Assembly (NCBI RefSeq): GCF_026460945.1
Contig: NZ_JAOVZV010000015.1
Span: forward strand, 1-64,000
Length of the DNA stretch: 64,000 nucleotides
Direction: 5' to 3'
Origin: Chryseobacterium luquanense
Lineage (GTDB): Bacteria > Bacteroidota > Bacteroidia > Flavobacteriales > Weeksellaceae
Below, in pieces: positions 1-64,000 of this stretch. The position numbers and the translations under genes are program-made. The notes below the pieces were generated by a model that was given only the letters and a program-made list of their open reading frames with translations, did not search any database and was not told where the DNA came from. Numbering within the stretch: the stretch's first letter is position 1; every line of letters starts with the position of its first letter.

Positions 1-318
1 GCACCGAAGAATATGACGTTTACGGCGGGGGAAGATATTAATATTTCAGCAGGAAGAAACATGACAACTAGTATAGGGAAGAATAGTAATATTTATGTTG
101 GGAATGATCATACTGAAGCTATTACAAAAATCTACACTCAAGTATCGGAAAACAAAAATGTTACTGTTAAGCAGGATCAAACCGAAAATACAGGAAATAA
201 GTTTAAAAGTGTTTCCGGAGAAGCGGATATACAAACTTCTATGGGAGATTTAAAATTAAGAGGGTCTTCTTTGGCAGTGTTTCAAGGAGGAAAAGACGTT
301 AAAGTCAGTAAAGGATAA
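1..318 (+). CDS. VgrG-like T6SS spike protein, C-terminal end (partial)
   Basis: The reading frame is open from the first base of the window, so only about 105 C-terminal residues are present and the true start lies upstream. The piece is a run of short beta-strand repeats rich in G, N, D, S and T (FTAGEDINISAG, VSGEADIQTSMGD, LKLRGSSLAVFQGG), as expected for the triangular beta-helix needle at the tip of a VgrG trimer. VgrG forms the puncturing spike of the type VI secretion system and carries effectors. The PAAR-like gene 11 bp downstream supports this. The family call is inference from repeat style and context; another gp5-like beta-helix protein is possible. Confidence 0.65.
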   Translation, partial: APKNMTFTAGEDINISAGRNMTTSIGKNSNIYVGNDHTEAITKIYTQVSENKNVTVKQDQTENTGNKFKSVSGEADIQTSMGDLKLRGSSLAVFQGGKDVKVSKG

Positions 319-329
319 AATGGAATATT

Positions 330-932
330 ATGAAAAATAATAAATTTTCATTTGTTGCCGATGAACATGATTCCGATCTCAACAAAGATTCGGACTTGAC
401 AATTATTGGAAAATCTAAAACTTCTGCCACATCCAAAAAGGGGAAAAGTAGTTCAGAACACAATGCAAAACTTAATAAAAAGAGAGAGGAAAAACAAAAA
501 AAATCAAAAGAAGATTCTCCTCTTGAGAAAAGAGAAGTTGTTATGCATGGAGCAAAACTCAAATGTCCTTATGCACAAGCTTTAGGAGATTTAAAAGTTA
601 CGTCTAACGAAATTAATCTTCAGGATCAGTTATGGGCAACAGAGGGTGACGGAAATAATATGATTAATTTACAGTTTAAAGGAACTTGTGGGCATCCAAA
701 ATGGTCTGGACAAACTCCACCTCCATGTATGAGTGTGATAAAATTAAGCCCTTGGCAGAACTTGGGAACTTCTATTGTACAGGAACAGAAAGTTTTGATA
801 AAAGAGTCTTTTATTACTTGTGAGCCAACACCAAATGTGGCTGTTATAAAAAAACAAGAAAGAAAAATGGAAAATACAAATGATGAAACATCTCCTAAAG
901 ATGGAATATTATACGCCTTTTTAAAAAAATAA
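330..932 (+). CDS. PAAR-like protein, DUF4280 type
   Basis: A 200-residue protein. Its first 70 residues are charged and low complexity. From about residue 72 it shows the DUF4280 pattern: VMHGAKLKC near the start, a GTCGHPKW..PPPC segment in the middle, and a FITCEP element near residue 160. DUF4280 proteins are PAAR-like and are known to cap the VgrG spike or act as effector carriers in Bacteroidota and Proteobacteria. The paired cysteines could bind metal, as in PAAR domains. The gene directly follows the VgrG fragment and precedes possible cargo genes, which fits a spike cap. The charged N-terminal extension could be a docking region, but this is inference. Confidence 0.75.
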   Translation: MKNNKFSFVADEHDSDLNKDSDLTIIGKSKTSATSKKGKSSSEHNAKLNKKREEKQKKSKEDSPLEKREVVMHGAKLKCPYAQALGDLKVTSNEINLQDQLWATEGDGNNMINLQFKGTCGHPKWSGQTPPPCMSVIKLSPWQNLGTSIVQEQKVLIKESFITCEPTPNVAVIKKQERKMENTNDETSPKDGILYAFLKK

Positions 933-936
933 TAAT

Positions 937-2103
937 ATGGTTCTTTTTTTAGATTTTGAAAACGATAAAATCAATATGACTTTTCATCCAGTGCCAAAAA
1001 GTAAAGCAAAAAAATATAAAGTAAAAATCTATGCAAAAAATTTAAGTGAAAAATTAGAAAAAGTTCATGTATACACATCTAAAGATTGGGATTTAAAAAA
1101 GGATGTAGAGAATTCCCATGATTTTACAATAAATTATGTGTTTTATAACCAGGTTGCCAAAAAAATACAAAAGAAACAATATCTACCTAATAAGATTGAA
1201 TTGTTTTTTAGTGTTGTAATGAATGAAAATGAACTTGTAGCTAATAATAGCTTTATAATTCATTTTGTCAGATATATACCCAAATTATTGAATATTAAAG
1301 GGTTTGTAAATGGTGAAAAATTACAAAAAACATGGTTTAAAGAAGGAAATAATTCAAATAAAAAATTTGTAGACCCAAAACTTGATGCGGTAACATGGGA
1401 ATGGATAACCCAAGAGTCATCTGAAGTGAACAGTGAGTTTGGGGATTTTCATTCTGAAACGACAAGTAAATTAAGACAGCCAAATAGTGCATGGAGTAAC
1501 AAAATCCAAGAATCTTTGCAAGGAGAAATTAATAAAATGATAAATGATGGTATAGTAATAAAACCAACAAAAGGAAATAAAACCACAACATTTGGCGTGA
1601 CCGATACAAATATATTAGATTATAATGGTGAAAAAGTACCTAAGTATGAAAAATACTATTTTAACTCTCAACCATTTAATGGGAATTTTGATTTGGGGAT
1701 TCATATTATTAAAGAAGGAATTGATGATTTTATAGCAGCAATAGCTAATTTTAATTATCATGTTTTTGCTACAGGAAAATTAGAATATATAGACCGGCTC
1801 CTAATGGATGATTACATTCGAATTAAGGTTGAAAAATTACACTACTATGTTAAAGACGGGTTTGATTTTGTAGATGATAACCCGAAAAAACCATCTCAAC
1901 CCCTAGGATTCTGGAAGGTTTGTAACGATGGTAAAACGGTTGAAATACAAAGAGAAGAACCCGATTCTGATTTGAAAAAAGAATATTACGTAGTAACAAA
2001 CAAGGACTATAGAAATTATAGAGATGATCATAAAAAAGGATATGATTTCTATTTATATTCTACTTTACACACTGAAAACGTTAACATTATATTTGACTTA
2101 TGA
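937..2103 (+). CDS. Hypothetical T6SS-associated protein, DUF6402-like C-terminal half
   Basis: A 388-residue soluble protein without signal peptide. The N-terminal half (about 1-130) looks like beta-sandwich sequence; the C-terminal half has an ATGKLEY segment near residue 277 followed by YYVKDGFDFVDD and QPLGFWKV. This resembles the DUF6402 pattern seen in secreted or T6SS-linked proteins, but I match it from memory of the pattern only. It starts 4 bp after the PAAR-like gene and overlaps the next gene by 4 bp (ATGA), so all three are probably co-transcribed. It could be cargo whose partner is the small membrane protein that follows. No catalytic residues can be assigned. Confidence 0.5.
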   Translation: MVLFLDFENDKINMTFHPVPKSKAKKYKVKIYAKNLSEKLEKVHVYTSKDWDLKKDVENSHDFTINYVFYNQVAKKIQKKQYLPNKIELFFSVVMNENELVANNSFIIHFVRYIPKLLNIKGFVNGEKLQKTWFKEGNNSNKKFVDPKLDAVTWEWITQESSEVNSEFGDFHSETTSKLRQPNSAWSNKIQESLQGEINKMINDGIVIKPTKGNKTTTFGVTDTNILDYNGEKVPKYEKYYFNSQPFNGNFDLGIHIIKEGIDDFIAAIANFNYHVFATGKLEYIDRLLMDDYIRIKVEKLHYYVKDGFDFVDDNPKKPSQPLGFWKVCNDGKTVEIQREEPDSDLKKEYYVVTNKDYRNYRDDHKKGYDFYLYSTLHTENVNIIFDL

Positions 2104-2441
2104 AAATAATTTTTTTTTGGATTGTTGCAATATTACTTGTAGCCATTACAAGTCTGTATCTTTTCCGATCCAGATATTATGAATATGGAATATATAAAAG
2201 TCCAAATAATAAGTATATATTAAAGATTTTTGTTGAGGAAAACATGTATCACGCTTCTTTAACAAGCGAGGCTGATTACAAAAAAGCATATGCTGTTTTA
2301 GAAGATAGTAACGGTAAAGTTATAGATAGCCCTCCGTTTTATAATCGCCATACTTTTTTATTGGGCGATTTGAATATTGAATGGAACTTTACCGAAAATA
2401 AAGTGTATTATACAAAATTTGATTTTCTTTCTTTAGATTAA
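2100..2441 (+). CDS. Small membrane-anchored protein, candidate partner or immunity protein
   Basis: A 113-residue protein with one N-terminal hydrophobic segment (residues 3-22) and a short beta-rich domain after it. The domain contains YGIYKSPNNKY, an AVLEDSNGKVIDSPP turn and IEWNFTENKVYY. The layout is vaguely like DUF6201-type small anchored proteins (low confidence). Its ATG overlaps the stop of the 388-residue gene by 4 bp, so translation is probably coupled. Such pairing of a soluble T6SS-linked protein with a membrane-anchored periplasmic domain is typical of effector/immunity pairs. That role is inference. Confidence 0.5.
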   Translation: MKIIFFWIVAILLVAITSLYLFRSRYYEYGIYKSPNNKYILKIFVEENMYHASLTSEADYKKAYAVLEDSNGKVIDSPPFYNRHTFLLGDLNIEWNFTENKVYYTKFDFLSLD

Positions 2442-2452
2442 AATAAAACAAA

Positions 2453-3871
2453 ATGTCAGGTAGTTTAATTTCTCATCAATATGTTGAAAATAGTCCTGGA
2501 TCGCAGGAAAAAAATGGCAGTTCTTCTTCTCAAGAAAAAGATGATTATTCAGTAAACCCGAACCAAAAAGTATATGATATGCCACATCAGCTTGATCATG
2601 AAGTGAATGGGGTGAAAATCTATTTTGCAGAGCAAAAACCTAAAATGAAATGGGAAAGCAAAGAAGAATCATATAGTGTTCAAAGTGTAAATGGAGCAAC
2701 GGTAAAGTCTATAAAAGATAAAAAAGAGGGTGACCTTAAAAAACTTAAAAAAGAATTTAAGAATATTCAAGTACTAGATTCTGCAGATAATACTAAAATG
2801 CTTTCAGATGGTACAAAATTAAAAAAAGGAGAATCCGTAAAGATAAAATGGGAAGAAAATATTCATCAACAAGACGAAGATGGAAAACCTGCTTATGATC
2901 CCTTACAAATAAATAAAGCATCTGTTAAGAAAAAGGTATGGGTAGTAGCTAATTGTGAAGGGACTTCCGGAAATCTTTCTATACAAATAAATGAGAATAA
3001 ACTAGAAAATGGGGAACAGGTATATGAAAATCCAATTAAATTTTTAATTGGTGAAGAAGAAAAAGATAAAATAGAGTTTAAGATTGACGGAAGAATGGTC
3101 TATCAACAAGAGATTACTCTACGCCCCAAAAGTGATGATGATCTAAAGAAATTGGTTGAAAAATTTGACCAGCGAAAAGATAAAAATGCTTTTCTATATT
3201 TTAAAGCAGAAATTACTGAAACCCAAAATGAAATAACGTTTCCTGATGAAACTCATGAGTTTTTGAATAAAGATGGAGAAAGGTTAGAAATAAAGTATTG
3301 TTCTTGTTGTGACTACACTGTAGATAATGAAGGCTATGTGGTAGGAAGTAAAGTAACCAAGAATAAAATTGATAGTTGTAATAAAACCGCTATGCCAAAT
3401 GATGTTGCTATTATTGTGCTCCATAGAACTGCGGGAGGAAAGGCTTCTGGAACTTTGAATCACATGAAATCAGAAGGTTATGGGGCTCATTTTGTCATTG
3501 ATTATGATGGTACAATTTATCATGCCATAAGTTTGAATAATAAAGGTAGTCACATGGGAGTTGCTCAATTTCAAGCAACAAAAGATGCTGGTTGGGGAAA
3601 TGGTAATAGTATAGCTATAGAAACATGTGGTTATTCATATGATAAAGATGGAAACAAAAGAATTGGAGCAGCAGGGGATAAAGTACCACATGATCATTGG
3701 GAGGAAGTAACAAATGAGCAAGCTAAATCAGTAGCTTGTTTGCTTGACTTTTTAATTACCCATTACAATCTTACAATAAATGAAGTAAAGGTACATGAAG
3801 ATTTATGTAGTAAAGAACCATTAGAAGGAAAAACGGTTTATGATGCAATGTTGCCATATTTATGCTTATGA
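2453..3871 (+). CDS. Amidase_2-type peptidoglycan amidase, candidate T6SS effector 1
   Basis: A 472-residue protein with no signal peptide. Residues 1-45 are polar and probably disordered; about 45-300 form a beta-rich, lysine-rich region ending in a CSCC cluster. The amidase domain covers about 310-470: IIVLHRTAGG with His324, AHFVIDYDGTIYH, and VHEDLCSKEP with His448. The two His fit the Zn ligands of N-acetylmuramoyl-L-alanine amidases of the AmpD/T7 lysozyme/PGRP family, and Lys454 sits six residues after His448 like the T7 lysozyme Lys. The third ligand is unclear (C452, E455 or E458). Lack of a secretion signal plus the VgrG/PAAR neighbours suggests delivery by T6SS. The next gene, overlapping by 4 bp, is the likely immunity gene. 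Confidence 0.75.
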   Translation: MSGSLISHQYVENSPGSQEKNGSSSSQEKDDYSVNPNQKVYDMPHQLDHEVNGVKIYFAEQKPKMKWESKEESYSVQSVNGATVKSIKDKKEGDLKKLKKEFKNIQVLDSADNTKMLSDGTKLKKGESVKIKWEENIHQQDEDGKPAYDPLQINKASVKKKVWVVANCEGTSGNLSIQINENKLENGEQVYENPIKFLIGEEEKDKIEFKIDGRMVYQQEITLRPKSDDDLKKLVEKFDQRKDKNAFLYFKAEITETQNEITFPDETHEFLNKDGERLEIKYCSCCDYTVDNEGYVVGSKVTKNKIDSCNKTAMPNDVAIIVLHRTAGGKASGTLNHMKSEGYGAHFVIDYDGTIYHAISLNNKGSHMGVAQFQATKDAGWGNGNSIAIETCGYSYDKDGNKRIGAAGDKVPHDHWEEVTNEQAKSVACLLDFLITHYNLTINEVKVHEDLCSKEPLEGKTVYDAMLPYLCL

Positions 3872-4608
3872 AAAAAACTATTTTATTAATTATGCTATTT
3901 GTTGCAAATATTCATTTTTATAATGCACAAAAAAAAGATATTGTCATTTCTAATATTACCAAATCTTGTGATAATTTGTTGGGCAGTAATATTTATGACT
4001 ATGAATTATGTAAAAATTGGAAAACGTTAAGTAAGAAAAAAGTTAAAAAAATTATTTTGTTAAGTGATACAGTAAGCCATCATACAATTCATTATGCAGC
4101 AACTGAATTTCCTTTTTGGATAAATGCAGATATTTCAATGAATAACAAAAAATATAAAATGAAAATAAATGGGGGTTCATATTTTTATTTGTCAGAAGTA
4201 AGTACTAATAAAGTACAATTGTATGCATTCAAAGAACCTTCTTTAGATTATTTTATTTGTGGAATAGGTAGTGAAGATGATTCTTTATGTATTGAGAATA
4301 AACAGTTAGCTAAAGAAATTGTTATAAATAATAATAACAAAATTTTATCTATGTGGAAAAATGCATATAATTTAAAAGATAAAAATGACAATATGTATGA
4401 AATTTTTATTGATGAAGACAAATGCCTTGTAAGTTTAAATAAAAATCAATTGAAGTGTATTATTTTAAAAGAAGGAAATAAGGTTATTAAGATTTATAGT
4501 GGCGAGCGTGTAAAGGTAGCTGGTTATAAACAAGAACAGTTTAATGAAGGGGATTATGTAACTACATTGTACAAAATGAAAAATACCTTTAAAATTAATG
4601 ATGAATAA
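3868..4608 (+). CDS. Periplasmic protein, candidate immunity protein for effector 1
   Basis: A 246-residue protein. I place the start at 3868 because MKKTILLIMLFVANIHFYNAQ is a normal signal peptide and its ATG overlaps the effector stop as ATGA; an ATG two codons upstream is also possible. The mature part has no motif I recognise and is rich in K, N and Y with several cysteines (DNLLGS, CGIGSEDDSLC). A periplasmic location is right for neutralising a cell-wall amidase. Immunity function is inferred only from the overlap, export signal and position. Confidence 0.55.
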   Translation: MKKTILLIMLFVANIHFYNAQKKDIVISNITKSCDNLLGSNIYDYELCKNWKTLSKKKVKKIILLSDTVSHHTIHYAATEFPFWINADISMNNKKYKMKINGGSYFYLSEVSTNKVQLYAFKEPSLDYFICGIGSEDDSLCIENKQLAKEIVINNNNKILSMWKNAYNLKDKNDNMYEIFIDEDKCLVSLNKNQLKCIILKEGNKVIKIYSGERVKVAGYKQEQFNEGDYVTTLYKMKNTFKINDE

Positions 4609-4643
4609 AAAATACAATCGGTAGTATGTATAGTAAAATGTTT

Positions 4644-5283
4644 ATGAAGAAACTACAAAATATACTAATAGTCCTTCTATTTTTTTCTACTTACTCATTT
4701 GTATATAGTCAGAAAAGGAATATTGATTATTTTATTAATGATGTAATTACATCATATTCTGAAAAGAATAGTATAAAATTCAATTCTCTTATCAATAAAG
4801 ATTTAGGAATTCATTTTATTACAACTATTGGAGCGAACAATAATTGGATTAGCACAAAAGAAGTATGTTTTGCTAATAAAAATGAAAAATGTTCTATTGG
4901 TTTTCCTTATCAAGATTTTTTAGAAAAAGATACGATTATTAAGTCAGACTTAATTTATTTAGAATATACAAACAAAACATATTTTGAATGTGAAAAAATT
5001 GAGAAAAAAGGAATTTTTGTATCATCAAAGGGTAAATATCATACTTTGTCAGAATCAATATTCTTTTTTATAAAAAATTATAAGTATAGTAGGTGAAGAG
5101 ATGGATATTGGATATAAAGAAGAAATGGAATATTTATATAGAAAAATAGAAAATATAGAAGATAACAGTAGACGTATCGTTGTAAATAGTGAAAATGGAA
5201 CATTTATTTTTTATATCACATTGATAAAAAACAAATGATATTTGACAATAATAGATTATGCATCAACAGATTGTAGTGTATAG
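4644..5283 (+). pseudogene. DCSV-family exported protein, copy A (frameshift and nonsense)
   Basis: The intact N-terminal part (4644-5096) has a signal peptide ending FVYSQ, then NSLINKDLGIHFITT, FPYQDFLE and YFECEKIEKKG. The frame stops at 5094-5096, but the rest of the family sequence continues in frame 1: EEMDIGYKEEMEY, NSRRIVVNSENGTFIFYI and YLTIIDYASTDCSV, ending at the TAG 5281-5283. Inside this tail, TGA at 5236-5238 replaces the Trp codon found in copies B and C (GRWYL, GKWYL). So this copy has at least two lesions. Full family length is about 210 residues. Function is unknown; the position after an effector/immunity pair suggests an extra immunity-type protein. Confidence 0.75.
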
Positions 5284-5285
5284 CA

Positions 5286-6161
5286 ATGGAAAACAATAAC
5301 AATTTCCCAATAAATATTTCTCTCCAGCTTTCTTTTGAGAGAAAGTTTTATCGTTATTCTTATAATGAATATACCATAATAAATGGAAAAACACATAGAA
5401 GTGAACTGAACAAAATATTGCATGTAACATTGCAAGCAATTGAGAATGGTAGATTCGAGTTTCATATTGAAACCTTTAACAGAGAACACAGGGATAAAGA
5501 ATTATCACTTTCCGAGAAAGATTTCCTAGCATATGTTGCAAGAATAAATGATGAGATAAAAGTAGTAACAGATGAGTATGCAAAACTTAAAATATTAAAA
5601 GATTTACCAGTTTTGCAGGAGAAGTCAAAAGAAATTACTAAAAAACTTTCCGGATCTTATGTAGGAAGACATGCAGAAAACAGCTTCAAGTTCCTTAACG
5701 CATTTTATAACAACGGAAATATGGTTTGTGATGACTTATTAAAAAACAATCAATTCGGGCTAATCCTTCATAAGTTTTATGGCAAATACAACAAGGAAAA
5801 TAACCAAAACCATATTGTACGTTATAGAAACTTGATGAATAATACCGTGATGGATATAGAAGAGCAAGCACAGCTACAAAGTATCGATGAAAAAGAGCAG
5901 TTAATAACTTTAAGTTATACGGGCAAATTATCTTCCGATAAAAATTGGGAACAATTTTATGAAGAAATGGAAAGGAAGCAAATTTCATATAATAAAGAAA
6001 AAGATGTTCCTACATTGAATAAATATGAAGGATTTATTTTATTTGACTCTAAAACCAAAGAAGTCTTGGAACATAACCTTACCCTAGTGTTTTCCTTGGG
6101 AGAAAATTATCAAAAGAAATTTATTTACGAATTAAAAGAAATAAGCTATGAGGAAGCATAA
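5286..6161 (+). CDS. Hypothetical soluble protein upstream of amidase effector 2
   Basis: A 291-residue soluble protein with no signal peptide or membrane segment and no family I recognise. It is charged and mostly helical in the middle (ARINDEIKVVTDEYAKLK, LQEKSKEITKKL), with more beta-like ends. It begins 2 bp after the end of pseudogene copy A and its last 14 bp overlap the start of the lipoprotein amidase. The same 14-bp overlap occurs at the second copy of that amidase leader (9637-9650). The tight coupling suggests a chaperone or adaptor for the amidase; that is inference only. Confidence 0.55.
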   Translation: MENNNNFPINISLQLSFERKFYRYSYNEYTIINGKTHRSELNKILHVTLQAIENGRFEFHIETFNREHRDKELSLSEKDFLAYVARINDEIKVVTDEYAKLKILKDLPVLQEKSKEITKKLSGSYVGRHAENSFKFLNAFYNNGNMVCDDLLKNNQFGLILHKFYGKYNKENNQNHIVRYRNLMNNTVMDIEEQAQLQSIDEKEQLITLSYTGKLSSDKNWEQFYEEMERKQISYNKEKDVPTLNKYEGFILFDSKTKEVLEHNLTLVFSLGENYQKKFIYELKEISYEEA

Positions 6162-7515
6162 AAAAATATCTTGGATTACGGAGCTACAACATAAATTAGA
6201 CATCAAATTTGGAAAGGGATTATATCACGCAGGATTTTTATTGGCATTATTCGGTTGTTTGAGTCTTACTTCTTGCCAACCCAATAGTAAAGATAAAATT
6301 GAAAATGTTCCCTCTGAAACAAGAACTACACCGACCACAGAAAGAGAGAGTCCTCGTACAAAGATTACGATTACAAATTCCAATCAAAAGCAAACCATGA
6401 ACAACCCTCCTAATAGTGATTTTCCTGAAGGCTCTTGTGTTGTGGATGCATATTTTGCTCGTAAAAGTGAAGAAACGAAAGAATATGAAAAAATAAAATC
6501 TTCGGCATTGGGAGAAACTGTTTATGTAATGGTTGATACAATTAGTTTGGTAGGTAAAGAAATCTCACTTAATATAATGGATAAAGACAAAATAATAAGT
6601 GAGAAAGTATATGAAAAACTTTCCTTTACAGATGATAAAAATTCTGGTGACACATATAAAGAAAAAGTCGGAAACGATGGATATGCTATTTTTAAGATAA
6701 CTCTCAAACCAAGTAAGGACGATAAAGAAGAAAAAAAATTGGCAGAATGGAGAAATAAAATAGCGAAAGCAAGCGATAAAAAATTAAAATTAAGTCTAAA
6801 AGTTAAAGCAGAAGGAGATAATATTACATATTGTGGAAAAAACCCCGACGGCCAAACGGATGGAAGAAAGGAAGACAATTACTGGTTAGATACAGATGCG
6901 AAAGCTTTTATTGTAAGACGGAAAAATCCGGTGATAGTGATAGATCCGGGTCATGGAGATAATAACTCGAAGAATTCAGTTTTTGATCCCGGTGCTGGTG
7001 ATGAAAAAGAATATGAAAAAGATTATGCTTTAATCATTAGTAAAGCTATCAAAAGCGAGTTAGACAAAGAAAATATTAAGGTTTATATGACGAGGGAAGA
7101 TGATATTAATGTAGACCCTAAAGGCCCATTAAATTGGAGATATGAATCTGCTAATGAGAAAAAAGGGGATATTTTTGTTAGTATTCATTTAAATTCTGGT
7201 ACAGATAATAGTGTATTTTCAGTATATCAGCAAGGGAAGAATAATGAAATTAATAGTAAAGACATGGCGCAAGAAATAATGGAGAAGTTGAAACCACTAG
7301 TAACAGTGCCAACTAATAATATACGACAAGTAAAAGGCTATACCAGGTTCAACACATTAGCTGTATTGAATAACTTTAAGGGAGAAGCTGGGATATTAAT
7401 GGAATTTGGTGGAATAGGAAGTTCAACAAACCAACAAAATATTAAGACCAATAAAGACAAAATAGGCAAAGCTGTAAAAGATGGTATTATTAGTTATGTG
7501 GAGAAAAATTTTTAA
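6148..7515 (+). CDS. Amidase_3-type N-acetylmuramoyl-L-alanine amidase lipoprotein, effector-like protein 2
   Basis: A 455-residue protein. Residues 1-30 are a polar extension (RKHKKISWITELQHKLD), then a hydrophobic stretch and lipobox LTSC with Cys43. About 85-245 is a beta-rich domain shared with the 9637 protein. The catalytic domain (about 262-455) has VIVIDPGHGD (His269), YEKDYAL (Glu290), VSIHLNSG (His347) and GILMEFGG (Glu419), matching the Zn ligands and catalytic Glu of the Amidase_3/AmiC family that cleaves the MurNAc-L-Ala bond. The next gene starts 20 bp inside this one. A lipoprotein signal is unusual for a T6SS cargo, so it may instead be a surface or periplasmic lytic enzyme. 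Confidence 0.8.
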   Translation: MRKHKKISWITELQHKLDIKFGKGLYHAGFLLALFGCLSLTSCQPNSKDKIENVPSETRTTPTTERESPRTKITITNSNQKQTMNNPPNSDFPEGSCVVDAYFARKSEETKEYEKIKSSALGETVYVMVDTISLVGKEISLNIMDKDKIISEKVYEKLSFTDDKNSGDTYKEKVGNDGYAIFKITLKPSKDDKEEKKLAEWRNKIAKASDKKLKLSLKVKAEGDNITYCGKNPDGQTDGRKEDNYWLDTDAKAFIVRRKNPVIVIDPGHGDNNSKNSVFDPGAGDEKEYEKDYALIISKAIKSELDKENIKVYMTREDDINVDPKGPLNWRYESANEKKGDIFVSIHLNSGTDNSVFSVYQQGKNNEINSKDMAQEIMEKLKPLVTVPTNNIRQVKGYTRFNTLAVLNNFKGEAGILMEFGGIGSSTNQQNIKTNKDKIGKAVKDGIISYVEKNF

Positions 7516-8083
7516 TTTTTTTATTATTGCAATCGTAATTTGTTGTTTCGTTCGATGTAAAGAAACAAAAAGTGCGAGTATTGTTCAAAGTAGTCGCGTT
7601 TCTTCATACGATTCGTTGGTTCAGATATATACTAAAGAAAAAGTGTATGTTGCTACATATTTTACCAATCGATGTTTCAAAAATACTTTTGATAATTATA
7701 AAAAAAATAGTCAGTATAATTATTGTAATCTTCAACAATACCTCAATAATTATATGGATAGTAATACTCATAAGCCATGTGCAATTAATAACATTAAAGA
7801 AATTAGTCGGTGGTGTAGTATTGATGCTCAATTAAATGAGATACCAATACAAAGTGATGAAGGAGTTACATTTGAAGAAATTATTTATAATATGGATATT
7901 GGGAAAAATTTTTATTCCAAATATCTGAAAGATAAAAATCAATATTATGGTTCATTAGATTTTCAACAATCATGTGCATTATATTATGATGTTGTTAGTT
8001 ATTTATATGATTTGGATTATACTAGTTATAAAAATTTTATGAAAAAATATTTAGATTATTATCAAAAACATCAAGAATTGTAA
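7496..8083 (+). CDS. Lipoprotein, candidate partner of the Amidase_3 protein
   Basis: A 195-residue protein starting at ATG 7496, giving a hydrophobic leader (FFIIAIVICCF) and a probable lipid-attachment Cys at residue 21 (FVRC). An ATG five codons upstream is also open. It overlaps the amidase by 20 bp in another frame. The mature part is rich in Y, N, K and C (NRCFKNTF, NNYMDSNTHKPC, QQSCALYYDVV), with no domain I know. Position and envelope location make it a candidate immunity protein for the upstream amidase (inference). Confidence 0.5.
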   Translation: MWRKIFNFFIIAIVICCFVRCKETKSASIVQSSRVSSYDSLVQIYTKEKVYVATYFTNRCFKNTFDNYKKNSQYNYCNLQQYLNNYMDSNTHKPCAINNIKEISRWCSIDAQLNEIPIQSDEGVTFEEIIYNMDIGKNFYSKYLKDKNQYYGSLDFQQSCALYYDVVSYLYDLDYTSYKNFMKKYLDYYQKHQEL

Positions 8084-8101
8084 TATTGAAAAAATAAAAA
8101 A

Positions 8102-8155
8102 ATGGCAGAACAGTTATCAAAAGGATTAATAGAAAATATTGAGAAAAATTTTTAA
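8102..8155 (+). pseudogene. Orphan C-terminal stub of an Amidase_3 effector
   Basis: A 17-codon frame encoding MAEQLSKGLIENIEKNF. It aligns to the last residues of the 6148 amidase (KAVKDGIISYVEKNF), and the last 15 nt (GAGAAAAATTTTTAA) are identical to the end of that gene. The next ATG begins at the base directly after this stop. This is what remains when an effector body is lost but its C-terminus and the following immunity gene stay. It is too short to act as an enzyme. Confidence 0.6.
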
Positions 8156-8725
8156 ATGAAACATATTACTTTTTTATCCATTATTTCTGCAATATCAATA
8201 ATTAATGGATGTAGGAAGCAAAATAATACCATTAAAAATATACCTTCTTCTATTGTTCAGGAAAAATATGATGATAGCATTATCAGTAAAAAATACCATA
8301 AAAATGGAAAAGTTGAAAGTATTCTTTATGATAAAAATAAAAAAAAGGGTGAGCTTGTTTTTATTTCATATTCTCCTGAAGGTTATATAATTGAAAAACA
8401 ACTTAGAAAAGACAGTTTGATTGTCACCAAAAAAGACACTTGTTTGTGCATTTTTTTGTCTATTAAATATTTTTCCAATGGAAAAATCAAAGAAACAGGA
8501 TGCCAAGGAGAATATAATTCTATGGGAGTTCCTGTTGGAACGTGGAAAGTTTTTGATAGTTTAGGAAAAGTAGAAGAAAGTATCTATTATCACCCTGATA
8601 AATTTGGAAATGATTATAAAATAATTAAAAAATATAATCAAAAAGGGAAATTAATTTCGGAGAAAACCTATAATAATGATATTCAATATGAAAATGAATT
8701 AATTGAACTAAAAAAAATCCCATAA
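8156..8725 (+). CDS. Lipoprotein with MORN/YwqK-like repeats, candidate orphan immunity protein
   Basis: A 189-residue protein with signal peptide and lipobox IINGC (Cys19). It has several repeats of the type K-x-Y-x-x-x-G-K (KKYHKNGKVES, IKYFSNGKIKETG, KKYNQKGKLISEKTY) plus GTWKVFDSLGKVEE, like the YwqK/MORN-type repeats common in bacterial antitoxin and envelope proteins. It directly follows an effector stub, so it may be the immunity protein of a lost amidase. The gene looks intact. Confidence 0.6.
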   Translation: MKHITFLSIISAISIINGCRKQNNTIKNIPSSIVQEKYDDSIISKKYHKNGKVESILYDKNKKKGELVFISYSPEGYIIEKQLRKDSLIVTKKDTCLCIFLSIKYFSNGKIKETGCQGEYNSMGVPVGTWKVFDSLGKVEESIYYHPDKFGNDYKIIKKYNQKGKLISEKTYNNDIQYENELIELKKIP

Positions 8726-8727
8726 TA

Positions 8728-8946
8728 AACGATTTTGTTGGATTTTTGGCTCCTTATTTAGATGGAAGAACCAAAATAGTTACTAGAAATGATGTTAAAG
8801 ATGAAAATGGTAATTTGTTTAAAATAAAATTTCATTATTTTCCTGTTAGGATTATTTTGGAAGAAAGGCATGCAGAAACTGAAACTTTTATTGTTGGAAA
8901 AGAAACAAAAACGAGATGGAGAGGAATAGTTGTAAATAATCAATAA
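8728..8946 (+). pseudogene. C-terminal remnant of an unidentified protein
   Basis: An open frame without an ATG begins near 8728 as NDFVGFLAPYLDGRTK and continues for about 70 codons (IKFHYFPVRII, TETFIVGKETKTRWRG). The first possible start is TTG 8746, inside an already foldable sequence. It looks like the tail of a larger protein whose N-terminus was replaced by the 8156 gene. I do not recognise the family. Confidence 0.4.
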
Positions 8947-8966
8947 TCAATAATAAATAATAAATA

Positions 8967-9650
8967 ATGCAAAACATTATAACAATTTTAATTTTCTTAG
9001 TTTTTATCAATGTAAAGAAGTTTCAGACAGAAAAACTAATTTTTCTGTTGAACCGAGCCGAACTTCAATATCTACAAATGAAAAAAAGAAAAATGATGAA
9101 TTTTCTTTAAAAATATCCTATACAAAAGACTCCTTTATTAAAGTAGCGTCTCATAGTTATGAAGATAGTCTTTCATATTTTTCAGATATTGCAATAACAG
9201 ATGAGACAGGATTAATAATATATGAGCATAATAACTCCACCACTTTATCAATAGACTCTTTTAAGCATCCTTTTTATCTTTAAGGAGAATGTTGAATTAT
9301 TTAGTTATAAATCTGAAGAATGGATTTTATTTCCGATTTTTAAACATAGGATAAAAAGATTAAAAAATAATAAGTATTTTGATGAAATCAGTTACATTAA
9401 AATTCCGGATATTCCTTTAAGTGAGAAAGTCAAAACAAAGAAAATGTACAATAACCTCAAGATGAACTCGCAAAACAATGCGGCAGTAAATGTCGAAAAA
9501 CTTGTTAGTGATGGATTTATATGCGCTTTAAACGATCGTAATGTTATACCTATATTCAAAGATTTAAAAAATAGAATTGTTCTTGATGGCTCTTATGCTG
9601 AAATATATGGAGAACTTCTTTCTATGTTAGAAATCTATGAGAAAACATAA
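8967..9650 (+). pseudogene. Frameshifted lipoprotein/accessory gene before amidase 3
   Basis: The region reads as one protein only if the frame changes at least twice. An exported start (MQNIITILIFLVF, frame from 8967) leads into CKEVSDRKTNF and SLKISYTKDSFIKVASHSYEDS in the frame of 9011. That stops at 9281, and ENVELFSYKSEEWILFPIFK continues in the frame of 9285 without a stop to 9650. The last part (NNAAVNVEKLVSDGFICALND, SYAEIYGELL) overlaps the next amidase leader by 14 bp, just as the 291-residue gene does at 6148, so the 3' end may be a remnant of a separate accessory gene fused by deletion. Function unknown. Confidence 0.5.
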
Positions 9651-11011
9651 AAAAATATCTTGGCTTATCGAACTACAGCATAAATTAGATGTCAAATTTG
9701 GTAAGGGGTTATATAATGCAGGATTTGTATTTGTTTTATTTGCGGGTTTGTTTACAACATCTTGTAATCCAAATGAGAGTAAAGTTCCCGATTTTCCCAC
9801 CCATGAAAAAAGTGGAAACACCTGAAAAACCACAACCTCCCATAAAAATTACCATTACTGATACTAAGCAAACAGTTACAAATAATGAATTAAAAGAGAT
9901 ATACGGAGATACACCTGTTATTAAAGACGCTTATTTTGCAAAAAAAGTAGAAGAGAAAGATAAAAAAATAACTTATGAGCAAATAAAATCGGCATCTATA
10001 AAAGATGAAGTTCATATTGTAGTAGATACGCTTAACATTCCTATTGGAACCGAAGTAAAGGTAAAAATTTTAGAGAAAGGAATAATAAATAAAGACGAAT
10101 ACAAAGAAGTTTCTTTTTTGCAGGATAAAAAAGATGTTCAAGGGATTTTTACAACAAAAATAGACTATTATGATACAGACGGAGATGGAGAGATGTTCGC
10201 AGTTTTCACAATCAATCTAAACAATATAGACGACAAAATTACGCAAAACTGGATCAGTAAAATAACTTCCGATAAAGACAAAAAATTAAAACTTTGTATA
10301 TATGTAGAAGTTCCAAGTTTGAAAGATAAAGTAGTGTATTGTGGCGATAATATGGATCTGGGAGAAGGCATCCCAAAAGACAGAGTTTGGTTGGATCAAC
10401 CTAGTAAATGGTTTGAAGTCACAAGTAAGAGAGAAATTTGCCCAATAGATCCTCTATATAGGAGTCATTTTGTAATACATTGTACAGCAGGAAATATGTC
10501 AGAAAAATCTATTAAAACTCATACGAAATTTGATTCTCCTAATAAAACAAGAAGTAAAGCACATAAATATATTATGCCTGATGGTATTGTTATAGAAATT
10601 TGGCCATTTACAGAAAAAAATGTTTGGGCAACTAAGGCAGAATCCAAACTTAATTTAAAAGGTCAGATGTTTCATATTGAAATTAATTATGGCTCACCAA
10701 GTACCCCTACTGAACAACAATATCAATCTTTGGCTAAATTATATGTGGAAGCTTCAGACACACAAGATTGTTGGCCAATTGTTGTTCCACACATAGAAGT
10801 TGATAGAGGGATTCCTGATGGACATTCGGATCCTACAGATTTTGATTACAATAAATTTTACTCAATATTAAAAAATATGGATGTCCCAATTGATGAAATT
10901 CCACACTTTGATCATGAGAGATATTGGGGAAGTCCATCATATAAAATTCCAATGGCAAACGATAAAAATTCTTGGCCTCCCATTTTGAAAGGAAATCCAC
11001 ATAAATCTTAA
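9637..11011 (+). pseudogene. Amidase_2-type lipoprotein amidase, effector-like protein 3 (one frameshift)
   Basis: The first 56 codons (9637 on) encode a leader nearly identical to the 6148 amidase, with lipobox TTSC at Cys43. The frame then ends at 9825, but the protein continues in the frame of 9689 to 11011. Dropping one A from the A6 run at 9806-9811 restores a 457-residue protein, close to the 455 of its paralogue. Residues about 85-245 share the beta-rich middle domain (DAYFAKK, YEQIKSAS, YCGDN, WLD). The catalytic end differs: VIHCTAG (His281) and VPHIEVDRG (His385) with GHSDP (Asp398) fit an AmpD/PGRP-like Zn amidase. The gene may be inactive or phase-variable, or the run may be a sequencing error. 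Confidence 0.75.
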
Positions 11012-11015
11012 TAGA

Positions 11016-11573
11016 ATGAAAAAAAAACTAATATGCACCGTTTTATTAGCACTCACTTGTTATCTTATTTTTTCGCAAGAAATTTTCAGTAACAATAAAG
11101 CAAAATATTTATTCATAGGTAGCATAAAAAAAGATTCTATAAAAGTTCTTGCCAACGGAAAGATAGAATGGATAAAAAATGAAAATTTACATCAATTAGA
11201 TAAACTTTCTACAAAAGACTTTCTAAATAAAATATTTTCACAAAAATTAAAATTTGAAATGGAAGGCTATGAGCCATTTTGGAATGCCAAAATATATAAA
11301 AATGTATTGTTTTTTACTGATCCTGTAACCGGCAATGAAAAAAAATATAATATAAACTACAACTATAATATCAATAAAGTTGATTCTGGGGTTTATTTTT
11401 CTTTTTCTGACACTTCGCATAAAATACATGGATATATAAATTACATCGGTTTGGAAAATGTAAAGAATGGTAGAATATGTGAATACAATTTATCAGAAGA
11501 AAACACTTTATATGAAACGTTCATTACTGTTGACGGAGTTATCTATAAAGGATGTTCTGTAATTATAAAATAG
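11016..11573 (+). CDS. Exported protein, candidate partner of amidase 3
   Basis: A 185-residue protein with a signal peptide (ICTVLLALTCYLIFSQ) 4 bp after the amidase stop. It contains EGYEPFWNAKIYKNVLFF, resembling the GxEPFW motif of small envelope proteins of the COG3650 type (pattern from memory), and ends in DGVIYKGCSVIIK. As the only intact exported gene next to amidase 3 it is the natural immunity candidate. Function is not shown by the sequence. Confidence 0.5.
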   Translation: MKKKLICTVLLALTCYLIFSQEIFSNNKAKYLFIGSIKKDSIKVLANGKIEWIKNENLHQLDKLSTKDFLNKIFSQKLKFEMEGYEPFWNAKIYKNVLFFTDPVTGNEKKYNINYNYNINKVDSGVYFSFSDTSHKIHGYINYIGLENVKNGRICEYNLSEENTLYETFITVDGVIYKGCSVIIK

Positions 11574-11593
11574 TTAATTAACTGTAAAAATAA

Positions 11594-11683
11594 TGCAATC
11601 TATCGTGGGAAATATTTATCATTCATGTGGAAGCTCAAAAGAAAACCGCAAGAGAGGGTCAAACTCTACATGATGCTATAATT
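11594..11683 (+). pseudogene. Probable C-terminal stub of an Amidase_2 effector
   Basis: Frame 2 here has no start codon and reads FIIHVEAQKKTAREGQTLHDAII directly into the ATG at 11684. REGQTLHDAI resembles LEGKTVYDAM at the end of effector 1 (about residues 457-466), and HVEAQKK fits the region around the second Zn-binding His. It is therefore a candidate leftover of another amidase in front of an immunity-type gene. The match is short and the call is tentative. Confidence 0.35.
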
Positions 11684-12410
11684 ATGAAACAATTACTAAC
11701 ATTCTTATTAATGTTTATTCTATTATCCTGCTACAAAAGTGAAAATAGAATAAAAAAATCTGAAAAATTAAAAGAATAAGTTTTATACAAGAATGATAAA
11801 GTTGAAATCAAAATTGATCAAACTAATTTCCAAGAAACTATTTACCAAATTGTAAAATATTATAATGCAAAAGATTATACAAAATTAAATAAATTAATTC
11901 ATCCCAATCTAGGGATTTACTTCATATATAGAATTGGAACTGTGGATTTGTGGAAGAATGATAAACAGATATGTGTAAGTTCGATCTTGTAAAAATGAAA
12001 TAAGTGTTCCATATTGGTATAGAGAAGCAATTTAAAAACAAAAAACTGGACATAACTTTAAACTAGATACCGTTAAAACGGATGTTGTTATAGAATGTGA
12101 CTCAATAAGTAAAAAAGGGTTATTTTTTATAAATAATAAAAAAGCAGCAGAATTATTATCAAACACAATAGAAAATTATATAATTTCCAAATCTTATGAT
12201 AATACAGAAGAATCTAAAAGACATATTGCTAAATTCAAGCAAGAAATAAAACCAATTCAAAATTGGGAAAGAGATAGTAGAAGAATAGTTCTTTCATATA
12301 AGACTGAAGCTAATTATTTTGGAAATACTTTTATTTTTCACGTAACCGAAATAGAAGGGAGGTGGTATCTTTCAATAATAGATTTTGTTTCAACTGATTG
12401 TAGTGTTTAG
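11684..12410 (+). pseudogene. DCSV-family protein, copy B (several lesions)
   Basis: The most degraded family copy. It starts with a lipoprotein-like leader (QLLTFLLMFILLSC) and stops after about 31 codons at 11777-11779. Family sequence continues as IVKYYNAKDYTKLNKLIHPNLGIYF, then shifts frame near 11980-12000 and again around 12035, and ends with IECDSISKKGLFF, NWERDSRRIVLS and GRWYLSIIDFVSTDCSV at TAG 12408-12410. At least one nonsense change and two frame changes are needed to explain it. It follows an effector stub. Confidence 0.7.
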
Positions 12411-12427
12411 CAATTAAGTGAATGTTT

Positions 12428-13072
12428 ATGAAAAACATAATATTAATAATAATTACATCGATTCTATTTTTAGGATGTAATCCTGTAGAGGGACAAAATA
12501 AAGAAATAGAAGTATTTTCAAAAAAAGTAATAGAAATTTATAATAGAAAGAATTCTACAAAATTCAATCAATTAATTAATAAAAATACTGGATTGATTTT
12601 TATTACTACGAAAGGATCTAATAATAGTTGGGAGAAAGTTCAAAATGTTTGTTTAAAAAATAAATGTGAGGAAAAGGGATTTATAACAATAGGAATTCCT
12701 TATCAATCTTTTTTAGAAAACTATAGAGCAGAAAATTTAAATAAAATTGAATTTACAGAATAATCCTTTTTTGAATGTGAAAATATTGAAAAGAAAGGTA
12801 TTTTTATTTCTTCAGAAAATAATTTTCATACTTTATCTGAATCAGTAGTGTTTTTTAAGAAAAATTATTATGATATTATAGGTCAAGAAATGGATTCAAC
12901 AAAGAAAATTGAATTGGAAAAAGATTTGACAAAATTTAAAAAACTTGAATTGAAAAGCCGAAGAGTAATTGTAAATAGTGAGTCGGGAACATTTATTTTT
13001 TACATAACTAATATTAGCGGGAAATGGTATCTCACGATTATTGATTTTGCTACTGTAGATTGTAGTGTGTAA
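12428..13072 (+). pseudogene. DCSV-family lipoprotein, copy C (single in-frame stop)
   Basis: The best-preserved copy. A leader with lipobox FLGC precedes NQLINKNTGLIFITT, GIPYQSFLE, then TAA at 12761-12763, then in the same frame SFFECENIEKKGIFISS, HTLSESVVFFKKNYYDII, LKSRRVIVNSESGTFIFYIT and GKWYLTIIDFATVDCSV. One base change at codon 112 would restore about 214 residues. An ATG two codons before 12428 is also possible. It shows the intact form of the family: small, lipidated or exported, with C-terminal SRRIV..SGTFIFY and DCSV motifs. Function unknown; immunity-type by context. Confidence 0.7.
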
Positions 13073-13085
13073 TTTTTTAAATAAT

Positions 13086-13202
13086 TGTACTAATAATGAT
13101 AACAAACCAAGCTATGATGATGAAATGGAAGAAGAAATGTTAGAGGAATGGAGAGGAAAAATTGCAAAATTAGAAGAGGAAAAAAATGATAAATATATTT
13201 AA
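13086..13202 (+). pseudogene. Short acidic reading-frame remnant
   Basis: An open stretch without a start codon reads CTNNDNKPSYDDEMEEEM and then EEWRGKIAKLEEEKNDKYI before TAA at 13200-13202. Its end overlaps the start of the 106-residue gene by 17 bp in another frame. The leading Cys followed by polar residues could be a former lipoprotein start. It is reported as a remnant only. Confidence 0.25.
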
Positions 13203-13506
13203 TCAAAACTATCCAAAGTGGATAGAAGTTATTTTAGAAGACACAAGTACTTTGCTAATTGATAGGAGGACTGGAGTTTTCTTTAAAATTAGTTATGAAT
13301 CTGCATCATGCACGTTTATGAATGAAAATGGGTTACAATGGATTTATAATGAAAACGGTGTTATTGTTAATGATCCAAATAAAGAATTAGAGGTACAAAA
13401 AGGACAATGGATAACGAGTGGTGGGAAGGATTTTGTAATAAGAACTTTTACCTCAGATGAAGTCTTACTTCGAGCAAGAGACTATTTTTTTCCCATTAGT
13501 TCTTAA
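13186..13506 (+). CDS. Small hypothetical cytosolic protein at the island end
   Basis: A 106-residue protein without signal peptide or membrane segment (PKWIEVILEDTSTLLIDRRTG, TFMNENGLQWIYNENG, WITSGGKDFVIRTF). The composition suggests a small beta-rich domain. It is the last gene of the accessory stretch, 142 bp before a strong terminator. No family recognised. It could be a cytosolic immunity or accessory protein, by position only. Confidence 0.45.
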   Translation: MINIFNQNYPKWIEVILEDTSTLLIDRRTGVFFKISYESASCTFMNENGLQWIYNENGVIVNDPNKELEVQKGQWITSGGKDFVIRTFTSDEVLLRARDYFFPISS

Positions 13507-13647
13507 AGGAAAAATGATAGAAACTGAAGAAATATTTCTCAATTAGTTAATGTTGTTAATGTTTCGAGTCCTGCAAGGGGTTTTAAAATAGACTAACATA
13601 CTGATTTACAGCAAAAATTGGTTCTAGTTCTTGTCAATAGGGGGAGC

Positions 13648-13679
13648 AAAAAAGACTTACATTATTGTAGGTCTTTTTT
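13648..13679. terminator. Bidirectional intrinsic terminator
   Basis: A 14-bp stem AAAAAAGACTTACA / TGTAGGTCTTTTTT with one G-U pair and a TTAT loop; it ends in six T and begins with six A, so it can work on both strands. Confidence 0.8.
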
Positions 13680-13773
13680 GATTTCAATATGTTTTATTTT
13701 TAACAATATTCTCAATTATCATTTTTCTAAACCAACCGTTATCTCAGCGCAATATTCGTAGATTTATTTTCGT

Positions 13774-13781
13774 TACATTTG
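13774..13781 (+). promoter_or_regulatory. -7 element TACATTTG of the DUF5686 gene
   Basis: It matches the Bacteroidota -7 consensus TAnnTTTG. The predicted start of transcription is about 13785, leaving a leader of about 90 nt before the ATG at 13877. Confidence 0.5.
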
Positions 13782-13876
13782 CAGTTTTGTGACCGATGGT
13801 AAAAATCTATGAAAACATTTCATATTTTGAAATAATCAGCACACTTTTTGTTTAAGCTAAATGCTCGAAGAAACGA

Positions 13877-16405
13877 ATGATGTCAATCAACCAATTAAAA
13901 TACTGTTTCCTATATATTTGTCTCCTATTATCAGGATTATCTTATGCACAAAACACAGCAAACGGTAAAATTATAGACGAAAAAACCAATAAAGAAATTT
14001 CCGGCGTTGAAGTTTTCATTAATGACAGCAATAAAGCTGCATTAACAACCACTACAGGGAATTTCAGTGTGCAATCTGATTCTATTATTTACAAGCTAAA
14101 ATTTACACGAAAAAACTACGCTTTTGAAACCGTTGACATTTCAGTTGACAATGCGAATAATTTAGTTATAAAACTTTCTCAGGAAAAAGTTAGCAGCATT
14201 GAAGAAGTTGTGATTCATAACGAAAAAACCAAGTACAAAAGCAAAAAAGAAAACCCTGCTTACCGAATTATGCAGGAAGTCTGGAAACGAAAAAGAAATA
14301 ACGGTTTAGAAAAATTCGATACTTATACTTTCAAAGAATACGAAAAAATTCAGTTTGATGCCAATAATCTTGACAGTGCATTTATGAATCGTAAAATATT
14401 CAATAAACTTGATTTTATCTTTGATTATGCCGATTCTACCGCAAGTGGAAAAATGGCACTCCCAATTTTTTTAAATGAATCGATTTATAAAAACTTCGGA
14501 GAAAACAAACCCAACAAAAAAAGTAAAAAACTATTAGTTGCTCAGAAAACTTCAGGTTTTCAAGATAACCAAGTCATTACGCTTACGGCAAAGAATTTAT
14601 ACCGAGACATAAATATTTATGACAATACGTTAAACTATTTCGATATTGGATTTCCAAGTCCAGTCGGAACTGATGGTTTTAGCACGTATGATTATAATTT
14701 AGTTGACACAATTGCTGTAAATGGAGAAAATGCCTATAAAATAAGATACCAACCACGAAGAACTGAAGTTTTAGCTTTTCAGGGCTATCTTTATATTGAT
14801 ACCGATTCCTACGCAGTTTTAGGCGCTACATTAAAGTCGACAAATAAGATCAACGTTAATTTCATCAATGCAATTTCTACAGAGCTTGAATATGATAATC
14901 CGGATGATGAAACTTTTCTCCCTAAAAAATTCGTCACAGAAATTGAAATGACCCCTTTTGCAAAAAAGAAAAGTGCAAAAAGTATTATCGCCAAACGATC
15001 TGTAGATTATTCGGAATATGATTTTAATAAACCTTTAGCAGACTCTATTTTCACAAGAAAAAAGGAGGAATATGACGACAGCTTTGTAGAAAAAGATGAA
15101 GCTTTTTGGGCAACAGCAAGACCAGATTCTCTTTCAAAACAAGAACAAGGAGTCTATGAAATGCTTGATAAACTTCAACAAACTCCGAAATTCAACAGAA
15201 TCATAAAATTAACTGAAACACTTGCCTCAAGATATTATAACGTTACAAAAGGAATTGATCTGGGACCTATCACATCAATCTACGGAAAAAATGAAGTAGA
15301 AGGCGACAGAATCAGATTGGGAGCAAGAACCTACTTCACTCAAAACGACCCTTGGAGAGTTGAATTTTATAATGCTTATGGTTTTAAAGACCAGCAATTC
15401 AAATACGGAGTTGAAGGACGTTATATGTTTAACAGAGTGAACCGTTTTATGGTAGGAGCCGGAACGAAGAGAGACATCACACAACTTGGGGTACAATTAA
15501 CAACTGAAGACGGAATTTTATCACGCTCATTCGCGTCTTCAACGGTTTTTGCGAGAGGAGAAAATGCATCTTTAAGTTCAGTTAACCAGACTAGTGTTTT
15601 TACATCAATCGAGCCTTGGAAAAACTTCCAAATCAGAGTTGATGGAACAATGCAAAGTATTAAATCTGCTAATCCGGATGGTTTTAATTTGATGTACTAT
15701 CAAAATGGAAATTTGAGAAAAACCACGAATGATTCTCACGTTACATTTAGTTTAATTGCAAGACCGGGAGCAAAATTCTCTCAAACCGGAGTTGACCGAT
15801 ATGAGCACGGAACTTTAGCTCCAACAATTGTTTTAAAATACACGAGAGGAATTGAAGGCTTATTTAATGCTGATTTTAATTACAATAAGCTGCAGTTCAT
15901 GTTCTACAAACCGATTCTTTTGGGAAGCTGGGGAAAAACTTTATTCAGTTTTGAAGCGGGGAAAAACTTTGACGCCGTTCCGTTGGCTCTACAGAACATT
16001 ATTCCCGGAAACCAATCGTATGGTTTAGTTCCGAATACTTTCGCTCAATTAAATTATTATGAATTTGTAGCAGACACCTATTCAACAATGCATATTGAGC
16101 ATCATTTTAACGGCAAGATCCTTTCTTTTATTCCTTTAATTAAAAAGTTAAAATTAAGAGAAGTTGCCTTTATCAGAGGAGCTTATGGTTCCTTAAGTGA
16201 TAATTCTAAAAACATCAACGTTGACAATTTAAAATATTCAGCTCCAGATCAGCAAATTTATTACGAATATGGTTTTGGTATTGAAAATATCGGTTTCGGA
16301 AACATCAGAATCTTCCGTGTAGATTTCAACTGGAGAGGAAATTATCTGGATAGACAAGATGTTTCTAAGTTCGGGATTAAAGCAGGTTTCCAGTTTGGAT
16401 TTTAA
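13877..16405 (+). CDS. DUF5686 outer-membrane protein with carboxypeptidase regulatory-like domain
   Basis: An 842-residue exported protein. A signal peptide (LLLSGLSYAQ) is followed by a carboxypeptidase-regulatory-like beta-sandwich at about 28-110 (NGKIIDEKTNKEISGVEVFI), then the DUF5686 region and a C-terminal half rich in alternating aromatic strands ending in GIKAGFQFGF, as in an outer-membrane beta barrel with terminal Phe. The family is widespread in Bacteroidota; its function is not established. ATGATG gives two adjacent starts and either would do. Transcribed alone from the promoter near 13774. Confidence 0.8.
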   Translation: MMSINQLKYCFLYICLLLSGLSYAQNTANGKIIDEKTNKEISGVEVFINDSNKAALTTTTGNFSVQSDSIIYKLKFTRKNYAFETVDISVDNANNLVIKLSQEKVSSIEEVVIHNEKTKYKSKKENPAYRIMQEVWKRKRNNGLEKFDTYTFKEYEKIQFDANNLDSAFMNRKIFNKLDFIFDYADSTASGKMALPIFLNESIYKNFGENKPNKKSKKLLVAQKTSGFQDNQVITLTAKNLYRDINIYDNTLNYFDIGFPSPVGTDGFSTYDYNLVDTIAVNGENAYKIRYQPRRTEVLAFQGYLYIDTDSYAVLGATLKSTNKINVNFINAISTELEYDNPDDETFLPKKFVTEIEMTPFAKKKSAKSIIAKRSVDYSEYDFNKPLADSIFTRKKEEYDDSFVEKDEAFWATARPDSLSKQEQGVYEMLDKLQQTPKFNRIIKLTETLASRYYNVTKGIDLGPITSIYGKNEVEGDRIRLGARTYFTQNDPWRVEFYNAYGFKDQQFKYGVEGRYMFNRVNRFMVGAGTKRDITQLGVQLTTEDGILSRSFASSTVFARGENASLSSVNQTSVFTSIEPWKNFQIRVDGTMQSIKSANPDGFNLMYYQNGNLRKTTNDSHVTFSLIARPGAKFSQTGVDRYEHGTLAPTIVLKYTRGIEGLFNADFNYNKLQFMFYKPILLGSWGKTLFSFEAGKNFDAVPLALQNIIPGNQSYGLVPNTFAQLNYYEFVADTYSTMHIEHHFNGKILSFIPLIKKLKLREVAFIRGAYGSLSDNSKNINVDNLKYSAPDQQIYYEYGFGIENIGFGNIRIFRVDFNWRGNYLDRQDVSKFGIKAGFQFGF

Positions 16406-16450
16406 GATTTCTCAACAATATATTTCTTTAATGAACCAGCGGAACCTTTT

Positions 16451-16792
16451 ATGTCGTTTACATATTATGATATTGTATTCTTTATTTTAGTCTTAGCAAT
16501 CAATATTTATATATTCAGAAATAGGAAAAAAATTAAGTCAAATCGTTTTACGAAAATATCTATATTTTTAATTTTCTTTATATTAATTCCTTATACATCA
16601 AACACAATTGAAACTATCAACATTTATAAAAAATTTACAATTGTTGATAGCTTTAATCTTTGGTATCTTCTCTTTAAATATCCTGTTTGGTGGTCAATAG
16701 GAATTATAGAAATATTATTTTTATCTAACTTGCAAGAAAAAAATCTATTACAGATTCATAAGAACACAAAAAATCCTCAACAAAAATGCTGA
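16451..16792 (+). CDS. Small integral membrane protein
   Basis: A 113-residue protein with three hydrophobic segments (about 5-22, 34-50 and 74-92) separated by short basic loops, and a polar tail ending NTKNPQQKC. No family recognised. Its stop lies inside the shared terminator with rpmA, and it follows the DUF5686 gene by 45 bp, probably on the same transcript. Confidence 0.55.
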   Translation: MSFTYYDIVFFILVLAINIYIFRNRKKIKSNRFTKISIFLIFFILIPYTSNTIETINIYKKFTIVDSFNLWYLLFKYPVWWSIGIIEILFLSNLQEKNLLQIHKNTKNPQQKC

Positions 16793-16806
16793 GGATTTTA
16801 TTTTTT
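16770..16806. terminator. Bidirectional terminator between convergent genes
   Basis: A perfect 10-bp stem AAAATCCTCA (16770-16779) / TGAGGATTTT (16790-16799) followed by TATTTTTT. It overlaps the end of the 16451 gene and also serves rpmA on the other strand. Confidence 0.8.
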
Positions 16807-16822
16807 ATAGAACGCTTTTTAA

Positions 16823-17080
16823 TTATGCGTTCGGCTCAATAGATACGTAAGATCTGTTGTTTGCTTTCTTTCTGAAAACTACTTTACCGTCAACAAGAGC
16901 GTGCAAAGTGTGATCTTTACCCATACCAACATTTTCACCTGGGTGATGTTGAGTACCTCTTTGTCTGATAATAATGTTACCAGCAATAGCGTCTTGTCCA
17001 CCGAAAATCTTCACACCTAATCTTTTAGAATGAGATTCTCTACCGTTTTTGGAACTACCAACTCCTTTCTTGTGTGCCAT
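16823..17080 (-). CDS. rpmA: 50S ribosomal protein L27
   Basis: An 85-residue protein with the family signature: [24 protein letters not shown] start, IIRQRGT, and [19 protein letters not shown]27 sits at the peptidyl-transferase centre of the large subunit. There is no N-terminal cleavable extension of the Firmicutes type. It lies 28 bp downstream of rplU on the same strand, the usual L21-L27 order, and ends at a bidirectional terminator. Confidence 0.97.
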
Positions 17081-17108
17081 TTTATTCTAAGGTTTTTTGG
17101 TTTAACAA

Positions 17109-17489
17109 TTATTCTGCGCTTTCAGCAGCGTCAGCTTTTTTAGTTGTTTTTTTAGCAGGCTTCTCTGCTTTTTTACTGTCAAATCCTGTAATACCAGTGA
17201 TTTTGATCTGAGTTAAAGATTGTCTGTGACCGTTTTTAACTTCATAACCTTTTCTTCTTTTCTTTTTGAAGATGATTACTTTATCAGCTTTTACGTGGTC
17301 AAGGATCTCTGCCTCTACAGTGATACCGCTTACAGCTGGGGCGCCTACAGTGATTGCTCCGTTTACAGTAAGTAAGATTTTATCGAAAGATACTTTTCCT
17401 CCTTTATCTCCTTTCAAACGGTTCACAAACAACTTCTGGTCTTGCTCAACTTTATATTGAAGCCCTGCTATTTCTACAATTGCAAACAT
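17109..17489 (-). CDS. rplU: 50S ribosomal protein L21
   Basis: A 126-residue protein. Residues 1-101 are typical L21 (MFAIVEIAGLQYKVEQDQ, FKKKRRKGYEVKNGHRQ, ITGI). A tail of about 25 residues rich in K, A and E (KPAKKTTKKADAAESAE) extends beyond the normal end of the family. L21 binds 23S rRNA. First gene of the rplU-rpmA pair. Confidence 0.96.
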   Translation of the reverse strand: MFAIVEIAGLQYKVEQDQKLFVNRLKGDKGGKVSFDKILLTVNGAITVGAPAVSGITVEAEILDHVKADKVIIFKKKRRKGYEVKNGHRQSLTQIKITGITGFDSKKAEKPAKKTTKKADAAESAE

Positions 17490-17519
17490 TGTCTATAAAT
17501 TTTTAGTTAATTCGAGGTG

Positions 17520-17527
17520 CAAATGTA
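17520..17527 (-). promoter_or_regulatory. -7 element TACATTTG of rplU-rpmA
   Basis: On the minus strand the sequence reads TACATTTG, a full match to TAnnTTTG; the leader would be about 27 nt. Confidence 0.6.
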
Positions 17528-17568
17528 CTGATTATTTATTTACTAACAACATGATTTTGAGAATTTTT

Positions 17569-18462
17569 CTATTTTTTGTGTAAATTTAATTCAAGCTGAT
17601 TATTATTCGTTTTATATTTTTTTCCCATAGACTCTTCCATATATTTAATAACCTCAGCATTGCTTGTCAATTTTGCTCCAGACTCAGTAGTTACAGTCAT
17701 TGTTGTACGAAGATCTGCCAAATCAAGTTTCACATCTTTTGCAGGATCATTTTTATAAGACATATATTGCTTTTTGTACTGAGCCGGACTTACTTTCACA
17801 CCTTTAAATTCATGATCCGCCTCTTTTTGTAGTCCTAAAATATAGTCCCATGAATGATCTTCAGTTTTCAATTTCTTGTTTCCTTTTAATAAAAACTGAT
17901 GGGATTTTGTTTTATCTTCTAGTTTTACAATTAATCCAGGCAAACCATTAAATTTATACGGGCCATCCGGAAAAGGTAAATCTTTTGAAAACCACGCTTC
18001 CCAAATTCTTCCGCCAAAATTTGTGGTTGCTTTCTGACAATTGTAATTTTCAATTTTCTGAGTTTCAGGAAGAATATTCCACTTAAAAACCGGAGTTTCT
18101 TCAACAATCATATTGGTTTGCTCAATATTGGTAAACCATGTTGTCTTAAAACCTGGATATGATTTTTCAATCAAATAAGAGATATTCCACTCATCCGTAG
18201 TGGAAGAATAGCTTATACTGTTAGGAGTAGATTTTCTCTGCTGAATAATTGAATGGTTCATCGCAGAATCGCTTGCATATTGAGCCTGCCCATAAAAATA
18301 AGATTTGTTAGGAAAAATATCGAGATTCATAAATTCCTTTTTGAGACTGTCTGTTTTTGTAGAATCAATTCTGAATTGATATTCATAAGTAAAACGGTTT
18401 CCCTGTGCTGAAAAGTTTAAACAAATTAAAACAGTCAAAACAAGGCTAAAAATATGCTTCAT
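17569..18462 (-). CDS. GLPGLI family exported protein
   Basis: A 297-residue protein. The frame is open 25 codons further upstream, but the start at 18462 gives a clean signal peptide (IFSLVLTVLICLNFSAQ), lies 16 nt from the predicted transcript start, and the upstream codons overlap the promoter. The family motif FNGLPGLIVKLEDK is at about residues 170-185, with WEAWFSKDLPFPDGPYKF just before it. GLPGLI proteins are exported proteins of Bacteroidota, often encoded near transport genes; their role is not known. Confidence 0.85.
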   Translation of the reverse strand: MKHIFSLVLTVLICLNFSAQGNRFTYEYQFRIDSTKTDSLKKEFMNLDIFPNKSYFYGQAQYASDSAMNHSIIQQRKSTPNSISYSSTTDEWNISYLIEKSYPGFKTTWFTNIEQTNMIVEETPVFKWNILPETQKIENYNCQKATTNFGGRIWEAWFSKDLPFPDGPYKFNGLPGLIVKLEDKTKSHQFLLKGNKKLKTEDHSWDYILGLQKEADHEFKGVKVSPAQYKKQYMSYKNDPAKDVKLDLADLRTTMTVTTESGAKLTSNAEVIKYMEESMGKKYKTNNNQLELNLHKK

Positions 18463-18481
18463 AATTTTGTGATTAATTCTC

Positions 18482-18524
18482 CAAATATAGAAATTAAATT
18501 GCTCCTGTTTTATTTGTACTTTTG
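18482..18524. promoter_or_regulatory. Divergent -7 elements for GLPGLI (-) and acyltransferase (+)
   Basis: TATATTTG on the minus strand (18482-18489) and TACTTTTG on the plus strand (18517-18524). Both match TAnnTTTG and lie 15-16 nt before the predicted start codons, counting from a start of transcription 4 nt after the box. Confidence 0.6.
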
Positions 18525-18542
18525 AAAAATATTTCACTTTAG

Positions 18543-19634
18543 ATGAACAGAGATCTCTACATCGATTTTGCGAAAGGTTTAGCCACGCTTTCTATTATAT
18601 TTATCCATACGGTATTTTGGTCGGGACAGTTTTATATTATTCCGGAACTCAGAGTATTTTCATTGGTTTTTGATGTTGCTCTTTTCTATGCTTTAAGCGG
18701 AATTACTTCAGGTTCAAATATCGAAAAGACATTTTACAGACTGCTAAAACTGCAAATAACGTATATGATTTTCGTTACACTGCTTTTCTTTTTAGATTAT
18801 TTCTTCAAAATTTTCGGACTTACCTTTTTCTCACTCGAATGGTTACAGAAAATTTACTCTACTTTCGGTTCGAAATATGCTGCAACAAGTATTTCAACGG
18901 TTCCGCAATGGCAAAATTTAGGGAATTGGTATCTTCATGAATATTCAAATGCAGATACTTTTCCGGTTGTCATGGGAAGTTTTTGGTATTTGAAAGTCTA
19001 TTTTATTTTAACGGTTTTCGGAGTTTTAATTTTAAGATTTTTCCCAAAACATGTCAATTGGTTTATCGGAATTTGCATTGCTTTAACTTTAATATTTAAT
19101 ATTTTCCCTGAATTATATCCGAACGGACAGGTAGGTTACGTCGCTTTTTACATGACTGTTTTTCTTGTCGCCAACAGATTGAAAGGAAAAACAATTCCGG
19201 GAAAAATTATTCCTGTACTTTACGCATTGGTTGCTGCAGCATTATTATGGATGTTTTGGTATTTTGGAAACGAAATTTTCTTTAAAATCAATAAACAAAA
19301 ATTCCCACCGAAAATCCCTTATATCATTTGGACATTATTTTCGTTGACAACTTTATTTGTTCTGTACAACAGATTAAAAATCACCAAAGAAAATTTTGTT
19401 ACACACATCGGAAAAAACGCCATTTTCTTTTATTTCGGACAAGGAATCAGTTCATCTCTCGTTTATTTTTTGGTCGTTCCAATGAAAGAATTAATGCCGT
19501 GGTGGATTTTGATGATTTTAATTTATGTTATTAATGTTATTTTAGCCTTTATCATTGCAACAGGTTTGAAAAAATTCGATTCATTTGGCTGGAAAATTCT
19601 TGAATTTTTAAGATTAAAAACCGCTTCGCAATAG
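18543..19634 (+). CDS. Acyltransferase-3 family membrane protein
   Basis: A 363-residue multi-pass membrane protein starting RDLYIDFAKGLATLSIIFIHT, the usual opening of the Acyltransferase_3 family (first helix with conserved Asp and His). About ten hydrophobic segments follow, including FYALSGITSG in place of the FFLISGF seen in many members. Such enzymes transfer acyl groups to carbohydrate or lipid substrates across the inner membrane. Substrate cannot be read from sequence. It shares the intergenic promoter region with the GLPGLI gene. Confidence 0.8.
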   Translation: MNRDLYIDFAKGLATLSIIFIHTVFWSGQFYIIPELRVFSLVFDVALFYALSGITSGSNIEKTFYRLLKLQITYMIFVTLLFFLDYFFKIFGLTFFSLEWLQKIYSTFGSKYAATSISTVPQWQNLGNWYLHEYSNADTFPVVMGSFWYLKVYFILTVFGVLILRFFPKHVNWFIGICIALTLIFNIFPELYPNGQVGYVAFYMTVFLVANRLKGKTIPGKIIPVLYALVAAALLWMFWYFGNEIFFKINKQKFPPKIPYIIWTLFSLTTLFVLYNRLKITKENFVTHIGKNAIFFYFGQGISSSLVYFLVVPMKELMPWWILMILIYVINVILAFIIATGLKKFDSFGWKILEFLRLKTASQ

Positions 19635-19702
19635 TTTGAACCATTAAGAATTTTAAAATTTCAAGGTAGATTAAGCAAATATCTAAAGATATTATCAAAG
19701 CG
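19635..19702 (+). repeat. Intergenic repeat, copy 1
   Basis: Starts TTTGAACCATTAAG and contains TTAAGCAAATATCTAAAGAT. It aligns over about 67 nt with the minus strand of 33833-33901. It lies in the 228-bp gap between the acyltransferase and miaE genes; nothing else is seen in the remaining gap (19703-19862), which is simple AT-rich sequence. Confidence 0.65.
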
Positions 19703-19862
19703 TATTGCTTAATTAGATTGGACCTAAACCATAAATCAGTCTTAAACAATTAATTATCTTACTGTTTCAAATTTAATTATTTCAAATTTTCAATGAATAG
19801 CGTTTCAAATAATTTTTTCATTTTAATCCAAATTATTCTAAATTTACAGAAATTTTTAGCAT

Positions 19863-20444
19863 ATGTTTAAGTTGAAACTCCCAACCGATCCAAGGTGGGC
19901 AAATATTGCAGAGGACAACATTCAGGAAATTTTAACCGATCATGCTTGGTGTGAGCAAAAAGCAGCAACCAATGCGATTGGTCTTATCACAATGCTTCCA
20001 GAGCGTCCCGATATTGTGACAGAACTTTTGGCAATTGCTCAGGAAGAATTAGAACATTTCGGACAGGTTCTTGAAATCATCAAAAAACGTGGTTACAAAT
20101 TTGGGCGCACCAGAAAAGACGATTACGTGAATGAATTGGTAAATTTCATCCAAAAAGGTGGCCACAGAGACACTTTGATTGTTGACAAAATGCTTTTTGC
20201 AGCAATGATCGAAGCGAGAAGTTGTGAACGATTTAAAGTTTTAACAGAAAACATTAAAGACGAAGAATTAAAAAAATTCTATAAAGAACTTATGATTTCT
20301 GAAGCCAATCATTACACTACTTTTATCGGATTTGCAAGAGAACTTGGTGATCCTGAACAAGTAAATAAAAGATGGGAAGAATGGCTGGAATACGAAGCAA
20401 AAATCATAAAATCTTACGGAAATAAAGAAACTATACACGGATAA
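19863..20444 (+). CDS. miaE: tRNA 2-methylthio-N6-isopentenyladenosine-37 hydroxylase
   Basis: A 193-residue protein with the non-haem di-iron pattern of MiaE: LTDHAWCEQKAA, LAIAQEELEHFGQVL (ExxH near residue 62), IEARSCERFKVL and ISEANHYTTFIGFAREL (ExxH near residue 150). The family hydroxylates the isopentenyl group of ms2i6A37 in tRNA. Length is normal. It is followed 10 bp later by the DUF502 gene, probably in one transcript. Confidence 0.9.
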   Translation: MFKLKLPTDPRWANIAEDNIQEILTDHAWCEQKAATNAIGLITMLPERPDIVTELLAIAQEELEHFGQVLEIIKKRGYKFGRTRKDDYVNELVNFIQKGGHRDTLIVDKMLFAAMIEARSCERFKVLTENIKDEELKKFYKELMISEANHYTTFIGFARELGDPEQVNKRWEEWLEYEAKIIKSYGNKETIHG

Positions 20445-20454
20445 TTAGCGTCAA

Positions 20455-21072
20455 TTGAAGAAACCAACATTCGAAAACATAACCAACTTCTTCTTGAAAA
20501 ACTTTTTTCAGGGGTTGATTATTATTGGTCCAATTGGGCTTACAATCTATGTAATTTGGTTTGTAATCACTTCTATAGATAACATTATTCCGTCGGTTGC
20601 TAAAGAAATTCCGGGATTGGTATTTATTTCAACTCTATTTGTAACTGCTTTATTAGGGTATTTAGGAAATAAATTTGTTGTCGGAAGATTTTTTGTTGAT
20701 GCAGTTGACAGACTTTTAGAAAAAACTCCGGGAATCAAGCATATTTATTCGCCTACAAAAGACGTAATGTCTTCATTTGTGGGAGATAAGAAAAAATTCA
20801 GCGATCCAGTTTGGGTAAAAACCAACGAAAATCCAGAAATCTGGAGAATAGGATTTCTTACTCAAAAAGAAATGGCAGATGTACACAAACATAATTTTGT
20901 AGCGGTTTATCTTCCGCATTCTTATGCAATTTCAGGCTGGGTGATTGTTACCGAAGAAAAAAATATAAAACCCGTTGTTGGTATGACAGCAGCTACTGCA
21001 ATGAAATTTGCAGTAAGCGGTGGTGTTGCAGGTTTTCATTCGGATGATAATATATTTAAAGCTCCTGAGTAA
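20455..21072 (+). CDS. DUF502 family membrane protein, TTG start
   Basis: A 205-residue protein with two transmembrane segments (about 17-38 and 58-78; IIIGPIGLTIYVIWFVI, FISTLFVTALLGYLG) and the DUF502 pattern GIKHIYSPTKDVMSSF followed by a cytosolic or periplasmic domain. A stop (TAG 20446) lies just three codons upstream, and the next ATG is far inside the protein, so TTG at 20455 is the only credible start. Function of the family is unknown. Confidence 0.8.
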   Translation: MKKPTFENITNFFLKNFFQGLIIIGPIGLTIYVIWFVITSIDNIIPSVAKEIPGLVFISTLFVTALLGYLGNKFVVGRFFVDAVDRLLEKTPGIKHIYSPTKDVMSSFVGDKKKFSDPVWVKTNENPEIWRIGFLTQKEMADVHKHNFVAVYLPHSYAISGWVIVTEEKNIKPVVGMTAATAMKFAVSGGVAGFHSDDNIFKAPE

Positions 21073-21092
21073 ATTTCTTTTACTCCTTTAAA

Positions 21093-21121
21093 TACATTTG
21101 ATGATTTGAAATTCATTTCAA
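21093..21121 (+). promoter_or_regulatory. tnaA promoter with adjoining palindrome
   Basis: -7 element TACATTTG at 21093-21100. A perfect inverted repeat TTGAAAT-TC-ATTTCAA follows at 21106-21121, near +2 to +17 of the predicted transcript. It could be an operator or a leader hairpin. No tnaC-like leader peptide fits in the 87-bp gap. Confidence 0.5.
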
Positions 21122-21159
21122 TTCAATTTTTCTTTAATACAAATTAAAAATAATATCAC

Positions 21160-22536
21160 ATGGAATTACCATATGCAGAACCGTTTCGTATCAAAATGGT
21201 CGAAGAAATCCGTCAATCAACAAGAGACGAAAGAGAACAATGGCTGAAAGATGCAAAGTTCAATTTATTTAATCTAAAATCTTCACAGGTTTATATCGAT
21301 CTTTTAACAGACTCAGGAACCGGAGCAATGTCTGACAGACAATGGGGAGCTTTAATGACCGGAGACGAAAGCTATGCAGGTTCTCGTTCATTCGAGCAAT
21401 TGCACAATACCGTAAAGAGCATTACAGGTTTTAAATATTTATTACCTACTCACCAAGGAAGAGCTGCTGAAAATGTTTTGTTTTCGGTTTTGGTAAAAGA
21501 CGGAGACGTAATTCCCGGAAACTCTCATTTTGACACAACAAAAGGACATATAGAAATCAGAAAAGCTCACGCAATCGACTGTACGATTGATGAGGCTTTT
21601 GATATTAATGATCTTCATCCGTTTAAAGGAAATATTAATCTTGAAAAATTAGAAGAAGTTTATAAATCTCATCCAAAAGAAAAAATTCCTTTCTGTCTGA
21701 TTACGATTACCTGCAATTCTTCCGGAGGACAACCTGTTTCTCTTGAAAATATGAAAGCGGTGAAAGAGCTTTCAGATCAATACGGAATTCCAGTATTTTT
21801 TGATTCAGCAAGGTTTGCCGAAAACGCTTACTTCATCAAAAAAAGAGAAGCAGGTCAGGAAAATAGAAGCATCAAAGAAATCTGTAAAGAAATATTTTCT
21901 TACGGAGAAGGTATGACGATGAGTTCTAAGAAAGACGGTTTGGTCAACATCGGAGGGTTTATTGCTTTAAATAATGAAGATGTTTTCAGAAAAGCATCAA
22001 ACTTTACGATTATTTATGAAGGTTTCATCACTTACGGTGGAATGGCGGGAAGAGATATGGCCGCTTTGGCAGTTGGTCTTGATGAAGCGACTGAGTTTGC
22101 TTATTTAGAAAGCAGAATTTCACAGGTTGAGTATCTTGGAAATAAACTGATCGAATACGGAATTCCTGTACAAAAACCAATTGGCGGACATGCCGTTTTC
22201 ATCGACTCATTAAATTTCTTACCGAATGTTCCTCGAGCAGAATATCCGGCGCAGACTTTAGGTCTTGAAATCTACAAAGAAGCAGGAATTAGAACCGTAG
22301 AAATCGGAACTTTATTAGCAGACAGAGATCCTGAAACCAGAGAGAACCGTTATCCAAAATTAGAGTTGGTTCGTTTGGCAATCCCGAGAAGAACATATAC
22401 GAATAATCACATGGATTATATTGCTGCTGCAGTAAATAATGTGTATGAAAGAAGAGGCGAAATTTCAAAAGGTTACAATATCACTTGGGAACCTGAAATT
22501 TTAAGACACTTTACCGTGCATTTGGAGGAAGCTTAA
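21160..22536 (+). CDS. tnaA: Tryptophanase (tryptophan indole-lyase)
   Basis: A 458-residue PLP enzyme of the beta-eliminating lyase family that splits tryptophan into indole, pyruvate and ammonia. Motifs: IDLLTDSGTGAMSD, PTHQGRAAEN, NSSGGQPVS, DSARFAENAYF and the PLP lysine Lys257 in SSKKDG. Tyrosine phenol-lyase is the close alternative, but FDTTKGH, DSARFAENAYF and AGIRTVEIGTL match tryptophanase; the lyase has TTTRYH, DATRCVENAYF and a VRSMERG Arg. Length is normal. It stands alone with its own promoter and a strong terminator; no indole permease is adjacent. Confidence 0.9.
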   Translation: MELPYAEPFRIKMVEEIRQSTRDEREQWLKDAKFNLFNLKSSQVYIDLLTDSGTGAMSDRQWGALMTGDESYAGSRSFEQLHNTVKSITGFKYLLPTHQGRAAENVLFSVLVKDGDVIPGNSHFDTTKGHIEIRKAHAIDCTIDEAFDINDLHPFKGNINLEKLEEVYKSHPKEKIPFCLITITCNSSGGQPVSLENMKAVKELSDQYGIPVFFDSARFAENAYFIKKREAGQENRSIKEICKEIFSYGEGMTMSSKKDGLVNIGGFIALNNEDVFRKASNFTIIYEGFITYGGMAGRDMAALAVGLDEATEFAYLESRISQVEYLGNKLIEYGIPVQKPIGGHAVFIDSLNFLPNVPRAEYPAQTLGLEIYKEAGIRTVEIGTLLADRDPETRENRYPKLELVRLAIPRRTYTNNHMDYIAAAVNNVYERRGEISKGYNITWEPEILRHFTVHLEEA

Positions 22537-22555
22537 ATTCATTAAAATAACTGAT

Positions 22556-22599
22556 AAAAGTTCGGGCGCAAAATCAAAGATTTTGTGCCCGAACTTTTT
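22556..22599 (+). terminator. tnaA terminator
   Basis: A 19-bp stem with one G-U pair: left arm 22556-22574 containing GTTCGGGCGC, right arm 22580-22598 containing GTGCCCGAAC, ending in a T run. Also usable on the minus strand. Confidence 0.85.
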
Positions 22600-22632
22600 A
22601 AAGAATAGCGTATTGTTAAGATTGTATTGGGT

Positions 22633-23832
22633 TTATTTTTTAGAAATTTTATACAACTTTCCGCTATCTGTAATTCCATAAAGATTTCCGTCAGAACTGT
22701 TCAATACATCACGGAACCGTTCCTTTTGATCTAAAAGAAGACGTTCTTCACCAACAACTTTATTGTCTTTCATCACAATTCTGTTGATATGTTGTCCGCT
22801 CAAACAGGCAATGAATAAATTATTTTTCCATTCTTCAATATTTCCAGTATAAAATGTTACACCACTCGGAGAAACTACAGGATCCCAATAATAAACAGGT
22901 TGCTCGGTTCCAGCTTTTTGTGTTGTTCCATTATTGATTTTTTCTCCTGAATATTCAATTCCATACGTCACATCTCCCCATCCGTAATTTTTTCCGGGTT
23001 GAATAAGATTGATTTCATCTCCTCCTCTCGGTCCCATTTCAATATCCCAAAGCTGACCTTTTTCATCTAAAGCCAAACCTTGCGGACTACGAATTCCGAA
23101 AGCATAAATTTCAGGTTTATAACCGCCTTTTCCGATAAAAGGATTTCCTGCTACCGCTTTTCCGTCTCTTGTAATTTTTAAAATTTTACCTAGATAATTA
23201 TCTGTTTTCTGAGCATAAACTCGGGTTTCCTTATCTGATCTTTCACCTGTGCTTACAAAAAGATTTTCGTCTTTATCAAAAACCAATCGGCTTCCGTAAT
23301 GTTTATCTCCGTCATAGGTTGGCGTTGCACGGAAAATAACTTTTACCTCAGAAATACTTTTCATGTCTGCAGAAAGTTTTCCTTTTGCTACAGCAGTATG
23401 ATTTCCACCTTCATAAGGTTCAGAATAGCAGAAATAGATAATATTGTTTGTTTTAAAATCCGGATCAAGCGCAACATCAAGCATTCCGCCTTGTCCTTTT
23501 GAGTCTACTTTTGGGAAACCTCCAATTTTAGAAACTTGTTTTCCGTCGGATGAAACAACGTTCATAAAACCTGATTTTTCAGTAATTAAAAACTTTCCAT
23601 CAGGCAAATTGACAATTCCCCAAGGTTTGCCTAAATCTTTAGTTAAAATTTCAACCCGATAAGGTGTTTCTGTTTTTACAGCTTTAATTCTGGTTTGACC
23701 AGCAAAAGCAGGTTTGTAATCGGTATTTGCTTTTTCTTCTTTTGCAGACGGCTCACTCGGCTTTCCTTTTCCCTGACACGAAAAAATCGTCGTTGCAGAA
23801 GCTAATAAAATGGGTAAGAGTAATTTATTCAT
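22633..23832 (-). CDS. PQQ-dependent aldose sugar dehydrogenase-like lipoprotein
   Basis: A 399-residue exported lipoprotein (leader ending TTIFSC, Cys19). It folds as a soluble glucose dehydrogenase-type beta-propeller: GKPWGIVNLPDGKFLITEKSG, GGMLDVALDPDF, RDGKAVAGNPF, EIYAFGIRSPQGLALD and GRGGDEINLI-type residues (PRGGDEINLIQPGKNYGWGDV). The Asd/Ylii group oxidises aldoses with PQQ in the periplasm. No PQQ synthesis genes are in this window, so cofactor supply would come from elsewhere. It is transcribed away from the blaI-like gene. Confidence 0.8.
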   Translation of the reverse strand: MNKLLLPILLASATTIFSCQGKGKPSEPSAKEEKANTDYKPAFAGQTRIKAVKTETPYRVEILTKDLGKPWGIVNLPDGKFLITEKSGFMNVVSSDGKQVSKIGGFPKVDSKGQGGMLDVALDPDFKTNNIIYFCYSEPYEGGNHTAVAKGKLSADMKSISEVKVIFRATPTYDGDKHYGSRLVFDKDENLFVSTGERSDKETRVYAQKTDNYLGKILKITRDGKAVAGNPFIGKGGYKPEIYAFGIRSPQGLALDEKGQLWDIEMGPRGGDEINLIQPGKNYGWGDVTYGIEYSGEKINNGTTQKAGTEQPVYYWDPVVSPSGVTFYTGNIEEWKNNLFIACLSGQHINRIVMKDNKVVGEERLLLDQKERFRDVLNSSDGNLYGITDSGKLYKISKK

Positions 23833-23901
23833 AATATATTTAAAGTTGGTTTATTTTTTTATTGGAAAAATAATGCCATAAAAAATTGTGTATTTAAATT
23901 T

Positions 23902-23923
23902 TTATTCTACATTTGTAGAATAA
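23902..23923 (+). promoter_or_regulatory. BlaI/MecI-type operator overlapping the -7 element
   Basis: A perfect inverted repeat TTATTCTACA-TT-TGTAGAATAA, very close to the TACAnnTGTA core used by BlaI/MecI repressors. The -7 element TACATTTG (23908-23915) lies inside it, with a TTG at 23886-23888 as possible -33. A further half-site TTGTAGAATA is at 23933-23942. Repressor binding would block the promoter of its own operon. Confidence 0.75.
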
Positions 23924-23941
23924 ATTTAAATATTGTAGAAT

Positions 23942-24313
23942 ATGAATGAGATAAAATTAACCAATTCCGAAAAAACTTTAATGGATATTCTTTGGGCAAA
24001 AGAAAAAGCATTCATGAAAGACATTCTGGAATATTATCCTGAACCCAAACCTGCGGCAACAACAGTTGCAACTTTGTTAAAAAGAATGCAGAATAAAGAT
24101 TTAGTAGGCTTTACACTATATGGAAATTCACGCGAATACTTTCCGAAAGTAGCGAAAGGTGAATACTTCAAAGAAGAAATGACTTCAATGATTGACCGTT
24201 TTTTTAACAGTTCTGTGACACAGTTTGCGTCGTTTTTTACTTCCAATTCAAAGCTTTCACAGAAACAATTGAAAGAACTTCGTGATATTATCGATAAAGA
24301 AATAGAAAAGTAA
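23942..24313 (+). CDS. BlaI/MecI/CopY-type transcriptional repressor
   Basis: A 123-residue winged-helix repressor: LTNSEKTLMDILWAKEKAF start, TVATLLKRMQNKDLVGF recognition part, then a C-terminal dimerisation region (FKEEMTSMIDRFFNSS, LSQKQLKELRDIIDKE). In known systems BlaI binds as a dimer to TACA/TGTA operators and is cut after signal from BlaR1. Here the operator sits directly upstream and the BlaR1-like gene starts 2 bp downstream, so the pair autoregulates. No beta-lactamase gene is adjacent; the effector target may be another function. Confidence 0.88.
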   Translation: MNEIKLTNSEKTLMDILWAKEKAFMKDILEYYPEPKPAATTVATLLKRMQNKDLVGFTLYGNSREYFPKVAKGEYFKEEMTSMIDRFFNSSVTQFASFFTSNSKLSQKQLKELRDIIDKEIEK

Positions 24314-24315
24314 TC

Positions 24316-26118
24316 ATGGAAACCATAATTCTAAAAACAATCCTTTGTTCCGGGGTTTTGTTGGGATTGTATCATTTATTTCTGGCTAAAGAAAGAACCT
24401 TTATATTCAATCGATTTTATCTTATTTTGGCTTTAATCTTTTCATTTTCAATTCCATTTGCAACAATAGAAACAAAACAGGTTGAAAAAGAAATTCCGGA
24501 AACTGTTTTTGTAGGAGGAATTGAACAGCCTATTTTGCAAGCTCCAATTATTCAGCAGGAAAGTTTTGATTTTACAGAAATTCTTATCATCGTCTACTTT
24601 ATCATTACAGGAATTCTACTTTTAAAAATCATCTATTCAATTTTAAAAATTAAGAGATTAAAAGGACAAAAAATCATTTATCAGAACAGAAAAGTATTTC
24701 TTTTACAACAAAATCTTGCACCTTTCAGCTTCTGGAACACAATTTATCTTTCTGAAAATTACTTGAAAGATTCAAAGATTGATAATGCTATTTTTCTTCA
24801 CGAAGAAATTCACATAAAACAAAAACATTCTGCTGATATACTTTTTGTAGAGATTTTAAAAGCTATTTCCTGGTTTAATCCATTTATGTATTTCTATAAA
24901 AAAGCGATGATCAACAATCATGAATTTATCGCTGATGAAAGCGTAATTCTTGAAAGTAAAAATGTGAAAAAATATCAGGAGCTGATTTTACAGGAGATTT
25001 TAAAGCAACAAAATTTAGCTCTAATACACCAATTTAATTTTAATAACACTAAAAAAAGATTTATTATGATGACAAAAAAGAATTCAAAATTTGCGAAGGC
25101 TAAAAAATATTTTGCAATTCCTGCATTTGCGGTATTGACAATTGTATTTGCTGAAAAGACTTATGCGAAAGAAAGTTCAGAAATTTTAAGCATTGAAAAA
25201 GATAATGTTATTTCAAAAGTATTTTCAGGCAGTCCATACGAAGAAGTTCAAAAAATCCTCAACAAATATCAAGCTTTATTAAATGATAAAAAGTATGCAG
25301 AATTTGATAGAAAAATAACTGCAGAGGACCGACAAAGATTAATCGAGTTATACGCTCAGCTTACAGAAAATCAAAAAGACGAGCTTCCATTTATATTTCA
25401 TACTTCTAAAAAATTTGAAAAGAATTCTTTAAATGAAAATGATCTTAAAGAATTCTCAAATTCAAAAAAATACGGATTGTGGATTGATGAAAAAAAAGTA
25501 GATAATACAGTTTTAAAAAACTATCAAGCTTCAGATTTTTCCCACAAATTTGTCAGCAAAAGATATAAAAATGCTATTAGCAAAAAAAATCCACAACCTT
25601 TTCAGGTGAATTTGATGACAAATGCATACTATGAAAAATACAGTAAAGAAGAACCTAGAGTTTTAATGGGTTTCAAAGCTAAAAATTTTGTAAAAGGAAA
25701 AGATACCATTCCTGTAAAAAGAAATATTGAAGCAAAAAACAATTTGTCCAGTGTTGAAGATAAGAAAACACAGGATATCGCCTATGGTCAAGCCGTAGAT
25801 CTTACGCCTGCAGAATATCCCGGTGGAGCAAGTAAATTAAGAAGTCTTGTTGCTTCAAATTTTGATGGCCCGATAATGACAGGAGATGAAGGCACTTTAA
25901 AATCAGTAATATACTTTAATGTTGATGAAAATGGTAAAGTAAATAATTTTAATGCAACTGGAGAGAATGAGAAATTCAACACCGAAGCAATAAGAGTAGT
26001 AAAACTTGCAAACCAAGATGCAGTATGGAAACCAGCACAAAAAGATGGCAAAGCTGTAAAATACAGATATAAGATGCCTTTAACAATGAATTTTGAGACT
26101 TACAAAAAAACACAGTAA
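24316..26118 (+). CDS. M56/BlaR1-type membrane metallopeptidase with TonB C-terminal domain
   Basis: A 600-residue membrane protein. The N-terminal part has about four helices and the zinc protease motif HEEIH at 162-166 (FLHEEIHIKQKHSAD), with HEFIADESV as third-ligand region. One more helix follows near residue 263 (FAIPAFAVLTIVFA). The extracytoplasmic region ends with a TonB C-terminal-like domain at about 505-600 (EYPGGASKLRSLVAS, KSVIYFNVDENGKV, WKPAQKDGKAVKYRYKMP). BlaR1 proteins normally carry a penicillin-binding sensor there; this one lacks SxxK/SDN motifs. It probably senses another envelope signal and cleaves the repressor. Confidence 0.85.
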   Translation: METIILKTILCSGVLLGLYHLFLAKERTFIFNRFYLILALIFSFSIPFATIETKQVEKEIPETVFVGGIEQPILQAPIIQQESFDFTEILIIVYFIITGILLLKIIYSILKIKRLKGQKIIYQNRKVFLLQQNLAPFSFWNTIYLSENYLKDSKIDNAIFLHEEIHIKQKHSADILFVEILKAISWFNPFMYFYKKAMINNHEFIADESVILESKNVKKYQELILQEILKQQNLALIHQFNFNNTKKRFIMMTKKNSKFAKAKKYFAIPAFAVLTIVFAEKTYAKESSEILSIEKDNVISKVFSGSPYEEVQKILNKYQALLNDKKYAEFDRKITAEDRQRLIELYAQLTENQKDELPFIFHTSKKFEKNSLNENDLKEFSNSKKYGLWIDEKKVDNTVLKNYQASDFSHKFVSKRYKNAISKKNPQPFQVNLMTNAYYEKYSKEEPRVLMGFKAKNFVKGKDTIPVKRNIEAKNNLSSVEDKKTQDIAYGQAVDLTPAEYPGGASKLRSLVASNFDGPIMTGDEGTLKSVIYFNVDENGKVNNFNATGENEKFNTEAIRVVKLANQDAVWKPAQKDGKAVKYRYKMPLTMNFETYKKTQ

Positions 26119-26152
26119 ATATAATAATTTCACCAAGTGATATTATAACCGG

Positions 26153-26179
26153 CCGTAAAGTGAATGCTTTACGGTTTTT
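26153..26179 (+). terminator. Terminator of the blaI-blaR1 pair
   Basis: Stem CCGTAAAG / CTTTACGG with loop TGAATG followed by five T. Confidence 0.8.
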
Positions 26180-26245
26180 ATACTTGAAAGAAGAATCTTT
26201 CTTAGTGAAATGATTAAATTTGAAAGATGTTCACAAAATCAAAAC

Positions 26246-26992
26246 ATGAAAACATTCATTTTCTTAATTAGTTTTTTCTTTCTTTTTTCCTGCAATAAAG
26301 AAATTGAAAATAAAAAAATAACTACAACTTCAGATGTTCAAGAAAAACCACCAACTAAAAAGGATATAAAAATCAGTACTTTTCAAGATTCAATCTTTTC
26401 GAATGACACTCAATATATAAACGATTCTATCTTAAAAGGGAAATTCAAATTAGACATTTCAAAATATGAGCTTTTCAATCCAAAAAATAATTGTTATCCA
26501 ATTAAATTGAGCAAGAAAACTGTTCATGAATTTTATAATCAGGGATTTAATCAATTAGGAGATTTGAATGGTGACAAAAAGATAGATTCAGTGTTTGTTT
26601 TGCATGCATTAAGTTATTGCGAGAATGGAGACTCATATTATTTCACCGACAATACAATTCCAAGAATGCAAACCGAATCAAACTGTTGTCATCCGGAAAG
26701 TATTTTTAGTATTGGCGACATTGACGAAGATGGAGGAAACGAAATTGGGCAATATTATTCAAGCTGTGCAAGTGCTTTTAAAAGTATTAACATTTGGACA
26801 CTTAAAAATAATAAATGGAAACAAATAGCAACGTTTACATTTTTTTTTAACAATGGAAAGTATGAAGCATTTAAAGACTTTCATAAACTTTATAAGAAAA
26901 CTGCAAAAGGTAAATTTAAGTTTTTAGAAATATCAGATATGCGAGCAAATGGGGAAGCAGTGATGGAATGGAAAACTGTAATAATGAAATAA
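26246..26992 (+). CDS. Hypothetical lipoprotein with FG-GAP/VCBS-like segments
   Basis: A 248-residue lipoprotein when started at ATG 26246 (FIFLISFFFLFSC, Cys16); an upstream ATG 12 codons earlier would put 12 polar residues before the signal. Two acidic turns resemble FG-GAP/EF-like repeats: GDLNGDKKIDSVFVL and IGDIDEDGGNEIGQYY. Cysteines appear in CENGDSY, NCCHPES and SSCAS. Function unknown; possibly a ligand-binding envelope protein. Confidence 0.6.
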   Translation: MKTFIFLISFFFLFSCNKEIENKKITTTSDVQEKPPTKKDIKISTFQDSIFSNDTQYINDSILKGKFKLDISKYELFNPKNNCYPIKLSKKTVHEFYNQGFNQLGDLNGDKKIDSVFVLHALSYCENGDSYYFTDNTIPRMQTESNCCHPESIFSIGDIDEDGGNEIGQYYSSCASAFKSINIWTLKNNKWKQIATFTFFFNNGKYEAFKDFHKLYKKTAKGKFKFLEISDMRANGEAVMEWKTVIMK

Positions 26993-27033
26993 TATTTATG
27001 ATCTTGCTCTACTTCCTTACATTTTTTATTTGC

Positions 27034-27041
27034 TAAATTTG
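27034..27041 (+). promoter_or_regulatory. uvrB -7 element TAAATTTG
   Basis: It ends 4 nt before the ATG of uvrB, so transcription may start at or next to the start codon. Confidence 0.5.
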
Positions 27042-27045
27042 TTAT

Positions 27046-29037
27046 ATGCAATTCAAACTTCAATCAGAATATCAACCAACGGGAGATCAGCCAAAAGCAA
27101 TAGAAAAATTAACCGCCGGAATAGAAATCGGCGAAAAATATCAAACTTTGCTTGGGGTAACAGGTTCAGGAAAAACTTTTACCGTTGCCAACGTTGTGAA
27201 TAATGTACAAAAACCAACTTTGGTTTTGGCGCACAACAAAACTTTGGCAGCTCAGCTTTTCATGGAATTTAAAGAATTCTATCCCGAAAATGCGATTGAA
27301 TATTTTGTCAGCTACTACGATTATTATCAGCCTGAAGCGTATATTGCAAGTTCAGGAACTTATATTGAGAAAGATTTAAGTATTAATGAAGAGGTTGAAA
27401 AACTACGACTTTCCGCCATTGCGAGTTTGCTTTCAGGAAGAAGAGATATTTTAATTGTGGCCTCAGTTTCATGCATTTACGGTGTCGGAAACCCTTCTGA
27501 ATTTCATAAATCTTTAATTTCACTTGAAATTGGAGAAAAAACTACACGTACAGCGCTACTCCATTCTTTAGTTAACGCGTTATATTCCAGAACTTTGGGA
27601 GAGTTTCAAAGAGGCACATTTCGTGTAAAAGGAGATGTGATTGATGTTTATCCTGCTTATGCTGATAACGGAATTAGAATTCAGTTTTTTGGAGATGAAA
27701 TTGAAAAAATACAAAGCTTTGATCCCGTTTCAGGAAACGTAACTTCAAACTTTGAATCGATTCAGATCTATCCTGCCAATCTTTTCGTAACGACAAAAGA
27801 AACATTGAACGGTGCAATCAGAGACATTCAGGATGATTTGGTAAAACAGGTTGACTTTTTCTCATCCATTGAAAAACCTTTAGAAGCAAAAAGACTTCAG
27901 GAAAGAACCGAGCTTGATCTTGAGATGATTAAAGAACTAGGTTACTGTTCCGGAATTGAGAATTATTCTCGTTATCTTGATGGAAGAATTCCCGGATCGC
28001 GACCTTTCTGTCTTTTAGATTATTTCCCGAAAGATTATTTAATGGTGATCGATGAAAGTCACGTTACTGTACCGCAAGTTCATGCGATGTACGGAGGCGA
28101 CAGGAGCCGTAAAGAAGCTTTGGTAGAATATGGATTTCGACTTCCCGCTGCGATGGACAACAGACCGTTGAAATTTGAGGAATTTGAAGCTATTCAAAAC
28201 CAGGTTATTTATGTTTCTGCAACTCCGGCAGATTATGAATTGGAAAAAACAGGCGGAGAATATATTGAACAAATCATCCGTCCAACCGGACTTTTAGATC
28301 CAATTATTGAAGTGAGACCTTCTTTAAATCAAATTGATGATCTTATTGAGGAAATCAGAAAAAGAGCTGAAATTGACGAAAGAGTTTTAGTTACAACGCT
28401 GACAAAAAAAATGGCAGAAGAACTGACCAAATATTTTACAAAATTCGGAATCAGAACCAGATATATTCATTCTGATGTTGAAACTTTAGAGCGTATTCAG
28501 ATTATGCAGGATCTTCGTCTCGGACTTTTTGATGTATTAATTGGCGTAAACTTACTGAGAGAAGGTTTAGATTTACCTGAAGTTTCTTTAGTTGCGATTT
28601 TAGATGCCGATAAAGAAGGAATGTTGAGAAGCCGAAGATCGATGATTCAGACTGTTGGCCGTGCTGCGAGAAACATCAACGGAAGAGCCATTATGTACGC
28701 CGATAAAATCACAAAATCGATGCAGGCTGCATTAGATGAGACAGAATACCGTCGAGCAAAACAAATTGCTCATAATGAAGAACACGGCAAAGTTCCAACC
28801 GCTTTAAATAAGAAAATATCCGAAAACCTTGTGGGAAGGAGCAAAGATTTCCCTGATGAAAAATACACCCAAAAAGAAATCATTCAAAAGGTTGCTGAAG
28901 TAAAAGCAACTTATGCCACAGAAGATATTGAAAAATTGGTAGCGCAAAAACAAAAAGAAATGGAAGCTGCAGCAAAGAATTTAGACTTTATAAAAGCTGC
29001 AAAATTAAGAGACGAAATTGTTGCCTTGAAAGGTTGA
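27046..29037 (+). CDS. uvrB: UvrABC system protein B
   Basis: A 663-residue DNA helicase-like subunit of nucleotide excision repair. Walker A GVTGSGKTFT (about 39-48), the beta-hairpin region YYDYYQPEAYI (about 91-101), helicase motifs DESH..VPQ, TLTKKMAEEL, INLLREGLDLPE-type and TVGRAARN, and a C-terminal UVR domain (AAKNLDFIKAAKLRDEI). Length is standard. It takes handover of lesions from UvrA and recruits UvrC. It is a single-gene unit here. Confidence 0.97.
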   Translation: MQFKLQSEYQPTGDQPKAIEKLTAGIEIGEKYQTLLGVTGSGKTFTVANVVNNVQKPTLVLAHNKTLAAQLFMEFKEFYPENAIEYFVSYYDYYQPEAYIASSGTYIEKDLSINEEVEKLRLSAIASLLSGRRDILIVASVSCIYGVGNPSEFHKSLISLEIGEKTTRTALLHSLVNALYSRTLGEFQRGTFRVKGDVIDVYPAYADNGIRIQFFGDEIEKIQSFDPVSGNVTSNFESIQIYPANLFVTTKETLNGAIRDIQDDLVKQVDFFSSIEKPLEAKRLQERTELDLEMIKELGYCSGIENYSRYLDGRIPGSRPFCLLDYFPKDYLMVIDESHVTVPQVHAMYGGDRSRKEALVEYGFRLPAAMDNRPLKFEEFEAIQNQVIYVSATPADYELEKTGGEYIEQIIRPTGLLDPIIEVRPSLNQIDDLIEEIRKRAEIDERVLVTTLTKKMAEELTKYFTKFGIRTRYIHSDVETLERIQIMQDLRLGLFDVLIGVNLLREGLDLPEVSLVAILDADKEGMLRSRRSMIQTVGRAARNINGRAIMYADKITKSMQAALDETEYRRAKQIAHNEEHGKVPTALNKKISENLVGRSKDFPDEKYTQKEIIQKVAEVKATYATEDIEKLVAQKQKEMEAAAKNLDFIKAAKLRDEIVALKG

Positions 29038-29042
29038 TTTTA

Positions 29043-29065
29043 GCGGCTCTGTAGGAACCGCATAT
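29043..29065. terminator. Weak hairpin between uvrB and DUF3820 gene
   Basis: GCGGCTC-TGTAG-GAACCGC with one mismatch, followed by ATATTTT. It sits between convergent genes. Confidence 0.4.
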
Positions 29066-29066
29066 T

Positions 29067-29333
29067 TTAAAACTTATAAATCTTCGTTTTAGGTTTTTCA
29101 AAACTTACTTTTCCACCACGAATCGGCGTCAATAAATCCATTAACCCGTTTAATTTTATTTCGTAAATCGTAGAAAGCTGCATCCCTAATTTTCCGGGAG
29201 GCATTCCTTGTCGGTGAAACCATTCCAAGTAACTAATTGGGAGATCCGCCAAAATGGTGTCTTTATATTTTCCGAAAGGCATTTTTACCACACATATTTC
29301 CTGCAAAATTTCAGGATTTATTCCCTGCTCCAT
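29067..29333 (-). CDS. DUF3820 family small protein
   Basis: An 88-residue protein with the DUF3820 signature MPFGKYKDTILADLPISYLEWFHRQG. The same GKYK..L.DlP..YL.W motif is found in exonuclease-associated domains. Function in bacteria is not established. It is the last gene of a minus-strand unit that includes the AI-2E transporter, 4 bp upstream. Confidence 0.75.
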   Translation of the reverse strand: MEQGINPEILQEICVVKMPFGKYKDTILADLPISYLEWFHRQGMPPGKLGMQLSTIYEIKLNGLMDLLTPIRGGKVSFEKPKTKIYKF

Positions 29334-29337
29334 TATT

Positions 29338-30438
29338 TTATACTATTAAATCAATTTTATTTTCAAGCTCTTCGCCTTTGTCTTTATCTGAAAGCTGTAA
29401 CTCCGGGGTTTCATCATCAGAAAATTCATTTCTGTACACCTGGATTAAAAGTAATGTGAAAGACACCAAAATCGGCCCGAAAATCAATCCCATGAATCCA
29501 AATAAATTCATTCCCATAATAATCCCAAAAACAGTATTTAATGGGTGAATATCTTCTAATTTTTTTAGTAGGGTAAAACGAAGTACATTATCCGTTAAGC
29601 CAACAACAACTAAACAATAAATTGCAAGACCAATTCCAGGTCCGGTTTGTCCTTCCGCAATCATAAAAATACAGATAGGAACATACACAATTGCAGCTCC
29701 CACAATAGGAATCATCGAAGCAACCGCAGTTAATGCAAAAAGTAAAATCGCACTTGGAGCCCCGAAAATAAGATATCCGATTAAAGCCACAACTCCCTGT
29801 CCGATTGCGACTACAGGAAGTCCAATTGCATTTGCCAAAATCAGTTTACGCATTTTTTCTCCAATCATAGAAACGTTGGCTCTTTTCAGTGGCGCTGCAG
29901 AAGCTAAAATTCTTTCAAAAAGTCTTGGCTTTTCAAACATAAAATAAAGAATGAAATACATCGACATAACTACTGTCAACACATTAAAAGTTCCGCTCAA
30001 CGCTGACGTAGAATACTTTCCTGCGAAACCTTTCAACTTGTTCATATTCTCTTTACTCAGAAGATCAATATTAGTTTTAGCATAAACAAAATCATGAATT
30101 TTATCGACAAAAATGTTGAATTTATCCATGTAAGCCTGTGCATTACCCAACTTTTCAACCAGCAAATCAATAATGAAATAAATTGGAAGAATAATGATAA
30201 TTAAACTTGCCAACATCAAAACCAAAGAAGACGCCCAAGGTTTCCATTTTCGTTCTTCTTGCAAGTAAAAATTGTATTTCCTGCAAACGACGTAAATCGT
30301 AATCGCTCCTAAAACGGAAGGAATAAACATTGCAAGATTAAAGCAAACTAAAGCCGCTAAAATCAGAATAATCGCAAGTAGAAAAATCTGTTTGATGACT
30401 ACGCTGCTGATTTGATTTTCTTTGTCGTGTGGTTTCAT
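29338..30438 (-). CDS. AI-2E family transporter
   Basis: A 366-residue protein with about eight transmembrane segments arranged as in the AI-2E (PerM/YdiK) family: two at the start, a helix pair with a soluble loop (DKFNIFVDKIHDFVYAKTN), then the conserved C-terminal half with AIGLPVVAIGQGVVALIGYLIFG and GIIMGMNLFGFMGLIFGPIL. Members export small molecules or ions; AI-2 itself is only one proposed substrate. The ATG follows the preceding gene stop without a gap. A charged tail (ELQLSDKDKGEELENK) ends the protein. Confidence 0.85.
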   Translation of the reverse strand: MKPHDKENQISSVVIKQIFLLAIILILAALVCFNLAMFIPSVLGAITIYVVCRKYNFYLQEERKWKPWASSLVLMLASLIIIILPIYFIIDLLVEKLGNAQAYMDKFNIFVDKIHDFVYAKTNIDLLSKENMNKLKGFAGKYSTSALSGTFNVLTVVMSMYFILYFMFEKPRLFERILASAAPLKRANVSMIGEKMRKLILANAIGLPVVAIGQGVVALIGYLIFGAPSAILLFALTAVASMIPIVGAAIVYVPICIFMIAEGQTGPGIGLAIYCLVVVGLTDNVLRFTLLKKLEDIHPLNTVFGIIMGMNLFGFMGLIFGPILVSFTLLLIQVYRNEFSDDETPELQLSDKDKGEELENKIDLIV

Positions 30439-31173
30439 TTATTTATTTGTGATTTGTCGTGGTTTGCCTAAGTAAGCGCAGTATGCAGAATACATAGCAA
30501 CTTCCATGAAGCACGCAGTAAAAACTATACCAACGCAACATAAAATAATTCCTGAAAGACTAATAAGCCCTCCCAAAATAGCAGTTCCCAAAAAAACACT
30601 GTAATTTTCTTTTACAAGATTGTATGTTTTAGTTATTGCCTCTAAAGCAGTTGCATTTTCAAACAACAAAATTGGATAACCCAGAAAGAAAAGTGGATAA
30701 ACAAATATAACAGGAATAAAACACATCGCAAATGAAATCCAAAGTATAATAGTCGTAATCAAGCTATACAATAAAATATTACCCAGATTTTGACGATACC
30801 CTATAAAAAGATCAGAAAAATCTATCTGCTCTTTCGTATTAAATTTATTGGTGATATAAATCAACCCAACATACAATGGAGATAAAAGAATACTTAAAAA
30901 ACTATAGCCAGAATAATAGGACGAAACTCCAGGTCGGTTCCAACTTACAAAATTTGAATAATCTCCGTCAAAATCTCTGAAATTCCTAAAACCACTCCAT
31001 GAATTATACCCCGTAATACTCTGAATAACAAAATCTCCGATAAAAAACATAATCATAATAACGAGACCATAAAGAAAAACTCCTTTATACATTTCGAAAG
31101 CATGTGATATTATAGAACTGGTGTTCCTTTCGGGAACAGAACCTTGTTGATCAAATTCGTTAAATTCTGACAT
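30439..31173 (-). CDS. Multi-pass membrane protein
   Basis: A 244-residue protein. Residues 1-30 are polar, followed by about six hydrophobic segments. The middle has SPLYVGLIYITNKFNTKEQIDFSDLFIGY, and the last part has a Cys pair in a helix (GIILCCVGIVF). It resembles the next upstream gene (31236) in layout and in the P-L-x-x-G...K...D-L-F-x-G-Y segment, so the two are probably old paralogues. It abuts the AI-2E transporter gene. Function unknown. Confidence 0.6.
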   Translation of the reverse strand: MSEFNEFDQQGSVPERNTSSIISHAFEMYKGVFLYGLVIMIMFFIGDFVIQSITGYNSWSGFRNFRDFDGDYSNFVSWNRPGVSSYYSGYSFLSILLSPLYVGLIYITNKFNTKEQIDFSDLFIGYRQNLGNILLYSLITTIILWISFAMCFIPVIFVYPLFFLGYPILLFENATALEAITKTYNLVKENYSVFLGTAILGGLISLSGIILCCVGIVFTACFMEVAMYSAYCAYLGKPRQITNK

Positions 31174-31235
31174 GGTGTTTATTTTTAATGTTTCTCAAAT
31201 TTAATTTTTTTTGAGAACAAAACGTTACACAATTA

Positions 31236-31976
31236 TCAAAATCTAACTTTCTCTGTAAAAATAGTTTTATATAATGAATAAATCATTGCATTCCAAAATG
31301 GTAAAGTGAACAATCCACCAATCAAAAATATTCCGAAGCCTACATATTTAAATAAAACGGCAACAATTGTACAAACTAAAATTTCAATAAAATACATCTT
31401 CAATGCTTTCCAGTTTAAAGCAATTCCTTCAAAAATTGTTTTGTTTTGGAAAAACATCAATGGCGCAACAAATATTGTGATCAATACCCAAAAGATTGGA
31501 AGAATTAGTGTTTGAGCAATAAAGCTGTATAAGAAATACCAAAATATAAAATAGCTTGCATATCTGAAGAAATTAAGACCATTGTATCCGGCGAATAAAT
31601 CTCTCAATTCGACAGGTTCTTTCAAATCAATTTTTCTGAAAATCTGAAAAAATCCCAGATTTAATGGATAAAGGAATATCTGAGTTCCAACAATTCCAAG
31701 ATAAAAATTCTGAAACCCTTTTCCTGCGATTATTGTAGAAATATCTGTTTTATACTGTTCCATTCCTGATGGACCAACTTTCATATAATTTGACATTGCG
31801 CCAAAAAACTGATCCATAATTCCGTACTGCCCCGAAAAATAAAAGAAAACCGTAAAAAACAGAGTCAAATAAATAACTGAAAACATCAGTTGATACACCA
31901 AAGTTTTATTCCAGTAAAAAAAAGCCTGCTTTAAGATAAAATCAATTCCCGGTTTTTGTGGATATTTCTCCTGCAT
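31236..31976 (-). CDS. Multi-pass membrane protein, paralogue of the 30439 gene
   Basis: A 246-residue protein started at 31976 (MQEKYPQKPGIDF), because the ATG at 31994 overlaps the predicted promoter. It has about five to six hydrophobic segments, with YPLNLGFFQIFRKIDLKEPVELRDLFAGY in the middle. In the DLFxGY region it matches the neighbouring protein. Function unknown. It is divergent from pabB. Confidence 0.6.
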   Translation of the reverse strand: MQEKYPQKPGIDFILKQAFFYWNKTLVYQLMFSVIYLTLFFTVFFYFSGQYGIMDQFFGAMSNYMKVGPSGMEQYKTDISTIIAGKGFQNFYLGIVGTQIFLYPLNLGFFQIFRKIDLKEPVELRDLFAGYNGLNFFRYASYFIFWYFLYSFIAQTLILPIFWVLITIFVAPLMFFQNKTIFEGIALNWKALKMYFIEILVCTIVAVLFKYVGFGIFLIGGLFTLPFWNAMIYSLYKTIFTEKVRF

Positions 31977-31990
31977 TAAAAATATTTTGT

Positions 31991-32020
31991 GCAAAAGTAA
32001 ACATCAATAACTACTTTTGC
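31991..32020. promoter_or_regulatory. Mirror-image divergent promoters (membrane protein / pabB)
   Basis: GCAAAAGTA (31991-31999) and TACTTTTGC (32012-32020) form a perfect 9-bp inverted repeat with a 12-bp spacer. Each arm is a TACTTTTG -7 element pointing outward, so the -33 region of each promoter overlaps the other promoter. Confidence 0.6.
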
Positions 32021-32023
32021 GGA

Positions 32024-33001
32024 ATGTTTTCGGCAAATCATCAAAAATTTATTGAAATGGATGAACTTTCGCATCAGAAAGTTCCCTTTCTCTTTATCAT
32101 AGACTTTCTCGTTGACCAAATAGAAATTTTCAAGCAAAATGAAATTGAAAAAAGTGGTTTATTAATTGATTTTCAATCATTTTCAAACACAGAAAAGCAG
32201 GAAGCATTAAATAAAAAAACAGAATGGAAATCTTTCCCGGAATCATTGGAAAGCTTTAAAAAAGGTTTTGATATAGTTCAGAATAATATTCGCTTAGGGA
32301 ATTCATACCTAACGAATTACACCCGAAAAACAAAAATTGAAACCAATTTGACTTTAGAAGAAATTTTCTTTCATTCTCAGGCAAAATACAAGGTCTTATA
32401 TAAAGATTTTTTCGTATTTTTTTCTCCTGAAACTTTTGTTAAAATAATCAGTGATAAAATTTTCACTTATCCGATGAAAGGTACGATTGATGCATCTTTG
32501 GAGAATGCCGCAGAAGTTTTAAAAAACGATAAAAAAGAAAAAGCCGAACATTATACTGTTGTCGATTTGCTTAGAAATGATCTCAGCATGGTCGCAGATG
32601 ATGTGAAGGTAGATAAATTTCAATATATTGATTTTCTGAAAACCCATCAAAAAAATCTTTTTGCGATGAGTTCAGAAATTTCAGGAAATGTAAAAGATGA
32701 ATTTAAAGGAAAAGTGGGAAGCATTATGCAGAAACTTTTGCCGGCAGGTTCGATTTTAGGCGCACCAAAACCCAAAACTTTAGAAATTATATTAGAAGCA
32801 GAAGGCTTCGACAGAGGTTTTTATACCGGTGTATGCGGTTGGTTTGACGGTGAGAATCTAGACAGTTGCGTGATGATTCGTTTTATCGAAAAAGAAGGTG
32901 ACCAACTCTATTTCAAAAGCGGCGGCGGAATCACGCACATGAGCAAGTTAGAAGACGAGTACGAAGAAATGAAAAATAAAATCTATGTCCCAATTCATTG
33001 A
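32024..33001 (+). CDS. pabB: Aminodeoxychorismate synthase component I-like protein
   Basis: A 325-residue chorismate-binding enzyme started at ATG 32024 (MFSANHQKF); the frame is open 22 codons upstream, but those codons overlap the promoter. Motifs of the PabB/TrpE fold: YLTNYTRKTKI, YPMKGTIDA, HYTVVDLLRNDLSMVA, LPAGSILGAPKPKTLEII, GFYTGVCGWF and SGGGITHMSKLEDEYEE. With a glutaminase partner it makes 4-amino-4-deoxychorismate for folate. It is shorter than E. coli PabB because the N-terminal region is reduced, as is usual in this group. The next gene, overlapping by 17 bp, fits the lyase step. Confidence 0.85.
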   Translation: MFSANHQKFIEMDELSHQKVPFLFIIDFLVDQIEIFKQNEIEKSGLLIDFQSFSNTEKQEALNKKTEWKSFPESLESFKKGFDIVQNNIRLGNSYLTNYTRKTKIETNLTLEEIFFHSQAKYKVLYKDFFVFFSPETFVKIISDKIFTYPMKGTIDASLENAAEVLKNDKKEKAEHYTVVDLLRNDLSMVADDVKVDKFQYIDFLKTHQKNLFAMSSEISGNVKDEFKGKVGSIMQKLLPAGSILGAPKPKTLEIILEAEGFDRGFYTGVCGWFDGENLDSCVMIRFIEKEGDQLYFKSGGGITHMSKLEDEYEEMKNKIYVPIH

Positions 33002-33611
33002 AAGCATCAAAGTAGAAGATCAGGAATTGTTCCTGCTGGAATTTCACCAAAAACGTGTCAATGATACTTTTGCCCATTTCGGGAAAGAAGGTTCTATCGA
33101 TCTGGAAAAAATCTTTAAAAATCTGAATCATGATGAAGATGGTTTATATAAATTGAGACTGACTTATGATCTCGATAAGAAATTCAGAACCATGATGATT
33201 CCTTATGCAATTCCGGAGATACAGGATTTTCAATTGGTTGAGAATAACATTTACGATTATTCCTTTAAGTTTGAAGACCGTAAGGAGTTGGAAAAAATGA
33301 AAATGAAATCTAAAGCTGAGGAAATCATCATCGTAAAAAATAATCATATTACAGACACTTCTTTTTCCAATCTTTTATTCCAAAAAGGGAAAGAATGGTT
33401 TACGCCGTCAACTTATCTTTTAAACGGAGTTCAAAGACAACATCTTTTAAAGAAAAAGAAAATCAAAGAAGCAGAAATCACTTTACAAAACATCAAGGAA
33501 TTCTCACATTTTCAATTGATTAACGCACTGAATAACTTTGATGATATGTTTATCTATCCAATTTCGAAGATTACCAATCTTCCGGGGAATGATGATTATT
33601 TGGATATGTAA
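32985..33611 (+). CDS. Aminotransferase class IV protein, probable aminodeoxychorismate lyase
   Basis: A 208-residue PLP fold-type IV protein, shorter than typical PabC (about 270). FHQKRVNDTFAHFG near the start, YKLRLTYD, and ITDTSFSNLLFQKGKEWFTPSTYLLNGVQRQHLL match class IV phosphate-binding and substrate segments; the PLP Lys is probably that in FKFEDRKEL. It overlaps pabB by 17 bp, so a role as PabC-like lyase releasing p-aminobenzoate is likely by context. The exact reaction is inference. Confidence 0.75.
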   Translation: MSQFIESIKVEDQELFLLEFHQKRVNDTFAHFGKEGSIDLEKIFKNLNHDEDGLYKLRLTYDLDKKFRTMMIPYAIPEIQDFQLVENNIYDYSFKFEDRKELEKMKMKSKAEEIIIVKNNHITDTSFSNLLFQKGKEWFTPSTYLLNGVQRQHLLKKKKIKEAEITLQNIKEFSHFQLINALNNFDDMFIYPISKITNLPGNDDYLDM

Positions 33612-33637
33612 ATTTAAAATATACTCTCCCAGATGAT

Positions 33638-33670
33638 GCAGATTTATGAGATGAATAAATCTGCTTTTTT
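33638..33670 (+). terminator. Terminator of the pabB operon
   Basis: A perfect 10-bp stem GCAGATTTAT / ATAAATCTGC, loop GAGATGA, followed by six T. Confidence 0.85.
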
Positions 33671-33832
33671 ATATTATAAATTTTAACTAACGCAAAGTCA
33701 AACAAAGAATTTTAAATCTTTACTGTTTTTAAGTAATACAAAGGCGTAAACTTAACAAAGAAACACGAGTACTTTCAATTATAACATACTGCGTGCAATC
33801 ATTTTTTATTTAAAAGTTTCGAGATTATATTA

Positions 33833-33901
33833 GGCTTGTTTGAAAAATCTATAGATTTTTGCTTAAACTGTCTTAACAGCTTAACATCCTTAATGGTTCA
33901 A
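33833..33901 (-). repeat. Intergenic repeat, copy 2
   Basis: On the minus strand it reads TTGAACCATTAAG, then TTTAAGCAAAAATCTATAG, then ATTTTTCAAA. It contains an 18-bp perfect palindrome AAAAATCTATAGATTTTT (33843-33860) just downstream of menD and could end its transcript. Same family as 19635-19702. The gap 33671-33832 holds only AT-rich sequence with two GCAAAG-like strings. Confidence 0.65.
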
Positions 33902-33907
33902 TATTTC

Positions 33908-35584
33908 TTAGCTTTCCTTTAAAAAATTAAAATAAGCCTTCTGTGTATCTGCATTGTTTTTACCTTGTGTATTGACTTCCATTATTTTAGGCTGCACATC
34001 AGGTTTGAAGAAATTATCAAAAACACGGTCTAACGTTCCGTCGTCATCTACTTTCACATAAGAAAAACCGAAATGCTTCGCTAGAAACTCAGCATTTTTA
34101 TGATGCTTTGTCGCGATAAATTCGTCAACTGTATTGGAGTTGGCATTTCCTGGTCCTGGAATGATTTTAAAGATATTCCCTTCTCCGTTATTGAAAATAA
34201 TAATTCTGGTAAATGGTGGAATATATTGATTCCAAAGGCCATTGATATCGTAGAAAAAACTTAAATCTCCGGTAATCAACAAAGTCGGATTTGCATTTTT
34301 AATGGCAAAACCCATCGCTGTAGAAGTTGAACCGTCAATTCCGCTGGTTCCTCTGTTGCAGTACATCTTTCTTTTACCAAAATCAAACAACTGTGCATAA
34401 CGAATCGCCGACGAGTTGCTGAAATGGATATTGTAATTTTCAGGAATGCTTTGAGAAGCTTTATTAAAGAAATAAAAATCTGAAAACTCTGTTAGGTTTA
34501 AAAAGTCTTTATGTTTTTTATCTTTTTTATCTCGTAGAACATCCCAAAGATTGTAGTAAGGTTTTGGTTCTAAGTTGATAAAATTTAACAATTTAGAAAA
34601 GAAAACTTCAGGCTTGATTTCTAATTTTTGGGTTAAAGCAAAATAGGTATCGGGTTGCCAAACCTCATCCAAATGCCAATGCTGTTTCGGATGTGCATTT
34701 CTTAAAAACTGTTTTACTTTTTTTGAAACCACATTTTGCCCGACTGTAATCAATAAATCCGGAGCATACGTTTTAAAATCCTCTTCTGTAAAGGCAAAAA
34801 TGTAACGGTCGATATGTCTGAAAAACTTTTCGTGATATAAGTTTGAATTAGCTTCACTTAAAACAACGACGGAATGATTTTTAACCAGTTGCGTTAACTG
34901 ATTTTCCAGCTCAGGACTGTAATCTTTTGTCCCGACCAAAATCATGATTCTCTGTGAAGTATTCCAGTCTGCCACTAAATTTGAAGGAATTTCGTAATCT
35001 TTCTTTTTTATTGTTTTTTCCACTTGAGGAAAAGTAGGAAGTTCTGAAACCAATTCGTACAAAGGCTCTTCCAAAGGAATATTGATGTGAACCGGACCTT
35101 GTTTTTCAAAACAAAGCTCGATTGCTTTTTTTATAATATCTGAATTGATATTTTCCGCATCATCTTTGCTGTCTTCCATCAATTGAAAATCTCCGTAAGA
35201 ATGCTGATGAAAGAGGTTGTTTTGCCTTATGGTTTGCCCGTCAAACAAGTCAACGTAATCCGTAGGTCGGTCTGCCGTCAAAATCAACATTGGAACGTTT
35301 GAATAAAAAGCTTCAGTTACGGCAGGATAATAATTTGCCGCTGCAGAACCGCTCGTACAGGTAATTGCAACCGGTTTTTTCTCACTCATTGCCATCCCAA
35401 GAGCTACAAAGGCTGCACTTCTTTCATCAACAATACTGAAACAATTGAAATCATCCATTTCCGAAAAATGTATTGCCAAAGGAGCATTTCTGGATCCTGG
35501 AGATATGACAACGTCTAAAATTCCGTATTGCTGAAAAAGATTGGCAAGTACCTGAATACTTCTCTTGGAGGAATATTTTTTCAT
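33908..35584 (-). CDS. menD: 2-succinyl-5-enolpyruvyl-6-hydroxy-3-cyclohexene-1-carboxylate synthase
   Basis: A 558-residue ThDP enzyme of menaquinone synthesis joining isochorismate and 2-oxoglutarate. VVISPGSRNAPLAIHF, IVDERSAAFVALGMA (catalytic Glu in DERSA), TSGSAAANYYPAVTEAF, LTADRP, and the ThDP/Mg motif ITGDLSFFYDINGLWN are all present. Length is standard. No other men gene is adjacent. A 30-codon frame overlaps its start by 4 bp. Confidence 0.95.
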   Translation of the reverse strand: MKKYSSKRSIQVLANLFQQYGILDVVISPGSRNAPLAIHFSEMDDFNCFSIVDERSAAFVALGMAMSEKKPVAITCTSGSAAANYYPAVTEAFYSNVPMLILTADRPTDYVDLFDGQTIRQNNLFHQHSYGDFQLMEDSKDDAENINSDIIKKAIELCFEKQGPVHINIPLEEPLYELVSELPTFPQVEKTIKKKDYEIPSNLVADWNTSQRIMILVGTKDYSPELENQLTQLVKNHSVVVLSEANSNLYHEKFFRHIDRYIFAFTEEDFKTYAPDLLITVGQNVVSKKVKQFLRNAHPKQHWHLDEVWQPDTYFALTQKLEIKPEVFFSKLLNFINLEPKPYYNLWDVLRDKKDKKHKDFLNLTEFSDFYFFNKASQSIPENYNIHFSNSSAIRYAQLFDFGKRKMYCNRGTSGIDGSTSTAMGFAIKNANPTLLITGDLSFFYDINGLWNQYIPPFTRIIIFNNGEGNIFKIIPGPGNANSNTVDEFIATKHHKNAEFLAKHFGFSYVKVDDDGTLDRVFDNFFKPDVQPKIMEVNTQGKNNADTQKAYFNFLKES

Positions 35585-35673
35585 TTGAAAATTTCTATTG
35601 TTTTTTTAAAGTCAAATGCAATCGCTTTAATTTTCTCGTATTTATTTACTAATTGAGCCATTGTCGATTTCAT
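35581..35673 (-). CDS. Possible 30-residue leader peptide before menD
   Basis: Minus-strand ATG at 35673 begins a frame reading KSTMAQLVNKYEKIKAIAF and ending in TGA, which overlaps the menD ATG as ATGA. An inner ATG (35661) would give a 26-residue version. A -7 element lies directly upstream, so the first ATG would be almost leaderless. The coupling arrangement is real; translation is not proven. Confidence 0.35.
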   Translation of the reverse strand: MKSTMAQLVNKYEKIKAIAFDFKKTIEIFK

Positions 35674-35677
35674 AGAG

Positions 35678-35685
35678 CAAATTTA
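35678..35685 (-). promoter_or_regulatory. -7 element TAAATTTG upstream of menD
   Basis: A full match to TAnnTTTG on the minus strand; transcription would start near 35674, about 90 nt before menD. Confidence 0.5.
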
Positions 35686-35760
35686 GTTTATAAATAATTA
35701 ATTGTAAAATCATTTAAGCCAAAAAATCTGTAAATTAGCCCCACGTAAAATTTCTATAAA

Positions 35761-36711
35761 ATGGATAAAATACCTAGTGTAGACCTGCGTGATTTCCTTT
35801 CGGACAACCCGGAACGCAAACAGAAATTTGTAAATGAAATCGGAAAAGCTTACGAAGAAATTGGTTTTGTAGCCCTTAAGGGACATTTCCTGGATGACCA
35901 ACTCGTAGATGATCTTTATGGAGAAGTAAAAAACTTCTTTGAACTCCCCACAGAAACCAAACAAAAGTACGAGATCCCCGGAATTGGTGGACAAAGAGGC
36001 TATGTAGGTTTCGGAAAAGAAACTGCAAAAGGATTTAAAAAGGGTGATTTGAAAGAGTTTTGGCATTTCGGACAATACGTTTCGGATGACTCAAAATACA
36101 AAAGCCAATATCCTGATAATGTGATCGTAGACGAACTTCCAAAATTTAATGAAGTAGGTAAGGAAACTTATCAGATGCTTGAAAAAACAGGAAAATATGT
36201 GTTGAGAGCTTTGGCTTTATATCTTGGTTTGGATGAGTTTTATTTTGATGATAAAATTGCAGAAGGTAACTCTATTTTGAGACCCATTCATTATCCGCCA
36301 ATCACTCAGGAGCCCGATGATGCAGTAAGAGCTGCAGCTCACGGAGACATTAACTTAATTACTCTTCTGATGGGTTCTCAGGGAAAAGGACTCCAGGTTC
36401 AAAATCACAAAGGAGAATGGATCGATGCGATTGCAGAACCAGACGAATTGATGATTAATGTTGGAGATATGCTTTCGAGACATACCAATAATAAGTTAAA
36501 GTCTACGATTCACAGAGTGGTTAATCCGCCAAGAGAATTGTGGGGAACTTCAAGATATTCTATCCCTTTCTTTATGCATCCTGTGAGCGAAATGTCGCTG
36601 AATGCGCTTGAAAATTGTGTAGATGAAAATCACCCAAAATTGTATGAAGATACAACTGCAGGAGAATTTTTACACGAAAGATTAATTGAATTGGGATTAA
36701 TTAAAAAATAA
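35761..36711 (+). CDS. Isopenicillin-N-synthase-like 2-oxoglutarate/Fe(II) oxygenase
   Basis: A 316-residue enzyme with the DIOX_N start (IPSVDLRDFLSDNPERKQ, GFVALKGH) and the catalytic core: HGDINLITLL (His and Asp iron ligands), STIHRVVNP (second His) and RYSIPFF (Arg-x-Ser for 2-oxoglutarate). GQRGYVGFGKETAKG is a conserved N-terminal element. Bacterial members are of uncertain substrate; the plant and fungal relatives oxidise secondary metabolites. It is a single gene with its own terminator. Confidence 0.85.
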   Translation: MDKIPSVDLRDFLSDNPERKQKFVNEIGKAYEEIGFVALKGHFLDDQLVDDLYGEVKNFFELPTETKQKYEIPGIGGQRGYVGFGKETAKGFKKGDLKEFWHFGQYVSDDSKYKSQYPDNVIVDELPKFNEVGKETYQMLEKTGKYVLRALALYLGLDEFYFDDKIAEGNSILRPIHYPPITQEPDDAVRAAAHGDINLITLLMGSQGKGLQVQNHKGEWIDAIAEPDELMINVGDMLSRHTNNKLKSTIHRVVNPPRELWGTSRYSIPFFMHPVSEMSLNALENCVDENHPKLYEDTTAGEFLHERLIELGLIKK

Positions 36712-36716
36712 TTTTA

Positions 36717-36743
36717 AAACCGGACTTTTGAGTTCGGTTTTTT
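36717..36743 (+). terminator. Terminator of the oxygenase gene
   Basis: AAACCGGACT / AGTTCGGTTT with one G-U pair, loop TTTG, then a T run. Confidence 0.8.
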
Positions 36744-36788
36744 ATTTTCAACAGCATCATCTATGAAATCCACATAAAATAATTCTCC

Positions 36789-36815
36789 CACAGATTTCAC
36801 AGATTCCCACAGATT
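36789..36815 (+). repeat. Three CACAGATT short repeats
   Basis: CACAGATT at 36789-36796, 36798-36805 and 36808-36815, spaced 9-10 bp, followed by an eight-T run. They lie in the 196-bp gap downstream of the oxygenase gene. Confidence 0.5.
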
Positions 36816-36907
36816 TTTTTTGTGTATTAAAAAGAAGTAACTTTTAGGCAGACCATATCTTTAAAATCTTCTATGGAAACCCGTACGATTAGCACAACAT
36901 TTTTTTA

Positions 36908-37951
36908 TCAAAACAATCTTAACTGCTGTTCCCTCGTCCCCGTAAAACCATCCGTTGAAAGTTTTGGAAATTCTTTTCCATCGAAATATTTCTTTCTTCC
37001 GATTTTAAAAGTATTGTGAATCATTTCAGCAATATTTCCTTCACCTTTCATTCTTTCAAAAATTCTTTTGTCACCCAATTTTCCGCCGCGCATTGAGCGA
37101 ATAAGGTTTAAAACTTTTTGTGCTCTGTCGGGAAAAGCATCTTCAATCCATTTTACAAAAACGGGTTCTACGGTATCATTTAATCTCACCAAAGTATAGC
37201 CAAAACTTTGTGCTCCCACATCTGAAATAGCTTTTAAAATCGCTAAAGGTTCATCACTGTTTAATCCGGGAATAATTGGTGCAACCATTACATTAACAGG
37301 AATTCCATTTTCAGACAAAATTTCGACAGCTTTCAGTTTATTTTTTGATGAACTCGTCCTAGGTTCCATTTTTCTACGCAAATCTTCGTTGATAGTCGGA
37401 ATACTTAAAGAAACAGAAACCAAATTCTGTTCAGCCATCCGTTTGATAATATCCAAATCTCGCAACACCATTGCGTTTTTCGTAAGAACATTGACAGGAT
37501 GTCTATAATCGAGACAGACCTGCAGCAATTGTCTTGTAATTTCAAATTGTCTTTCAGCAGGCTGATAACAGTCAGTGTTTCCTGAAAGTAAAATCGGCTC
37601 AGGTTTATAACCTCTTTTTCTGAAAAATTTTTCGAGCAGTTCGGGAGCATTTTTTTTGACCATGATTTTTCTTTCAAAATCAATTCCGGCGCTATACCCC
37701 CAATATTCATGCGTTGGTCTGGCGAAACAATAAGAACATCCGTGTTCACAACCCTGATAAGGATTCATCGAATATTCCATCGGCAAATCTTCACTTTTCA
37801 CCTGATTAACAATTGTTTTCGGGAAAACTTCGGTGAAAGTGGTTTTTACAGGTTCAAAATCTTCATCTTCAGGTTCAAAAGTATATTTATCGAAACGGTT
37901 GATAACATTTCGCTGCGCTCCCTGACCTTTTATGATATTTTCGTTCTGCAT
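36908..37951 (-). CDS. Radical SAM protein, PA0069/SPL-like family
   Basis: A 347-residue protein started at 37951 (MQNENIIKGQGAQRN); the frame upstream (28 codons) is open but hydrophobic and runs against the gene promoter region. The radical SAM cluster motif is CEHGCSYC (CxxxCxxC), followed by FARPTHEYWGYSAG. SGNTDCYQPAE, NVLTKNAMVLRDLD and RRKMEPRT belong to the PA0069 group, related to spore photoproduct lyase. The reaction is unknown. Confidence 0.85.
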   Translation of the reverse strand: MQNENIIKGQGAQRNVINRFDKYTFEPEDEDFEPVKTTFTEVFPKTIVNQVKSEDLPMEYSMNPYQGCEHGCSYCFARPTHEYWGYSAGIDFERKIMVKKNAPELLEKFFRKRGYKPEPILLSGNTDCYQPAERQFEITRQLLQVCLDYRHPVNVLTKNAMVLRDLDIIKRMAEQNLVSVSLSIPTINEDLRRKMEPRTSSSKNKLKAVEILSENGIPVNVMVAPIIPGLNSDEPLAILKAISDVGAQSFGYTLVRLNDTVEPVFVKWIEDAFPDRAQKVLNLIRSMRGGKLGDKRIFERMKGEGNIAEMIHNTFKIGRKKYFDGKEFPKLSTDGFTGTREQQLRLF

Positions 37952-38019
37952 TTCTGATGTAAAAGTAGAATGGAATTTCTGTAAAATAATAAGTTTTAAC
38001 ACTAAAGTTTTCCACAAAA

Positions 38020-38055
38020 AAATCCGGCATTCCAAAAAAATCGGATGCCGGATTT
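38020..38055 (-). terminator. Terminator of the 38085 gene
   Basis: A perfect 11-bp stem AAATCCGGCAT / ATGCCGGATTT; on the minus strand it is followed by TTTTTGTGG. Confidence 0.75.
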
Positions 38056-38084
38056 ATAAAAAATTTATATCTGTTTACTACTTC

Positions 38085-38285
38085 CTATTTGAATGCGTAG
38101 AACTCAATACCATGATCGTCATCGTCACTTTTTTTATCAAAGTGTCTGTGATGATCCGAATAGTATTCGTTGTACTTTTTGTGTTTTTTACCTAAAATTT
38201 TCTTTACGCTTAAAAAACTTATTACTGCCAAAAGACCTACTCCTCCTGCCAGTAAAACTCCTACTTCTTTTTTCATGTTTTTCAC
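38085..38285 (-). CDS. Small single-pass membrane protein
   Basis: A 66-residue protein with one hydrophobic segment (VGVLLAGGVGLLAVISFL, about 8-25) then a basic stretch and a His/Asp-rich tail (SDHHRHFDKKSDDDDHG). It has its own terminator, which supports a real gene. The His/Asp tail could bind metal ions, but that is speculation. Confidence 0.6.
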   Translation of the reverse strand: MKNMKKEVGVLLAGGVGLLAVISFLSVKKILGKKHKKYNEYYSDHHRHFDKKSDDDDHGIEFYAFK

Positions 38286-38438
38286 GATTTTGTATTGTGT
38301 TCTATCAAATAGTGTACCTTTTTATATTTTTGATATGACAATTTTTGTTAATATTTATAGCAAATTTATTAATACTGAGTTAAAACCCGTTTTCTAATTT
38401 ATGGTTTAATAATTGTACTGACAAATAAAAATATTATT

Positions 38439-38783
38439 ATGGAAAATTCAGAAAATAATGACCAAATGTCGACCCTAAGTCAAGTCATGGAAACCTTGAG
38501 AAAAAGGGGAATACACAAAGAATTCAGAATGAATGACGAGTGCCAAATGAAGTATGATAATTCTGAAAAAAACTATCTTCCAGAGGAATTGGTCATCTTA
38601 AAAACTTACCGTTTTGAAGGCGATAGCAATCCAGATGACAATATTGCTTTGTATGTTTTGCAGGATAATGATAAGAATTTAGGAATAATTATCGATTCTT
38701 ATGGTGCAGACAGCAATTATCCCGGTGAAGAATTTGATACTTTTCTGCGAGATATTCCAATTCAGGAAAGTGATGAATATTAA
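38439..38783 (+). CDS. Conserved small acidic protein of Bacteroidota
   Basis: A 114-residue soluble protein: STLSQVMETLRKRGIHKEFRMN at the start, YLPEELVILKTYRFEGDSNPDD in the middle and EEFDTFLRDIPIQ at the end. I recall similar short proteins in this phylum being labelled phosphoribosylpyrophosphate synthetase in databases, but none of the PRPP-synthase motifs are here and the protein is far too short. Function unknown. Confidence 0.65.
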   Translation: MENSENNDQMSTLSQVMETLRKRGIHKEFRMNDECQMKYDNSEKNYLPEELVILKTYRFEGDSNPDDNIALYVLQDNDKNLGIIIDSYGADSNYPGEEFDTFLRDIPIQESDEY

Positions 38784-38803
38784 ATCAAACTAATTTATAT
38801 ATA

Positions 38804-38835
38804 AAACTCCCAAAATTATTCAGTTTTGGGAGTTT
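38804..38835. terminator. Bidirectional terminator between convergent genes
   Basis: A perfect 12-bp stem AAACTCCCAAAA / TTTTGGGAGTTT; it covers the stop region of the AsmA-like gene and serves the 38439 gene. Confidence 0.85.
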
Positions 38836-41515
38836 CTTTTTTATTGAAAACCCTTTTAAACAGACCTTTCTTTTCTTTCGGTTTTTCAGATTCTTTTTTC
38901 TGAGCTGAAGCATTTGCTTTTGATGAACCCAGTTCTTTTGAAATATCTTTTTTTGCCTCCTTCACAGAATTCTTTACATCTTTCACACCACTTTTCACAT
39001 CTTTTACGGTATTTACAGCTCCTTCAACGGTCTTTTTAGTTTTATCGACGTTAACTCCGATGAGTGTCTTTTTTAAACCATCTTCAATTCCTTTCCAAAA
39101 CATATTAAAGAATGATTTTGTAGGATCTCTTTCTACATCTTCTACAACAACCGATTCCGGAAATTTACCTGAATCTGATTTAATGAAAATATTGGCAACT
39201 GCACTCAAAACTCCCTTTTTCTCTTTGCTGTTTTTATCTAAAATTGAAACTTTTAGATCTTTATGTTTAATATTAAAAGCTCCTCCAATTCCTTTCGGAT
39301 TTCCTTTAAAATTAAAGATCATTTCCTGAATTGTTCCGGTTGCTGTAACGCTCATGTAAGGTACCACAAATGCATTCAGAGCAACTGCCGGAATATTACT
39401 AAGTTTTCCCGCAATGGTAAAATGATCGTTTTGATCCGCAGTGTTGAAGCCCCAATTGACAGAAAGTGGTGAGGTTTTCATAAACGTACAGTCAATTTTT
39501 ATCTGAACATTTGTTGGTTTACCTTTCATTTTTGCAGAATTCAGATTTTTTACATTCATATTAAAATTTGTGAATGTCAATTTCCCTGGCCCGCTGCTTT
39601 TCGGTGTATCTTCTTCATACTCTAAAACCGAATTTTTCAATTGAAGTTGATTGATAAACATTGGAATTTTAATCGACCTTAGCATTTTAGAATACAAAGG
39701 CTTTATTTTAGGATCATCTGCAGGAATTTTAGATCTGAAAATATTAGCATTCGCAGAATTGATCGTAACATTTGCCGCATTAATTGATTTATTTTCTGAA
39801 AACAAATCCCAATTTCCCTGGGCAGAAATTTGATTAACTTTTATGTCATACAAATCACTTTCCACAGGAATCATTCTGATAAACTGAGCTCTGGAAACCA
39901 GAGGTACCATTGTAAACTGATTGATTTCGACTTTGTTTTTATTTAAAGCCAAACTTCCGCCGCTCATCCTATAGAATTTCGTTTTGTAATCGAAATTTTT
40001 GGTTGTTAAAACATAATCTTTTATTTTAACTGCCATTCCGTTTTTTGCACCATTTTCAACCAATTCAAGCTGATTTACGGCTACATTTAAATCATTAAAA
40101 GTTAAAGGCTGATTTTCGCTTTCGTACGTAATATTTGAATTTTTAAGCAAAATTTCCCCCACAACAATCGGAAATTGAATTCCTTTCACTGCCGTTTTTT
40201 TCTTTGGAATAGTTTTTCCTGCAGCAATTTTACCGTTGATTCCGTCAATTAAAACATCTTTTATATCGAGATTTATTTTTTTATCAACAAATTTGAATTC
40301 ATTGATGTTAAACTGAATCAGATTTGTTTTAAAATCCATTGCCATTTTTGGCGAATTGGTTGGTTTTGCAACAATATTTCTTATTTGTCCACCTTTGGGA
40401 TTCAAGCTAAAATTCTCAACAAAAATATCTTGAGCATCATTATAGTGAATTCCTTTTCCTGAAATTTTAAAATTTTTATACAAAACCGGAATTACTTCCT
40501 GCGAACTTTCTTTGGTAAATTCAAGTTTATTAATATTCACGCTTAAATCTTCCGCAAAAAACAAATCAGATTCGTCTGCTTTTACAATCTGAACTTTAGC
40601 ATTATTTAGTTTAATAATATCCAAATTAAGCTCGAAATTCTGTTTCTTTTCAGCCTTTTTTACTGCAATAACTCCCGTTTTATAAACTTTCAAAAAAGCA
40701 TTCTGGAAATCTGCATTTGATAAAGAAGTCTTGTTTTTTTTCAGAACAATATCCTTAAAACTCATTTTAGGAATACTGAACTGGAACATTTGAGTTTTTT
40801 TCGGATAATTTTTTTTAAACTGTTCAAACGAAATAATGGGCATCAGTTGGAAATTCTCCACCGACATTTGCCCATTTGTAGTAGTGATTTTTGCAATTTT
40901 TAAAGTGTAAATATCATCAGGCTGAAAGAAAAAATCTTTTCCGGTAATTTTATATTCATCAAAAACGACAGGAAGATTATTTTCTACTGATTCTTCAGTC
41001 AATTGAAGATTTTCGACATATAAATCGAGTTCATTAACGCTTGCAAATTTCTGCTTGGTGTATTTAAAAACATTAATTGTTCCTTTATTGATTCTGATAT
41101 TTTCAAAATTGACAGGATTTGGTTTCTTTCCTGTTTTTACATCTTTTGGTTTTGCGAGGATAATATTCAGATTAGGTTTTGCCAACAATAAATCTGATGA
41201 ACTAATTGTCTTATTAAACAACGCATCATAAATCCCGAAACGACTGATCTTTAAAGTATCAATTGTTCCTTGAAGTCCAATTACATTAATGTTTTGTGGA
41301 TTTTTATTGTTGACGGTAATTCCCGTTGCGAAAATATTTCCGGTTCCCAAATCGACATCCAAAGATTTGTAAGAAACCTTGTAATCTGTATTTTTCTTGA
41401 TATAATCAGGAAGCTGGGTTTTGAGCCAGATGTTGAGTCCGAAATTGGCAATCAGAACGATTCCAAATAAAATTCCAAGACCTATTAAAAGCTTTTTAAC
41501 CCAAGGTTTTTTCAT
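38816..41515 (-). CDS. AsmA/DUF748-like large envelope protein
   Basis: An 899-residue protein with one N-terminal membrane anchor (VKKLLIGLGILFGIVLIANFGL) and a long beta-rich body with repeated units such as INKGTINVFKYTKQ, LLKNSNITYESENQPLTFNDL and QLKNSVLEYEEDTP (function lines that recur every 140-170 residues). The C-terminus is a charged, lysine-rich helix (about 820-899, DVKSGVKDVKNSVKEAKKD) that may be disordered. AsmA-like proteins form long periplasmic bridges proposed to move phospholipids to the outer membrane. Alone in its unit. Confidence 0.7.
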   Translation of the reverse strand: MKKPWVKKLLIGLGILFGIVLIANFGLNIWLKTQLPDYIKKNTDYKVSYKSLDVDLGTGNIFATGITVNNKNPQNINVIGLQGTIDTLKISRFGIYDALFNKTISSSDLLLAKPNLNIILAKPKDVKTGKKPNPVNFENIRINKGTINVFKYTKQKFASVNELDLYVENLQLTEESVENNLPVVFDEYKITGKDFFFQPDDIYTLKIAKITTTNGQMSVENFQLMPIISFEQFKKNYPKKTQMFQFSIPKMSFKDIVLKKNKTSLSNADFQNAFLKVYKTGVIAVKKAEKKQNFELNLDIIKLNNAKVQIVKADESDLFFAEDLSVNINKLEFTKESSQEVIPVLYKNFKISGKGIHYNDAQDIFVENFSLNPKGGQIRNIVAKPTNSPKMAMDFKTNLIQFNINEFKFVDKKINLDIKDVLIDGINGKIAAGKTIPKKKTAVKGIQFPIVVGEILLKNSNITYESENQPLTFNDLNVAVNQLELVENGAKNGMAVKIKDYVLTTKNFDYKTKFYRMSGGSLALNKNKVEINQFTMVPLVSRAQFIRMIPVESDLYDIKVNQISAQGNWDLFSENKSINAANVTINSANANIFRSKIPADDPKIKPLYSKMLRSIKIPMFINQLQLKNSVLEYEEDTPKSSGPGKLTFTNFNMNVKNLNSAKMKGKPTNVQIKIDCTFMKTSPLSVNWGFNTADQNDHFTIAGKLSNIPAVALNAFVVPYMSVTATGTIQEMIFNFKGNPKGIGGAFNIKHKDLKVSILDKNSKEKKGVLSAVANIFIKSDSGKFPESVVVEDVERDPTKSFFNMFWKGIEDGLKKTLIGVNVDKTKKTVEGAVNTVKDVKSGVKDVKNSVKEAKKDISKELGSSKANASAQKKESEKPKEKKGLFKRVFNKKETPKTE

Positions 41516-41546
41516 GATTATAAATTTAAACGCATTACAATTATTT

Positions 41547-42338
41547 TTAAACAGTTAGCTCAATTACATATCCTTCATGCCCTCTTACATTCATAAAATT
41601 TCCACCTTCAAAACTTAGATATTGCCCTTTAATCCCAATTAATTTTCCTGTAAATTCAGGTTTTTTATCTAAAGTAAAAGAGGTCACTTTTTCAGGTTTC
41701 GAAAACGGATAATCAAATTTCCACATATCTTCACCTTCCGAATAGAACTGCTGGAAATCTTCAGGAAAATATTCTCTTATTTTTTGCTGAAAATCTGCCA
41801 AATCAATCTCGTCTTCAAAATCATCCTGCAGCATTTTTCTCCAGTTGGTTTTATCGGGAAGATGGTCTTTCAATGCAACTTCTATCATTCCGGCTTCGTA
41901 GCGGTTTTCTGTTCTGGCAATCGGTAAAGCAAATGTTGCGCCTTGATCGATCCATCGTGTGGGAATTTGCGTATTTCTCGTCACACCCACTTTCACATCA
42001 CCTGTATATGCAAGATATACGGTATGCGGTTGCAATTGGATTTGTTTTTCTATTTCTAAATCTCTTTCGCCAACTCCCAAGTGCGCAGTGGAAAGTTCAG
42101 GACGAATAATGGTATCACTTGCATAAGGACTTTCGAAGAAGCAGCTTTTACAAAATCCCATTCTGTAAATTGTTTTATCTAAACCACAATTTACACATTG
42201 AAAACCTGTATGTTTTATAGTCATTTCCTTTCCGAACAATTCGTTCATGTGAATAAGATCCCCTGAAAGGTTGAGATAATATTGGATAGGTTGAGCATCG
42301 AAACTCGTCATTTTTAAAATTTGCCCCTGAAACTGCAT
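41547..42338 (-). CDS. DUF2797 family protein
   Basis: A 263-residue protein started at 42338 (MQFQGQILKMTSF); 15 upstream codons are open but unlike the family. It has a zinc-finger-like CVNCGLDKTIYRMGFCKSCF (two CxxC pairs) at about 60-80, then VYLAYTGDVKVGVTR and IPTRWIDQGATFALPIARTENRYEAGMIE. The latter stretch looks like a GIY-YIG-type fold with KVG in place of YIG (inference). Function unknown; a nucleic-acid role is plausible from the zinc pairs. Confidence 0.75.
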   Translation of the reverse strand: MQFQGQILKMTSFDAQPIQYYLNLSGDLIHMNELFGKEMTIKHTGFQCVNCGLDKTIYRMGFCKSCFFESPYASDTIIRPELSTAHLGVGERDLEIEKQIQLQPHTVYLAYTGDVKVGVTRNTQIPTRWIDQGATFALPIARTENRYEAGMIEVALKDHLPDKTNWRKMLQDDFEDEIDLADFQQKIREYFPEDFQQFYSEGEDMWKFDYPFSKPEKVTSFTLDKKPEFTGKLIGIKGQYLSFEGGNFMNVRGHEGYVIELTV

Positions 42339-42492
42339 GTTAAATAATTTAAAAGTAAAAGTACGAAAACAAGAAATACTCAAGCCATCGTTTTTTAATT
42401 ACTTTTTTAGCCGAATTTAAAAATCGCTTTATTTTTCAGCTTGATATCTCAAATATTATCAAATTATTAAAGGAAAGAAATTCTTAAATTTA

Positions 42493-42500
42493 TACTTTTG
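42493..42500 (+). promoter_or_regulatory. -7 element TACTTTTG of the epimerase gene
   Basis: Full match to TAnnTTTG, about 15 nt of leader before the ATG at 42519. Confidence 0.6.
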
Positions 42501-42518
42501 TGCAACTAAAACACTCAG

Positions 42519-43541
42519 ATGACATATTTCGTAACAGGAGGAAGCGGATTTATTGGTTCTCATTTGGTAGAAAAATTATTGAAAGAAGGACATTCTGTCA
42601 TAAACATTGACAACTTTGATGATTTTTATGATTATAAAGTGAAAATTCAAAATACCCTGGAATCTTTAGGGAAAAATATTGAATTTGAATTCTCTAATAA
42701 AGAAAATGATATTCAGAATTTAATTTCTATTTCAAAATCTGACAATTATACTTTATATTTCCAAGACATAAGAGACAAAAGTGGTTTAGAAAAAATATTC
42801 ACTAACCATAAAATCAACCAAGTCATTCATTTAGCGGCTCTTGCAGGAGTAAGACCTTCGATTGAAAGACCTTTAGAATACGAAGAGGTAAACATCCGAG
42901 GAACCATGAATCTTTGGGAACTTTGTAATCAATTTAGTATTAAAAAGTTTGTTTGCGCTTCATCATCTAGCGTTTACGGAAACAATGAGAAAACTCCTTT
43001 TTCTGAAACGGATAACGTAGACTACCCCATTTCTCCTTATGCTGCAACAAAAAAAAGTGGCGAAATTTTAGGTCATGTTTATCACAGCCTTTATAATATC
43101 GACATGATTCAGCTGAGGTTTTTCACCGTTTACGGACCGAGACAAAGACCAGATTTAGCTATTCACAAATTTACAAAACTCATTTCTGAAAACAAAGAAA
43201 TACCTTTCTACGGCGATGGAAACACGGCAAGAGATTACACTTACATCGATGATATTATTGATGGAATTATAAAATCTATTAAATATTTAGAAAATAACAC
43301 AAATATTTATGAGATTTTGAACCTGGGAGAAAGTGAAGTTGTTAATTTAAATAAAATGCTTTCTACGCTAGAAAACCTTTTAGGAAAATCTGCCATTAAG
43401 AAAAATCTGCCAATGCAACCGGGTGATGTGCAAAAAACCAGCGCCGATATTACAAAAGCACAAGATTTAATCGGTTATAATCCTACAACAAACTTCCAAA
43501 ATGGCACAAAAATATTTGTGGAATGGTTTTTGAGAAAATGA
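42519..43541 (+). CDS. NAD-dependent epimerase, UDP-glucuronate 4-epimerase-like
   Basis: A 340-residue short-chain dehydrogenase (extended type). NAD-binding GGSGFIGSH (residues 7-15), HLAALAGVRPSIERP, catalytic Tyr174 and Lys178 in SPYAATKKSGE, then LRFFTVYGPRQRPDLAIHKF and GDGNTARDYTYIDDIIDGI. The AGVRPS and GPRQRPD segments are typical of UDP-glucuronate 4-epimerases and related nucleotide-sugar enzymes. There is no neighbouring polysaccharide cluster, so the substrate is uncertain. Confidence 0.85.
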   Translation: MTYFVTGGSGFIGSHLVEKLLKEGHSVINIDNFDDFYDYKVKIQNTLESLGKNIEFEFSNKENDIQNLISISKSDNYTLYFQDIRDKSGLEKIFTNHKINQVIHLAALAGVRPSIERPLEYEEVNIRGTMNLWELCNQFSIKKFVCASSSSVYGNNEKTPFSETDNVDYPISPYAATKKSGEILGHVYHSLYNIDMIQLRFFTVYGPRQRPDLAIHKFTKLISENKEIPFYGDGNTARDYTYIDDIIDGIIKSIKYLENNTNIYEILNLGESEVVNLNKMLSTLENLLGKSAIKKNLPMQPGDVQKTSADITKAQDLIGYNPTTNFQNGTKIFVEWFLRK

Positions 43542-43655
43542 CATCAATCGGCCGCAATCATGTTCAACACAGCAATTGCCGTCAGTATAGACAAAAATTA
43601 ATAAAAGAATTGAAAATCAAGTCATAAAAAAAGTTTATAATATAACCTATTTTTA

Positions 43656-43663
43656 TACTTTTG
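43656..43663 (+). promoter_or_regulatory. -7 element TACTTTTG of the DUF2795 gene
   Basis: Full match to TAnnTTTG with a leader of about 14 nt before the ATG at 43681. Confidence 0.6.
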
Positions 43664-43680
43664 CAAAAAAATAAAGAATT

Positions 43681-43902
43681 ATGTACTGGACATTAGAATT
43701 AGCATCATACCTAAGCGACGCACCTTGGCCAATGACAAAAGCAGAACTTATCGATTACGCGATTAGAACTGGTGCACCAATGGAAGTAGTAGAAAACCTT
43801 CAGGCAATTGAAGACGAAGGAGAAATTTACGATGCAATCGACGAAATTTGGAGCGACTATCCAACAGATGAAGATTATCTTTGGAACGAAGACGAATATT
43901 AA
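43681..43902 (+). CDS. DUF2795 family small acidic protein
   Basis: A 73-residue protein: MYWTLELASYLSDAPWPMTK, then ELIDYAIRTGAPMEVVENL and an acidic tail (WSDYPTDEDYLWNEDEY). The DUF2795 motif (L..a.WP.tK.eLi.yA...gap..v...L) is clear. Function unknown. Its own promoter and terminator make it monocistronic and possibly well expressed. Confidence 0.85.
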   Translation: MYWTLELASYLSDAPWPMTKAELIDYAIRTGAPMEVVENLQAIEDEGEIYDAIDEIWSDYPTDEDYLWNEDEY

Positions 43903-43912
43903 GAAAAGCATT

Positions 43913-43942
43913 AAGCTTTAGGTAGTATACTTAAAGCTTTTT
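43913..43942 (+). terminator. Terminator of the DUF2795 gene
   Basis: AAGCTTTA / TAAAGCTT stem with an 11-nt loop followed by TTT. A medium-strength candidate. Confidence 0.6.
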
Positions 43943-44017
43943 AAATATATAACATACACCAGAGCGTGTAATTTTAATATGCTTAAAGCAATTTGCTTTG
44001 AGCCTAAATCAAATTCT

Positions 44018-47000
44018 ATGAGTTTTTTAAATAAAGTTCTTAAAGGGTTTTTGGGAGACAAAAAAGCGCAGGACCTAAAGGAAGTAAAAAAAGTTGTAAC
44101 AAAAATCAAAGCTGTTGAGCCTGCAATCGGAGAATTATCTGATGATGGTTTGAGAGAGAAAACCGCTGAATTTAAATCTAAAATTAAAGAAGCGACAAGC
44201 AGTATCACAGCGCAGATAGAACAAATTAAAGAGCAGATAAAAAACTCTACCAATGTTGATGAGAAGGAAGCTTTGTTTTCTAAAATAGAAGCTTTGAAAA
44301 AAGATTCTTACGAAATCGAAGAAAAAGTTCTTTTACAGGTTCTTCCGGAAGCTTTTGCCTTGATTAAAGAAACATCTAGAAGATGGGCTCAAAACGGAGA
44401 AATTCGTGTAACAGCAACAGATTGGGACAGAGAACTTGCTGCTGCCGGAAAAGATTTCATTGAAATTCAAGGAGATCAGGCAGTTTGGAAAAACTCATGG
44501 AATGCAGCCGGAACCCCCGTACTTTGGGATATGGTGCATTACGACACGCAGTTTATTGGTGGTGTGATTCTTCACAGCGGAAAAATTGCTGAGATGGCAA
44601 CCGGAGAAGGTAAAACTTTAGTGGGAACACTTCCTATTTATTTAAATTCACTTCCTGAAAGAGGAGTTCACGTTGTAACCGTGAATGATTATTTGGCAAA
44701 ACGTGACTCGGCTTGGATGGGACCATTGTACCAATTCCACGGAATGTCTATCGATTGTATCGATAATCACCAACCGAATTCAGACGGAAGAAGAAAAGCA
44801 TACAACTCAGATATTACGTACGGAACCAACAACGAATTTGGTTTCGATTATTTGAGAGACAATATGGTAACTTCACCTACAGAGTTGGTGCAGAGAGAAC
44901 TAAACTTCGCAATTGTGGATGAGGTTGATTCTGTATTGGTAGATGATGCAAGAACACCATTGATTATTTCTGGTCCGGTTCCTCAGGGAGACAGACAGGA
45001 ATTTGACATTCTTAAACCTTCAATTGACAGAATCGTTGAGGTACAGAAAAAAACTGTTTCTGCTATTTTTAATGAGGCTAAAAAATTAATAGCAGCAGGA
45101 AATACAAAAGAAGGAGGATTCAAATTACTTCAGGCTTACAGAGGTCTTCCTAAAAACAGACAATTAATTAAATTCTTATCGGAAAGCGGAAATCGTGCAT
45201 TGCTTCAGAAAGTTGAGGCGCAATATATGCAGGATAACAACCGTGATATGCCGATTGTAGATAAAGACCTTTACTTTGTAATTGAAGAAAAGAACAATCA
45301 GGTTGACTTGACAGACAAAGGTGTAGAATACATGTCTCAAGGAAATTCTGATGCCAATTTCTTCGTTCTTCCAGATATCGGAACTGAAATTGCTGAGGTG
45401 GAAGCTAAAAATTTATCTAAAGAAGAAGAATTTGAAGCTAAAGAAAAACTATTCTCTGATTTTGCTGAAAAATCTGAGAGAGTTCATACAATGAGTCAAT
45501 TATTAAAAGCATATACCTTATTCGAAAAAGATGATGAATATGTGGTTATTGACGGTGAGGTAAAAATTGTTGACGAACAGACCGGTCGTATTATGGAAGG
45601 TCGTCGTTATTCAGACGGTCTTCACCAAGCGATTGAAGCTAAAGAAAGTGTAAAAATCGAAGCAGCTACTCAGACTTTTGCAACGGTTACTCTTCAAAAT
45701 TATTTCCGTATGTACAACAAATTGGCGGGAATGACTGGTACAGCAGAAACTGAAGCTGGTGAACTTTGGCAGATCTATAAATTAGATGTTGTGGTAATTC
45801 CAACCAACCGTCCAATTCAGAGACATGACAGACAAGATTTGGTTTTCAAAACCAACAGAGAAAAATATAATGCAGTAATTGAAGAAATTGAAAACTTAAC
45901 TTCAGCAGGAAGACCTGTATTGGTGGGAACAACTTCTGTTGAGATTTCACAATTATTGTCAAAAGCACTAAGTTTAAGAAAAATTCAACACCAAGTGTTG
46001 AATGCAAAACTTCACAAAAAAGAAGCAGAAATCGTTGCAGGAGCTGGTCAACCGGGAGTTGTAACTATTGCAACCAATATGGCAGGTCGTGGTACCGATA
46101 TTAAACTTTCTAAAGAAGTAAAAGAATCTGGTGGTTTAGCTATTATCGGAACAGAAAGACATGATTCAAGACGTGTTGACAGACAGTTGAGAGGTAGAGC
46201 AGGACGTCAGGGAGATCCTGGAAGTTCTCAGTTCTATGTTTCTTTGGAAGACAACTTGATGCGTTTATTCGGTTCTGAAAGAATTGCTAAAATGATGGAC
46301 AGAATGGGTCATAAAGAAGGTGAAGTTATTCAGCACTCTATGATTTCTAAATCTATCGAAAGAGCTCAGAAAAAAGTGGAAGAAAACAACTTTGGAACAA
46401 GAAAGAGACTTCTTGAATATGATGACGTAATGAATAAGCAACGTGACGTAATCTACAAAAGAAGAAAGAATGCATTGTTCGGAGATCACTTGAAGTATGA
46501 TATTGCGAATATGATTTTTGATGTTTCAAATTCTATTGTGGCTAAAGGCAAAGCAACCGGAAACTATAAAGATTTTGAATTTGAAATCATTAAAAACTTC
46601 ACAATGGAATCTCCTATTTCTGAAAATGATTTTAAATCTAAACAGATTCCGGAACTTACCGATATGCTTTTCAAAGCTGCTCAGGCTGATTACGACATGA
46701 AACTAAATCTTCTGAAAGAAAAATCGTTCCCAATTATTGAAAATGTTTATCAGAATCAGGGTTCAATGTTCAAGATGATTCAGGTTCCTTTCACAGACGG
46801 TATTAAAACCACTACAATCGTAACTGATTTGAAAGAAGCTCATGATACAAAGTGTGACAGTTTAATCAACGATTTTGAAAAGAATATCACTTTATCAATC
46901 ATCGATGAAAACTGGAAACTTCACCTTCGTGAAATGGATGATTTAAGAAAATCATCTCAAGGAGCTGTTTACGAACAAAAAGATCCTTTAGTTATTTATA

Positions 47001-47092
47001 AACAAGAATCTTTCCAATTGTTCAGCGAAATGGTTGACAAAATGAACAAAGAAATTATTTCATTCTTATATAGAGGAGAAATTCCCGCATAA
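44018..47092 (+). CDS. secA: Protein translocase subunit SecA
   Basis: A 1024-residue ATPase when started at ATG 44018 ([15 protein letters not shown]), which matches the usual SecA opening; 13 upstream codons are open but atypical. Walker [48 protein letters not shown], and the second RecA fold [11 protein letters not shown]-type ([14 protein letters not shown]) plus [16 protein letters not shown]. Insertions relative to the 901-residue E. coli enzyme fit this phylum. The cysteine SEC-C tail is absent. Confidence 0.97.
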
Positions 47093-47113
47093 GAGATAAA
47101 TTGTAAATTTCAT

Positions 47114-47143
47114 AAAAACCCACTTCAAATGAAGTGGGTTTTT
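47114..47143 (+). terminator. secA terminator
   Basis: A perfect 13-bp stem AAAAACCCACTTC / GAAGTGGGTTTTT with AAAT loop. Confidence 0.85.
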
Positions 47144-47197
47144 CTTATTTAATGAATAATACTTATAAATTAAACATGATAAATATCAATTGTTTAA

Positions 47198-47229
47198 TTT
47201 ATTTAGAATAATTAAAAAGAATATATTTG
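47198..47229 (+). promoter_or_regulatory. Siderophore receptor promoter with candidate iron operator
   Basis: -7 element TATATTTG at 47222-47229. The 19-bp string TTTATTTAGAATAATTAAA (47198-47216) lies just upstream and matches 17 of 19 positions with the opposite strand of 49462-49480 in front of the PepSY gene. A Fur-type site is a plausible reading. Confidence 0.5.
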
Positions 47230-47245
47230 CAAAAAAATAAGCTTC

Positions 47246-49396
47246 ATGAAAAAACTATTGGTTTGCGCTTTATTGTTGGGTTCAATGATAACGTTTGCAC
47301 AAGAGAAAGATTCTGTCAACTCAAAAAATATAGAAGAAGTAATCATCAATAAGATGGTGAAGAAACTCGATACCGAATCTTCCAACAAAATGCCGATAAG
47401 CTTTATCGAGAATCCACAAGTTTATTCTTCCATCGATAGAGGAATTTTGGAAAATCAGAATATTTTCACGGTGGATGATGCTTACAGAAACGTAACCGGT
47501 TTGCAAAAAATGTGGAATCCTACAGGAAGAGCCGGAGATGGCGGTTCATTTTTCGTTTTGAGAGGTTTCCCCTCTCAAGCTTCTACGAGAAATGGTGTGG
47601 TTGCTCCCGTTACTTCTACAATTGATGCAATAAATGTTGAAACGCTGGAATTCTTGAAAGGTCCTGTGGGAACACTTTACGGAAGTACAGTAGCTTCGTA
47701 TGGTGGTCTTATTAATAGAGTGACTAAAAAACCTCAGCAAAATTTCTTTGGTGCAGTCTCGGGTTCTGCAGGAAGTTATAATACATATAGAGCAACTGCG
47801 GATATAAACGCTCCCATTACAAAAGACTTACTTTTCCGCGTAAATACAGCTTATACAAACGAAGGGAATTTCACTAAACCTAATGCAGGAAATCAGTACA
47901 CGACATTCGCTCCAAGTTTGACCTGGAATGTTTCAGAAAAAGTTCAGCTGAATGTTGATTATGAATTGTTCCGAAATCGAGTAACAGCAAATCCTTATTT
48001 CTTCTATCTTTCTCCAAAAACTTTGAACGGAATCGATAATATGAAAGATTTAGAAAAGGTGGCAGGCTTAGATTATAAAGAATCTTACACCGGAAAAGGC
48101 TTGTACATGACTGCTAGAAATTCCAATATTTTTGGAAACGTGAAATGGAAAATCAGCGATAATATTACATCAAATACTTACATTAATAATTCCGATTCTT
48201 ATTCAGACGGATACAATCCTTATTTTTCTGTAGCTTATGATGTTGCGTCATCTTCATATAATGTTGCCAGAGCAGACCAATCTACAAATGGCAGTAAAAA
48301 ATCATGGTTTCAGATTCAACAAAACTTCAATTTTAATTACGACTTCTCAAATGGAATGAAAAACAGAACAGTTGTTGGTTTTGATTATATGAGAACAACA
48401 GAAAGATTGCGTTACAAATATCTTAACTCCAACTTTGATACTGTAGCAGCTTCAGGTGCAGATTATTCCGGAATGAATGCCGATGCATTATCTGCACTTT
48501 ATGCAAATCCCACAAATGTTTCAACCTGGGATTATTTGAGAGATCTAAATACCTATTCAGGATATATCTCCAACTTATTCACTCCGATTGCAAACTTGCA
48601 CATTATGGCTGGACTTCGTTATGAAAATAATGATTATCTGGGTGGAATGTCTGGACCAAACGCAGAGAAAGCATTCAACCAATCCGCATTTTCGCCGAAA
48701 GCTGGAATTGTTTACGAAATTGTAAAAGGAACATTCTCTGTTTTCGGAAATTATCAAAACTCTTTTAAGTCTAACGGATACTACACTTCTGATGTAATTG
48801 GAAATACAACTCTATCTGACCCTGAAAGAGGAAATCAATTTGAAGGAGGTTTCAAAGCGAGCTTATTTAAAAACAGATTCAACGCAACGGTTTCTTACTA
48901 CAACATTCAAGTGAAAAATCAATTGCTGTACACGGGAGAGTTTGCTCCAAACTTTGTTTCAGTACAACAGCAGGTCGCATCTACACTAAGTAAAGGATTT
49001 GAGCTGGAAGTTAACGCATATCTTGTAAAAGGTTTCTCTTTAGTCGGAGGTTTGGCTTACAATGATACAGTAGACAAATCTACAGATTTGAGACCAACAA
49101 CAGCAGGTTCTTTCTGGAATGCAAATTTCAATCTGGCTTATCAATTTGTTGATGGAAAAGTAAAAGGTCTTGGATTCGGAATTGGTGGAAATTATGCAAG
49201 TGACAATAATGTAACAGGAGATTTTATTTTACCAAAATATTTCGTTTTGAATGCCAATGCATTTTACGATGCCAAGAAATTCAGAATCGGGGTCAAAGTA
49301 GACAACTTTACTAATGAGCATTATTGGACAGGATATTCTACTGCAAATCCGCAAATCTTGGCAAATTTCTTAGGAACGATTGCTTACAAGTTTTAA
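47246..49396 (+). CDS. TonB-dependent siderophore receptor
   Basis: A 716-residue outer-membrane receptor with signal peptide (LLVCALLLGSMITFAQ). Plug domain at about 45-180: NIFTVDDAYRNVTGLQ, FVLRGFPSQASTRNG, VETLEFLKGPVGTLYGS and GLINRVTKKP. The rest is a beta barrel ending in FLGTIAYKF with terminal Phe. The FhuA/FpvA-like plug words suggest ferric-siderophore uptake powered by TonB. There is no N-terminal carboxypeptidase-like domain or sigma-regulator extension. The PepSY gene downstream shares a candidate operator and probably handles iron release. Confidence 0.88.
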   Translation: MKKLLVCALLLGSMITFAQEKDSVNSKNIEEVIINKMVKKLDTESSNKMPISFIENPQVYSSIDRGILENQNIFTVDDAYRNVTGLQKMWNPTGRAGDGGSFFVLRGFPSQASTRNGVVAPVTSTIDAINVETLEFLKGPVGTLYGSTVASYGGLINRVTKKPQQNFFGAVSGSAGSYNTYRATADINAPITKDLLFRVNTAYTNEGNFTKPNAGNQYTTFAPSLTWNVSEKVQLNVDYELFRNRVTANPYFFYLSPKTLNGIDNMKDLEKVAGLDYKESYTGKGLYMTARNSNIFGNVKWKISDNITSNTYINNSDSYSDGYNPYFSVAYDVASSSYNVARADQSTNGSKKSWFQIQQNFNFNYDFSNGMKNRTVVGFDYMRTTERLRYKYLNSNFDTVAASGADYSGMNADALSALYANPTNVSTWDYLRDLNTYSGYISNLFTPIANLHIMAGLRYENNDYLGGMSGPNAEKAFNQSAFSPKAGIVYEIVKGTFSVFGNYQNSFKSNGYYTSDVIGNTTLSDPERGNQFEGGFKASLFKNRFNATVSYYNIQVKNQLLYTGEFAPNFVSVQQQVASTLSKGFELEVNAYLVKGFSLVGGLAYNDTVDKSTDLRPTTAGSFWNANFNLAYQFVDGKVKGLGFGIGGNYASDNNVTGDFILPKYFVLNANAFYDAKKFRIGVKVDNFTNEHYWTGYSTANPQILANFLGTIAYKF

Positions 49397-49414
49397 TAAA
49401 ATTCCAAATCAATC

Positions 49415-49446
49415 ATCTGCCAAACTGCGCACGTAGTTTGGCAGAT
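49415..49446 (+). terminator. Receptor gene terminator
   Basis: A perfect 12-bp stem ATCTGCCAAACT / AGTTTGGCAGAT, then TTATTT. Confidence 0.7.
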
Positions 49447-49461
49447 TTATTTAAGGTAAAT

Positions 49462-49500
49462 TTGAATTAATCTAAATAAAAATTGAAAATTATATCTTTG
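49462..49500 (+). promoter_or_regulatory. PepSY gene promoter with candidate iron operator
   Basis: -7 element TATCTTTG at 49493-49500; TTGAATTAATCTAAATAAA (49462-49480) is nearly the reverse complement of the site before the receptor gene. Confidence 0.5.
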
Positions 49501-49517
49501 CACAACTTTAGAAATTC

Positions 49518-50726
49518 ATGAAGAAAAAACATCACCACAAAAAGAAACCCAGCTTATTCAAAAAATGGACAGGCAAACTGCATCTTTGGCTTGGTCTTTC
49601 TATCGGTCTAATTATATTTATTATTTCAATTACAGGAGCCTTATATGTTTTTAAAGATGAAGTTGAAAATTTCACGAGAAAAGAGGTCATTTATCATAAT
49701 GAACAAAACATTTCTCAAAAACAGGTTCTTCCGATTCGTGTTTTAGAAAAAGCGGTTGATGCTCAGGTAAAAGAGAAATATAAAATCCATTGGGTAAATA
49801 TTCCTATTGACAAAAAAATGGCTTACCAGTTTTTCTGGTACGAACACAACACCGAAGCATGGAATTATTTCGATGAATTTCCTATCTATAAAGTTGCCTA
49901 CGTAAATCCTTATGACGGAAAAGTTTTAAGAGTTTATGATGAAAAAAATGGCTTTTTCAACATTGTAAAAATGATTCACTGGAGTTTTTTGCTGAAGCAG
50001 GATTGGGGGAAATATGTTGTCGGAATTCCGGTTATTATTTTTGTTATCATGTTGATTTCCGGTATCATTCTTTGGTGGCCCAAAAATAAAGCAGCAAGAA
50101 AGCAAAGATTTTCATTCAAATGGAAAAACATCAAAAGCTGGAAAAGAAAAAATTATGATCTTCATAACATCTTAGGTTTTTACGCTTCAATATTTGCTTT
50201 AATATTTTCAATTACAGGATTGTTTTATGCTTTCTTAGTCGTTCAGATGATGATGTATTTTGTCTTTTCAGGAGGAAATACAGTCTACCCAGACTTTTCA
50301 CACATCACAACAAAGGCTCCGATTGAAGCAAGAACTGAGAGTACTTTAGACAAAGTAATTTCAACTGTTCAGGCAAAATATCCAAATTCTTATGGTTTTT
50401 CAATTGATTTGGGACATCCGCATATGGATGATCATGAACACCCGAATTTTTCAGTTTTCGTAAAACATCTTTCTTATTCTTATCATAAAAATTCAAGCTT
50501 AATTTTTGACGAAAACTCGGGAGAACTTCTGCACACCTACAATCACGAAGATAAAAACTTCGGTGAAAAAACTATTGCAGCCAATTATGACATTCATGTA
50601 GGATCTATTTTAGGATTACCTACAAAAATTATTGCATTTATTGTCAGCTTAATTTGTGCCTCACTTCCTGTAACAGGATTTTTAGTTTGGTGGGGAAGAA
50701 GAAAAAAGACTAAAAAAGCTGCTTGA
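49518..50726 (+). CDS. PepSY-associated TM helix protein, putative siderophore/ferric reductase
   Basis: A 402-residue inner-membrane protein with the PepSY-TM layout: basic start (KKKHHHKKKPSLFKKW), helix 1 with GKLHLWLGLSIGLII, a periplasmic PepSY region with VNPYDGKVLRV, MIHWSFLLKQDWG, helices IFVIMLISGIILWWP, a central helix pair with HNILGFYASIFALIFSITGLF, and a last helix SLICASLPVTGFLVWWGR. Conserved His in helices could hold haem. These proteins often accompany TonB siderophore receptors and reduce or process ferric siderophores. Role here is inferred from the neighbour. Confidence 0.8.
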   Translation: MKKKHHHKKKPSLFKKWTGKLHLWLGLSIGLIIFIISITGALYVFKDEVENFTRKEVIYHNEQNISQKQVLPIRVLEKAVDAQVKEKYKIHWVNIPIDKKMAYQFFWYEHNTEAWNYFDEFPIYKVAYVNPYDGKVLRVYDEKNGFFNIVKMIHWSFLLKQDWGKYVVGIPVIIFVIMLISGIILWWPKNKAARKQRFSFKWKNIKSWKRKNYDLHNILGFYASIFALIFSITGLFYAFLVVQMMMYFVFSGGNTVYPDFSHITTKAPIEARTESTLDKVISTVQAKYPNSYGFSIDLGHPHMDDHEHPNFSVFVKHLSYSYHKNSSLIFDENSGELLHTYNHEDKNFGEKTIAANYDIHVGSILGLPTKIIAFIVSLICASLPVTGFLVWWGRRKKTKKAA

Positions 50727-50807
50727 TATTTTAAATAAATTAGGTTTACTCACTATTAATACAATCTTTTTTATAAATTTATTGCCTCGAAATTATACAA
50801 TAAGAAA

Positions 50808-51776
50808 ATGTCAGTAGTAGATTTGTCAAAACAGGTTGCATTAGGTATCGATATCGGTGGAACCAATACTAAATTTGGTTTAGTAAATCACAGAGGCCAA
50901 ATTTTAGCCAAGGGTTCTATTCCCACCGATCAGTACAATACTCCCGAAGAATTTATTGATGCGCTATATAAAGAAATTCAGCCGCTAATCGATGAGCATG
51001 GTGTAGAAAAAATGATTGAAGGAATCGGTGTAGGAGCTCCCAACGCAAACTACTACAGAGGAACTATCGAACAGGCACCTAATCTTCCCTGGAAAGGCGT
51101 AATTCAATTTGCAGATCTGATGACAGAAAAATTCGGTCAGCCCTGCAAAATGACCAACGATGCAAATGCTGCAGCGCTTGGTGAAATGATGTACGGTGCA
51201 GCAAGAGGTATGAAAGATTTCATCATGATTACTTTGGGAACAGGTGTGGGAAGCGGAATTGTTTCTGGCGGAAATTTAATTTATGGTCACGACGGTTTTG
51301 CCGGAGAATTGGGTCACACCATCGTAAAACCTGGCGGAAGAAAACACTGGAGTACGGGTTCTGAAGGAAGCCTTGAAGCTTATGCTTCTGCCACAGGAAT
51401 TGCTATTACAGCAAAAAAAATGAGAGCAGAATTTCCGGATTCTATGTTGAATCAGTTTCCTGAAGAAGCAATTAATTCTAAAACTGTTCACGAATGCGCA
51501 TTAAAAGAAGATCCTGTTGCGATTGAAGTTTTTAGATATACAGGTCAGAAATTGGGTGAAGCATTGGCAAATTTCGTAATGTTCTCCTCTCCTGAAGCAA
51601 TTTTGTTATTTGGTGGAGTTATTAAAGCCGGAGATTTCATTTTAAAACCTGCAAAACTTCACATGGAAAGAAATCTTCTTCCAATTTTCAGAAATAAAGT
51701 AAGATTGGTTTTCTCTGAACTTGACGAAGCTGATGCTGCTATTTTAGGAGCAAGTGCTTTGGTTTGGGAAAAATAA
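50808..51776 (+). CDS. ROK family sugar kinase (glucokinase-like)
   Basis: A 322-residue kinase. Phosphate-binding GIDIGGTNTKFGLV (Asp15), GVGAPNANYYRGTIEQAPNLPW, MTNDANAAALGE (catalytic Asp in NDANAA) and ITLGTGVGSGIVSGG. The usual ROK zinc motif CxCGxxGCxE after GELGH is absent: it reads GELGHTIVKPGGRKHWSTGSE-GSLEAYAS, with no cysteines. Glucose or N-acetylmannosamine are possible substrates. It stands alone between terminators. Confidence 0.85.
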   Translation: MSVVDLSKQVALGIDIGGTNTKFGLVNHRGQILAKGSIPTDQYNTPEEFIDALYKEIQPLIDEHGVEKMIEGIGVGAPNANYYRGTIEQAPNLPWKGVIQFADLMTEKFGQPCKMTNDANAAALGEMMYGAARGMKDFIMITLGTGVGSGIVSGGNLIYGHDGFAGELGHTIVKPGGRKHWSTGSEGSLEAYASATGIAITAKKMRAEFPDSMLNQFPEEAINSKTVHECALKEDPVAIEVFRYTGQKLGEALANFVMFSSPEAILLFGGVIKAGDFILKPAKLHMERNLLPIFRNKVRLVFSELDEADAAILGASALVWEK

Positions 51777-51797
51777 TTTAATTTATAAATAATATTG

Positions 51798-51822
51798 AGC
51801 ATCCTTTTGGGATGCTTTTTTC
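51798..51822 (+). terminator. ROK gene terminator
   Basis: AGCATCC / GGATGCT stem with a TTTTG loop, followed by six T. Confidence 0.8.
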
Positions 51823-51925
51823 ATTATTATTTAAAGCAAGCATTTATTTGAGATTATTTGTGAAATCTATCATCGTAATTTGTGTTTAAAACCTAACATA
51901 GTTCAATTTTGGCTCAATATTTTCT

Positions 51926-51933
51926 TACTTTTG
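51926..51933 (+). promoter_or_regulatory. -7 element TACTTTTG of msrA
   Basis: Full match to TAnnTTTG; the leader would be about 64 nt. Confidence 0.5.
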
Positions 51934-52000
51934 ATAAGTTTTTTTATCAATCTGAAATAGGTTTAAAGAAACTATCTAAATATAAAATTCAAGCTAAAAA

Positions 52001-52555
52001 ATGGATAAAAATAATTTGCAGCAAATCACTTTTGGAGGTGGATGTTTTTGGTGTGTGGAAAGCTGTTTTAATATGCTGAAAGGTGTAGAATCTGCCATTT
52101 CAGGTTATTCAGGAGGACATAAAGACAATCCGACGTACGAAGAAGTTTGCACAGGAGAAACCGGTCATGCAGAAGTTGTTCAAATAACCTACGATTCTTC
52201 CCTAATTTCTTATGAGCAGTTGATGGATGTGTTTTTCTTTCTTCATGACCCGACTCAACTAAACAGACAGGGAAATGATATCGGAACTCAATACCGTTCG
52301 GTAATTTATTACAAAGATGAAGCGGAAAAAGCAAAAGCCGAAGAATCCATCAAAACTTCTCAGGAATCAAACAGATGGTCTGGAACTTATGTGACAGAAA
52401 TTTCACCTTTCGAAAAATTCTGGGCAGCCGAACAATATCATCAAGGATATTATAATGAAAACCCAACTCAGCCATACTGCAGTGCAATTGTTGGTCCTAA
52501 AATCCAAAAGTTCAAAAAGCATTTCGGAGAATTGGGAATGTTAGAATTAAATTAA
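52001..52555 (+). CDS. msrA: Peptide-methionine (S)-S-oxide reductase
   Basis: A 184-residue enzyme with the MsrA active-site motif GGGCFWCVE (catalytic Cys15), SGYSGGHKDNPTYEEVCTGETGHAEVV, DPTQLNRQGNDIGTQYRS and AEQYHQGYY. It reduces methionine-S-sulfoxide in proteins. There is no MsrB domain fused. No signal peptide, so it acts in the cytosol. Confidence 0.95.
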   Translation: MDKNNLQQITFGGGCFWCVESCFNMLKGVESAISGYSGGHKDNPTYEEVCTGETGHAEVVQITYDSSLISYEQLMDVFFFLHDPTQLNRQGNDIGTQYRSVIYYKDEAEKAKAEESIKTSQESNRWSGTYVTEISPFEKFWAAEQYHQGYYNENPTQPYCSAIVGPKIQKFKKHFGELGMLELN

Positions 52556-52567
52556 AAACAAAATTTA

Positions 52568-52594
52568 AGCGTAGATTTTTCTTCGCTTTTTTTA
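52568..52594. terminator. Hairpin between msrA and the 52592 gene
   Basis: AAGCGTAGA / TCTTCGCTT stem with one U-U mismatch, then a T run. Weak, but located between convergent genes. Confidence 0.45.
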
Positions 52595-53401
52595 TTCCAT
52601 TTCTTCTGTCGTTCCTGCGTATTTGTCAATAATATATTCAGTAGCTTTTCTTAATTCACGCCCATTATTTGGATCAATACCATCACTCAAAAAAAACTCC
52701 ACTACCCCATTACATTTTGAATACCAAACTTTTCCGTATGCGTTTTCAAACGTCAAAGTATCTTTTCTCTCAATTCTTTTAAAATAAGTCATCTTTTCAT
52801 AATCAAAAGGAATCATGTGATTGTAAATCGGATTTTTATCCTGACAATCTACAGGTTTATATTCACTTTTATCCCAATACATACACTTCTGTTCCGACGG
52901 AAAAACTCCCGCAAATCCCTGAATTTGATTATTTGGTTTCTTTGAAAAGGCAATACCTCCCGTCGTAAGACATAATAAAAGTACAATTTCCATAATTCCC
53001 ATTCCGTTTTTCTTCATGAATTCGGGCATTTTGAATGTCGGATTAACGGTAATATTAACTTGAGGGATTTGTTCAGAAAACGTATCACTAAAACCTAACT
53101 TAAAAGTTGTTGAACCATCTCCTCCTTCTATATTTACTTTATTACAAAAATCCTCAAAATCCTTATAACCGATATATTTACTTAAATAAAGTAGTGTGAT
53201 ATCATCGATATTATAGTCTTCTCCGTCTTGTACTAAGCTTTTATAATACCTCGTAAACGATCTCTCGTCTCTTGAAAAATCATATCTATCATCAAAGAGG
53301 TTACTTAAATAGTTTGAAAGGGAATTAATACTCGCTCGTGGAAGCTCCTTTTTTGCAGTTTCAAAGACCGTTTCCACTAAAAGTTTCTTCTTACTGTACA
53401 T
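52592..53401 (-). CDS. Hypothetical membrane-anchored protein
   Basis: A 269-residue protein. Residues 1-90 are a helical cytosolic part (KELPRASINSLSNYLSNLF, DDITLLYLSKYIGYKDFEDF), followed by one membrane segment at about 137-155 (MGIMEIVLLLCLTTGGIAF) and an outer domain of about 110 residues with CMYWDKSEYKPVDCQ. The cytosolic helical part plus outer domain suggests a sensor or anchored regulator, but there is no known motif. It is divergent from the 53767 unit and near its palindrome (58 bp from the start). Confidence 0.55.
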   Translation of the reverse strand: MYSKKKLLVETVFETAKKELPRASINSLSNYLSNLFDDRYDFSRDERSFTRYYKSLVQDGEDYNIDDITLLYLSKYIGYKDFEDFCNKVNIEGGDGSTTFKLGFSDTFSEQIPQVNITVNPTFKMPEFMKKNGMGIMEIVLLLCLTTGGIAFSKKPNNQIQGFAGVFPSEQKCMYWDKSEYKPVDCQDKNPIYNHMIPFDYEKMTYFKRIERKDTLTFENAYGKVWYSKCNGVVEFFLSDGIDPNNGRELRKATEYIIDKYAGTTEEME

Positions 53402-53458
53402 TATAATTTAGGTTATTAGTTATTGCTGTCCAAGTTAGACAAAATTTAGACAACTAGA

Positions 53459-53474
53459 TTATGGTTTCCCATAA
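53459..53474. promoter_or_regulatory. Palindromic site 1, TTATGG-TTTC-CCATAA
   Basis: A perfect 6-bp stem with TTTC centre. A second site (56420-56435) has the same layout with a compensating change (TTACGG/CCGTAA). In both, a TTAT(A/T)C(T/C)(T/C)TTG string follows after 17-18 nt, here 53492-53502, a weak -7 element. Activator-type position. Confidence 0.6.
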
Positions 53475-53599
53475 AAATCAAGCATTTACACTTATTCCCT
53501 TGTCTATCCTCTGTCCGTAGATTCGGATATATCTATCAGATATTTGTAAAAGAAATCAGACAGAAAAAAACTAAAAACTGATTTCTAAAATCACCTGAT

Positions 53600-53654
53600 A
53601 AAACGGAAGAAAACTCCGGGTTGGGAAGCAGATGTTTCTCTTCCGTTTTTGAAG
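53600..53654 (+). ncRNA. Structured leader or small-RNA candidate
   Basis: An 11-bp perfect stem AAAACGGAAGA (53600-53610) / TCTTCCGTTTT (53639-53649) followed by T, with an inner AAAC/GTTT pairing. It lies between the palindromic promoter and the 53767 gene, so it may end a short transcript of about 140 nt (an sRNA or attenuator). The rest of the gap 53402-53766 holds no gene. Confidence 0.45.
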
Positions 53655-53766
53655 GTTCACTTCCCAAAAAATTTAGAAGCGCTTCAATTTTTTTAATCGT
53701 GTAACACCACTTGTGATCTGTTTCGCAAGGAAGAACACGAATGCTTTAACATTAAATTTTTTGAAA

Positions 53767-53973
53767 ATGATACAGTTAATATTAATGCTATTAGGTTTAG
53801 CATTCGGAAATAATAATGCAAATACAACAAATTGCGATAACAACGGAGGTACAGTAACAACTCAAAGCGGAAGCGGAACGGGTATTGATCCGGGAACGGG
53901 GATAGGAGGAGACGGAGAACCAGTCGGAGGAAACTCAGGACAATTGCCTCCTCCTCCAACTCCAAGACCTTAA
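53767..53973 (+). CDS. Small exported Gly/Pro-rich peptide
   Basis: A 68-residue protein started at ATG 53767 (18 upstream codons are open but overlap a non-coding leader). A short hydrophobic start (IQLILMLLGLAFG) is followed by a low-complexity body: NNNANTTNCDNNGG, GSGTGIDPGTGIGGDGEP and a tail PPPPTPRP. It has its own terminator. It looks like a secreted or surface peptide, possibly a signal or structural peptide. Regulation by the adjacent two-component pair is proposed from the shared palindrome. Confidence 0.55.
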   Translation: MIQLILMLLGLAFGNNNANTTNCDNNGGTVTTQSGSGTGIDPGTGIGGDGEPVGGNSGQLPPPPTPRP

Positions 53974-53987
53974 AATTTATAAATAGG

Positions 53988-54017
53988 AGGACAGATTGCA
54001 TAAATCTGTCCTTTTTA
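53988..54017 (+). terminator. Terminator of the small peptide gene
   Basis: A perfect 10-bp stem AGGACAGATT / AATCTGTCCT, loop GCATA, then TTTTATT. Its position rules out the upstream starts of the kinase frame. Confidence 0.85.
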
Positions 54018-54043
54018 TTATTTTGCGGGTAAAACTAATTTTA

Positions 54044-55690
54044 ATGAAATACTTATTCCCAATAATTTTATTATTAACTATTTCTTCTTGCAAGAATGAT
54101 AAAATAACGTCAACAGATAATACTAATTATAAATATGCAAGGTTTTTTAGAGAGTCCAAAGTTTTAGATTCAGCTTTTTATTACTATAATTTAGCCAAAA
54201 ATGATTATTTAAAAATCAAAGATTCTTTGGGTGCAGGGAAATCATTAGTAAATATGGCTATGATCCAAACCCAAAAAGGTGATTTTTATGGAGGAATAGA
54301 ATCATCACTTGAAGCAAACAAATACCTTAAAAGAGTAAAAGATAGTACAACAAGGAGCACCTTAGCTACAAATTATAATAACATTGCATTTTCATCAAAC
54401 TTTCTTAAAAATTTTGATCAATCATTGAAGTATTATTTTAAAACTTTAGAATATATTGATGAAAACAATAGCCTTAAATTTATTTGTTACAATAATATTG
54501 GTGATGTTTTAATAACACAAGGAAAATTTAGTTTAGCAGAAAAATATTTGGAAAAAGCAATTTCAGCAAAAGAACCAAGTTATTACTCGATGGCTCTTAA
54601 TAATTTAGCTAAAGCAAAGTATTTAAATAATAAAAACTATAATCCTCTCCCAGAATTATATAAAGCTTTGGAAATTAGAAAAAACAATAATGATAATGAA
54701 GGTTTAAATTCAAGTTATGAAACTCTATCTGAATATTTCATACTAAAAGACAAATCATTATCATTAGATTTTGCAAAAAAAATGCTTTTATCTGCAAATA
54801 AAAATAAAAGTTCAAAAGACCAGATATTAGCATTAAAAAAAATTATAAAACTTGACCCCATAAACTATTTAGAGAGTTTTCAAAAATTAGATTCCATAAG
54901 CACAATTGTCCAGACAGAAAGGAGTAAAGCAAAAAATCAGTTTGCAGTTGTACGATATGATGTTGAACAGAAAAATGCTCAAAACCAAACTCTAAAAACA
55001 CAAAGTTTTAAACAATCTGTTAGCATTGTGTCATTAGCAATCATCTTAATCACAGGCTTTTTCTGGAACGAAAAAAGAAAGAAAAATATTAGAAGAGAAA
55101 AGGAACAAGAAAAACAACTTGAAGTAAAAAATACAGAACTTAGATATTCCAAAAAAGTACACGACGTCGTTGCCAACGGAATCTACCAAGTCATGACAAA
55201 AATTGAAAATCAAGATAGTTTCAGTAAAGAAGAAGCGCTTGATGAATTGGAATTTGTCTATGAAAAATCCAGAGATATTTCTTACGAAAAACCAGATTCT
55301 CCTGGTCAGGAATTCGGACAAATAATTTCAAACCTCATCGCATCTTTTAAGAATGATAACGTCAACACTTTTACCGTTGGAAATGAAGAAAAAACATGGC
55401 ACAACATTACAGAATTTACCAAAACCGAAATTTATCAAATAATCCGTGAATTGCTCGTTAACATGAAAAAACACAGCAGAGCAACCAATGTTATTTTTAA
55501 ATTTGAAAAAATAGATAATCAGGTAAATATCGGATATTCCGATAACGGGATCGGCGTTTCAGATGAGTTAACTTTCAAAAACGGATTATCAAATACGGTT
55601 TCCCGTATAGAAAGCATCAACGGAAAAATTATTTTTGACACCAAAACCGAAAAAGGATTGAAAATTAATATTTCATTTCCTGTTTCTTAA
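54044..55690 (+). CDS. TPR-containing lipoprotein-type sensor histidine kinase
   Basis: A 548-residue protein started at ATG 54044, giving a leader with lipobox ISSC (Cys16) and avoiding a terminator upstream. Residues 25-290 contain tetratricopeptide repeats outside the membrane (SALIKVANMALNNL-type units such as LGAGKSLVNMAMIQ, NYNNIAFSSNFL, CYNNIGDVLITQGKF). One membrane segment is at about 326-342 (SIVSLAIILITGFFW). The kinase part has HisKA_3-like His373 in KKVHDVVANGIYQ and a HATPase domain (ELLVNMKKHSRA, YSDNGIGV). Typical of Bacteroidota NarL-class kinases. It is followed 11 bp later by its response regulator. Confidence 0.85.
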   Translation: MKYLFPIILLLTISSCKNDKITSTDNTNYKYARFFRESKVLDSAFYYYNLAKNDYLKIKDSLGAGKSLVNMAMIQTQKGDFYGGIESSLEANKYLKRVKDSTTRSTLATNYNNIAFSSNFLKNFDQSLKYYFKTLEYIDENNSLKFICYNNIGDVLITQGKFSLAEKYLEKAISAKEPSYYSMALNNLAKAKYLNNKNYNPLPELYKALEIRKNNNDNEGLNSSYETLSEYFILKDKSLSLDFAKKMLLSANKNKSSKDQILALKKIIKLDPINYLESFQKLDSISTIVQTERSKAKNQFAVVRYDVEQKNAQNQTLKTQSFKQSVSIVSLAIILITGFFWNEKRKKNIRREKEQEKQLEVKNTELRYSKKVHDVVANGIYQVMTKIENQDSFSKEEALDELEFVYEKSRDISYEKPDSPGQEFGQIISNLIASFKNDNVNTFTVGNEEKTWHNITEFTKTEIYQIIRELLVNMKKHSRATNVIFKFEKIDNQVNIGYSDNGIGVSDELTFKNGLSNTVSRIESINGKIIFDTKTEKGLKINISFPVS

Positions 55691-55701
55691 AAAAATAAAT
55701 A

Positions 55702-56367
55702 ATGTTTAAAAAAATTTTAATTTCCGAAGATCACGAAAGCATCAATATTTCTGTTCAAAAAACATTAGAAGAACTCAATATCACCAATTTTGACTATGTT
55801 TATTATTGTGATGATGCATTAGCAAAAGCCGAAAAATCAATCCGTGAAAAACAACCTTATGATTTATTAATCACAGATCTTTATTACGAAGAAGATCATC
55901 TTCCTCAAAAATTAAAAGACGGTCGGGAATTGATTTCAGCCATCCGAAAAGAGCAGCCTGATTTAAAAATAATTGTTTTTTCTGCAGAGCATAAATCCGG
56001 AATCATTGATTCTTTATTTACCGATTACGGAATTAATGGCTATGTACGAAAAGCAAGACATGATTCAAAGGAATTAAAAAAAGCAATCGCATCTGTTTAC
56101 AATAATGAAAATTACCTTTCGCTTGACCTTAAACAGGATATTAAAAAACTAAATAATTACGAATTTACAACGTATGACATTACTTTGGTTTCATTGCTTG
56201 CTCAAGGAGTTTTACAAAAAAACATTCCCATTTTCTTACAAAACAACAATATAAAACCCAATAGTTTAAGCAGCATTGAAAAGAAAATCAATACACTAAA
56301 AGAAGAACTCGGAGTCAGTAACAATGAGCAACTCGTCGCTTTCTGCAAAGATTTAGGAATTATATAA
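55702..56367 (+). CDS. Response regulator partner of the TPR kinase
   Basis: A 221-residue protein. Receiver domain 1-125 with SEDHESIN acidic pair, phosphoacceptor Asp59 in LLITDLYYEEDH, and VFSAEH. The C-terminal region (about 150-221) is a LuxR-type helix-turn-helix that is divergent: the usual recognition words are weak (SLLAQGVLQKNIPIFLQNNN, IEKKINTLKEELGVSNNEQL). It probably binds DNA as a dimer; the palindromes at 53459 and 56420 are the proposed sites. Confidence 0.8.
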   Translation: MFKKILISEDHESINISVQKTLEELNITNFDYVYYCDDALAKAEKSIREKQPYDLLITDLYYEEDHLPQKLKDGRELISAIRKEQPDLKIIVFSAEHKSGIIDSLFTDYGINGYVRKARHDSKELKKAIASVYNNENYLSLDLKQDIKKLNNYEFTTYDITLVSLLAQGVLQKNIPIFLQNNNIKPNSLSSIEKKINTLKEELGVSNNEQLVAFCKDLGII

Positions 56368-56386
56368 TTTATCTCAATTAGCCTTT

Positions 56387-56418
56387 AAACCTTTCAATAT
56401 TTTGAAAGGTTTTTTTGT
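56387..56418 (+). terminator. Terminator of the kinase/regulator operon
   Basis: A perfect 11-bp stem AAACCTTTCAA / TTGAAAGGTTT, TATT loop, followed by a T run. Confidence 0.85.
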
Positions 56419-56419
56419 T

Positions 56420-56464
56420 TTACGGTTTCCCGTAAGGATTGCTTTTCAAAGGGTTATACTTTTG
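56420..56464 (+). promoter_or_regulatory. Palindromic site 2 and -7 element of the small-protein operon
   Basis: TTACGG-TTTC-CCGTAA at 56420-56435; -7 element TACTTTTG at 56457-56464. The palindrome centre is about 42 nt before the predicted transcript start, the usual place for an activator next to the -33 region. Confidence 0.65.
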
Positions 56465-56492
56465 GAATGTTAAACAATTAAAATTTTTCAAA

Positions 56493-56660
56493 ATGAGAAA
56501 ACCATTAGGAACAAAAGCAAAAACAGGTGAGAATTGTCCTGAATCAGGAGTTTGGAAAGTTGTCGGAAACCCGTCTACAACTGCCCCGATCTCAAACGGT
56601 AACAGAATGCCGCCTTATGATGGAAAAGCCGTTACTTGGGAATTAATCCAACATGCTTAA
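56493..56660 (+). CDS. Small YjzC-like protein
   Basis: A 55-residue protein started at ATG 56493; upstream codons overlap the promoter. It reads KTGENCPESGVWKVVG, then GNRMPPYDGKAVTWEL. The pattern (GExxPxSGxW, PPxxGKAVTW) resembles YjzC-type small proteins of unknown function (inference from pattern). First gene of an operon of four small genes. Confidence 0.55.
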   Translation: MRKPLGTKAKTGENCPESGVWKVVGNPSTTAPISNGNRMPPYDGKAVTWELIQHA

Positions 56661-56668
56661 AATTTCCC

Positions 56669-56700
56669 CAGTGGCTATTCAAATTAGCCACTGGATTTTA
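56669..56700 (+). terminator. Hairpin between the first and second small genes
   Basis: A perfect 10-bp stem CCAGTGGCTA / TAGCCACTGG followed by ATTTT. It may be a partial terminator or an mRNA-stabilising stem within the operon. Confidence 0.5.
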
Positions 56701-56723
56701 AAAATTTAAAATCAGAATCAATT

Positions 56724-56990
56724 ATGGAATATAAAGTCGTCCCATTTGTTGCAACCGCAAATCAGCAAAATATGAGCTCAAATATCATTGCTCAACAATT
56801 AGAAAATTTAATAATCGTTCATTCTGCACAAGGTTGGAAATATTTAAGATTAGAAAGTGTTTCAACATACATTCAGCCTATAGAAGGTTGTTTTGGGATA
56901 AGTCAACAAAAACCAGGATATATGACATCTTACCAAGTAGCTGTTTTTACAAAAGAAACAAATGAAATATTTTCTGCTATTAAGCATTAA
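56724..56990 (+). CDS. Small DUF4177-like protein
   Basis: An 88-residue protein: MEYKVVPFVATANQQN at the start, then QGWKYLRLESVSTYIQP and GCFGISQQKPGYMTSYQVAVF. The GW.Y.RLE-type segment is typical of DUF4177-like small proteins. No signal peptide. Its last 29 bp overlap the next gene. Function unknown. Confidence 0.6.
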   Translation: MEYKVVPFVATANQQNMSSNIIAQQLENLIIVHSAQGWKYLRLESVSTYIQPIEGCFGISQQKPGYMTSYQVAVFTKETNEIFSAIKH

Positions 56991-57258
56991 AATTTATTGG
57001 CTAATAATTCCTGCTTCAAAAAGAAGAAAATGTATTTTCAGGAAGAGTTGTTCAAAACATGTTTATGAAGAAACAATTAACAATGGAATTATTTCAGGCT
57101 TAAAAGCATTTAAATACAGATTTGAAAATTGTAGAGCAGGAGCTCATTTTATTGAAAACCCAATCACAGGAAATTTTCAAATCATCTTACCAAACAATCA
57201 GATTCTTGACGAAAAAGACATTTCCGAAAGATTTATAACTAAACCTAATATAAATTAA
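56962..57258 (+). CDS. Divergent YidD-family protein
   Basis: A 98-residue protein. An N-terminal hydrophobic segment (YFLLLSIKIYWLIIPA) is followed by KRRKCIFRKSCSKHVYEETINNGIISGLKAFKYRFENCRAG, split here as KRRKCIFRKSCSKHVYEETI and NNGIISGLKAFKYRFENCR. The Cys-(x)4-SCS-Y and C-terminal Cys pattern matches YidD, a membrane-insertion helper. It has an extra 40-residue tail (NPITGNFQIILPNNQ) not seen in housekeeping YidD, so it may be a specialised paralogue. Confidence 0.55.
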   Translation: MKYFLLLSIKIYWLIIPASKRRKCIFRKSCSKHVYEETINNGIISGLKAFKYRFENCRAGAHFIENPITGNFQIILPNNQILDEKDISERFITKPNIN

Positions 57259-57268
57259 CATTAAAACC

Positions 57269-57553
57269 ATGAAAAAACTACTATTTACAAGCCTTTTAGG
57301 ATTAGGCTTATTATTACCAGCAAATTTTTTAGCAGCAGAAAATTCAGCAACAGCTAAAACAGAATTTTCAACAGCAAAACCTAAAAAGAAAAGCAAAAAA
57401 AGCAAAGCGAAAAAATCATCCACAGCCTCAAGAAGTAAAGATTGCTCTTATAACGGACACACTTTATATGTTGGTAAAAGAGGCGGATGTTATTATTACA
57501 CCGGAAACAGCAAACAATATGTAGACAGATCATATTGTTCAGGGTGTAACTAA
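57269..57553 (+). CDS. Small secreted basic protein with Cys-rich C-terminal domain
   Basis: A 94-residue protein. Signal peptide (LLFTSLLGLGLLLPANFLA), a lysine/serine linker (KPKKKSKKSKAKKSSTAS), and a domain of about 35 residues: CSYNGHTLYVGKRGGCYYYTG and VDRSYCSGC. The LYVGxRGGxYY core resembles the PBCV-type basic adaptor domain found in viral and bacterial surface proteins (inference). Four cysteines could form disulfides outside the cell. Last gene of the palindrome-controlled operon. Confidence 0.6.
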   Translation: MKKLLFTSLLGLGLLLPANFLAAENSATAKTEFSTAKPKKKSKKSKAKKSSTASRSKDCSYNGHTLYVGKRGGCYYYTGNSKQYVDRSYCSGCN

Positions 57554-57595
57554 TTATCTATTTCAAATAAAAACTAAAAAAACACTTTATATATA

Positions 57596-57626
57596 ACAAA
57601 AGGCGAATCTCACATTCGTCTTTTGT
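57596..57626 (+). terminator. Terminator of the small-protein operon
   Basis: A 13-bp stem ACAAAAGGCGAAT / ATTCGTCTTTTGT with one G-U pair, loop CTCAC. Confidence 0.75.
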
Positions 57627-57661
57627 GTTTAAATACAAAATCTTGTTTCCAATCTTTTTCC

Positions 57662-57669
57662 TATTTTTG
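57662..57669 (+). promoter_or_regulatory. -7 element TATTTTTG of the OmpR-type operon
   Basis: Full match to TAnnTTTG with a leader of about 15 nt before the ATG at 57688. Confidence 0.6.
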
Positions 57670-57687
57670 TGAAGTTCACTGTTTTTT

Positions 57688-58395
57688 ATGAAAAAAATTG
57701 TTCTGATTGAAGATGAAACCAGCGTTGTCTCTTTTATTAAAAAAGGACTGCAGGAAAAAGGATATGAAATTTCTGTCGCTTTCGACGGTCTTACAGGTGT
57801 AAGTTTGGTGCAGGAAAACGATTTCGATTTGGTTATCCTTGATATTATGCTGCCCGAAATGAACGGTTTGGATGTCTGCAAAGAGATCCGAAAAACCAAT
57901 AAAAGTGTTCCTATTTTATTTTTAACCGCTTTAGGAACCTCAGAAAACATCGTTTTAGGTCTGGAAAACGGTGGCGATGATTATCTTGTTAAGCCTTTCA
58001 AGTTTATTGAATTAGTTGCTCGTGTAAAATCACTTTTGCGCAGAAGCAATCCGATTTCCACTCCGGAAGCTACGGAAAATGAAGAAGAAAACGAGTACGT
58101 TTTTAAGTTTTCAGATTTAATTGTGAATGATTACTCCAAAAAAGTAATTCGTGCAGGTGAAGAAGTTTCTTTAACCTCAACTGAATATAAGCTTCTGATA
58201 TATTTCTTAAACAATCCTGAAAAAGTAATATCAAGAGCTGAAATTTTGGATGCAGTTTGGGGCGTAAATTACGAATTGGGAACCAATGTTGTCGATGTTT
58301 ACGTTAATTATTTAAGAAAAAAAATAGACAATCATGAAGACAACAAGCTCATTCACACCGTAATAGGAATGGGATATGTTTTAAAAAAACCTTAG
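57688..58395 (+). CDS. OmpR/PhoB-type response regulator
   Basis: A 235-residue protein. Receiver domain 1-125 with acidic pair E8/D9, phosphoacceptor Asp52 (LVILDIMLPEMNG), and LFLTALG, VKPF. C-terminal winged helix 140-235: LTSTEYKLLIYFLNNPEKVISRAEIL and NVVDVYVNYLRKKID, GMGYVLKKP. OmpR-type regulators bind direct repeats spaced 11 bp; such repeats occur at 59838-59901 in front of the next gene. Co-transcribed with the kinase 3 bp downstream. Confidence 0.93.
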   Translation: MKKIVLIEDETSVVSFIKKGLQEKGYEISVAFDGLTGVSLVQENDFDLVILDIMLPEMNGLDVCKEIRKTNKSVPILFLTALGTSENIVLGLENGGDDYLVKPFKFIELVARVKSLLRRSNPISTPEATENEEENEYVFKFSDLIVNDYSKKVIRAGEEVSLTSTEYKLLIYFLNNPEKVISRAEILDAVWGVNYELGTNVVDVYVNYLRKKIDNHEDNKLIHTVIGMGYVLKKP

Positions 58396-58398
58396 AAA

Positions 58399-59808
58399 AT
58401 GTTTAATAGAGTCGTTACCAATCAAACCAAAACAATGGTACTTTTGATGGTTGTTTTTACAACCGTTATCTTGATTTTTGGTGGATCTGTGTACTTTTCT
58501 ATTGTAAATTTTTCACATCAGAGATTTTATGAATTGCTTAAAATCCGTACGACGACGATTGTACAGATTGAAAAAGGTAAAGAACATCTTGATCTTCCCG
58601 AAAATTACATTCTCAACAGCAGAAATGACGAAGAGCTTCCTATGGAAAGAGATTATGTTTTTGCCGTTCCAACAGATTCAAATTTTAAAAAGATTTCGCA
58701 CGAAGTTCACATTCCAGATTCTTTTTTTAAAAATATTATCAGAAGAGGTGAAGCCAATTTCAATGATTCTGAATTTTATTATATCGGACAATCTTTTAGG
58801 TATCAAAACAAAGACTATATCGCAATTGCTTCGGCAAAAAACCATTACGTCGTTCATTATCTTGGGTTTTTAAAAAGGACTTTGATTACATGTATGATTC
58901 TTTCCATCTTTTTCAGCATGATTTTCTCTTTTTATTTGTCTAAAACTTTATTTAAACCCATTCTTAAAATCACTGGAAAAGTAAAAGAAATCAGTTCTGA
59001 AAATCTACATTTAAGACTTGAACCTCAACCAGACAACAAAGAATTAAATGAATTGGTGGAAACGTTCAACACGATGTTGACAAGAATTGAAACTTCTTTT
59101 GAAACCCAAAATCATTTGATTGGAAATGTTTCACACGAACTTCGAACCCCACTCACTTCGATAATGGGAGAAGCGGACGTCGCACTCTCTATCAACAGAA
59201 CAGCTGATGAATATAAAGAAACGCTTGAAATCATTCTTGATGAAGCAGAAAAGCTTGACAAAAAAATCAAAGCACTTCTTTTAATTGCACAAACTGGATT
59301 TGATGGCAGAATTCAGAAAATCGATAAAGTAAGAATCGATCAACTTTTATGGGATGTTATTGAAACTTTAAGAAAAATAGATTCCCGAAATAATATTTAT
59401 CTCGACATCAGTATGCTTCCTGACAATCCGAAAAAACTGAAAGTTCAAGGAAATGAGCAGCTTCTTCATTTAGCGGTTGCCAATATTATCAATAACGGTT
59501 GTAAATATTCTAATCATCAACAGGTAAAAGTCTCGTTGGGCGCAACAGATACCGATCTTTATATCATTGTGAAAGACAACGGAATCGGTATCCCCGAGTC
59601 TGAAATGAATAAAATCTATGATCCGTTTTTCCGTGCTTCCAACACCCGAAATTATGAAGGTTACGGTATCGGACTTCCTTTAGCAAGAAACATTGTGAGA
59701 ATGCATAACGGAGAATTGCTTGTGAGTTCACATGAAAATCAGGGAACAACTGTGCAAATGCGTTTTCCTACTATTTACGGTACTCAGAAGGAAGAAAATC
59801 CATCTTAG
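58399..59808 (+). CDS. HAMP-type sensor histidine kinase
   Basis: A 469-residue inner-membrane kinase. Helix 1 at about 10-35 (TMVLLMVVFTTVILIFGGSVYF), a periplasmic sensor of about 110 residues, helix 2 near 158-178 (LITCMILSIFFSMIFSFYL), HAMP linker (TGKVKEISSENLHLRL), H box with His246 (NVSHELRTPLTS), and ATPase boxes NIINNGCKYSN, KDNGIGI and FFRAS..YEGYGIGLPLA. The partner is the upstream regulator. The signal is unknown. Confidence 0.92.
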   Translation: MFNRVVTNQTKTMVLLMVVFTTVILIFGGSVYFSIVNFSHQRFYELLKIRTTTIVQIEKGKEHLDLPENYILNSRNDEELPMERDYVFAVPTDSNFKKISHEVHIPDSFFKNIIRRGEANFNDSEFYYIGQSFRYQNKDYIAIASAKNHYVVHYLGFLKRTLITCMILSIFFSMIFSFYLSKTLFKPILKITGKVKEISSENLHLRLEPQPDNKELNELVETFNTMLTRIETSFETQNHLIGNVSHELRTPLTSIMGEADVALSINRTADEYKETLEIILDEAEKLDKKIKALLLIAQTGFDGRIQKIDKVRIDQLLWDVIETLRKIDSRNNIYLDISMLPDNPKKLKVQGNEQLLHLAVANIINNGCKYSNHQQVKVSLGATDTDLYIIVKDNGIGIPESEMNKIYDPFFRASNTRNYEGYGIGLPLARNIVRMHNGELLVSSHENQGTTVQMRFPTIYGTQKEENPS

Positions 59809-59828
59809 CTTCAAAATGAAGCATTTTT
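59808..59828 (+). terminator. Terminator of the OmpR-type operon
   Basis: GCTTCA-AAA-TGAAGC stem followed by ATTTTT. Confidence 0.65.
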
Positions 59829-59837
59829 AAAATGAAA

Positions 59838-59901
59838 TTCTAATCTCATTTTAATCTCTTTAATTACATTTTAATTTCGTTCCAAAGACCTTCTAATCTT
59901 A
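59838..59901 (+). promoter_or_regulatory. Tandem OmpR-type binding repeats
   Basis: TT(C/T)TAAT-like half-sites at 59838, 59849, 59858 (CTTTAAT), 59869, 59880 (weak) and 59891; three pairs each spaced 11 bp. They precede the -7 element at 59908, with the last half-site near the -33 region. Proposed targets of the 57688 regulator. Confidence 0.55.
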
Positions 59902-59907
59902 CAGGTA

Positions 59908-59915
59908 TAGTTTTG
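59908..59915 (+). promoter_or_regulatory. -7 element TAGTTTTG of the 59953 gene
   Basis: Full match to TAnnTTTG, about 34 nt of leader. Confidence 0.55.
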
Positions 59916-59952
59916 TAGTATCAAAAGATGTTACACAACTAAATCTAAAGAT

Positions 59953-60450
59953 ATGATCAAAACCATTTTAATAGCAACAGATTATTCTCTTGAGTCTTTG
60001 AATATTTTAAAAAGAGTTTTAAAAGAGAAAAACGCAGAAGAAAATGATACTCAGTACAAGATTCTACTTGTATCGGGCTATGATATGGGAGATTCTATCA
60101 GAGATCTTCTTTTCAATACAAAATCTACCGTTTTCAGCAAAATCAGATCTAAAGAATTCTGCGACGCTTACGGAATTATCGTTAATAAATACCCTCATTT
60201 AGTAGACAAAATTGTTTGCGATATTTTCTCGGGAAGTTTCCAAAGAGCTTTTAATAATTATGTGAAAGCTGAAGAAATTACAGAAGCGTATTATTCAACA
60301 TCGCTGAAAAACAAAAATACCAAAGGAAAATTTGATCTTTCTCCTTACATCAAGAAATGCAAAGACCTTTCTTCTCAGGAAGTGGTATTTGGAACTCCTC
60401 AATTTATGCCGGAAAAAGGCAGATTAGCGGAAGTTTTCGTTGAAGTTTAA
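59953..60450 (+). CDS. Conserved hypothetical protein with UspA-like start
   Basis: A 165-residue soluble protein beginning KTILIATDYSLESLNILKRVL, similar to the first strand and helix of universal stress proteins (IATD.S..a...l), but the ATP-binding GxxG end is absent. YKILLVSGYDMGDSIRDLLF and ITEAYYSTSLKNKNTKGKFDLS follow. It is the first gene after the OmpR-type repeats, so it is probably under control of the 57688/58399 pair. Function unknown. Confidence 0.55.
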   Translation: MIKTILIATDYSLESLNILKRVLKEKNAEENDTQYKILLVSGYDMGDSIRDLLFNTKSTVFSKIRSKEFCDAYGIIVNKYPHLVDKIVCDIFSGSFQRAFNNYVKAEEITEAYYSTSLKNKNTKGKFDLSPYIKKCKDLSSQEVVFGTPQFMPEKGRLAEVFVEV

Positions 60451-60487
60451 TTAAAATTAAAGAATAAACTTTTTAAAAATTTAAAAA

Positions 60488-61342
60488 ATGTTAAGAAATT
60501 ATAGTAACAGCAGGACGTTGGGAGACAACATTAGACTGGGGACGCTGACTGCTTTTACAGCAGGAACTATAAATATTGCATCTCTATTAATATTTCTCTC
60601 TTTTACATCAAACGTAACGGGACATTACGCTGTTTTTGCAGCAGAAATCAGTAAAGGAAACTGGAATCAGGTTGCCGTAGTCGGAGCTTGGATTTTCCTT
60701 TTCTTCTTCGGAAGTTTTACCGCTAACTTTTTCGTTATTAATTTTAATAGGAAAAGTAAATATTTTGCGCATGCAATGCCGTTGGTTTTAGAAATTCTGT
60801 GTTTGTTAGCCGTTGGTTTTTACGGACATCATTATTATCAGAAAACTTTGGAAGAAGCTGAAGTTCTTGTCGGATTAATGTTATTCGCCACAGGTTTGCA
60901 GAATGGTTTAACAGCAAGTATATCTAATTTCTTGGTTAAAACCACTCACCTTACCGGTACAACAACTGATTTAGGAATCTTAGTATCAATGTTTACACAT
61001 AAAAAATACAGAAAAAACCCTGAGCTTATTGCAAGAGCTAAACTATTATCAAGCGTAATGTTGGCTTATGTTGCAGGAGCGGTTTTCTCGGGATTGACTT
61101 ATTATTCCCTAGAATTCAGTGTATTTTATGTAATAAGTGTTTGTTTGGTTGTCGTTATCGGTTATGATTTTTACAAAATCCACTTGAGACACTTCTATAC
61201 CAATTACAGGTATTCTAAAATATACCAAAAACCTAACCTGCTGTCTATACTTTATGATAAGATTCATGGGAGCGCAGAAGTATCAGCAAAACAGGAAAAG
61301 CCTAAAAAATCTAAATTGGTTTTAGAGGAAAAAATGATGTAA
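60488..61342 (+). CDS. YoaK/DUF1275 family membrane protein
   Basis: A 284-residue protein with about six transmembrane segments. DUF1275 words: LTAFTAGTINIASLLIFLSFTSNVTGH, WIFLFFFGSFTANFFV, MLFATGLQNGLTASISNF, KTTHLTGTTTDLGIL. A basic tail (KQEKPKKSKLVLEEKM) ends the protein. Function unknown. It follows the 59953 gene by 37 bp, probably the same transcript, and ends before a terminator. Confidence 0.85.
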   Translation: MLRNYSNSRTLGDNIRLGTLTAFTAGTINIASLLIFLSFTSNVTGHYAVFAAEISKGNWNQVAVVGAWIFLFFFGSFTANFFVINFNRKSKYFAHAMPLVLEILCLLAVGFYGHHYYQKTLEEAEVLVGLMLFATGLQNGLTASISNFLVKTTHLTGTTTDLGILVSMFTHKKYRKNPELIARAKLLSSVMLAYVAGAVFSGLTYYSLEFSVFYVISVCLVVVIGYDFYKIHLRHFYTNYRYSKIYQKPNLLSILYDKIHGSAEVSAKQEKPKKSKLVLEEKMM

Positions 61343-61394
61343 CGTCATTTTAATTAAAATTTGGACAGCACAAATTGTATATACTTAGTTTGGG

Positions 61395-61427
61395 GCTCCT
61401 GATTGTTTACAATTAGGGGCTTTTTTT
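61395..61427 (+). terminator. Terminator of the YoaK gene
   Basis: GCTCCTGATTGT / ACAATTAGGGGC stem with two G-U pairs, followed by seven T. Confidence 0.7.
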
Positions 61428-61504
61428 AATAGAATTGTGTAAAAGTTAGGGATAACTTAATCTTAATTCATTGTTTTACTGTTTTGAATCTTATTTGCTT
61501 TGCC

Positions 61505-61512
61505 TATTTTTG
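61505..61512 (+). promoter_or_regulatory. mutL -7 element TATTTTTG
   Basis: Full match to TAnnTTTG with a leader of about 15 nt before the ATG at 61531. Confidence 0.6.
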
Positions 61513-61530
61513 TAAGTTCATTACTCATTT

Positions 61531-63309
61531 ATGTCAGATATTATTCAGCTTTTACCCGATCATGTAGCCAACCAAATTGCAGCCGGTGAAGTGGTGCAGC
61601 GTCCTGCTTCAATTGTAAAGGAACTTTTGGAAAATTCCATTGATGCGGGAGCTACAAAAATAGAGCTGATTATAAGAGATGCCGGGAAAAACCTCATTCA
61701 GGTTGTAGATGACGGAAAAGGAATGTCTGAAACCGATGCAAGAATGGCATTTGAAAGACACGCCACTTCAAAAATAAGAGGAACCGAAGACATATTTAAA
61801 ATTGCCACAAAAGGTTTCCGTGGCGAAGCTTTGGCATCGATTGCTGCCGTTGCTCAGGTTGAGCTTAAAACGAAATTACAAGAAACCACTTTAGGAACAA
61901 ATATTTACATCGAAGGTGGAGTTTTTCAGTTTCAAGAGCCTGCTCAAACTTCAGAAGGTTCTAATTTTTTGGTGAAAAACCTTTTTTACAATGTTCCGGC
62001 AAGAAGAAAGTTTCTTAAAAATAATAATATAGAATTTCGTCATGTTATTGATGAGTTTCAGCGTGTTGCTTTAGCCCACGAAAATCTGGAATTTTCTCTT
62101 TTTCATGATGACGACCCTGTTTTTAAACTGAGAAAAGGAACTCAGATGCAGAGAATTGTCGATATTTTTGGCAGAAAACTTCATCCGCAGTTGATACCTA
62201 TTAAAGAAGATATTCTTTGGTGCAAACTTCATGGCTTCGTAGCCAAACCTGAAGGTGCCAAGAAAACGCGTGGTGAACAATTTCTATTCGTAAACGGAAG
62301 ATTTTTTAAAAGCCCGTATTTCAACAAAGCGGTTCAGGAAGCGTTTGAAGGATTGCTAATGCCGGGATATATTCCTACTTTTTTTCTTTTCTTAGAATTG
62401 GATCCTGAAAAAATAGATGTCAATATTCATCCGCAAAAAACAGAAGTGAAATTTGAAGATGAACATCTTATTTTTGCTTTGCTTCGTTCGACCATTAAGC
62501 GTTCTTTGGGAATTTACAATGTTGCGCCAAGTTTAGATTTTGAAAGAGATCCACAATTGGATGAAATCATGCAGAAAAGCTTTCCGAGCAAAAGCAATTC
62601 AGCAAATATTAAAATGCCTGAAATTATTGTTGACCGTGATTACAATCCGTTTTTGGAAGAAAGACAGACTTCAAAAGCAGAAATTCAGAACTTAGCGGAA
62701 ATGTATCATCAGAATATTTCTGCAGAACCTTCAAAAATAAATTTGTTTGAAGATGAAGATTTTGATGAAGACTTGATGCGACTTCCCAACGGATATTGGC
62801 TTTTCAATAAAGGAGATTGTACATTGATGCTTGATTTAGGCAGAATGCACCGTCTTTTGGTTTCAGAAAATAATAAATCTGCAAAGAAAACCAACACTAA
62901 CAGTCAGTCTCTATTGTTTTCTCTGGAATATCACATGAATGAGATTGAAAAGAATAAATATAAATCAATCAAAAAATATCTTCCCGAAATGGGATTTGAA
63001 ATGAGTATTGCTCATGAAAATGTTTTGAGAATTGAGGCTGTTCCGGAAGGTTTGAAAGAATCTCAGGTGATGAAATTTTTAGAGAATCTTTTTGAAATTT
63101 TAGAATACAGAACTGAGGAAGAATTTTTACAGTTTTATCAAAACCAATGGAACAAAATGCAGTCGAAATCCCGTTTTGATTTTATTTATAAAGTTGATGC
63201 AGAGCAATTAATTAAAGATTTTACCGCTCTCGGTTTCCCCGAATTTTTACCCAACGGAAAAAGATGTTTCTACGAAGTTCCGTTTAATGATTTTAAAAAT
63301 AAATTTTAA
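61531..63309 (+). CDS. mutL: DNA mismatch repair protein MutL
   Basis: A 592-residue GHKL ATPase of mismatch repair. NQIAAGEVVQRPASIVKELLENSIDAGA (shown in part as QIAAGEVVQRPA and KELLENSIDAGA), DDGKGM, RHATSKI, KGFRGEALASIAAV, LFYNVPARRKFLK and FVNGRFFKSP. The C-terminal dimerisation part (about 400-592) lacks the DQHAxxER endonuclease motif; the aligned segment is EYHMNEIEKNKY. So it may have no nicking activity, or this element has diverged. Followed 4 bp later by the rhomboid gene. Confidence 0.95.
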   Translation: MSDIIQLLPDHVANQIAAGEVVQRPASIVKELLENSIDAGATKIELIIRDAGKNLIQVVDDGKGMSETDARMAFERHATSKIRGTEDIFKIATKGFRGEALASIAAVAQVELKTKLQETTLGTNIYIEGGVFQFQEPAQTSEGSNFLVKNLFYNVPARRKFLKNNNIEFRHVIDEFQRVALAHENLEFSLFHDDDPVFKLRKGTQMQRIVDIFGRKLHPQLIPIKEDILWCKLHGFVAKPEGAKKTRGEQFLFVNGRFFKSPYFNKAVQEAFEGLLMPGYIPTFFLFLELDPEKIDVNIHPQKTEVKFEDEHLIFALLRSTIKRSLGIYNVAPSLDFERDPQLDEIMQKSFPSKSNSANIKMPEIIVDRDYNPFLEERQTSKAEIQNLAEMYHQNISAEPSKINLFEDEDFDEDLMRLPNGYWLFNKGDCTLMLDLGRMHRLLVSENNKSAKKTNTNSQSLLFSLEYHMNEIEKNKYKSIKKYLPEMGFEMSIAHENVLRIEAVPEGLKESQVMKFLENLFEILEYRTEEEFLQFYQNQWNKMQSKSRFDFIYKVDAEQLIKDFTALGFPEFLPNGKRCFYEVPFNDFKNKF

Positions 63310-63313
63310 GTAG

Positions 63314-64000
63314 ATGTTTAATAATATACCGCCAATTACCCGAAATTTAATAATATTAAATATTGTAGTTTATATTGCAGCACTCATAATCCCACAGCTT
63401 GATTTTTATTTGGCTGCGTATTTCCCCTTATCACCACAATTTAAATCATGGCAGATTATTACACATATGTTTATGCATGGAAGTCCAATGCATATTCTTT
63501 TCAATATGTTTACTCTGTTCAGTTTCGGTCCTATTTTAGAGCAAAGTCTGGGAGTCAAAAAATATTTAATTCTCTATTTTTTAAGTGGATTAGGAGCATT
63601 TTTCCTTTTTAACTTATGGAATTTTGTAGAATATCAAGATGCTTATTCTCAATTAAGTAATTTGGGATTTGACATTCAAGGATATATTTCTGATCCAGAA
63701 AGCTTTGCGAATGCTCAGGTTTCGTTGAAGGTTCAAGAATTGATTAGTAAAGATATAAACCCAATTATATTTGGCCGAATGGTCGGTGCTTCAGGGGCTA
63801 TTTTTGGAGTAATTGCAGCTTTTGCAACTTTATATCCCGATGCTAAAATTGGAATTATGTTTATTCCGATTCCTGTGAAAGTAAAATACGTTTTGCCGAT
63901 TGTTATTATTGGATCGGTCGCATTGGGAGTTACTGGAAATGCAGGAGGAATTGCCCATTTAGCTCACGTTGGAGGAGCAATCGTAGGATTTATTTTAGCT
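63314..64000 (+). CDS. Rhomboid-family intramembrane serine protease (partial)
   Basis: Starts at ATG 63314, 4 bp after mutL, and is open to the end of the window (229 codons), so the C-terminus is missing. It has several membrane segments; HMFMHGSPMHILFNMFTLFSFG carries the conserved His and Asn (residues in MHILFNM), GRMVGASGAIFGVIAAF holds the catalytic Ser, and GIAHLAHVGGAIVGF holds the catalytic His. Rhomboids cut single-pass membrane proteins within the bilayer. There is a long loop between helices 2 and 3 (about 60 residues). Confidence 0.9.
   Translation, partial: MFNNIPPITRNLIILNIVVYIAALIIPQLDFYLAAYFPLSPQFKSWQIITHMFMHGSPMHILFNMFTLFSFGPILEQSLGVKKYLILYFLSGLGAFFLFNLWNFVEYQDAYSQLSNLGFDIQGYISDPESFANAQVSLKVQELISKDINPIIFGRMVGASGAIFGVIAAFATLYPDAKIGIMFIPIPVKVKYVLPIVIIGSVALGVTGNAGGIAHLAHVGGAIVGFILA

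Follow-up and report, generated by a model that had tools for sequence, protein, structure and literature searches.

Six 7 bp half-sites, spanning positions 59838-59897 of the window (the whole stretch of 64,000 nucleotides that was analysed), probably form a composite operator, at which the neighbouring PhoB-type regulator would bind cooperatively and activate an operon of a UspA-like gene and a DUF1275 gene. Read directly, the half-sites follow each other at start-to-start distances of 11, 9, 11, 11 and 11 bp (Table 1), and 10 bp separate the end of the array from the Bacteroidota −7 box TAGTTTTG. This is the arrangement of a direct-repeat operator, in which a promoter is preceded by tandem repeats with a period of about 11 bp, and the 9 bp step is its sole departure. 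A sequence-only reading of this DNA had described six TT(C/T)TAAT half-sites in three pairs of 11 bp spacing. The six positions are real, although the half-site at 59858 has one mismatch and that at 59880 has two; the 11 bp spacing also holds, but it extends from 59869 to 59880 as well, so that the sites fall into groups of two and four, with the 9 bp step between sites 2 and 3.

Table 1. Operator half-sites, promoter box, genes and likely terminators of the region (window positions; bits are means over the 62 distinct upstream regions).
Feature	Position	Strand	Remarks
Half-site 1, TTCTAAT	59838..59844	+	1.98 bits
Half-site 2, TTTTAAT	59849..59855	+	1.92 bits
Half-site 3, CTTTAAT	59858..59864	+	9 bp after site 2; 1.94 bits
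Half-site 4, TTTTAAT	59869..59875	+	1.97 bits
Half-site 5, TTCCAAA	59880..59886	+	deviant yet conserved; 1.95 bits
Half-site 6, TTCTAAT	59891..59897	+	starts 17 bp before the −7 box; 1.84 bits
−7 promoter box, TAGTTTTG (TAnnTTTG)	59908..59915	+	95.4% mean pairwise identity (40 named loci)
P0001, OmpR/PhoB-type response regulator gene, 235 aa	57688..58395	+	proposed binder; Pfam domains
P0002, sensor histidine kinase gene, 469 aa	58399..59808	+	cognate by adjacency; Pfam HATPase_c, HisKA, HAMP
Likely intrinsic terminator of the regulator-kinase transcript	59808..59822	+	GCTTC hairpin, then T run
P0003, target gene 1, 165 aa, UspA-like predicted fold	59953..60450	+	AlphaFold2, Foldseek
P0004, target gene 2, 284 aa, DUF1275 (YoaK-like)	60488..61342	+	Pfam PF06912, 99.6 bits (cut-off 25.4)
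Likely terminator of the P0003-YoaK operon	61392..61423	+	1 found vs 0.7 expected

The −7 box consensus of Bacteroidota, TAnnTTTG, is placed at −12 to −5 in the available text of PMC9723704; with TAGTTTTG at these positions, the predicted transcription start is at about 59920, 33 bp upstream of the P0003 start codon. A sigma-70 promoter scan gave matches at chance level only. Counted from the predicted start, site 5 occupies about −40 to −34 and site 6 about −29 to −23, so that they surround the −33 region, as they would if the array covered this region and blocked RNA polymerase. Repression of this kind is unlikely. The −33 element is a TTTG-like motif, and none is evident in 59880-59900, which fits activation, while the fixed phase of the array to the −7 box would suit contact with the polymerase. 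The 10 bp distance is also the same as at PhoB-activated promoters of E. coli, where, according to passages of PMC1906773, 10 bp separate the PhoB boxes from the −10.

From the 71 P0003 loci, 62 distinct upstream regions were obtained, that of the window among them; the named and the unnamed loci are partly the same, and duplicates were removed by sequence. Absence of the repeats from orthologous promoters had been named as an outcome that would speak against the reading of the sequence alone, and they are present in all 62 Chryseobacterium upstreams and in all 42 family genomes with P0003. The 80 bp block, which begins with the first half-site and ends shortly after the −7 box, aligns without gaps in 62/62 upstreams, and 42 of its 80 columns are invariant among the 55 distinct blocks. 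Over the 62 upstreams, each half-site position carries 1.84-1.98 bits of information, compared with 0.7-1.9 bits for the spacers and 0.42 bits for the flank upstream. Mean pairwise identity across the 40 named loci reaches 97.7% in the half-sites and 68.1% in the spacers, whereas P0003 has 50.8% at its fourfold sites and the flank 31.2%. Two extra TTAA words, 10 bp apart, precede the array in 36 of the 62 upstreams (the window's own strain is without them), and are in 11 bp phase with site 1 in 32 of those 36.

Within the window, a single pair of the form TTYTAAT-N4-TTYTAAT with two or fewer mismatches is not enriched (42 found, 35.7 ± 6.4 expected), as would be the case if the repeats were chance A+T-rich sequence. 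The four-site run of 11 bp spacing at 59858 matches at 25 of 28 positions, the best score for any spacing from 8 to 15 bp across the whole window; the maximum in 60 Markov-shuffled windows was 23, attained by three. This shuffled-window comparison is an untrained test; the matrix score of 33.4 for the window is circular, because the half-site matrix was trained on the block of this system (system 1). Conservation is a stronger test than the window statistics of the repeats, and conservation far above that of fourfold sites, with no indels in 62/62 upstreams, refutes a chance origin, which retains next to no probability. A near-identical second copy of the whole 80 bp block in one genome, G007 (L176:2927-3006, minus strand; same place in L128), also stands against chance: it ends at a −7 box about 270 bp before a glycosyltransferase gene (Gly_transf_sug) and looks like a duplicated promoter cassette. 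Strong constraint on an intergenic stretch could instead reflect a function as RNA, either as a leader or as a small RNA, but this is very improbable, as the block lies upstream of the predicted transcription start and no fold of the window's block is better than shuffles on either strand (z +1.2 and +0.7).

The block profile, P0003, the regulator and YoaK were each searched in the same 148 family genomes. P0003 occurs in 42 of these, and is preceded by the block in every case (41 at E <= 3.2e-13, and G162 weakly at 3.1e-4); all 42 have an ortholog of the regulator (60-100% identity; frame-broken in two) and 41 an ortholog of YoaK (53-100% identity), although the 42 genomes do not amount to 42 independent events, since their genera are related. 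None of the remaining 106 genomes has P0003 at E <= 0.001, and the regulator finds matches at E <= 1e-60 in eight of them, at 48-52% identity with none above 52%. The only member of the genus in the sample that is without P0003, G145, has no block (E <= 0.01), no regulator (E <= 1e-60) and only distant relatives of YoaK (33% and 27% identity). In G162, where P0003 is only about 31% identical, the sites are retained, a 19 bp step (about one helical turn more) replaces the 9 bp step, and the distance from the start of the last site to the −7 box is 18 bp.

Two genomes show changes in the target genes. G193 (L149) has no YoaK match in its genome, a P0003 of only 59% identity, and a block that is weaker (51.4 bits) and more diverged than any other in the sampled genus, as if constraint had eased after the loss of YoaK. 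In G125 (L150), an intact block is followed by a P0003 match that begins only at residue 29 and contains an internal stop; the 5′ end of the target gene seems to be damaged.

Weak profile hits were found in 9 of the 148 genomes, all nine being without P0003 (E 4.7e-4 to 0.0097). Inspection covered L169-L173, the other hits being L177 and L178 (G160, G194) and those in G143 and G103. The hit L169 (G124) is an array before MgtC, while L170-L173 (G108, G152, G120, G133) have no run of half-sites and were discarded. In genomes with P0003, the profile found second hits at nine places in nine genomes; five belong to a paralogous system (system E, below), L167 precedes MgtC, L175 consists of two half-sites before an ORF, and L168 and L174 look like chance matches.

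There are 1443 bp between the end of the regulator gene and the array; the sequence-only reading had given 1.4 kb. The product of the regulator gene, P0001, has the N-terminal receiver and C-terminal winged-helix domains of the OmpR/PhoB type (Pfam Response_reg PF00072, 99 bits, cut-off 30.2; Trans_reg_C PF00486, 90.4 bits, cut-off 26.2). D52 in DLVILDIMLPEMNG aligns with the phospho-acceptor aspartate of other regulators and is the putative site of phosphorylation, and the recognition helix, taken from the alignment with M. tuberculosis PhoP, is TNVVDVYVNYLRKKID. Assignment of P0001 as a PhoB equivalog was rejected, as it scores below the NCBIfam cut-offs (TIGR02154, 199.9 vs 296.2 bits; NF053854, 181.2 vs 270 bits). 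The best NCBIfam hits of the pair are TIGR01387 (heavy-metal cztR_silR_copR) for P0001 and TIGR01386 (CusS-type) for P0002, and membership was rejected for both, at 220.3 bits under a curated cut-off of 279.2 and 196.8 bits under 292.55, respectively. The likely terminator between the kinase gene and the array (1 found, 0.2 expected) has an RNA fold of −6.5 kcal/mol (z −2.2). Inspection by eye showed no array in front of the regulator's own gene, and so there is no sign of autoregulation. Elsewhere in the window, positions 55702-56367 encode a receiver-domain protein without a DNA-binding Pfam match, which follows a 564-aa ORF (53996-55690) that by eye looks like a sensor kinase.

The linkage of the regulator with the block is strong but not strict. 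The regulator-kinase pair lies directly upstream of the block in 34/40 named loci, so the description of the regulator as next door applies to most loci but fails in six (L048, L058, L062, L063, L065, L066). In these six loci and in three further genomes, the block is intact and an ortholog of the regulator is found elsewhere in the genome; among the genomes without adjacency, G009 and G063 have the same coordinates and are apparently a single genome. In G178 and G209, the regulator is split between two frames (L136:4228-4925, minus strand; L141:2005-2675, plus strand) while kinase, block and target genes are present and the block is intact. Both are multi-contig drafts, so the frame break may be a sequencing error or recent decay.

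No terminator was found by scan between P0003 and P0004, and the YoaK gene accompanies P0003 in 40/40 named loci. The window comes from a soil bacterium of the genus Chryseobacterium, and the closest named record is C. formosus, with a P0003 of 99% identity. P0003 has no family in Pfam (E <= 0.1) or NCBIfam (E <= 0.001), and was therefore rejected as a universal stress protein by sequence. Its AlphaFold2 model, for which the window and 28 named loci out of 40 supplied 29 sequences, has a mean pLDDT of 72.4; Foldseek matches it to universal stress proteins with E from 3.2e-5 and TM about 0.5, and VIA-align gives Z of at most 7.8, with comparable Z values for many alpha/beta proteins that are not Usp. 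With moderate confidence, the predicted fold is universal-stress-protein-like.

Paralogous arrays were found with the block profile and by a scan around other OmpR-type regulators. In system B, the array precedes a gene of 442 aa (weak porin match, under cut-off) that is divergent from a regulator of 43% identity (L179 in the window's genome; L192, L193). System C consists of a regulator-kinase pair, an array, and genes for outer-membrane efflux and CusB-like proteins (L180 in the window's genome; L199, L205), and has CAnnTTTG instead of TAnnTTTG at the −7 position. System E, from other genomes (L162-L166, L196, L197), has the same order with outer-membrane efflux and CzcB-like genes. Its array (six sites at L162:2394-2474) keeps 11 bp spacing throughout, and is the six-site plan of system 1 without the 2 bp slip; the fifth site deviates from TAAT in 7/7 arrays (TTCGAAA twice, and five other words), like TTCCAAA in system 1. 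Arrays of four half-sites precede MgtC and a magnesium P-type ATPase (L167:2313-2369, L169:3877-3918).

The positions of the half-sites relative to the −7 box fall into two registers, although not every site matches well in every paralogous array. Half-sites start 17, 28, 39, 50, 59 and 70 bp before the box in system 1, at 17, 28, 39 and 50 bp in system C, and from 17 to 72 bp in 11 bp steps in system E. In system B and the MgtC arrays they start at 29, 40, 51 and 62 bp, the last half-site of the MgtC arrays (L167, L169) thus being 29 bp before the box. The half-sites of the paralogs read TTCTAAT, CTCTAAT and TTTTAAG.

The regulators beside these arrays have recognition helices of the TNxxDVYxxYxRxK type in common. 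An intergenic array that scores higher than the 99% null level lies within 4.5 kb of 7/17 regulators with this type of helix and of 0/29 with other helices, and the p value of 3.6e-4 is too optimistic, because the seven positives represent three ortholog groups; inside the family, the counts are 7/9 and 0/9. The 46 regulators counted are those other than the window's own and those of regions ascertained by their arrays (L162-L166, L151), and passed a length filter of 200-300 aa; L194 (open frame 326 aa), L210 and L221 are not in the count. By eye, no array was seen within 4.5 kb at L187-L191, L201 and L203 (L190 is a 3.2 kb contig). L202 and L204 (f3 family) carry 11 bp TTTTAAG repeats that score 10.5 and 4.2, and count as misses because the TTYTAAT matrix scores such repeats low; L197 has a visible system E array scoring 10.7, below the threshold.

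Since related regulators sit beside very similar half-sites, cross-binding is possible: paralogs with near-identical helices adjoin half-sites very similar to those of system 1. The main binder of the PhoB-type operator could then be a paralog with the same helix encoded elsewhere (e.g., that of L179 or L180), with the neighbouring regulator incidental or sharing the sites. The six named loci without adjacency and the two of 42 genomes with a broken frame would be explained in this way. Such a binder is nevertheless rather improbable, as an orthologous regulator is found in 42/42 genomes with the block and P0003 and is missing from G145, which is without both, and systems B, C and E each have their own adjoining array. 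The sequence-only reading had predicted OmpR-type control of the operon from 59953 to YoaK. The operator-like layout upstream and the co-occurrence of the regulator in all 42 genomes agree with this, while the protein encoded at 57688 as the binder is suggested less directly, by linkage, co-occurrence and the parallel with the paralogs.

There is an even chance that one operator grammar holds across the TNxxDVYxxYxRxK branch of PhoB-like regulators in the family. It would comprise four to six TYTAAT-like sites (some TTTAAG) with a period of 11 bp and an anchor point 17 or 29 bp before TAnnTTTG, with the fifth site off TAAT in both six-site versions. If this is true, regulators could be paired with their targets from sequence alone across unstudied species.

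For system 1, activation by the neighbouring regulator would proceed as follows. Phosphorylated monomers, most likely of the regulator encoded at 57688 and responding to a signal through the kinase at 58399, would bind head-to-tail, one per 7 bp half-site, with 4 bp spacers between sites. They would form two cooperative runs, on sites 1-2 and sites 3-6, split by the 2 bp junction. The promoter-proximal run, which ends 10 bp before the −7 box, could take the place of a −33 element and recruit RNA polymerase, which would then transcribe P0003-YoaK from about 59920.

To our knowledge, operators of two-component regulators have rarely been defined at base resolution in Bacteroidota. The array offers an exact, testable site with one dominant target and strict spacing to the unusual −7 box of the phylum, and hence a route to how activators may act at promoters of this type. 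It connects the UspA-like orphan and the DUF1275 protein, both little known, with a single sensor, and suggests how the targets of related operons for efflux, porin-like proteins and magnesium transport could be read.

Operators built of tandem repeats are well established for regulators of the PhoB type. The E. coli Pho box is alike in having an OmpR/PhoB regulator, 11 bp direct repeats and a 10 bp distance to the downstream promoter element (PMC1906773, in the portions consulted); it differs in that the present array consists of TTYTAAT half-sites, six in number and with a 9 bp step, at a Bacteroidota −7 box and before unrelated targets, and in that P0001 scores under the NCBIfam PhoB cut-offs. 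The best solved relative of P0001 is M. tuberculosis PhoP (E 4.4e-46), the aligned helix being nvvesyvsylrrkid against nvvdvyvnylrkkid in P0001. According to passages of PMC4832192, PhoP occupies two 7 bp motifs with a 4 bp spacer as a tandem dimer and, with tighter binding, three or four of them as tandem trimers or tetramers; it loses about 20-fold with a 3 bp spacer. The repeat and spacer lengths are those of the present array, whereas the half-site (TCACAGC), the phylum and the targets are different. The boxes of PmrA (BasR) and HP1043 (HsrA), described in parts of PMC3973317 and PMC8345958 as CTTAAG/XTTAAT or TTTAAG hexamers with 5 bp spacers, are close to the TYTAAT-N5-TYTAAT of the array, but have two half-sites where the array has six; BasR and P0001 are only distantly related (E 8.9e-26), and HP1043 is likened by its box alone. 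CusR/CopR regulators (TIGR01387) and CusS-type kinases (TIGR01386) resemble the pair as its best NCBIfam hits, and two of the paralogous systems flank metal-efflux-like operons, but P0001 and P0002 both fall under the curated cut-offs. Among the matches listed by literature searches of open-licence PMC papers, none concerned the operator or the operon, and the passages of the RprY paper (PMC3646045) contain no such motif. The general type of operator is known, while this example and its strict layout seem undescribed. It is unusual in that a single promoter has six sites, of which the fifth is deviant yet conserved, and in its 2 bp slip and the two fixed anchor positions common to the paralogs.
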